A stretch of DNA of 32,803 nucleotides from Candidatus Woesearchaeota archaeon (lineage in GTDB: Archaea > Nanobdellota > Nanobdellia > Woesearchaeales > ARS49), in NCBI GenBank assembly GCA_023266895.1, contig JAHFOI010000009.1, forward strand, positions 1-32,803, given 5' to 3'. Below the pieces are notes generated by a model that saw only the letters and a list, made by a program, of their open reading frames with translations, was not told the origin of the DNA and searched no databases. A program made the position numbers and the translations under genes. Positions 1-32,803 of this stretch are shown piece by piece (within the stretch, counting starts at the first letter, position 1; every line of letters begins with the position of its first letter).

Positions 1-185
1 AACGTTTGTTTGGATCGCACGTGCGCTCTCGCACGGCGTCAGCACAGCGCGCAGAAATATTCTCACGATTCATCGCCTACAATATCGGTGCAATAATTCT
101 CACGACTTTCTACAGAGCCTATCCTTTGGGAATTTAATGACCTATCCTAACTATCCAAGAAAGCATTGTGAATAGTCTCTGTTCT

Positions 186-608
186 TCACCTTCTTTCGAA
201 AACCTTCAGAAATTCTTCTGGTGATATGATTTTTATTCCACGAAATTCTTTGAGTGAAAGAAGATGCTTTTTGTCTTGGCTTATGAGGTATGTTGCGTTT
301 CCAGCTATTGCTGCTTCGAGAAATTTGTCGTCGTCAGGGTCTGCTTTTATAACTTGAAGCAGTGTTTTGGGTTCAACGAGAAGGGCTTTCAAGAGAAGTT
401 TTTCTACTGATTCAACTCGTTCGCGCGAGTATGCGTCTTTGTCCATAATCTCCTCTCGGTGAAGTAGTTCGTCATACTCTGTGAGTATTGGTGGTGAGAC
501 AACGAGTAATATCTGCGCTCCATCAATCAATTGTAACACTTGAAATGAGTCTGACAACCAGAATGTTCCAGAGACAAGAACATTCGTGTCAATGACAACT
601 CGGATCAT
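186..608 (-). CDS. PIN-domain ribonuclease toxin (VapC-like)
   Basis: N-term MIRVVIDTNVLVSG, internal DPDDDKFLEAA and YLISQDKHLL-like motifs; overlaps upstream AbrB-type antitoxin by 4 nt. Confidence 0.85.
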   Translation of the reverse strand: MIRVVIDTNVLVSGTFWLSDSFQVLQLIDGAQILLVVSPPILTEYDELLHREEIMDKDAYSRERVESVEKLLLKALLVEPKTLLQVIKADPDDDKFLEAAIAGNATYLISQDKKHLLSLKEFRGIKIISPEEFLKVFERR

Positions 609-871
609 TTCTTTTTCTCTCGTCGCACTTTATGAACAAGTTCTACAACATCTTTCTCCTGTATCTTCTTTGGAGCAGCACGAAGAGGTCTTGTAATCTC
701 CTCCCAAGACATTCCCTTAACCCTTCGCATAAGCAACGAATCACCTTCAAGAACAAAAAGCACTTTTTCTCCTTCTACTAAGTGCATTTTTTCACGGATT
801 TCTGTAGGAATGGCTACTTGTCCGCGTGAGCTAATAGTTCCCATATCAACTGTTTCTGCCATACGCTCCAC
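605..871 (-). CDS. AbrB/MazE-type antitoxin
   Basis: ISSRGQVAIPTEIREKMHLVEGEKVLFVLEGD swapped-hairpin AbrB motif; paired with PIN gene. Confidence 0.85.
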   Translation of the reverse strand: MERMAETVDMGTISSRGQVAIPTEIREKMHLVEGEKVLFVLEGDSLLMRRVKGMSWEEITRPLRAAPKKIQEKDVVELVHKVRREKKK

Positions 872-1204
872 CTCTGTATCTTGTAAGTAAGATTAATCTT
901 GTATTTAAACCTTTCTTTTTCTCAAACGGATATTTACGTTTTTTAGATGATATAAATTTTCGGCACTTCGGAGGTACTTGCAGAAAGTGTTAAATATTCA
1001 AACAGTTTTCCAGTAATTATCAGAGCAATCAAAAGAGTGTTTTGAGCCTTCCGTTCTAATGTCTGGCAGGAGCATTTTGTACACACTCGCTACGCTCGTG
1101 TAAGTGCTTATGATTTTGCTTTTCAAGCGCCACAACTGTAGAGTACAAGAAAACGCATTTGACTCTCACAACATTTAAATAAGCCAGCACCTTTCCTTAA
1201 CATC

Positions 1205-1414
1205 ATGAAAACTCTTACCGCAGTTGTTCAACGAGACGAAGATATGTATGTTGCAAAGTGTCCTGAAGTAGGAACCGTTAGTCAAGGAAAGACTATTGAA
1301 GAATCAATCATTAACTTGAAAGAAGCAACAGAACTTTATTTAGAAGAGTTTCCTCTCAAAAATGACTCACGACCGCTTTTGACAACATTTGAAGTTGGAG
1401 AAATTGTTGCTTAA
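1205..1414 (+). CDS. hicB: HicB-like antitoxin
   Basis: MKTLTAVVQRDEDMYVAKCPEVGTVSQGKTIEESIINLKEATELYLEE is HicB-like. Confidence 0.8.
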   Translation: MKTLTAVVQRDEDMYVAKCPEVGTVSQGKTIEESIINLKEATELYLEEFPLKNDSRPLLTTFEVGEIVA

Positions 1415-1436
1415 GAAGTGTTCTGGTAAAGACTGA

Positions 1437-1631
1437 GTGAAAATTCTGTGCAACAACTTCGGTTTTTCAGTGAAGCGACAAACGGGAAGCCACATCATTC
1501 TCAGAAAAGAAACGCCAACTGGTGCTGTTGGTACTGTTGTGCCGAACCACTCGGAGCTAAAGCTTGGAACACTAAAAGGAATTCTTGAGCTAGCAAAAAT
1601 AGAAGAAGAAACATTTGCTAAGCAACAGTAA
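1437..1631 (+). CDS. hicA: HicA-like toxin, N-terminus interrupted
   Basis: VKILCNNFGFSVKRQTGSHIILRK with the HicA GSH motif; the expected N-term SGKD is encoded in frame just upstream but separated by TGA (1434-1436). Confidence 0.7.
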   Translation: MKILCNNFGFSVKRQTGSHIILRKETPTGAVGTVVPNHSELKLGTLKGILELAKIEEETFAKQQ

Positions 1632-1738
1632 TCAACGCACAACATCCGTTACAATTGGTGGTAAAATGTCGCCTTTTTCTGTGATGTATTCCAGTCCTGA
1701 GAGTTTTTCCAACTGCAAGTTATGCGGTACTCTAACCT
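1632..1738 (-). pseudogene. Possible gene remnant (C-terminal fragment)
   Basis: Minus-strand frame ending at 1632 reads CPKQVRVPHNLQLEKLSGLEYITEKGDILPPIVTDVVR*, closed by an upstream TAG; not in the ORF track. Confidence 0.25.
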
Positions 1739-1869
1739 GCTTGGGGCAATACTAACAAAACAAGAGATGTTTATGAACTTATTTTTTTGCGTAGCTATTT
1801 TTGTAACTACTCTAGAATAGAAATCTTTATATATGCTTGCATTGGTGGTGAAAACGGGGGTTTGATGAT

Positions 1870-2304
1870 ATGAGTACACGTTATGCTATTGCAACTGTTT
1901 TATTGGGTTTGGTGCTGTTGAGCACGATTTTTTTAGAAATGAACATGGGTTGGTATTATCGTTTTGAGCTTGTGTTGATAAGTGTTGCAGTGATAGTTTC
2001 TGCTCTAGTGTTGTGGGGGTTGCAAAAAGATGATTCTTGGTCTTGGCCTGCACTTACTGTTTTGTTTGCAGTGCTTGTGGGTAATTTGATGTTTGTGTTC
2101 TGGATAACCCAATGGCTTTCATTGTTCCTTGTTGGGCTTGTGCTTGGTGTTGTTGGCTTGGTTATGTCAGTGCTGAGCATTCCTGATAAGGTTGAGTCTC
2201 AGGACTTTTATGCAACTCCTGAGGTTCCTCCTTTAGAAACATATTCTGGTGCTGAAGCTGTATCAAGTAGTCGTGGTCGCAAATCAAGAAAAGTCGCTGC
2301 ATAA
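1870..2304 (+). CDS. Small multi-pass membrane protein
   Basis: Four hydrophobic segments and a basic C-terminus; TATA-like tttatata upstream. Confidence 0.6.
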   Translation: MSTRYAIATVLLGLVLLSTIFLEMNMGWYYRFELVLISVAVIVSALVLWGLQKDDSWSWPALTVLFAVLVGNLMFVFWITQWLSLFLVGLVLGVVGLVMSVLSIPDKVESQDFYATPEVPPLETYSGAEAVSSSRGRKSRKVAA

Positions 2305-2452
2305 GTGTGTGTGGGACAGAATTGTGCTAGCCTAATCAGTGCCGATTGTGCCATAGGCACGTGAGTATTTTGGCGGTCTATAGTTGGTCTTTGCGGTTTT
2401 GAGTTCTGCATAAACCATAATTATTTATTCTACTTCTTTTTTTAAGTTCTTT

Positions 2453-3037
2453 GTGGTAAAGCGAGTATTCATTGTGCATCGTTGGTTTGGTTCTCCTCGT
2501 GCTGATTGGTATCCTTGGTTAAAAAAGCAATTGGAGCAAAAGGGTTTTGTAGTTCATGTTCCAAAGATGCCAACGCCTAACGCTCCTGAAATAAGAACAT
2601 GGGTTGGCGCTCTCAGCAAGGCAGTAGGTCTTGTTGATAAGGAAACATATTTTGTGGGGCATAGTATTGGCTGTCTTACTATTTTACACTATCTTGAAAG
2701 TCTTGCGAAAGGTGCAAAAATTGGTGGCGTGGTTTTTGTTGCTGGCTGGTTTAGGTTAAGTCCTGAAGCCATGCCTTCGGCAAAAGAACAAACAATTGCA
2801 CAGCCTTGGCTTGCATCAGATCTTGATTTGGACAAAGTTGCCAAGCATAGTGAAAAGTTTGTTGCAATGCTTTCAGATAATGATCTGTATGTGCCTCTTG
2901 TTGAGAACAAAAAAATCTTTGACAAATTTGCGAAGGTTATTGTGCAACGCAACAAAGGGCATTATGACGAGGAAACCGGTGTTCAGGAAGTCCCTGATGT
3001 GCTCAAGCTGGTTCTTGAAATGAGTGCATCAGTATAG
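2453..3037 (+). CDS. Alpha/beta hydrolase, RBBP9/YdeN-like serine hydrolase
   Basis: VFIVHRWFGSP...YFVGHSIGCLTILHYL nucleophile elbow; GTG start. Confidence 0.8.
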   Translation: MVKRVFIVHRWFGSPRADWYPWLKKQLEQKGFVVHVPKMPTPNAPEIRTWVGALSKAVGLVDKETYFVGHSIGCLTILHYLESLAKGAKIGGVVFVAGWFRLSPEAMPSAKEQTIAQPWLASDLDLDKVAKHSEKFVAMLSDNDLYVPLVENKKIFDKFAKVIVQRNKGHYDEETGVQEVPDVLKLVLEMSASV

Positions 3038-3083
3038 CAAGACTTCCATAAGAGTTATTAAGAATTAATTAACGTCAGTATCT

Positions 3084-3542
3084 ATGGTCTCAACATTGCT
3101 GAGTGTTTTAATTGGTCCTTCTGCAATAGGTGTTAGTCAAGGCATAGAAGCGCTTTTGCAAGGTACTGGTAAACCAAGTTACAATGCGCTTGCTACTATG
3201 GTTGGGTACGTGGAAGACGCTGTGGCTGGCTACTTGTTGGATGTTACACGCTGTGAAAAAAGTTCTGAAGATCAAGGATTGTTTGAAGCATGTAATATTG
3301 CTTTTGAATGTATGAATGAAGTTCCTGAACTAAAAAGAGCTGACCCGTACGAACAATTTAAAATGTTGTTGTATGTTGAAGGGCTCACGAGAAAACTCAA
3401 AGATGCGTATAGTGGTGTTTCGTCAGCTCTAAAAATTAATTTCGCTGAAATGCCTGAACAAATGAAGAAGGATTATCAGGCAATTTCTGTGTTTTACAAA
3501 AATCTGGCATCAAAATGCGCGGAGAAACCTGCACAAATATGA
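3084..3542 (+). CDS. Hypothetical protein
   Basis: Open 152-aa frame, protein-like composition. Confidence 0.5.
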   Translation: MVSTLLSVLIGPSAIGVSQGIEALLQGTGKPSYNALATMVGYVEDAVAGYLLDVTRCEKSSEDQGLFEACNIAFECMNEVPELKRADPYEQFKMLLYVEGLTRKLKDAYSGVSSALKINFAEMPEQMKKDYQAISVFYKNLASKCAEKPAQI

Positions 3543-3583
3543 TTTGCGCTAAAATCTGAAAAAAGTCTGATCAAAAAATCTTT

Positions 3584-3901
3584 TTATCCTGTTGTTGCAC
3601 AGCACTTGTTGCAGAATACAAGGTCTCCTGGTTTGATTCCTGCTTGGCCTTGAGCAATGTACTTGCCTGAGATTTCTCGTTCTGCAGCATTGCAGTCCTT
3701 ATCGCTATCAACACTAAGTCCTATTGCTTGTGCTTTTGTCTGCATGTTCGCGTCTGATACAATGCACCTTCCTATGCATTCATTGGTGACTCTGCCAAAC
3801 TTGGTGATTTGTCCGCCAAATATCGCGCCTATAACAACGAGAACGAGTAAGCCGAGTGCTGCGATAATGATTGTGCTTATGGGTAATCCTTGTGCTTTCA
3901 T
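3584..3901 (-). CDS. Pilin-like / class III signal peptide protein with Cys-rich C-terminus
   Basis: MKAQGLPISTIIIAALGLLVLVVIGAIFGGQ N-terminus; C-terminal CNKCC. Confidence 0.55.
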   Translation of the reverse strand: MKAQGLPISTIIIAALGLLVLVVIGAIFGGQITKFGRVTNECIGRCIVSDANMQTKAQAIGLSVDSDKDCNAAEREISGKYIAQGQAGIKPGDLVFCNKCCATTG

Positions 3902-3993
3902 GATACACCTTTTTCTTCATTGCACAAGTGTATGTATTTAAAGGTTTTGGCAGCCTCGGTTGGTAAAGGTGTTCTTGGAGTATTGTGGTGTAT

Positions 3994-4392
3994 TCAACAA
4001 ACAGGTATTACTCCTTTCACTTTTTGAAGTGTTTCATCAAATGTTGCAAGATACTCTATGTTAAGCGCACGCATTGCTGCCACGAGGGTGCAGTCTGTAA
4101 AACTAATTTTTTGTGTTTGAAACAAATTCCATGCTTCCTGAAAAATTCCTTCATGAATTCTGAGCAAGCGTATCTCGCTCGTGAGAATGCTGTTTCCGAG
4201 AGCAATGGCGCAGTCTTTGTTTTTTGTTCTTCTCAAGGTTACGGTGACTGCTTCATCAAACACATAATCAGTGGTTATGGGCAGTCCATACTTGTGCAAA
4301 AATATTTCTTTAAGCAGGCTAACTGCTCGTTTGTGGGTTGTGTCTTGTTCGTTATAGTATGCAACGAACACGTTTGTATCAATCAAAATCAA
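3994..4392 (-). CDS. PIN-domain toxin (VapC-like)
   Basis: MILIDTNVFVAYYNEQDTTHKRA...ISFTDCTLVAAMRALNIEYLATFDE. Confidence 0.88.
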   Translation of the reverse strand: MILIDTNVFVAYYNEQDTTHKRAVSLLKEIFLHKYGLPITTDYVFDEAVTVTLRRTKNKDCAIALGNSILTSEIRLLRIHEGIFQEAWNLFQTQKISFTDCTLVAAMRALNIEYLATFDETLQKVKGVIPVC

Positions 4393-4604
4393 TAAAGCAC
4401 CTCATCAATTTCGCTACTGCTTTTTTCAGTGCCTTTTCCCCAAGGTATTGGTTTTAATTGGAAAAAAGATTTTTGTGGTTTGTGGTCAACGAATTGTTTC
4501 ATGGCAAGGGTTATGAGTTTGCCTACAGTGGTTCCTTCTCGTGCTGCTGCTGATTTAAATTCCCTAAATACTGCTTCATCAACTTCGCGAACGCTTACCT
4601 GCAT
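4389..4604 (-). CDS. Antitoxin (VapB/RHH-like) for adjacent PIN toxin
   Basis: MQVSVREVDEAVFREFKSAAAREGTTVGKLITLAMKQFV; start moved to Met28 of the ORF (4604), just downstream of TATA atttaaat. Confidence 0.75.
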   Translation of the reverse strand: MQVSVREVDEAVFREFKSAAAREGTTVGKLITLAMKQFVDHKPQKSFFQLKPIPWGKGTEKSSSEIDEVLY

Positions 4605-4616
4605 AAAATCACCTAA

Positions 4617-4634
4617 TGTTTGACATGTTTGACA
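4617..4634. repeat. Tandem 9-bp repeat TGTTTGACA x2 (putative operator)
   Basis: TGTTTGACATGTTTGACATG between the TATA box (4636-4645, minus) and start of the antitoxin gene. Confidence 0.5.
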
Positions 4635-4674
4635 TGTATTTAAATCTTTCTTGCAGGGTTGTGTTTTCATGTGC

Positions 4675-5148
4675 TTATCCTGCACTGTCCATTAAATACT
4701 GTACAACTGCGGGGTCTGTTAGGAATGCTTCTCGTTTTATTTCATCAACAATGTAGTGGACTTGAATGTCTTTCACTCCGTATTTTTGGTCGAGAGCATC
4801 CAGAAATTCCTGAAATTCTTTCATGTGCTTAAATACGCACTCTGCGAGAAAATCGTACTTGTTGTTTATTCTGTAGATTGTGTTTACATTCCAGTGTGCT
4901 TCAAGAAAGCGTTGCACAGTGTCTTTTGCTTGTTTTGGCGCGCGCAGAAGTATGTGTGCTTTTGTGCTATAGCCTAAGGCAGTGAAATTCATGAGGGCTA
5001 TGTGTTTGGTGTAGAGTGCTCCGTCTTGGGTTTTGATGTGGTCAAAGAGCGTGCTCACAGGAATGCCTGTTTTTCTAGACAGTTCTGTGAGGGGTATTCT
5101 GCTGTTTTGCCGTAAATGTGCTGCAATTATCCAGTCTTTTTTGTTCAT
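4675..5148 (-). CDS. Lrp/AsnC-type transcriptional regulator
   Basis: HTH RIPLTELSRKTGIPVSTLFDHIK followed by an Lrp-like effector region. Confidence 0.75.
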   Translation of the reverse strand: MNKKDWIIAAHLRQNSRIPLTELSRKTGIPVSTLFDHIKTQDGALYTKHIALMNFTALGYSTKAHILLRAPKQAKDTVQRFLEAHWNVNTIYRINNKYDFLAECVFKHMKEFQEFLDALDQKYGVKDIQVHYIVDEIKREAFLTDPAVVQYLMDSAG

Positions 5149-5301
5149 GGTATCACCTTGTTTTTCCGGAATTTTCGGATTTTCTTAGCTATTTTCCGTA
5201 AAACATTCGGAGATTATATATCTTGAGAATATAATTATATAATAAGTATAGAAATATGTTCTATAGAAGCATTTATATACTTATTCGTAATAAGAAGGTG
5301 T

Positions 5302-6204
5302 ATGTTGCGCAAAATCATTCTTATGGCTGGCAAAACCTGTGTGGTGTCCTTGCCCAAAAAATGGGTGCAAGCACAGGGAATAAAAAAGGGCGACAGTGTT
5401 GAGGTTGAAGAACAGCAGGGATATGTACGTGTGTTAGTGTCACGCACTGCTCCGCAAGGGTCTTCGGTTGCAGTTGATTTGACAGGTACTGCACCTATGA
5501 CTTCGCGAATTATTGCTGCATTATTCAAAGCAGGTCATGATTCTATTGAGGCAACATACTCATCTGCTGAGGAACTTGAGGCAGTGCATCACGTGCTTCA
5601 TCAGGGCATGCTTGGGTTTGAGATAGTGCATCAAGGCAAAAAAAGTGTTGTGCTCAAAAAAGTGTCAACTGCTCATGTGGAAGAGTTTGATACACTTCGT
5701 AATCGTTTGCTTGTGGTGGTGAAATCTCTTGCTGAAGAAAGTCGTGAAGCAGTGCGTACGCACGATACGCCATGGCTTCAGGCATTGGTGGTGCGGGATA
5801 AAGAAATCAATCGTTTGTCTGATGTGTGCCGTCGCATGATGTCACAGCAAGTGGGCGTGCGTAAAAATTGTCAGCAGTATGTGATTATTGAAGTTTTGGA
5901 AAAGCTTGCAGATGCATATGTGTCGTATTGTAAGACTGCTCAGGTACATGCTCCTTGTCGTGAGATTCTTGAGCTACACAAGCGAACCAACTTAGTGGTT
6001 GATTTGCTTATTGAGTTGTTGTTTTCATTTTCTTTGCCTAAGGCAGTGCAGGTTGGTTCTGAGCATTCATTGCTTGTACGCTATCAAACTTCACTTCCAC
6101 AAAAGCTTGAATCAGAACAAGTATTGTTATGGTTTTATTTGGGTGTGGTGCAAGAAAATGTGTTTGACATGCTTGGCTCAATTATTGGTGCAGGCATTGA
6201 GTGA
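5302..6204 (+). CDS. AbrB-domain plus PhoU-domain protein
   Basis: MLRKIILMAGKTCVVSLPKKWVQAQGIKKGDSVEVEEQ then a helical PhoU-like region. Confidence 0.75.
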   Translation: MLRKIILMAGKTCVVSLPKKWVQAQGIKKGDSVEVEEQQGYVRVLVSRTAPQGSSVAVDLTGTAPMTSRIIAALFKAGHDSIEATYSSAEELEAVHHVLHQGMLGFEIVHQGKKSVVLKKVSTAHVEEFDTLRNRLLVVVKSLAEESREAVRTHDTPWLQALVVRDKEINRLSDVCRRMMSQQVGVRKNCQQYVIIEVLEKLADAYVSYCKTAQVHAPCREILELHKRTNLVVDLLIELLFSFSLPKAVQVGSEHSLLVRYQTSLPQKLESEQVLLWFYLGVVQENVFDMLGSIIGAGIE

Positions 6205-6205
6205 T

Positions 6206-8119
6206 TCAGAATGCATTGAGCAATTCAGTAATATGTCTTAATACTGTTGCTTGCGTGGCAGAAGGCAGGTGTGTTTTTTTAAGATGGTCTTTGCTGGTCT
6301 TGAGATGTTCTGCGCTTGCTTTTTTCTTTTCAGCAAGTGAAGTATTGAGGTATTCATTCATGCGATTGCCTGCACAGAGTAAATGATCGTACACTCCTGA
6401 TGTTGCGTACAACACTGCTGGTTCTTCTTGCCAGTTCCATGCAGTGTTTTTGAGATAAGGAATAAGTAAGTCTCCATGGACTGGATAACTTTCTTCTGCG
6501 TCTGCAAGTCGTACAAGATTGTTGAGTACAGGTCCTTTTCGTGGTCCAGTTGGTGTGCACCCAAAATCTATTGCTCGCACAATTGCATGAGATAGTGTCC
6601 AATTGTCAGGGTGGGTATCTTTGTTCAATGCGACGGGCTGTTTGCGTAATGCAGCATATACTGGTTCAAGTTCTTCAAGAAGTGCGTGTGCGGTATCGCT
6701 AAGTAGTGGGTATTTTTTGACAACATGTGCAAGGCTTTTAGTAAGTAATTGTTTGAGATACGTGGGTTCGTGTTCTACCGGATTAAACGCAAAATAAGGT
6801 GTGTGCGTGTGAATGCGTGCAAGCAGTTCTGTGGCTTGATTTTTTATGTCGTGTTGTTCATCATCTGATGCCTTGCGAAATATCTCACGTAATGTTTTTG
6901 TTCCCACGCGTTGTTCTACAAAATATTCTTCTCCACAAATCATGAGCCAGCCAAGAGGTGTTGGTACGTTTTCGCCAAGCATGCGTGCATACCACTGAAG
7001 TGTTTTTTCCTCCCAATCAATGCAAGGGCGTTCTTCTGGGGCGCGTGGTGCTGCAAGCACAATGCTTTCTGCTAAAAAGGGATTGTGGAGTGTAATGACT
7101 TTTTTTTGTGCTGTTGCGAGGGGTTGCACAGTGTGGAGTTCTTGTGTGTTTTCCAATCTTTTTTTGGCTTCATTCCACGCATCTTTTGCGCGTTCTTGGA
7201 GTGTTTTTTCAAGAGTGTAGGTGGTGTGCGCATGCGGATGCCATTGTTGCAGGCTATGTTCTTGTTCTTTGAGTGCGGTGCGTAGTTCTGCAACTAAAAA
7301 TGCAACATGCGGGTGTGCGTCTATAGCTAATGCTTGTGCAATATGTTCTTCTGCTTGTGCGAAATAACCAAAGCGTATGAGCTGGTATGCATCAGAGACT
7401 AGTGCATAGGGTTTTGGTCCTGGTTCTCCAATTTTTTCAGCAAGAGTTTTTGCTAATTGAAAAATAAGTTCTTGGAATACTGTTGTGCTATCTATTGCGT
7501 TATCAAGGTTTCTGAAGCATTGGCGTTCTTTTGCAAGAGCATCTTCTACGCGTTTTGTTTGGTAAAGAAGTGCTGTTTCAGCAAGTTGTTGTCCAGCTGG
7601 ATCAGGTGTAGTGGTTTCCTTTATTTTTCCAGTCAATATTTTAAGAAGGTTTTTGGCTGCAGTACGTAAACTTCCTCCACCATAATCAAGCGTGCTTGTG
7701 AGAATGTTTGGTGCAAGAATATTGGGTATGATGATGTCACGAATTTCTTGAGGAAGTAGTGCATAGGGTTGCCATGCTTGGATGTATTGTTCAGCAAGCA
7801 GTCCTGCGCTTACTCCGCAGAGTGTTGCAAGACTATTTTTGTGCATAATTGCCTGAAAGGGTGTTGTGTTGCGTTTCTTTGTCAGGTCATACAACCATGC
7901 GAGTAAAAGCGCGCTTGCTATGCCTGTTGATGATCTGAGAAGGAACATGAGTTGTTTTTCTCTATATCCTGGCCAAGTTTTTGCATGCATAACGTGTGGG
8001 CTAATGATTGTTGAAGGAGTGCTCATGATTTCGTGCCTGTAAGGCCAAACCACTGCTGCTCCTGCAATAATTGCTCCAACAAGCATGCGTTCAAGTGTTC
8101 TTTTGGTGCGCTTGAGCAT
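6206..8119 (-). CDS. Membrane-anchored protein with TPR-like middle and APH-like phosphotransferase C-terminus
   Basis: N-terminal TM segment; C-terminal LNKDTHPDNWTLSHAIVRAIDFG resembles the kinase/APH catalytic loop and DFG-like Asp. Confidence 0.6.
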   Translation of the reverse strand: MLKRTKRTLERMLVGAIIAGAAVVWPYRHEIMSTPSTIISPHVMHAKTWPGYREKQLMFLLRSSTGIASALLLAWLYDLTKKRNTTPFQAIMHKNSLATLCGVSAGLLAEQYIQAWQPYALLPQEIRDIIIPNILAPNILTSTLDYGGGSLRTAAKNLLKILTGKIKETTTPDPAGQQLAETALLYQTKRVEDALAKERQCFRNLDNAIDSTTVFQELIFQLAKTLAEKIGEPGPKPYALVSDAYQLIRFGYFAQAEEHIAQALAIDAHPHVAFLVAELRTALKEQEHSLQQWHPHAHTTYTLEKTLQERAKDAWNEAKKRLENTQELHTVQPLATAQKKVITLHNPFLAESIVLAAPRAPEERPCIDWEEKTLQWYARMLGENVPTPLGWLMICGEEYFVEQRVGTKTLREIFRKASDDEQHDIKNQATELLARIHTHTPYFAFNPVEHEPTYLKQLLTKSLAHVVKKYPLLSDTAHALLEELEPVYAALRKQPVALNKDTHPDNWTLSHAIVRAIDFGCTPTGPRKGPVLNNLVRLADAEESYPVHGDLLIPYLKNTAWNWQEEPAVLYATSGVYDHLLCAGNRMNEYLNTSLAEKKKASAEHLKTSKDHLKKTHLPSATQATVLRHITELLNAF

Positions 8120-8181
8120 GGATCCATCCTTGGCGCAAGCTTTAAAAACCCTTTATTGATTTCCTTGTGTATCCCGAAAGA

Positions 8182-8198
8182 ACTACAGGCTGTGTAGT
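8182..8198 (+). promoter_or_regulatory. Inverted repeat in the L1 leader
   Basis: ACTACA-ggctg-TGTAGT, 11 nt before the GGAGG Shine-Dalgarno region of L1. Confidence 0.4.
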
Positions 8199-8219
8199 GT
8201 GTTTCTGTAGGAGGGTTTT

Positions 8220-8879
8220 ATGCAAAAGAATGATTTTCAAAAAGCATTGGTGCAGGCACGCGCTGTTGGTGAAAAGCGTAAGTTTGTGCAAAAGTTTGAC
8301 TTGGTTGTGAACCTTCGTGATATTGATCTTAAACAAAATGAGAATCAAAAAGACTTGTTTGTTGTGCTGCCTTTTTCTAAAGGCAAGCCTGTCAAGGTGT
8401 GTGCTATTGTGGGTCCTGAGCTTACCGCTTCTGCAAAAACAAACATGGATGCAGTTGTAACAACTGAAGAGTTTCCAGTTTTTTTGCAGGAAAAGAAAAA
8501 AATTCGCAAGCTTGCGCAATCATGTGATTTTTTTGTTGCGCAGGCAAACATCATGCCAGAGATCGCAAAAGTGTTTGGTCGTGTGCTTGGTCCTCGAGGT
8601 AAGATGCCAAATCCCAAGGCAGGGTGTGTTGTTCCTCCGAATGCAAATCTTAAGCCACTGGTTGATAAGTTGCGTAAAACAGTGAAGCTTTCCATAAAAA
8701 CTCAGCTAAGCGTGAAGGCAATGGTTGGTTCTGAGCAAATGCCTGATGCTGAAGTGTTGGAAAACATCATGACTGTGTATGAAGCTATTGTGAAGGCATT
8801 GCCAAGTGAGGTTGATAATGTTCGTTCTGTGCTTATCAAGCGTACCATGAGTCCTCCAGTGAAGGTGGGTGCTGCATGA
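8220..8879 (+). CDS. rpl1: Large ribosomal subunit protein L1
   Basis: GRVLGPRGKMPNPKAGCVVPPNANL, archaeal L1 signature; operon with L10 and P1. Confidence 0.97.
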   Translation: MQKNDFQKALVQARAVGEKRKFVQKFDLVVNLRDIDLKQNENQKDLFVVLPFSKGKPVKVCAIVGPELTASAKTNMDAVVTTEEFPVFLQEKKKIRKLAQSCDFFVAQANIMPEIAKVFGRVLGPRGKMPNPKAGCVVPPNANLKPLVDKLRKTVKLSIKTQLSVKAMVGSEQMPDAEVLENIMTVYEAIVKALPSEVDNVRSVLIKRTMSPPVKVGAA

Positions 8880-9727
8880 GTAGTCCTCAAGCTCATGTTG
8901 CGCAGTGGAAAAAAGATGTTGTTCAGCAGGTTGCTCAGCTTGCAAAAAACTATCCTATTGTTGGCGTGCTTAACATGGAGAGTCTTCCTGCAGCCCAGCT
9001 TGCGCAAATGAAGAAAAAACTGCGTGGCACTGTTGAGATGGTGATGGCGCGTCGTAGTTTGTTGTTGCGTGCTCTTGATCAAAGTCCAGGTCTTGCTGGC
9101 TTGCGTGTGTATATTGAAAAAGGCATGCCTGCATTATTGTTTACCAAAGAAAATCCTTTTGCGTTGTTTAAAACTCTGAAAAAGTCTAAGTCTAAGGCTG
9201 CTGCAAAGCCTGGCCAGATTGCGCCATATGATCTTGTAATTCCTGCAGGTCCAACACCATTTGCTCCAGGTCCAGTAATTAGTGAGTTTGCACAGATTGG
9301 TGTGAAGGCAGGTGTTGAAGGCGGTAAAGTTGCGGTTAAGATGGATTGTGTTGTTGCAAAAGCTGGTGAGCCTATCAAGCCTGGTGTTGCAAGTATGATT
9401 GCGCGATTAGGTATTGAACCTATGGAAATTGGTTTGAACTTAACTGCAGTGTTTGAAAAAGGCACTGTGTATCCTGCAAGTGTTCTTGATATTGATGAAG
9501 AAGCCTTTGCCATGAAATTAGCTGAAGCAGTAACTTCTGCTTTGAATCTTGGTGTTGAGGTGTGTTATCCTACTCCTGAAGTGCTTGATATTGTCATTGC
9601 ACGAGCGTGGCGTGCGTGCCGTGCTGTTGTGCGCGAGTCTCATTTCCTCGCGTCTGGCATGACTGATGAAGTGCTTGGTGATGCTGAGCGTGTTGCGTTG
9701 AGCATGAAGGAGGAATTCAAACTTTAG
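8876..9727 (+). CDS. rpl10: Large ribosomal subunit protein L10 (P0)
   Basis: [40 protein letters not shown]. Confidence 0.97.
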
Positions 9728-9738
9728 GGAGGAAGAAC

Positions 9739-10044
9739 ATGGAATACGTATATGCAGCATTGTTGATTCATAAAGCCGGTGGCACAGTGAATGAAGCTAC
9801 AGTAAAGAAAGTACTTGAGGCTGCTGGTGCAAAACCTGATGAGGCTCGAATTAAGGCGCTTGTTGCTGCGCTTCAAGGAGTAAATATTGATGAGGCAGTG
9901 AAGAAAGCTGCTGCTGCACCTGTTGCGATGGCAGCTCCTGTGGCAAGTGCTCCTGCAAAGCATGAGGAAGCAAAGAAGAGTCCTCAGGATGAGAAAAAAA
10001 CTGAAGAAGCTGCTGCTGCTGGTTTAAGCGCGCTCTTTGGTTAA
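9739..10044 (+). CDS. rpl12: Large ribosomal subunit protein P1 (L12e)
   Basis: [30 protein letters not shown]... Ala-rich hinge ...GLSALFG. Confidence 0.97.
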
Positions 10045-10081
10045 TTTTTTGTTTTTTTATTGAATTACTATGTGATGTGGA

Positions 10082-10966
10082 ATGTTGGCTCAAGAACGGC
10101 ATGAACTCATGCAGCGAGTTGAGGATCTGAAAAAGGAGGTTGAGGTCTTACGTGAGCAGTTGAATGCGCAAGACCCTGAAGGTTTATTTTCTGAGCGTCA
10201 GCGTCTTGGTCGTGAGGTGCGTGAGCTTATCAAGCAAGTTGAAGCAGAACGCAAGGATAGAGATTCTATGGTGGGTGAGATTAAGGGTTTGAAAGACCAG
10301 CGTGATACACTTCATGAGCAGGTGAAGAAAAAATCTGAAGAGCACGTTGTGCTTGCGGATCAAAAAAAAGGTATTTCTCAGCAGGCAGGTGTTCCTGATC
10401 CTGATTTTCTTCGTCGTGAAATGCGTAGGCTTGAGTATAAGATTGAGACTGAGGCCTTGCCTTTTGATAAGGAAACTGTGTTGATGAAGAAAATTAAGGA
10501 GTTAAAGAAAAAGTTTGTTGAGGCGCAAAAGGTTTCTAAGGCTGGCGAAAGTGAGCGTGCGGTACGTAAGGAGCTGGATGTTGCGCGCCAGCAAGCTGAT
10601 GCGTTGCATGTGCAAGTGCAACAAAAAGCTGTAGTGTCTCAAAAAAAGCATGAAAAAGTGCTTGAGTTAAGCAAGAAAATTGATGATTTGCGTGCAAAAG
10701 AAGATGAGTTGAGCAAGCAAATTCATGAAAAATCTGCTGCGCTTGAGCCGATTAGTGTTCAGCTTGAGGAAAAGCTTGGCTTGCTTGCTGAATTGAGTGC
10801 GAAAGCGCAGGTTGAGCGTAAGCAGCAACGAAGTGCAAAAGCCCAGGAACAAAAGCGTTCTCTTTCTGAAAAACAAGTTCTCGTGCAGGAAAAGCTCAAG
10901 AAAGGTAGCAAGCTTACCACTGAAGATTTGCTTGTGTTACAAACACTGCCTGAGGAACCTGAGTAG
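10082..10966 (+). CDS. Long coiled-coil protein
   Basis: Almost entirely heptad-like charged helices; next to CYTH gene. Confidence 0.75.
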   Translation: MLAQERHELMQRVEDLKKEVEVLREQLNAQDPEGLFSERQRLGREVRELIKQVEAERKDRDSMVGEIKGLKDQRDTLHEQVKKKSEEHVVLADQKKGISQQAGVPDPDFLRREMRRLEYKIETEALPFDKETVLMKKIKELKKKFVEAQKVSKAGESERAVRKELDVARQQADALHVQVQQKAVVSQKKHEKVLELSKKIDDLRAKEDELSKQIHEKSAALEPISVQLEEKLGLLAELSAKAQVERKQQRSAKAQEQKRSLSEKQVLVQEKLKKGSKLTTEDLLVLQTLPEEPE

Positions 10967-11503
10967 ATGGTTATTGAAGTAGAGCTACGAACTTTTATTT
11001 CTCAGAAAAAGTATGAAGAGCTTTTAGATTATTTTGCGAAAGAAGGTGTTGTGCAAGGAGTTGAAGAGCAGGAAACATGGTATTTTAATGCACCTGTTGA
11101 CTTAAGAATTCAGCGAAGCACAGCGCATGCGAAAGTATGGCTCAAAAAAGGTAAGATGCATGCTGAGCATCGAGAAGAGTTTGAGGTTTTATGTAAGCGT
11201 GAAGACTTTGATACGCTTGCGAAAATCTTTTTTACCTTGGGTTATGGTATCAAGATAAAATGGTTGCGTTTGCGTAAAAACTTTTTGTGGAAGGGTATTT
11301 CAGTGAGTGTAGATCATACAAAAGGATACGGGTTCATTCTTGAACTCGAAAAAAAGTGTGAACCTTCTGTGCAAGAAGCTGTGCTTAAGGAGCTTAAAAC
11401 TGCAATCCAAAGTCTTGCTATAGTTTTGAGTTCTCAAGAGGATTTTGATCAAGCATTTTCAGAATATTCAAAGAATTGGAAAACCCTTCTTGAGGAAAAG
11501 TAA
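10967..11503 (+). CDS. CYTH-domain protein (class IV adenylate cyclase/thiamine triphosphatase family)
   Basis: VIEVELRTFISQKKYEELLDYF...KVWLKKGKMHAEHREEFEV...YGFILELEKKC. Confidence 0.7.
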   Translation: MVIEVELRTFISQKKYEELLDYFAKEGVVQGVEEQETWYFNAPVDLRIQRSTAHAKVWLKKGKMHAEHREEFEVLCKREDFDTLAKIFFTLGYGIKIKWLRLRKNFLWKGISVSVDHTKGYGFILELEKKCEPSVQEAVLKELKTAIQSLAIVLSSQEDFDQAFSEYSKNWKTLLEEK

Positions 11504-11518
11504 GTTTGCAGTGTAAAT

Positions 11519-11593
11519 CTTCCGATTTTTTCGTAAAGTTTCCGGCTTTTTCTTAGTAACACACTTAAATAAAGAAAACAATAAAAAAAAGAC
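11519..11593 (+). promoter_or_regulatory. 75-bp conserved promoter module, copy A
   Basis: 70/75 identical without gaps to 22721-22795; contains TATA cttaaata (11564-11571) centred about 26.5 bp before tRNA-like position 1. Confidence 0.85.
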
Positions 11594-11717
11594 GCCGGCG
11601 TAGACTAATCTGGTAAGTCGCCGACCTGAACCGTCGGTATCTGAAAAGATATCTGGGTTCAAAAATGTTGTGGTTTTTGGCGACAGAATCACTACACTGA
11701 AACTCCCAGCGCCGGCG
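11594..11717 (+). tRNA. Type II tRNA-like gene A, anticodon GAA, G73, with 40-nt T-loop intron (11664-11703)
   Basis: Acceptor GCCGGCG/CGCCGGC; D-stem GACT/AGTC with GG in the loop; anticodon arm CCGAC-CTGAACC-GTCGG; V-arm TATCT-GAAA-AGATA; T-stem CTGGG/CCCAG; BHB TTCA/TGAA with bulges AAA and ACT; spliced T-loop TTCAAAT. Confidence 0.82.
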
Positions 11718-11752
11718 TCTTCATACTTCGTAAGTGCTTTGGCGTTCTTGTG

Positions 11753-11770
11753 TGATATCAGCTGATATCA
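11753..11770. repeat. 18-bp perfect palindrome TGATATCAGCTGATATCA
   Basis: Equals its own reverse complement; two TGATATCA half-palindromes around GC. Confidence 0.9.
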
Positions 11771-11834
11771 GGCTTCGACGAGAATGTAGTACATTAGGTA
11801 TTTTCTGGTTTAAGAGTAAATAAAATTAACACAA

Positions 11835-12674
11835 CTAACACGTTTTATCTAACCATTTGAGCACAATCTTAGTCAGCTCTTCTTCTTTGCCTTCAAAGTC
11901 ATGGTTTGCGTTTGTGATGAGCTTGACTGTTGCGTGTTTGTTTTGCTGGAGTAATGCTGCTGCTTCTTGTACAGGTACTGCGGTGAAAATGTCTTTTGTG
12001 CCAATGACTGCAAGAATTGGTGTGGTGAGTTTGATGTAGAGTGTAAGTTTTTGTGTGTGAAATGGTAGTGCGTTTGCAAGTTCTGCGTTTGGGCCGAAAA
12101 AGCTTGCGTATGAGGCTGCTGTTTTTGGGGCAAATCCTGCATGAGGTAGGGGGTGTGCGGTGAGTAATTCATTTCCTTTTTTGTGTTGCAAGAATTCTTT
12201 TGTTTGATTGTCTAATTTTTTTCGTATGTTTTCTGGTAAGAATTTTTTTTGGTTTCCAGAAGAATCAGAAGGTGCGAGGAGTATGATTCCATGAATTGCG
12301 TGGTGTCCTTTTGCGGCGTAATATACTGTTTTTTCTGTGCCAAGGCTGTGTCCTTGAAGAATGATTTTTGTGTAGCCTCGGCTTTTTGCAAACTCAATCC
12401 ATGCGTCAATATCTTGTATGCAGTCTTCAAATACTTCCCCTATAGACCCTGGTAGGCTGGGTTGGAGCGCGCCAGTGCCTCTGTTGTTAGTGGTGAGAAA
12501 GCTTATGTTGTGTTTGGGAAATTCTTCTGCCATGTTTTTCATGTAGTCTTCGTCATAAAAATTGCTTGCTGTGCCATGAATGTTGATCACTATTGTTTTT
12601 GTGCGTGCCTCAAAGAGTGCGCCATGCAGGACAAGCTTGTCTTTGGTGACAACATGAAGAATAGGATAGGTCAT
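11835..12674 (-). CDS. Alpha/beta hydrolase
   Basis: INIHGTASNFYD...ILQGHSLGTEKTVYYAA...ANHDFEG catalytic motifs. Confidence 0.85.
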   Translation of the reverse strand: MTYPILHVVTKDKLVLHGALFEARTKTIVINIHGTASNFYDEDYMKNMAEEFPKHNISFLTTNNRGTGALQPSLPGSIGEVFEDCIQDIDAWIEFAKSRGYTKIILQGHSLGTEKTVYYAAKGHHAIHGIILLAPSDSSGNQKKFLPENIRKKLDNQTKEFLQHKKGNELLTAHPLPHAGFAPKTAASYASFFGPNAELANALPFHTQKLTLYIKLTTPILAVIGTKDIFTAVPVQEAAALLQQNKHATVKLITNANHDFEGKEEELTKIVLKWLDKTC

Positions 12675-12764
12675 GACCAGTGTGTTTTGTTGCGAGAATA
12701 TATGCGTTGTGGTTTATTGTTAGGTAGTGCAGAATTTTATTTGTTAGAAAAGCGTTGTTATCAC

Positions 12765-12953
12765 TTACTTTTTCGTCCCAAATTCTGTATACTTGCACTT
12801 GCCACAATAGTTTCTATCTTTGTGTTGTGCCATCCAGTAGCCGTCGCCGCATTTTGGGCATGCTTTGGCTGTGCAGTCGCCGTCTTTGTAGAGTGCTGAG
12901 CGTGCTCGTCCTTTCTTTTTTTTGACTTCTTTTTTTTCTGCCATGTGAATCAC
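12765..12953 (-). CDS. rps27ae: Small ribosomal subunit protein S27ae
   Basis: [28 protein letters not shown] zinc ribbon; next to S24e. Confidence 0.95.
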
Positions 12954-13237
12954 GTACTCTCAGCTGGTTTTGCTGTTTTTTTCTCTTTCTTTTTTGGTTC
13001 TACGTTGAGTAGTTGTTCTGGTGTGCTGTAGGCATAGGCGTGTACTGTGGCGGTTGTTGTGCCAAACTTGGTGTACACGTGCTTGACTGCGATGGTTTCT
13101 TTTGGCACGCCGAGTTTTGATGCGAGTAAGTCAGTGACTTCTTGGTTGCTGGGTGTTTTTCCAGTAAAGCTGAGCTGTCCTGTTATTTCTTTGCGTTCAA
13201 GCAATGGATTGTATTTTTCTGTTGTGCTGAGTTCCAT
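12950..13237 (-). CDS. rps24e: Small ribosomal subunit protein S24e
   Basis: [50 protein letters not shown]. Confidence 0.95.
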
Positions 13238-13238
13238 G

Positions 13239-13421
13239 TTAGTTCACCTTGATTGCGTATTCTCCGAGGGCTGTCATGCCTGTTTTTTTTGCTATGTCGG
13301 ATTTTTGGTTGAGTATGTAGATGCGTCCTTTCCAGTTGATGGCAAACTGGCTTGTCTTGCAGAGTGGGCATTCTTCTGCGTCTACCATGAGTTTACATCG
13401 TCTGCATGCTTTCTTTTTCAT
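13239..13421 (-). CDS. spt4: Transcription elongation factor Spt4 (RpoE'')
   Basis: ACRRCKLMVDAEECPLCKTSQFAINWKGRIYILN; next to RpoE'. Confidence 0.93.
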   Translation of the reverse strand: MKKKACRRCKLMVDAEECPLCKTSQFAINWKGRIYILNQKSDIAKKTGMTALGEYAIKVN

Positions 13422-14017
13422 TCTGCTCCTTTCTTTTTCTTGGTTTCTTTTGCGTCAACTTTTGCTACAGGTGCTGGTGTTGTGGTTTGTTCTTGTTCTA
13501 TCCATTCTATTTTTCCAAGTCCTGGTTGTCGCATGGTGAGTGAGATTTTTGGGTTTGTTGGGTCTTTGAATGATACGGCAATCACGCGTGCTCTGCACAA
13601 ATCCCCAACTTTGAGTGCGTGCTTGCTGTCTCTTCCTGAAAGCACTTTGTCTTTTGCAAAGCTCACAAAGTCATCCATGGTTTGGCTGATGTGTATCATT
13701 CCGTCAATGGGTCCGAGGGGGATGAATGCGCCAAAGTCTGCAATGTCTCTTATTTTTCCTGTGATGACTTCTTGTAGTTCTGGTTTGAAGGTGAGGAGCT
13801 CAAATGTTGTTTGGTAATAGCTTGCGCCATCGCCTGGTATAACCACTCCTTGACCTACTGATACCACGCCGACAACATCAATCACTATGCCAAGTGATTC
13901 GTTGACAAAGCCTTCGTATTTTTGTCGTACTGACTTCATGACTGCGTGCTTGACATTATTGTCAAACAGGCGTGGTGGTACTCTGATGTGGTCGCTAATT
14001 TGTATGGTGTAAAACAT
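13418..14017 (-). CDS. rpoE1: DNA-directed RNA polymerase subunit E' (Rpo7/Rpb7)
   Basis: MFYTIQISDHIRVPPRLFDNNVKHAVMKSVRQKYEGFVNESLGIVIDV; start moved to MFYT. Confidence 0.93.
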   Translation of the reverse strand: MFYTIQISDHIRVPPRLFDNNVKHAVMKSVRQKYEGFVNESLGIVIDVVGVVSVGQGVVIPGDGASYYQTTFELLTFKPELQEVITGKIRDIADFGAFIPLGPIDGMIHISQTMDDFVSFAKDKVLSGRDSKHALKVGDLCRARVIAVSFKDPTNPKISLTMRQPGLGKIEWIEQEQTTTPAPVAKVDAKETKKKKGAE

Positions 14018-14148
14018 GGTGTGCATCAATACAGTGCGGAACAGAAGCGCCTGCATCTCATTAGCAGAGTTAAACAAGAGGGGGTTTATAAATCTGTTTG
14101 TTGGTGTAAGAGTTGCGTGAAATTCAGTCTCTTGAATTCTATTAATTT

Positions 14149-14751
14149 TTATGTAAGTAGTTTTACTTCAGTGTTATCGCATTTGTTGTTATCATCTTTG
14201 TCGAGACAGCAACTGCCATATGCATCTGAGGAAATATATGGCTTTTTGCAGGAAGCTTGAAGTTCATCGTAATCACAGATGCTGTTGTCATTTTTGTCAG
14301 GGCAGCAATTCATTCCTACTTTGAGGTATGGTTTGTTACAAGTAACTTCTTGTTCGTCATAGTCACATAAGCCATTGTCATTCTTGTCAAGGCAGCAGTC
14401 TAAGCCCAGTTTGATGTATGGTTTTTCACAAGTGAGTGTGTGAAAGTCGTCATCATCGCAAATCTTGTTGTTGTCTTCGTCAGCGCAGCATTTGCTTCCT
14501 ACTTTGATGTTTGGTGCTTCACAGGTTGGTGAAGAAGGATATATTCCGCAGCCGCTATATGCTGGATTTTTTTGTTCATCTGAGTCACAAATGGTGTTAT
14601 TGTTTTTGTCTAGGCAACAGGTAGTTCCTAAGCGCATGTATTTTTGTGGGCAAAGTGATTTTTCGTGTTTTTCTTTTAGTTCTCTTACATCACAACTTGC
14701 GAGTACAAGAAGTGTGGTAATGGCGAGCAATAGCAAGATGGAGTTCTTCAT
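14149..14751 (-). CDS. Lipoprotein with five Cys-rich, calcium-binding-like repeats
   Basis: Lipobox MKNSILLLLAITTLLVLASC; five units like PYIKLGLDCCLDKNDNGLCDYDE. Confidence 0.8.
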   Translation of the reverse strand: MKNSILLLLAITTLLVLASCDVRELKEKHEKSLCPQKYMRLGTTCCLDKNNNTICDSDEQKNPAYSGCGIYPSSPTCEAPNIKVGSKCCADEDNNKICDDDDFHTLTCEKPYIKLGLDCCLDKNDNGLCDYDEQEVTCNKPYLKVGMNCCPDKNDNSICDYDELQASCKKPYISSDAYGSCCLDKDDNNKCDNTEVKLLT

Positions 14752-14871
14752 GATAAAAAAGAATTAGCTTGTTGTATAAAAACTTGTTGGTTCGCGATTT
14801 TCTTCTTTATTGGTTCATTCTTTTTTTCTTTTTGCGCAAGTTTTTTAATCAGTCTTGAGTTTGGGCAGTGT

Positions 14872-15324
14872 ATGACTGCTGCTGAATTGTCTGATGTGTT
14901 TGAAGTAAGGGTTGGTGGTGAAAAGCGATTTGCTATTCATCCTGTAGTTGGTGAGCGTATATCTCTTGGGAATTATGATCGTGACCATCCAGGCTGTTTT
15001 GATGCAGCAAATGCCAGAGAGGTGTATGGTGTGTATTTTGGTTTTTTGGAAAATCTTTCAGGTGAAAAAAGACATTTTTTTGTTGAACAACGTGGGGAAA
15101 CTGTTCTTGCGTATTCGTCCTGGAACCAGTTTTGTCTTTTGAAATGGGCGTATGAAGATGATGAAGGTACTTGCGGGTCGTATGTAGATGTTGCTTTTGT
15201 AGGAGTGGTTCCTCCAGGTAAAGACAGAACGCATGCTTGTGAGCTTATTCATACCGCAGAAGCAAAAGTCAAGAGTGCTTTTGAGGAATCGCTTGCGAGA
15301 ATTCATGGTTCTTTTGGCAGATAG
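14872..15324 (+). CDS. Hypothetical protein
   Basis: 150-aa open frame, protein-like composition. Confidence 0.5.
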   Translation: MTAAELSDVFEVRVGGEKRFAIHPVVGERISLGNYDRDHPGCFDAANAREVYGVYFGFLENLSGEKRHFFVEQRGETVLAYSSWNQFCLLKWAYEDDEGTCGSYVDVAFVGVVPPGKDRTHACELIHTAEAKVKSAFEESLARIHGSFGR

Positions 15325-15848
15325 GTTTTTGTGCGTAAATATTTCTTAAGTCTTTTGCATGCCTTTCTTACTCTTGCAAGTTTTGCAATAAATAGATTGT
15401 TGCGCTTGTTTCTTGAGTTGCTTGCGTCCATTATTTTGTCGCGAATTCCTTGGTATGCACCAACTGCTTTTTCAGGCTCATTTGTGAGCATTGGAAGATA
15501 TTTTTTTAAAAGAGTCCATGCCTGGGTGGTTGCTTCTTCAAGATGTGCGTATCTTGTTGTTGCAGTGAGTAGGACTTGTTTTGTTTTGTTTGGAAAAATT
15601 GACAAAATCAACTTATCTTCAGGGCTGATGAAGTGATTTTCTTTTTCTTCAGGACCTGTACTTTGGCAAACATCAGATAAAAGAACTGATTCTAAATCAT
15701 TACTGTTTAATGTATCGAGCGCATTTCCAAGTATTCTTCCTGCACGAAATGTTTTGTACAGGTCATAAAGATCATTAAGTAAGAAGTCATAAGGTGTGTT
15801 TTCAAGATAGTGAGGTAAGAGGGTGTTGGGCATTGTCATGGTTTGCAA
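15303..15848 (-). CDS. Hypothetical helical protein
   Basis: 181-aa open frame overlapping the 3' end of the opposite gene. Confidence 0.5.
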   Translation of the reverse strand: MQTMTMPNTLLPHYLENTPYDFLLNDLYDLYKTFRAGRILGNALDTLNSNDLESVLLSDVCQSTGPEEKENHFISPEDKLILSIFPNKTKQVLLTATTRYAHLEEATTQAWTLLKKYLPMLTNEPEKAVGAYQGIRDKIMDASNSRNKRNNLFIAKLARVRKACKRLKKYLRTKTYLPKEP

Positions 15849-15922
15849 CGATTGTGCCGTTGTTTATAAATCTCGATTTCTCTCTTGCTTCACAATACTA
15901 AGAAAACACTGTTCTTTAATCA

Positions 15923-16639
15923 TTAAACCTCAGGTGTTGGGCACTGAATAAGTTTTCCTTGAGGATTGAGTAATGCGCGTTCTTTGCGAGTGATTTCTTG
16001 AAGTGCTCTTTTTTGCAGTTCATGGCAACTTATGGTTTTCCTGTGTGCCTCAAGTTCTGGAAATGATTCTGTGTTAACATAGTAAACTGCTCCGAAATTG
16101 TCTATGACAAAATCTGCTGAGCTAAGGAGTTCTGGGTGTGTTTCTAATGCATTACCTAAAGTGGTATTTATGAGTCTGACTCTTCTTTTGTCATGCATGA
16201 TCCTGCACCGCTCTAATAATGTACTGATTCGCATGCATACTTGTTGGTCAGAAGCATAGGCTTGTGCGTGTAGGAGCATGGCTCTTGTTTGGTTGTAGTC
16301 TAGTGGGTCTATGACTGTTATTTTTCCAACATTTTTTTGAGCAAGCTCAAGAACAAGCCCTCCTAGTCCTGCGCCTATTTCTATGCATTTTCCGTGTGTC
16401 ACTTCTCTTGCAGCTCTTGGATAGTCAGCTATGTCTCTGTCTGTTGTAAAGCAATATGGTTGTTTGCTTTCAAAAAGTGTTTCTACAGAAAAAGGTGGTC
16501 TTTGTTTAGGAAACAGACCTATGGTAAGTGTGTGTGCTTTGTTTGGTGTGGTAATTTGTAAGGTAAACTCTGGGTGGTGTGACGTAGGTTCTTTAAGTCG
16601 TATTGTGTAAATTCCTGCAAGGTATGTTTCTACGCGCAT
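15923..16639 (-). CDS. SAM-dependent methyltransferase-like protein
   Basis: HGKCIEIGAGLGGLVLELAQKNVGKITVIDP motif I/II. Confidence 0.75.
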   Translation of the reverse strand: MRVETYLAGIYTIRLKEPTSHHPEFTLQITTPNKAHTLTIGLFPKQRPPFSVETLFESKQPYCFTTDRDIADYPRAAREVTHGKCIEIGAGLGGLVLELAQKNVGKITVIDPLDYNQTRAMLLHAQAYASDQQVCMRISTLLERCRIMHDKRRVRLINTTLGNALETHPELLSSADFVIDNFGAVYYVNTESFPELEAHRKTISCHELQKRALQEITRKERALLNPQGKLIQCPTPEV

Positions 16640-16689
16640 ATATTTTCCGTTGTGCCAACCCTTATAAACCTCTTCTTCTCTGGCTTGTT

Positions 16690-17877
16690 ATGTTCGTTGG
16701 TATTATTGGTAAGGCAAATGTGGGTAAATCAACTTTGTACAAAGCAATAACTTTGGCTGATGTGTTGATTGCGAACTATCCGTTTGCAACTATTGATCCA
16801 AATAAGGGTGCGGGGTGTGTGCGTATTGATTGTGTTGATACTGAGTTTGGTGTGCAGTGTAATCCACGTACTGGTTTTTGCGTGAATCATCAGCGTTTTG
16901 TGCCTGTGGATGTGATGGATGTTGCTGGCTTGGTGCCTGGGGCGCATTTGGGTAAGGGTTTGGGCTTGTCGTTTTTGGATGACTTGCGTCAGGCTGATGT
17001 GCTTGTGCACGTGGTTGACATGGCAGGCACAACAAATGAGCGCGGTGAGCCTTGTGATGCAGGTTCATATGATCCTGCGAATGATGTGCGTTTTCTTGAG
17101 CATGAGCTTGACATGTGGGTGCTTGGTATTCTTAAAAAAGGCTGGGAACGTTTTGCGCGTCAGTTGCAGCAAGAGCATGGTGATGTTGCGTCAGCAATTG
17201 GCAAGCAATTGTCTGGGCTGAACATTACTGAGGTGCAGGTGAAGAATGCTATGCAGTCTTTGAAGATTGATGTTATTCCTCCGCTGCACTGGTCTGAGGA
17301 ACAGCTTTTGCAGCTTGCGATTGTGGTGCGTAAGACTAAGCCTTTGATTGTTGCAGCAAACAAGATGGATATTCCTGTTGCTGAAGTGAATTTGGAGCGT
17401 ATCAAAAAAGAGTTTTCTGGGCTTATGATTGTTCCGTGTTCTGGTGATGCTGAGCTTACCTTGAAGCAAGCTGCGCGTGCTAACTTGATTCAGTATGTGC
17501 AGGGTGATGGTACGTTTACGATTACTGGTAACGTGTCTGAGAAGCAGCGTGCTGCTCTTGATTTTATTCAAAAGAGTGTGCTTGACAAGTTTGGCAGTAC
17601 TGGTGTGCAAAAGGTGTTGAATGCTGCAGTGTTTGATTTGCTGAAGTATGTTGCGATTTTTCCTGGAGGCATGAGTAAGCTTGCTGACCAGTTTGGCAGA
17701 ATACTTCCTGATTGCTTTTTGTTGCCTCCTAACAGCACTGCATTTGATTTTGCAGGCAGGATTCACACTGACTTGCAAAAGAACTTTATTGCAGCTATTG
17801 ATGTAAAAACCCGTCGTAAAGTTGGCAGAGAGCACGTGCTCAAGCATCGTGATGTTGTTGAGATCATGACAAAGTAA
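16690..17877 (+). CDS. ychF: OBG-family GTPase (archaeal YchF-like)
   Basis: MFVGIIGKANVGKSTLYKAI...DVAGLVPGAHLGKGLGLSFLDDLRQADVLVHVVD...ANKMDIP; C-terminal TGS-like region; start moved to 16690. Confidence 0.92.
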   Translation: MFVGIIGKANVGKSTLYKAITLADVLIANYPFATIDPNKGAGCVRIDCVDTEFGVQCNPRTGFCVNHQRFVPVDVMDVAGLVPGAHLGKGLGLSFLDDLRQADVLVHVVDMAGTTNERGEPCDAGSYDPANDVRFLEHELDMWVLGILKKGWERFARQLQQEHGDVASAIGKQLSGLNITEVQVKNAMQSLKIDVIPPLHWSEEQLLQLAIVVRKTKPLIVAANKMDIPVAEVNLERIKKEFSGLMIVPCSGDAELTLKQAARANLIQYVQGDGTFTITGNVSEKQRAALDFIQKSVLDKFGSTGVQKVLNAAVFDLLKYVAIFPGGMSKLADQFGRILPDCFLLPPNSTAFDFAGRIHTDLQKNFIAAIDVKTRRKVGREHVLKHRDVVEIMTK

Positions 17878-17959
17878 GTTCTTTTTTTCAGGGGTATTTT
17901 TCAGTGGCGTACAAGAAAATGGGAGAAAAGTATAGGATAAAAACAGTGTTTATCAACAG

Positions 17960-18301
17960 GTGATGGCGATGGCAGAAGGTGATGTGTGTGGAAAGCAAAT
18001 GACTAAAAAAAAACAAGAATATGCGTTGCTTGGTCAGATTTTAGGAAAGTTTGGTGCAATGGTTTGCCCTTGTGGTCAAGTTGTTTTTGATGGAACTGAA
18101 TTTGAAAAAATAGAAGCAGTGGCTAAGAAAAAAGGTGTGTGGGGTGTTGGGCGTGCGTCTCGCACAAGTATTGGCACTTCAGGTAATGCTCTTGATGTTA
18201 GGCTGCCAAAAAGTGTTGTTGACTTTCTTGAACTAAAAAAAGGTCAGGAAGTCTTGATTGAGCCTCTTGACAAAAAAAGATTTCAGGTTATTGTGAGCTA
18301 A
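17960..18301 (+). CDS. AbrB-like domain protein
   Basis: C-terminal GNALDVRLPKSVVDFLELKKGQEVLIEPLDKKRFQVIV. Confidence 0.55.
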   Translation: MMAMAEGDVCGKQMTKKKQEYALLGQILGKFGAMVCPCGQVVFDGTEFEKIEAVAKKKGVWGVGRASRTSIGTSGNALDVRLPKSVVDFLELKKGQEVLIEPLDKKRFQVIVS

Positions 18302-18823
18302 GTTGCAGAGTTTTTCACAACCTTGCAATGAAGCTGTAGTTCATTCTTTGTTAGTTTCTTGACTTCAATTAGTTCTAAGCGTGCTTCAAAGTCTTCTTGG
18401 GCAAAGAGTGGGATTCCTTTGCCAAAAAGTAGTGGTTCGATGTCCAAATAAAGTTCATCAATGAGTTTTTCTCGCATGAATCCTGCATTAAGAATGCTTC
18501 CGCCTGCCACAACAACTTCTTTGCAATCTGTAAAAATATTCAATGCTTCTTGTGGTGATTTTGCAACGAAATGTTTTTTGTTCAAGGTTTGAAAATTCTT
18601 GTGTGAGACAACTGCTATTTTTACGTTTTCAAGTTCAGCAAATTCAGGTTGCTTAGTTAAAATATCATAGGTTCTGTGACCAATAATCATGTTGGCAGAT
18701 TGTCTAAACTGCACTGTAAATGTTCCATTCTTCTTTGGAAATCCAGCTTGTGTCATCAGCTTCTTTTGCAATCATGCCATTGGAGTTAATTGCCATGTAA
18801 AGAATGATTTTTGGTTTGTTCAT
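18298..18823 (-). pseudogene. Dihydrofolate reductase/RibD-C-like gene with a frameshift
   Basis: MNKPKIILYMAINSNGMIAKEADDTSWISKEEWNIYSAV* from 18823; the homologous continuation (RQSANMIIGHRTYDILTKQPEF...) is in the +1 frame after GTTTAG. Confidence 0.75.
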
Positions 18824-18827
18824 TTTA

Positions 18828-18869
18828 TGCGCCCGGCAGGTGTCCTCAACTGCTGTTTCGGGACCTGCG
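18828..18869 (-). repeat. Partial duplicate of the tRNA-Leu 3' end with enlarged T-loop
   Basis: tgcgcccggcagg identical to 18898-18910, then 23 nt instead of the 7-nt T-loop, then cctgcg as in the tRNA. Confidence 0.7.
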
Positions 18870-18897
18870 TTCTTGTTTATGTATTGAGATACTAAAC

Positions 18898-18995
18898 TGC
18901 GCCCGGCAGGATTCGAACCTGCGAAGGCACTAAGCCAACGGTTCTCTCAGCAATGTTCTTGAGACCGTCACGTTTGACCACTTCGCTACAGGCGC
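18898..18995 (-). tRNA. tRNA-Leu(CAA) with 14-nt canonical intron (18944-18957)
   Basis: GCGCCTG/CGGGCGC acceptor, A73, T-arm GCAGG-TTCGAAT-CCTGC; BHB CTCA/TGAG with 3-nt bulges AGA and AGA; spliced loop CTCAAGA; no encoded CCA. Confidence 0.93.
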
Positions 18996-19147
18996 AATAC
19001 TCTTGTTTGAGTTTGGGGCTTATTTAAAGCTAATGCCAGAAATTGTTTGAAAGAAATTATTTTTTTCAGATCTTCAAAAAAGAAACGTATGTTTTCTCTC
19101 CTTTCTTGTCGCAAAGTTTATATACTACGGTATCTAAAAAGCTACAT

Positions 19148-19723
19148 ATGTATCTAAAAAGAAACAGTGATTGTGAGGTTTTGAGTTTATATTGCAAGGA
19201 CTACACAAAACAGCTCTATTTGAGAGAGATAAGCAGATTAGCTCAGCTTCCTCTTAAAAATACTCAGAATAGTGTGAACGCATTGGAAAAGCGTGGCATA
19301 CTGAAAAGTTGTTGCAAAGGAAAGAATAAATATTTCAGCCTGAATTTGGCGAATATTCAAACAAAGCTGTGTTTGTTGCAATCAGAAATTTATAAAACTC
19401 TTTTATTTGTGGAACACTATCCTGAGTTAAAAGTTTTTCTTAAAGAGCTTCCTGATGCTACAATTATTGCATTTGGTAGTTTTGCCAAATTCACTGCAGA
19501 AAAGGATTCTGATTTGGATTTGTTTGTAGTGTCTGAAACAGTAGAAAAATTACCTTCGTATCTTGTGCCTTACAAAATTCATGAAATCAAAATGTCTAAA
19601 AGAACATTTATCAAAGCTATGAAAGAACAGGTGACGTTAATCAAAGAAATAGAGGAAAACCATGTTATTTTGAATAATCATTCATTTTATGTGAACTTGA
19701 TGTGGGCGCAGTATGGAAAATAA
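19148..19723 (+). CDS. Nucleotidyltransferase with N-terminal winged HTH (MNT-type antitoxin)
   Basis: IIAFGSFAKFTAEKDSDLDLFVVS NTase GSx10DxD motif; start near 19148 preferred over 19043. Confidence 0.82.
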   Translation: MYLKRNSDCEVLSLYCKDYTKQLYLREISRLAQLPLKNTQNSVNALEKRGILKSCCKGKNKYFSLNLANIQTKLCLLQSEIYKTLLFVEHYPELKVFLKELPDATIIAFGSFAKFTAEKDSDLDLFVVSETVEKLPSYLVPYKIHEIKMSKRTFIKAMKEQVTLIKEIEENHVILNNHSFYVNLMWAQYGK

Positions 19724-20183
19724 GAAACTCAATTGGTGTTTTGGGCTGAAAGATGGTTTGCGAATTGTTGAGCCCAATGAGCGACTTGCAAAAGCATATC
19801 TTGAAGAAGCAAAAGCATCCCTGAAACGTGCTGAAAAGAATTTTAGCGATCAAGATCTTCTTTGGACTACAGTTGTCATATACTATGCAGAATATTACGC
19901 GCTTTATTCATTTCTTCAAAGAATAGGTGTTAAATGTGAAAACCACTTTTGTTCAATACTCGCAGTGGATATCTTGTTGGGTAAGGAAAAAACCGAAATC
20001 ATTAATCTGCATAAAGAAAAAAGAATTGATGCGCAGTACTACATGAAAGTTGACAAAGAAGAACAGGTTGGCAGTATGCTTCAGGAAGCCAAAATCTTTG
20101 TTTCAGTATTTGACACTCTTGTTTCAAATCTGAATGAAAAAGAAATGAATACGTACCGTGAGCAATTGAAGAAAAGTGTTTAA
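19713..20183 (+). CDS. HEPN-domain protein (putative toxin partner)
   Basis: LAKAYLEEAKASLKRAEKNF...YYAEYYALYSFLQRIGVKCENHF; overlaps MNT gene. Confidence 0.8.
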   Translation: MENKKLNWCFGLKDGLRIVEPNERLAKAYLEEAKASLKRAEKNFSDQDLLWTTVVIYYAEYYALYSFLQRIGVKCENHFCSILAVDILLGKEKTEIINLHKEKRIDAQYYMKVDKEEQVGSMLQEAKIFVSVFDTLVSNLNEKEMNTYREQLKKSV

Positions 20184-20290
20184 GTGCTCACTTGAAACTT
20201 GCATGACAATTCATTCTAGGCGTTGCCACGGAATTCTTTTGGTGTGGTCAATCCATAGGTTTTTATATCGTTCTTTTTATTTGCTTCATC

Positions 20291-21637
20291 ATGCTTCCTG
20301 TGCAGTTCGTGGTTGACAAGCTTGCGTCAGCTACTGGTGTGTATGCGTTTGTGCTTGATCGTGCATACAAGAAGGTTGCGAGTGCGGGTGTGCCTCCGTT
20401 ATTTACTCAATTAGTTGAGCGAGAAGTTGCGTATCAGCGTTGGTTGCGTGATGCATTGGATGATGCGCGTAAGCAAGTCAGGATTGCGCAAGAGCCTTCG
20501 GGTTGCACTGCAGTTCTTGTCCCGCTTTCTGATGGTTGGTGTGTGGTTCCTGGTTTGCGCACAACAAAAAATATTCAGTCAGTGGGTGATGTTGAGGCTT
20601 CGCTTGGTGCTGCAGTGCCAATTGTTGAGCCTTCACACGTGCAAAGTCTTGCATATCTTGTTCCTGTGCTTTTTTCTGCAATTCAGCCAGTGCTTGAACA
20701 GCGTGCTGTTTTTGAGCATACTGTTTCTGACATGACTGTTTTGCTTGACTACTTGTCTCAGGTGTTGTTTGTGCTTGATCCTGAGCTATTGCTTCAGCGT
20801 ACTACTGAGTTTTTCGTGCACAAATTGCGCTTGGGTAATTGTAGTATTGTGATTGATTCTTTTGTGGGTCGTTATCATCACAATCCTTCACTTCTTAACA
20901 CATATGCTTGTATTGAGTCGCTGACAAAGGCTCATGTTCAGCAAACCAAAACAATGTTGTTATCTGCAAACCTTGCAAAGGATGTTATGTTTGCCAAGAT
21001 TTCTGTTGATAAACTACCTCCGTGCTTGATTGCACTTCCTGTGGGCTCGGGTGCGGTTATACTGTTTGCAGACACGTCGTTAAATGATGTTGTTTCTCTT
21101 GCGTCTGGGCTTGTGGAAAAGTTTGGCAAGGCGTGGGAGCAGTGTTTGTTGTATCAGTCAGCACATTCATTGTCTATCACTGATCCGCTTACGGGTATTT
21201 TTAATCGTGCGTTTTTCTCTCGTGCTCTTGCAAGAGCCACAGAGTCTGCGCAGTTTGTTTCTGTGTGCATGATTGATGTGGATAATTTCAAGAAGTATAA
21301 TGACACACAGGGTCATCTTGCGGGTGATAAGGTATTACAAAGTGTTGCTGCAACAGTGAAAGCAACTCTTGGTGAGGCGTGTGTGTTTGCGCGTTATGGT
21401 GGTGAGGAGTTTGTGTTTTTCACGAATACAAAAGATGCTGTTTCTTTGGCAGAATCCTGTCGTGCAGCTGTTGAGCAAGGGTGTGGTGTGACTATTAGTC
21501 TTGGTGTTGCGTCAGGAGCAGGTCTTTCTTCAGAAAAACTATTGCAAGAGGCTGATGCTGCGTTGTATCGTGCGAAAAACTCTGGAAAAAACAAGGTTGA
21601 GGCAGTGGTGTTGGGTGAGGATAAAGAAAACCTATAA
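20291..21637 (+). CDS. GGDEF-domain protein (putative diguanylate cyclase)
   Basis: DPLTGIFNRAFF...VCMIDVDNFKKYNDTQGHLAGDKVL...FARYGGEEFVFF...SLGVAS...ADAALYRAKNSGKNKV. Confidence 0.92.
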   Translation: MLPVQFVVDKLASATGVYAFVLDRAYKKVASAGVPPLFTQLVEREVAYQRWLRDALDDARKQVRIAQEPSGCTAVLVPLSDGWCVVPGLRTTKNIQSVGDVEASLGAAVPIVEPSHVQSLAYLVPVLFSAIQPVLEQRAVFEHTVSDMTVLLDYLSQVLFVLDPELLLQRTTEFFVHKLRLGNCSIVIDSFVGRYHHNPSLLNTYACIESLTKAHVQQTKTMLLSANLAKDVMFAKISVDKLPPCLIALPVGSGAVILFADTSLNDVVSLASGLVEKFGKAWEQCLLYQSAHSLSITDPLTGIFNRAFFSRALARATESAQFVSVCMIDVDNFKKYNDTQGHLAGDKVLQSVAATVKATLGEACVFARYGGEEFVFFTNTKDAVSLAESCRAAVEQGCGVTISLGVASGAGLSSEKLLQEADAALYRAKNSGKNKVEAVVLGEDKENL

Positions 21638-21641
21638 TTGC

Positions 21642-21863
21642 TCATAACTTATCAAAATTGTCTTGATCCAATTCAGGGTCTTTAAGTATTCTGTGAAGTG
21701 TTCCTTTCTTTAGAGTGTCGTGCAAAGGTACTGTTAGTTTAATAGTTTTTTCATCAGTTCTTTTTTCAAGACGAATATGTGAGCCTTGTTGTCGGGTTGC
21801 GATAAATCCTGCGTGTTGCAGTTTCTTAATGAGTGTTCTTCCAGAAATTTGTGGTAATCTCAT
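21642..21863 (-). CDS. hicA: HicA toxin
   Basis: MRLPQISGRTLIKKLQHAGFIATRQQGSHIRLEK...GTLHRILKD. Confidence 0.88.
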   Translation of the reverse strand: MRLPQISGRTLIKKLQHAGFIATRQQGSHIRLEKRTDEKTIKLTVPLHDTLKKGTLHRILKDPELDQDNFDKL

Positions 21864-22081
21864 ACAGTAACTGATGCAAGTTCTCCTTCAAATTGAGCAA
21901 TTTCATCAGTGTCAGCTTCAAGGTAGAGTGTCAGTGCTTCTTTAATATTTTCCAGAGCTTGTTCTTTGGTATCTCCTTCGGATATGCATCCTGGTAGCGA
22001 AGGAACATACACTGTGTAGCCTCCTTCTTCTTGTGGTTCTAGAATAACTGTGAGTTTCATGGGTTTAGTAGGCGTGCACAA
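21860..22081 (-). CDS. hicB: HicB antitoxin
   Basis: MKLTVILEPQEEGGYTVYVPSLPGCISEGDTKEQALENIKEALTLYLE. Confidence 0.9.
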   Translation of the reverse strand: MCTPTKPMKLTVILEPQEEGGYTVYVPSLPGCISEGDTKEQALENIKEALTLYLEADTDEIAQFEGELASVTV

Positions 22082-22131
22082 TATTTAAATATTGCGGCAA
22101 GAAAAAAGAATGAACGCCAACTTTTTAGTAT

Positions 22132-22713
22132 GTGGCTGAGGTAAAAATGACTGCTGTATTGCGAATCACCTATTTTGTGCATGGTACAACAACAGATAAT
22201 GAGTCTGGTAAAGCGTCTGGTTGGAATGATGTTGGTCTTTCTGCGTTGGGCATTACGCAATCAAAAGATTTGTTTGGTCAGTTAAAAGGTAAAAAATTTG
22301 ACGTGGTTATTACTTCAGATTTGCGTCGTGCTGTTGATTCTGCAAAACTTACGTGGGGTGATTCTGTGCCAATGATTGCTGATACAAGATTGCGTGAATG
22401 CAATTATGGTGATTGTAATGGTATTTCTGATGAAGTGATGAGCAAGAAAATGCAGGAGTGTATTGAAATTCCTTTTCCTCACGGTGAATCATACAATGAT
22501 GTTGAGCAGCGCATGCGTGTCTTGCTTAAAGAGTTGTGCAAAAAGTTTTCCGGAAAGCATGTTGGGTTTGTTGCTCATCGCGCCCCTCAGCTTGCGCTTG
22601 ATGTTATTCTTAAAGGCAAATCGTGGCAGCAGGCAATGCGTGATGACTGGCGTCACACAAAGTCATGGAAGCCTGGTTGGGAGTATGAATTGGTGTGTGA
22701 GAAGTTTACGTGA
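22132..22713 (+). CDS. Histidine phosphatase (phosphoglycerate mutase-like)
   Basis: ITYFVHGTTTDNESGKASGWNDVGLSALG...VITSDLRRAVDSAKLTW...VAHRAPQLALDV. Confidence 0.82.
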   Translation: MAEVKMTAVLRITYFVHGTTTDNESGKASGWNDVGLSALGITQSKDLFGQLKGKKFDVVITSDLRRAVDSAKLTWGDSVPMIADTRLRECNYGDCNGISDEVMSKKMQECIEIPFPHGESYNDVEQRMRVLLKELCKKFSGKHVGFVAHRAPQLALDVILKGKSWQQAMRDDWRHTKSWKPGWEYELVCEKFT

Positions 22714-22720
22714 TCTGATT

Positions 22721-22795
22721 CTTCCGCTTTTTTCGTAAAGTTTGCGGCTTTTTCTTAGTAAAACACTTAAATAAAGAAAAAAATAAAAAATAGAC
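22721..22795 (+). promoter_or_regulatory. 75-bp conserved promoter module, copy B
   Basis: 70/75 identical to 11519-11593; TATA cttaaata at 22766-22773. Confidence 0.85.
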
Positions 22796-22917
22796 GCCAG
22801 TGTGAGCCAACCAGGTACGCTGACAGCCTGATACGCTGTTGTTCACAAGAACTTCCGGGTTCAAAAACCTTTCGGTTTCGTCAGCATTCCGTCGGGCTGA
22901 ATTTCCCGGCGCTGGCG
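22796..22917 (+). tRNA. Type II tRNA-like gene B, anticodon GAT, G73, with 38-nt T-loop intron (22866-22903)
   Basis: Acceptor GCCAGTG/CGCTGGC; D-stem AGCC/CGCT (3 bp plus C-C); anticodon arm ACAGC-CTGATAC-GCTGT; V-arm GTTC-ACAA-GAAC; T-stem CCGGG/CCCGG; BHB TTCA/TGAA with bulges AAA and TTT; spliced T-loop TTCAAAT. Confidence 0.82.
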
Positions 22918-22950
22918 TCTTCATTCTTGCAAAGCTTTTGTTGCCAAGAA

Positions 22951-23370
22951 TTATTCTGCTTGCACAAACTGTCCATTGTGAACTGTTTTCATAACAATGG
23001 GCAGGTTTGGGTCTCCGTTTTTGTCAAATGTCATGGTTCCCGAAATTCCTTGATAGCTTGTTTGGTAGAGGTGTGTTGCAATGCAGTCTGTGTTTTCTTC
23101 GCACTTTTTTAGTGCTTCTGCAATAATGTGTACTCCATCATACATGAGTGGTGCAAATCCTCCTGAGTGTGTTTCAAATCGCTTTTGGAATGCCTCAAGA
23201 TATGTGCTGATCATTGGATTTGTGATGTTTGCAATAAAGTGATAGGGATAAATAACTCCTTCTGCAAGTGGTCCGAGTGCGTCAAGTATTGCCTTGTTTT
23301 CAAAAGGTGTTCCTGCAAGTATTTTTTGGTGCATGTCAAGTTCTTGCATTTGTTTCAGTGCGCACTTCAT
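22951..23370 (-). pseudogene. C-terminal fragment of an ABC-type substrate-binding protein
   Basis: IYPYHFIANITNPMISTYLEAFQKRF...APLMYDGVHIIAEALKKC...SGTMTFDKNGDPNLPIVMKTVHNGQF resembles the C-terminal lobe of Peripla_BP_6; no signal peptide or N-terminal lobe. Confidence 0.55.
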
Positions 23371-25562
23371 AATTTCTTGTATTTCAACATCAACGAATTC
23401 ATGACCACGCTTACTGAGCTGAGTGCCATGGCGCCTCCTGCAACAATGGGCGAGAGTAAGGTTCCTGTTACAGGGTATAGCACTCCTGCTGCAATGGGTA
23501 TGCCGAGAATGTTGTAGAATAATGCCCAGAACATGTTTTGCTTGATTTTGCTGATGGTTATCTTACTGAGCATGATTGCTTTGCTGATGTCGCGCAAATC
23601 ATTTTTCATAAGCACAATGTCTCCTGTTTCGAGGGCAACATCTGTGCCTGAGCCCATGGCTATGCCTATGTCTGCTTGGGCAAGTGCTGGTGCATCATTG
23701 ATTCCGTCGCCTATCATTGCAGTAATGCCTTTTTTTTGTAAGAGTTTTACGATTGCTGCTTTTTTGTCTGGTAGCACGCGTGCATGTACGTGTTCTATGC
23801 CTGCTTGATGCGCAATTGCTCGTGCGGTGCGTTCATTATCTCCAGTAATCATGTGTACACTTAGTCCGAGGTGCTTGAGTTGTTCTATGGCGTCGTGGGT
23901 TGTTGGTTTTATGCTGTCAGCAACTGCGACCATGGCAATGAGTTTTTTTCCTTGAGAAAGAAGCATGACTGTGTTGCCTTGCTGTTCAAGTTTGTGCATG
24001 AGGTATTGGGTGCTTTTGTCTGGTGTTGCAGTGATTTCTGGAATTCCCAGAGTGTATTCTTTGGTGTTAATGCGTGCCTTGACTCCTTTTCCGGGAATTG
24101 CTTTGAAGCCTGTTGTGGTGAGTGCGTGTATCTTGTTCTTGCGTGCATAGTCCATGATTGCTGTGGCAAGGGGGTGTTCTGAGTGTTGTTCAAGACTTGC
24201 CATGAGTTGAGTGGCTTCGTGTTCTGTTCCTTCTATTGGAACAATGCTGTGCACTTCTGGTTTTCCTTGGGTGAGGGTTCCTGTTTTGTCAAACAGCACG
24301 TGTGTGACTTGGTGTGTTGTTTCTAAAATGTCGCCTCCTTTGATGAGTATGCCGTGGTGTGCTCCTTTGCCTGTGCTTACCATGATTGCCGTGGGTGTTG
24401 CAAGGCCTAGGGCGCAGGGGCAGGCAATCACGAGTACTGCGACTGAGGTGAGGAGTGCGAATTCTACATTTTTGCCGAGCAGTATCCAGGTGAAAAACGT
24501 GATGATGGCAATCACAATCACAACTGGTACAAACCATGCTGAGACTATGTCTGCAAATCGTTGGATTGGTGCTTTGCGTGCTTGTGCGTCTTCAATGAGT
24601 GCTGCTATTTTTGCAAGCGTGGTGTTTTTGCCTATTGCGGTTGCTTTAAAGATAAAGCTTCCTTCTTTGTTGATTGTGCCTGCGGTGACCTTACTGCCTT
24701 TTGTTTTTTCTACAGGCATGCTTTCTCCAGTAATCATGCTTTCATCAATTGCTGAATTGCCTGAGACAACAATGCCGTCTACAGGTATGTTCTGGCCTGG
24801 TTTTACTTTGATACTGTCACCTTCTTTAACATCATCAACTGGTATGCGAATTTCTTTTCCTTTGCGTAACACGAGTGCGTGTGTTGGTGCTGCGTTCATG
24901 AGTGTGCTAATTGCGTTGTGCGTGCGTTCTTTTGCATTTGCTTCTAAGTATTTACCTAGGAGAACAAGGGTGATGAGTACGGTGCTGACTTCAAAGTATT
25001 GGCCGAGTTCTGGTTTGAAAAAAACCGTGTACACACTGTATGCATAGGCTGCGCTTGTCCCTATTGCAATAAGACTGTCCATGCTTGCGGTTTTGTTTTT
25101 GAGTGCAGTCCATGTGCCTTTGTAAAAATCCCAGCCTACATAAAATTGTACTGGTGTTGCGAGAATCAGAAGTAAAAATTGTGCATACGCAATTTCTTTG
25201 CCGACAAAAAAGATTCCTTCTTTCATGAAAAGCATGCCTATTAAAAGTGCTGGTAGTGAAAAAAGGATGCTGATAAGGAATTTTTTTGAGTAATATTTTT
25301 TTGCAGTTTGGTTGTGGTCTTGTTCATTTGCGGTGGGGATTGCTGCGCTATATCCTGTTTTTTGCACCACAGTCATAAGTTCTTGTGCAGTAATTGTTGT
25401 GTGATGTGTTATGCTTGCGTTTGCAGTGGCAAAATTAACTGTTGCAGCTTCTACTCCTTTCGTGTTGCTGAGTTTTTTCGTGAGTGTGTTTGCGCAGCTC
25501 GCGCAGTGCATGCCTGTGATGCTGAGCGTGGTTTGTTGTGTTGTGCTTACTTGTTGAGCCAT
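23367..25562 (-). CDS. copA: Heavy-metal (copper) P1B-type ATPase
   Basis: N-terminal GMHCASC metal-binding motif, CPC (VIACPCALGLATP), DKTGTLT, GDGINDAPAL; start at MAQQVS. Confidence 0.96.
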   Translation of the reverse strand: MAQQVSTTQQTTLSITGMHCASCANTLTKKLSNTKGVEAATVNFATANASITHHTTITAQELMTVVQKTGYSAAIPTANEQDHNQTAKKYYSKKFLISILFSLPALLIGMLFMKEGIFFVGKEIAYAQFLLLILATPVQFYVGWDFYKGTWTALKNKTASMDSLIAIGTSAAYAYSVYTVFFKPELGQYFEVSTVLITLVLLGKYLEANAKERTHNAISTLMNAAPTHALVLRKGKEIRIPVDDVKEGDSIKVKPGQNIPVDGIVVSGNSAIDESMITGESMPVEKTKGSKVTAGTINKEGSFIFKATAIGKNTTLAKIAALIEDAQARKAPIQRFADIVSAWFVPVVIVIAIITFFTWILLGKNVEFALLTSVAVLVIACPCALGLATPTAIMVSTGKGAHHGILIKGGDILETTHQVTHVLFDKTGTLTQGKPEVHSIVPIEGTEHEATQLMASLEQHSEHPLATAIMDYARKNKIHALTTTGFKAIPGKGVKARINTKEYTLGIPEITATPDKSTQYLMHKLEQQGNTVMLLSQGKKLIAMVAVADSIKPTTHDAIEQLKHLGLSVHMITGDNERTARAIAHQAGIEHVHARVLPDKKAAIVKLLQKKGITAMIGDGINDAPALAQADIGIAMGSGTDVALETGDIVLMKNDLRDISKAIMLSKITISKIKQNMFWALFYNILGIPIAAGVLYPVTGTLLSPIVAGGAMALSSVSVVMNSLMLKYKKL

Positions 25563-26011
25563 ACTGTTCCTCCGAGCAAGAGAATGATTCCTGCTTGAAT
25601 TTCTAGTCCTTTGAATGGAAGGCTTGCCCAGCTGAGGCTTGTGCCAAGGAGTGCTGCAATTGGTGGTACAATGCCTCCAATGCATATTGGGCAGACTCCT
25701 GTTGCGATTCCTGCAACTGCTGCAGCACAGGTTGTTGTGCTTTGTTTTTGTATTGATTTGTGTGTAGTGTATCTGCGATAGCCAAGCACAGTGTTTGCGG
25801 CAATTAGTGTGCCAATAGTGAGTGTGAAAAATCCTGCGAGCAGGAATTCTGGCCAGTTAAGTGTTTGTGTGTAGTACGGGAGTGTTTGTAGTGTTGTGTA
25901 AAAGTCGCTGAGCCAGATTGAAATTCCAATATACAAAAGAAAAATAAGTGTTCCAACAAAAAGTTCTGTGCGTGCGAAGAATTGTTTTTTTGTTTCTTTT
26001 TTTTGGTTCAT
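25547..26011 (-). CDS. Membrane protein in copper locus
   Basis: Multiple TM segments and GIATGVCPICIGGIVPPIAALLG motif; overlaps copA start. Confidence 0.7.
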   Translation of the reverse strand: MNQKKETKKQFFARTELFVGTLIFLLYIGISIWLSDFYTTLQTLPYYTQTLNWPEFLLAGFFTLTIGTLIAANTVLGYRRYTTHKSIQKQSTTTCAAAVAGIATGVCPICIGGIVPPIAALLGTSLSWASLPFKGLEIQAGIILLLGGTVWLNK

Positions 26012-26047
26012 AGGTATCTCAGGGTGGTGCTCATTGTAAGCTTGTGT

Positions 26048-26431
26048 TTATGTGATCACAAGCAGGCCGCTGCCCATGCCCATGCTACAACTAAATCCAA
26101 ATTGGCCTTTTTTTTCTGGAGTGAATTCCAGATTTGTGTCTCCTTCAGTAAAGTACTTTGTCACGCCGAGTTCTTTGATTTGAAATGATCGAAAACAACC
26201 CGTGAGTCGTTTGAGGTCTCCAGTTATTGTGAGAGGTTTTCCTTGTTCTGCATGAATGACTTGGGGTTCATAATTGAGTTTTCCCCAGCTCAGAAACACA
26301 TTGCTTGCGCTTGGTGGTAGTGTTGTCTGTGGTGTACTTGGCGTGGCTTGTTGTGAGCGCATGGCATACCCTAATGTACCAATAAGTGCGAGAATGATTA
26401 TGGTTGTTATTGCAATGCTTGTTTTGTTCAT
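26048..26431 (-). CDS. Membrane-anchored cupredoxin-like protein
   Basis: TM anchor MNKTSIAITTIIILALIGTLGYA; C-terminal FTPEKKGQFGFSCSMGMGSGLLVIT; start moved to MNKTS. Confidence 0.75.
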   Translation of the reverse strand: MNKTSIAITTIIILALIGTLGYAMRSQQATPSTPQTTLPPSASNVFLSWGKLNYEPQVIHAEQGKPLTITGDLKRLTGCFRSFQIKELGVTKYFTEGDTNLEFTPEKKGQFGFSCSMGMGSGLLVIT

Positions 26432-26435
26432 GATT

Positions 26436-27167
26436 TCACCCCAGTGCTGCGATGCCTGTTTTTGGTCCGAAAATAATGACTGCACTAAGGAGTAGTGTTG
26501 CGAGCATGCACCAGCCGGCAAACCAGGTGAATGTTGTGGTGTGAGGTTGTGGTTTGTGTGGTACAACGATTTCTTCGTATATCATAATGCTGAGACCAAG
26601 CATGATGAGGATGTTGATAAGCATGAATGGTGGCATGAACCACGAAATGTGGTCTACGCTAAACATGGTGCCAATCATTGCACCCATCACTCCGCCCATG
26701 GTTCCTGCCATCATGCCTTCCATGACTCCCATGATTCCACAACAATTGCCTGTACGTGCCCCAACAAGGACTGCAATACACATTGCCACAAGTCCGCCAA
26801 TAAAAAGTCCGTTTGTTGCTCCTAAAATAGTTCCGAGCATCATGCCTGTTTGCATTCCTAAGGTCATGCCGATCATCATGCCAGTCATGCAGTTTATCTT
26901 GCAAGTGTAGGATTTCAAGTGTGCGATGGCAAGTGTTATGCTTACAATTGTTATGCTAGTATAGAAAAGCCAGGGTGCATATTTTAATGATGTTGGATTC
27001 ACGCCTTGTAATGCATAGAGTAGTGCTGCTTGAATTGCGACGAGGAGCAGTAGTGTGAGCAGGCTGTGCTTGAGGAGTTTGTACTCGTTTTGGTATTTGT
27101 TTTTGTTTACGCAAAAATCTTTCAATCGCGTAAGCATTCGTGGTGGGCAGCAATTTTCTTCAGTCAT
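26436..27167 (-). CDS. Met/Gly-rich integral membrane protein
   Basis: MTGMMIGMTLGMQTGMMLGTILG and GVMEGMMAGTMGGVMGAMIGTM; start moved to MTEENCC. Confidence 0.7.
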   Translation of the reverse strand: MTEENCCPPRMLTRLKDFCVNKNKYQNEYKLLKHSLLTLLLLVAIQAALLYALQGVNPTSLKYAPWLFYTSITIVSITLAIAHLKSYTCKINCMTGMMIGMTLGMQTGMMLGTILGATNGLFIGGLVAMCIAVLVGARTGNCCGIMGVMEGMMAGTMGGVMGAMIGTMFSVDHISWFMPPFMLINILIMLGLSIMIYEEIVVPHKPQPHTTTFTWFAGWCMLATLLLSAVIIFGPKTGIAALG

Positions 27168-27208
27168 TTTTTCCTCATAATGCTTGTTTTTTTCATACAA
27201 ACTCTTCT

Positions 27209-27225
27209 TTTACACTTTTTGTAAA
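27209..27225. promoter_or_regulatory. Inverted repeat upstream of copper operon (putative operator)
   Basis: TTTACA-ctttt-TGTAAA about 25 bp downstream of the minus-strand TATA tttatata. Confidence 0.55.
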
Positions 27226-27277
27226 GGAGAGTTGCGGTCAGATATATAAATGTTACGGTACAAGTATTCTACAAAAA

Positions 27278-28519
27278 CTATCTCAGCGAAACATACCCGT
27301 TACGCACTCCGTTTTTGGAGAGTACAATTTGCCAGAGTTGTGCGTTTCTTGCGCGAAAGAGTCCTGCGCAGGATAGTAAGTAATACTTCCACATGCGATA
27401 AAATCGTTCATCATATTTCTTGCGTAGTTTTGGCCAGTGTTTTTCAAAGTTTGCAAACCATGCCAGCAGTGTTTTTTCGTAATCTGTGCTAAAGTTATGC
27501 CAGTCTTCCATGACAAACAGTCCTTCAATCGCAGTGCCTATTTGTGCAATGCTTGGTAGCATGCTGTTGGGAAAAATGTGTTTGAGTATCCATGCGTCAG
27601 AGGTTTTGACTGACTTGTCGCCACCAATGGTGTGCAAGAGAAACAAGCCCTTGTCTTTTAGGCAACGATGCACCATGTTCATGTAGGTTTTGTAATTTTT
27701 GTAGCCTACATGTTCAAACATGCCGAGTGATATAATGTGGTCAAATTGTTCATTCACCTCACGATAGTCTTGGAGTCTGATTTGTACAGCTAGTCCTTTA
27801 CAAGTTTGTTTTGCAAGCGCAACTTGTTCTTTTGATACTGTGATACCCACCACTTGTGCGCCATATTTTTCTGCAGCATACTTTGCAAAGCTTCCCCAGC
27901 CACAGCCTATGTCAAGCACGCGTTGTCCTTTTTTTAGCCCGATCTTTTTGCACACCAAATCAAGTTTTGCTTCTTGAGCTGCATCAAGGTTTTTGGCATG
28001 CTTCCAGTATCCACAGGTGTATGTCATGCGTTTGTCAAGCATTGCTGTGTACAAGTCATTGCCAATATCATAATGTTGTTCTCCGATTTCAAATGCTTTG
28101 CGTCTTGATTGCAAGTTGAAGGCTCTGGCTTTGAGCACTCGGAGTGCTGTTTTCCAATTTTTTGCTTTTTCATCAAGTCGTGAGGATAATATTTTTTCAA
28201 AGAACTGGTCAAGGTGCGGACAATCCCACCATCCGTCAATGTAGGCATCCCCAAGTCCTAGTGAGCCTTGCGCAAGTACGCGTTGATACAGTCGTTCATC
28301 ATTGATGTGGATGTCCCATGGTTTTTTGCCGTCGAGTGTGATTTTTGCAAGTGATAAAATGTCTTGCACTGCTTGTTTTGCTGTCATGAGAAGGAAAATG
28401 CACGTGCTGGTTTTTAATGCTTGCTGAAGTGAATGTGTAGCAAGTTCAGTTTTCTTTCTGTATTTTTTTGCTAAAACTTCCTGGCACGAGTCTGAAAGCT
28501 GCGCGGTTTTCTTTGGCAT
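27278..28519 (-). CDS. cfa: Cyclopropane-fatty-acyl-phospholipid synthase-like methyltransferase
   Basis: GSLGLGDAYIDGWWDCPHLDQFFEKIL...GEQHYDIGNDLYTAMLDKRMTYTCGYWKHAKNLDAAQEAKLDLVCKKIGLKKGQRVLDIGCGWG. Confidence 0.92.
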   Translation of the reverse strand: MPKKTAQLSDSCQEVLAKKYRKKTELATHSLQQALKTSTCIFLLMTAKQAVQDILSLAKITLDGKKPWDIHINDERLYQRVLAQGSLGLGDAYIDGWWDCPHLDQFFEKILSSRLDEKAKNWKTALRVLKARAFNLQSRRKAFEIGEQHYDIGNDLYTAMLDKRMTYTCGYWKHAKNLDAAQEAKLDLVCKKIGLKKGQRVLDIGCGWGSFAKYAAEKYGAQVVGITVSKEQVALAKQTCKGLAVQIRLQDYREVNEQFDHIISLGMFEHVGYKNYKTYMNMVHRCLKDKGLFLLHTIGGDKSVKTSDAWILKHIFPNSMLPSIAQIGTAIEGLFVMEDWHNFSTDYEKTLLAWFANFEKHWPKLRKKYDERFYRMWKYYLLSCAGLFRARNAQLWQIVLSKNGVRNGYVSLR

Positions 28520-28631
28520 AGCTCATGCATTGCTGTCCAGTGGCTTTATTGAACTAAAAAGAGGTTGCTTGTCGCCTTGTTTAGTGGCAGTTAAAAAGTT
28601 TTCTCTAGTTTATGCAGTACGGTTTTTCAAA

Positions 28632-28661
28632 AATGTGGTTGATATCAGCTGGTACCACATT
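28632..28661. repeat. 8-bp inverted repeat AATGTGGT/ACCACATT with 14-nt loop
   Basis: aatgtggt-tgatatcagctggt-accacatt; the loop shares TGATATCAGCTG with 11753-11764. Confidence 0.6.
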
Positions 28662-28742
28662 GCGACGGAGAAAATATCTCACTGGTATACTATTGTGTTG
28701 GCTCGTGCGGTGCAAGTACTTTTTCCCTGATGTTGTTCTTTA

Positions 28743-28763
28743 TGTTAGGTTCCTGAACTAACA
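28743..28763. terminator. Stem-loop TGTTA(g)GTTC-ct-GAACTAACA
   Basis: 9-bp inverted repeat with one bulged G, between the cfa and L7Ae promoters. Confidence 0.4.
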
Positions 28764-28879
28764 ACGTGTTTGTTTTTTACTTTTTCTTCACCACAATGTT
28801 TATAAATCACTGCCTGTCTCGAGTTCTTACCAAACAATGATGCCGGAAGGCAGAGTGGGGATTTGTTCTCCACAGGAGG

Positions 28880-29191
28880 ATGCTTATGAGCGCAGAACGA
28901 GCCCTTGAGGCTGTGGAGCTTGCACGAACAACTGGCAAGATTAAGAAAGGAGCTAATGAAGCTACAAAAGCTATTGAGCGTGGTGTGGCAAAACTTGTGG
29001 TGTATGCCAAGGATGTGCACCCTGCTGAGATTGTCATGCACTTGCCTTTGCTTTGTAAGGAAAAAGCAGTGAAGTGTGTTGAGGTTCCTACTAAGGAAGA
29101 GCTTGGTATTGCTGCGGGCGTGCGTGTTGGCACTGCTGCAGTTGCTATTATTAATGAGGGTGAAGCTAAAAATATTCTGAAGGAGTTGTGA
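28880..29191 (+). CDS. rpl7ae: Ribosomal protein L7Ae
   Basis: [43 protein letters not shown]. Confidence 0.97.
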
Positions 29192-29580
29192 TGGCAGAAA
29201 AATCTGAGTCAAAGCCAGCGCAGAAATCAGAGAATGCAAAGCCTGATGGTAAGCCTGATGCGAGTGCTGATGGTGCAGGCAAGCCTGATTCTCGATCAAA
29301 ATCTGAGTCGCGTGATGATAAGCGTGCGCAGCAAAAGCAGGATTCTGGTGCAGTGCGTTTTTCATTTGCAACTCCAGGTCGTGTTGAGGAAGTGATTGGT
29401 CGTACAGGCACGCGTGGTGAGGCAATTCAAGTGCGTGTGCGTGTTCTTGATGGCCGTGATAAGGATAAAGTGTTGCGTCGTAACGTGAAGGGTCCTATTC
29501 AGGTGGATGATATTCTTATGTTGCGCGAGACTGAGTTTGAAGCCCGTCCTTTGAACAAGTCTGGTAGGGGGACGAATTAA
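29188..29580 (+). CDS. rps28e: Small ribosomal subunit protein S28e with N-terminal extension
   Basis: [54 protein letters not shown]. Confidence 0.95.
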
Positions 29581-29778
29581 ATGGCGCGTTGCAGTTTTTG
29601 TCGTGGCACAGTGCATCCTGGTACAGGTATGATTTTTATCAAGAATGATGGTCGTATGTTTCCGTTTTGCAGTCAAAAGTGTGAGAAGAACTTGTTCAAG
29701 CTTGAGCATGTTCCAAGAACTACTAAATGGACTCGTGCGTTCCGTTTGGAAAAGAAGTTGCACAAGAAAAAGGAGTGA
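29581..29778 (+). CDS. rpl24e: Large ribosomal subunit protein L24e
   Basis: CSFCRGTVHPGTGMIFIKNDGRMFPFCSQKCEKNLFKL. Confidence 0.96.
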   Translation: MARCSFCRGTVHPGTGMIFIKNDGRMFPFCSQKCEKNLFKLEHVPRTTKWTRAFRLEKKLHKKKE

Positions 29779-29781
29779 GCA

Positions 29782-30351
29782 ATGGTCAATCCTGAACGCA
29801 CGCTTGTTATTTTCAAGCCTGATAGTGTGCAACGGGCTATTGTTGGACAAATTCTTTCTCGTTTTGAGCAGCGTGGTCTTCGTGTTGCGGGTATGAAAAT
29901 GGTCAAGCCTAGTGAGCAGCAGTTGGGTTTGCATTATGCTGATGATAAGGAGTGGAAGATGAGTGTTGGAAAGAAAACACGAGAGAACATGGTTTCAAAA
30001 GGGTTTGTGGTATCAGAGTCTGATGAACAGATTGGTGGTAGAGTTCGTAATTGGAATATGGATGGACTTCGCATGCCTGTTATTGCAGCAGTGCTTGAAG
30101 GGTATCATGCTGTTGATGTGGTGCGTTCTATGATTGGTGGCACTGAACCTCGTAGTGCACTTCCTGGAACTATTCGTGGTGATTTTGCGTGTGATAGTTA
30201 TCCAAAAGCTGATGTTGATAAGCGAGTAGTAAGAAATCTTATTCATGCGTCTGGAAATAGCAAAGAAGCAGATCGCGAAATTAAATTATGGTTTAGCGCT
30301 AATGAATTGTTTGATTATCCTCGCCATGATTGGGCGATTATGCACGGGTGA
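29782..30351 (+). CDS. ndk: Nucleoside diphosphate kinase
   Basis: ERTLVIFKPDSVQRAIVGQILSRFEQRGLRVAGMKM...GTIRGDFACDS...NLIHASGN. Confidence 0.96.
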   Translation: MVNPERTLVIFKPDSVQRAIVGQILSRFEQRGLRVAGMKMVKPSEQQLGLHYADDKEWKMSVGKKTRENMVSKGFVVSESDEQIGGRVRNWNMDGLRMPVIAAVLEGYHAVDVVRSMIGGTEPRSALPGTIRGDFACDSYPKADVDKRVVRNLIHASGNSKEADREIKLWFSANELFDYPRHDWAIMHG

Positions 30352-30356
30352 AAGAA

Positions 30357-32549
30357 ATGGCTGATGAAAAAATGGAGCGCATGAAACGCTTGGCAAATAA
30401 GGTTACGCATATTCGTAATATTGCAACTTCTGCGCACATTCATCATGGTAAAACTGCGCTTACTGATAATCTTCTTGCTGCGGCTGGTCTTATGTCAAAG
30501 GCTGCGGCTGGTGATTTGGATAAGGGAATGGCAACATGGCAGCACAAGGATGAGCAGGAGCGTTTGCTGACTGTTGATGCCGCAAATGTTTCTATGGTGC
30601 ACAACTTTGGTACTGAAGAGTATCTCATTAATCTTATTGACACTCCTGGCCATATTGATTTTGGTGGTAACGTGACTAGAGCAATGCGTGCGATTGATGG
30701 TACTATTGTGCTGGTGTGTGCGTCTGAAGGTATCATGCCGCAGACTGAGACTGTGCTTAAGCAGGCATTGCGTGAGCGTGTGAAGCCTGTGTTGTTCGTG
30801 AATAAAGTTGATCGTTTGATTAATGAAATGTTGTTCACGCCTGAGCAGATTCAAAAGCGTATGACTGAGTTGATTATTGATTTTAATCGTTTGATTGAGC
30901 AAATTGCTGAGGGGGAGTTTAAGCAAAAGTGGAAGGTAAATTTTGCTGATGGTAGTGTGTGTTTTGGTAGTGCGCGTGATAATTGGGCGCTTTCTTTGCC
31001 GTACATGCAGAAAAAGGGTGTGACGTTTAAGGATGTGCTTAAGATTTATCAGCTTGAGGGTGAGGAACGTGAGAAGTATGTTTGGGCAAACATGCCGTGT
31101 CATGATGTTATTTTGGATATGGCAATTAAGCACTTGCCTAATCCTGTTGAGGCACAGAAGTATCGTATTCCTAAAATTTGGCGTGGTGAAATCACGTCTG
31201 AGCTTGGCAAGAGTTTAGTGACTTGTGATCCGTCAAACAAGCTTGGTTTTGTGATTACGCGTATCACGATTGATCCTAAGTTTGGCAGGGAAATTGCTGC
31301 AGGTCGTTTGTATGCAGGCACGCTGAAGGAAGGCATGAATGTGTACTTGAATAATGCAAAGGCGTCTCAGCGTATTGCGCAGGTGTTGATGTATCAGGGT
31401 ATTAAGCCTGAGCAGATTAATGAGGTTCCTGCGGGTAATGTATGTGCGCTTGCTGGCATTACAGGTAATGCTGGCGAGACTGTTACGCTTGAGCCTGATC
31501 AGCCGTTTGAGGAGCTGAAGCATATTTTTGAGCCGGTGATCACGAAAGCTATTGAGCCTGCAAAGCCTCAGGACTTGAGTAAGCTTGTGGAAGTGTTGCG
31601 TAAGGTTGGTAAAGAGGATCCGTCAATCAAAATTGAGATTAATCAGGAAACTGGTGAGAATCTTATTTCAGGAATGGGTGAATTGCATCTTGAAATTATT
31701 GAGGGTCGTATTTTGACTGAGAAGGGTGTGCAAATCAAGACCAGTCCTCCGATTGTGGTGTATCGTGAGACTGTGAACAAGAAAAGTCAGCTTATGGAGG
31801 GCAAGAGTCCGAATAAGCATAACAAGTTGTACTTTATGGTTGAGCCTTTAGAACCTCAGATTCGTGAGCTTATCAAAAATGGTGATCTTCCTGAGGGAAG
31901 GATTAAGAAAAAAGATCTTGCCTTGCGTGACACGCTTGTGGATGCAGGGTATGATAATGATACTGCGCTTTCATTGCGTGCGGTGTATAAGGGAAATATT
32001 TTGTTGGATGCTACACGTGGTATAGTTCAGCTTATTGAGGCTATTGAGCTTATTCTTGATGGTTTTAATCAGGTTATGGATGAGGGTCCTCTTGCGCGTG
32101 AGCCTTGCAATGGTGTGAAGGTTACTCTTGTTGATGCAAAACTGCATGAGGATGCAATTCATCGTGGTCCTGCGCAAATGTATCCGTGCGTTCGTGAGGG
32201 CATTAAGCTTGCCATGATGGGTGCTGCTGCATCTATGCTTGAGCCTGTGCAGACTCACTTGATTGAGGCGCCTGGTGAGTTTACAGGAGAGGTTACAAAG
32301 TTAATAATGAACAAGCGTGGTCAGGTGCTTGAGCTGAATCAGGAGGGTACGCAGGTGAATATTAAGGCGCGTCTTCCTGTGGGTGAAATGCTTGGTTGGA
32401 GTTCTGATTTGCGTAGCGCAACTGGTGGTCGTGGTATGAGCTCGTTGATGGATCAGGTGTTTGAGCGTGTGCCTTCAGAATTACAAGATCGTGTCATGAT
32501 GGGTATTCGCAAGCGCAAAGGATTGACTGAAGGCCAAGTGGGTGCGTAG
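30357..32549 (+). CDS. fusA: Translation elongation factor 2
   Basis: IRNIATSAHIHHGKTALTDNLL...DTPGHIDFGGNV...NKVDRL...DAKLHEDAIHRGPAQMYP diphthamide loop; start moved to MADEK. Confidence 0.97.
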   Translation: MADEKMERMKRLANKVTHIRNIATSAHIHHGKTALTDNLLAAAGLMSKAAAGDLDKGMATWQHKDEQERLLTVDAANVSMVHNFGTEEYLINLIDTPGHIDFGGNVTRAMRAIDGTIVLVCASEGIMPQTETVLKQALRERVKPVLFVNKVDRLINEMLFTPEQIQKRMTELIIDFNRLIEQIAEGEFKQKWKVNFADGSVCFGSARDNWALSLPYMQKKGVTFKDVLKIYQLEGEEREKYVWANMPCHDVILDMAIKHLPNPVEAQKYRIPKIWRGEITSELGKSLVTCDPSNKLGFVITRITIDPKFGREIAAGRLYAGTLKEGMNVYLNNAKASQRIAQVLMYQGIKPEQINEVPAGNVCALAGITGNAGETVTLEPDQPFEELKHIFEPVITKAIEPAKPQDLSKLVEVLRKVGKEDPSIKIEINQETGENLISGMGELHLEIIEGRILTEKGVQIKTSPPIVVYRETVNKKSQLMEGKSPNKHNKLYFMVEPLEPQIRELIKNGDLPEGRIKKKDLALRDTLVDAGYDNDTALSLRAVYKGNILLDATRGIVQLIEAIELILDGFNQVMDEGPLAREPCNGVKVTLVDAKLHEDAIHRGPAQMYPCVREGIKLAMMGAAASMLEPVQTHLIEAPGEFTGEVTKLIMNKRGQVLELNQEGTQVNIKARLPVGEMLGWSSDLRSATGGRGMSSLMDQVFERVPSELQDRVMMGIRKRKGLTEGQVGA

Positions 32550-32619
32550 CACTATAACATGAGAAAAACTTGCGTAATTAGAACTGCATTGTTCCGCTGA
32601 ACATATAGTCCAAGATACA

Positions 32620-32668
32620 CGCTCTGTGCCAACAGGTGATGATTGCGCACAATCTCTGGTTGAGAGCG
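32620..32668. other. Long imperfect stem-loop downstream of EF-2
   Basis: CGCTCT/AGAGCG, CAACAG/CTG(g)TTG and GATTG-CGCA-CAATC nested pairings. Confidence 0.5.
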
Positions 32669-32803
32669 GTTCTTTATTTAATGTTTATTTTTTATGGAAA
32701 GTTATGTTGGTTTACTCTTTTCTTTTTTTGTAGGCTTGCAACTTTTTATACTTTTTGAAACGAATTTTTATGACGAAGCATATGCTTGCTGTTGTGATAA
32801 GAA

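Follow-up and report, generated by a model that had tools for sequence, protein, structure and literature searches.

The window, by which we mean the entire 32,803-nt stretch of DNA analysed here, carries at 11594-11717 on the forward strand a complete type II tRNA gene (copy 1) with G73 and a predicted 40-nt T-loop intron at position 59/60. Its cloverleaf comprises a 7-bp acceptor stem, U8, a 4-bp D stem with GG, a 5-bp anticodon stem with the loop C-U-GAA-C-C (and thus no purine at position 37, R37), a variable arm capped by a GAAA loop and a T arm, and the acceptor branch is of the 7/5 type. An earlier sequence-only reading had described this full cloverleaf, with its type II body, GAA anticodon and G73, and we confirm it; that reading dealt with copy 1 only, and both a second copy (22796-22917) and the self-complementarity of the introns come from the present analysis. 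The features of the two copies are as follows.

11532-11545, forward strand: promoter palindrome of copy 1, CGTAAAGTTTCCGG
11561-11573, forward strand: TATA-like element of copy 1, CACTTAAATAAAG, ~30 nt upstream of the mature 5' end
11594-11663, forward strand: 5' exon of copy 1 (positions 1-59), with acceptor 5' strand, D arm, anticodon arm, variable arm, T stem 5' strand and TTCAAA
11628-11630, forward strand: anticodon GAA of copy 1, within the 5' exon
11638-11652, forward strand: variable arm of copy 1, within the 5' exon
11664-11703, forward strand: predicted bulge-helix-bulge (BHB) intron of copy 1 at 59/60 in the T-loop, from the BHB motif and conservation
11704-11717, forward strand: 3' exon of copy 1, with U60, T stem 3' strand, acceptor 3' strand and G73; CCA is not encoded
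22734-22746, forward strand: promoter palindrome of copy 2, CGTAAAGTTTGCG
22796-22865, forward strand: 5' exon of copy 2, loop CTGATAC, anticodon GAU
22866-22903, forward strand: predicted BHB intron of copy 2, 38 nt, carrying the family motif CCTTTCGGT
22904-22917, forward strand: 3' exon of copy 2, ending in G73

Joined in silico, the exons of copy 1 form an 84-mer that ARAGORN calls as tRNA-Phe(GAA), even though the type II body and G73 set it apart from a tRNA-Phe, in which GAA goes with a type I body. The unspliced gene received no call from ARAGORN and was not detected by Rfam: at the gathering score, the sole Rfam 15 match in the window was the tRNA at 18898-18995 (reverse strand), an intron-containing type II tRNA that is apparently tRNA-Leu(CAA), and all other matches were at chance level. 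As the standard finders used missed the tRNA-like genes, tRNA counts in these genomes are incomplete. The fold of copy 1 has a z-score of -3.86, with 0 of 200 shuffled sequences equally stable, and a chance origin of the architecture is ruled out by its being common to relatives. Elsewhere in the window, two gene pairs (186-871 and 3994-4685, reverse strand) resemble, judged by translation only, a PIN-domain toxin with a small antitoxin-like partner.

With covariance model R1, six tRNA-like copies were found in the source genome (1.09 Mb): the two in the window (contig C46) and one each on contigs C31, C21, C13 and C37. The copies on C13 and C37 share 81% identity across 286 bp, promoter sequence included, and their introns of ~140 nt have extra sequence in common, with about 95 nt of it conserved in both (L196 and L197). 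We considered these two as decayed pseudogenes and rejected the idea, as their acceptor and T stems are intact, lying further 3' past the long introns. The same genome encodes canonical tRNA-Ser genes with GGA, GCU, UGA and CGA anticodons.

A CGTAA-type palindrome lies within 150 nt upstream of all six of these copies and of none of 30 canonical tRNA genes. Across genomes a looser motif precedes 15 of 64 members, and the exact form therefore drifts; where a TATA-like element was found, it mostly sits ~30 nt ahead of the mature 5' end, the spacing of ordinary tRNA genes. The motif is not exclusive to the family, since it also precedes a few protein genes, including four-helix-bundle-like and nuclease-like ones. 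Arrays of CCGTAAACTTTCCGG-like palindromes spaced ~30 nt apart occur upstream of several family copies (L034, upstream of 1572 on the reverse strand, L188 and L190) and also where contigs C5 and C19 overlap at their ends, and look like multiple sites of a regulator. In five loci (L082, L084, L112, L116, L120) a hairpin, perfect or nearly so, lies immediately 5' of the tRNA-like sequence and directly abuts the acceptor stem, and in 46 of 64 members the base at -1 is C, which could pair with G73.

The 5' bulge begins with AA in 95/95 non-canonical members; 93/95 have a 3' bulge of exactly three bases (the third always T, 93/93, the second free); and the central BHB helix is fully paired in 86/95 and co-varies, TTCG occurring with CGAA. 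The arrangement is thus that of a BHB motif (3-nt bulge, 4-bp helix, 3-nt bulge), and cutting at the standard positions joins the exons into a normal tRNA, with the T-loop reading TTCAAAT (83), TTCGAAT (8) or CTCAAAT (2) among the 93. Both the splicing endonuclease EndA (PF01974) and the ligase RtcB (PF01139) are encoded, and 59/60 is a known archaeal intron position (PMC4090602). Because the 3' bulge ends in T without exception and the joined T-loop is normal, splicing of the tRNA-like genes at 59/60 is strongly supported by sequence conservation, in line with the T-loop BHB intron that had been proposed for copy 1, a predicted motif that is conserved in relatives. Five members (L185, L205, L206, L222, L223) have very short predicted introns of 16-18 nt, and the sequence of the T stem 5' strand often recurs at the 3' end of these introns, making a second T-arm-like hairpin possible.

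In related genomes the copy number reaches about a dozen, with a patchy distribution, so that a degenerate pseudo-tRNA absent from relatives, the outcome that would have spoken against the earlier reading of copy 1, is not what is found. Members were gathered with one covariance model, which may have passed over strongly diverged relatives. Of 281 genomes in a class-level survey, 22 had scores below 1e-13, on E-values that are rough owing to a short calibration and with several of the matches being true tRNA-Ser. The exact T-arm and intron pattern occurred in 39 stretches of a set with one genome for each of 85,462 prokaryote species, all of them from Woesearchaeota, Nanoarchaeia, an archaeal record of the same set or Aenigmatarchaeota-labelled records, the last corresponding to genome G004 of the source genome's own family. 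A viral origin was rejected, as the exact pattern had 0 matches among 2.9 million viral contigs. By these searches, the family appears to occur only in Woesearchaeota and close kin. Copies lie at syntenic loci across genera, but no protein gene recurs beside most of them; the neighbours are mixed housekeeping genes, and a dedicated partner protein gene was rejected on this ground. Genuine tRNA-Ser genes with T-loop introns, some with an additional anticodon-loop intron, were also observed in the same order (L093, L094, L100, L142, L037), and are a likely source of the tRNA-like family.

Measured against an elongator tRNA-Ser, the tRNA-like genes have the type II body, G73 and the 7/5 branch, but not the serine anticodon (NGA or GCU) nor, at family level, the core features. 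Serine determinants are kept: G73 in 95/97 members, G1:C72 in 96/97 and a nearly invariant long variable arm, which bears out the serine-type body with a mismatched anticodon suggested for copy 1. Eleven anticodons occur among the 87 non-canonical members (GAA, GAU, GAG, CAG, AAG, GUC, GAC, CAA, CUC, GCC and UAA), and they change at syntenic loci: beside rps7/rps12 the loop is CCCTCAA (CUC) in L105 and TTGAAAA (GAA) in L110, and beside an Lsm-like gene it is CCGAAAC in L080 and TTGTCAA in L131, the neighbours having been named by reading translations. U33 or purine-37 is broken in 29/87 members, so that the caution previously voiced over C37 was well placed, and U8 is lost in 22/97. The complete six-feature core (U8, A14, GG, A21, U33, R37) is present in 38/97 members versus 24/25 canonical tRNA-Ser genes from the same model search (p=1.2e-7). 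Since SerRS recognises its substrate through G73 and the long variable arm, regardless of the anticodon (PMC9976931), serine charging is the natural expectation, and from their sequences the tRNA-like RNAs are most likely charged with serine.

Whether such RNAs decode is a separate matter. The GAA of copy 1 had been taken as a possible sign of a chimera reading UUY codons; as a family property we reject this, as the anticodons vary, including at syntenic loci, a normal tRNA-Phe(GAA) is present (L011), and the EF-2 encoded in the window shows an ordinary alignment to archaeal EF-2 and therefore gives no sign of general UUY reassignment. In a broader form, the family could be an archaeal counterpart of allo-tRNAs, charged with serine and inserting it at NUN codons (Phe, Leu, Ile, Val) at a low level or under particular conditions, restrained by the intron pairing described below and by the promoter. 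The intact serine identity elements and the canonical spliced T-loop are compatible with this, as is A35, found in 81/87 members (93%), which makes nearly all anticodons match NUN codons; bacterial allo-tRNAs with non-serine anticodons, moreover, insert serine in E. coli (PMC7609411). We nevertheless regard it as unlikely, given the broken U33, R37 and U8 positions, the anticodons that differ at syntenic loci and the presence of canonical tRNAs that read Phe, Leu, Ile and Val codons. The A35 bias would go unexplained if the loop never read codons; predicted ensembles often have the anticodon loop base-paired to UUCA of the T-loop, and this pairing may account for it. Compared with the UUY chimera, the other option raised for copy 1, a non-decoding tRNA mimic, is the better fit.

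The introns are complementary to the 5' half of their own tRNA, as supported by sequence comparisons within and between genomes. In copy 1, intron GGCGAC (11679-11684) is complementary to GTCGCC (11617-11622) and intron GGTT (11672-11675) to AACC (11629-11632), the match to the own anticodon arm being modest; in copy 2, the D-stem/anticodon-stem strand contains GCTGAC, the complement of intron GTCAGC. Across members, the duplex energy of intron and own anticodon arm averaged -12.1 versus ~-9.3 kcal/mol for shuffled partners (z=-8.5). With partners shuffled only within genomes, the effect held for the anticodon arm (z=-6.2, 0/5000) and for the stretch from D-loop to anticodon arm (D-loop..AC3; z=-5.8, 0/5000), permutations that control for genome and remove shared descent only in part. 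For this stretch in the source genome, the value was -18.1 for the own intron versus -12.9 for other copies, and in 25 members from other genomes the effect recurred (z=-3.8, 1/5000); the anticodon-arm version was not significant in other families (z=-1.4). Loop-only matching among 21 members with like stems gave z=3.6 (5/20000), position 38 pairing with the anchored intron base in 16 of the 21. L110 pairs at 17/17 positions and its syntenic counterpart L105 at 15, with quite different sequences. Normalised whole-region interaction energies against foreign introns gave a median rank of 15 of 61, weaker than the duplex tests, and true tRNA-Ser genes with T-loop introns showed no such matching in the six that were testable.

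Three further observations on the introns were discarded. Wobble bias (GU 46 versus AC 15) was set aside as proof of RNA pairing, since shuffled partners also give 0.70; in short-intron families the intron start looks by eye like a copy of the anticodon stem 3' strand, suggestively but not significantly; and the variable-arm loop as a complement of the intron motif CCTTNCGG was rejected because, on inspection, the N of the motif does not co-vary.

Self-complementarity also bears on a second alternative, in which the released and probably circular intron would be the working part, acting as an antisense RNA that binds other targets or, in the spliced tRNA-like RNA, the anticodon region, with the tRNA body as its carrier. 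The complementarity itself, the motif RCYTTNCGGT kept across genera and the presence of EndA and RtcB would suit such a role, but the motif is missing from many members of other families and it is the exons, not the intron, that are best conserved; we thus consider this alternative quite improbable.

Folding predictions indicate what intron pairing might do. For ~14 of 62 members the prediction favours a nested fold over the cloverleaf: besides the acceptor stem and D arm, anticodon arm and intron form a 12-17-bp helix, and the 3' end of the intron makes a short hairpin with the T stem 3' strand. A version with the intron paired to the D-loop and anticodon 5' strand is seen in other members, and for copy 1 the predicted optimum is the cloverleaf. 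Both alternative folds exclude the T stem and the BHB, and therefore splicing. On 15 members, covariation is seen for the cloverleaf (9 pairs with double changes, 0.301 versus 0.120 shuffled), including the T stem and acceptor, and for the competing long helix (10/17 pairs with double changes, 0.384 versus 0.244 shuffled and 0.124 at best when slid), the latter in members chosen for alternative folding or pairing and hence partly circular, which the permutation tests are not. The predicted folds suggest that intron pairing may act as a splice gate.

Covariation also weighs against a third alternative, in which a duplicated tRNA-Ser decays without function or spreads as a passive selfish repeat, its tRNA shape reflecting recent descent. 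The patchy distribution, the copy numbers of up to about a dozen and the relaxed core nucleotides are what this would predict, but the covariation in T stem and acceptor, the invariant splice-site nucleotides, the dedicated promoter, the synteny across genera and the complementarity to the own intron argue for selection, and we hold simple decay or selfish spread to be very unlikely.

Taken together, we give about an even chance to a family of serylatable, splice-gated and mostly non-decoding tRNA-like RNAs that would descend from a tRNA-Ser with a T-loop intron. Each gene, with its own promoter and extra palindromic element, would be transcribed from near the tRNA 5' end. Before splicing, the intron would pair with the half from D-loop to anticodon, as permutation and covariation suggest, and this fold, in competition with the T stem and BHB, could hold the precursor in an unspliceable, non-tRNA form until it refolds. 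The tRNA splicing endonuclease would then remove the 59/60 intron and RtcB would join the exons, yielding, as conservation indicates, an 84-nt serine-type tRNA-like RNA. This mature RNA seems to keep what SerRS and end processing need and not what decoding needs, and is therefore most likely serine-charged and used mainly off the ribosome, perhaps as a regulatory or serine-donor RNA. It is possible, though we propose it only tentatively, that the precursor is a self-locking, bistable pre-tRNA, in which the T-loop intron represents an antisense copy, now diverging, of the anticodon/D region of the same RNA and folding decides splicing into a serine-accepting product, giving a regulated non-decoding RNA across an archaeal order.

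Searches of the open-access literature on Woesearchaeota tRNA introns, archaeal allo-tRNAs and intron-anticodon pairing yielded no description of these genes, and they apparently form an undescribed family that combines a serine tRNA body, a shifting non-serine anticodon and a self-pairing intron. If this holds, an archaeal serine-type tRNA-like family would join the few cases in which body and anticodon disagree, and a tRNA intron would be evolving in concert with a distant part of its own precursor, the anticodon arm. Serylation of tRNAs with non-serine anticodons in these archaea, and a tRNA intron as a folding switch, become directly testable.

Among known systems, nematode nev-tRNAs are variable-arm tRNAs with the anticodons of other amino acids; they resemble the tRNA-like family, by description, in both traits, but are eukaryotic and have no T-loop intron. 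In eukaryotic pre-tRNAs, the anticodon-loop intron pairs with the anticodon region and helps splicing; pairing within the own precursor is alike, whereas the tRNA-like intron lies in the T-loop and its pairing competes with the splice motif. The serylated tRNA-Sec likewise has a long variable arm and G73, but its acceptor branch is 13 bp and its anticodon UCA, compared with 7+5 bp and no UCA among the 87 members. The nearest relatives in concept are the allo-tRNAs, reportedly the subject of Mukai et al. 2017. Bacterial allo-tRNAs share the serine-type class II body, many non-serine anticodons and several copies, and some are thought to be non-decoding (PMC7609411); they have an 8/4 or 9/3 acceptor branch, in contrast to the 7/5 branch of the archaeal family with its self-complementary 59/60 BHB intron. 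Archaeal tRNA genes with non-canonical BHB introns, including at 59/60, share intron position and splicing signals with it (PMC4090602), but those are ordinary decoding tRNAs, whereas the tRNA-like family combines an anticodon at odds with its body and an intron that matches the anticodon half of the same RNA.
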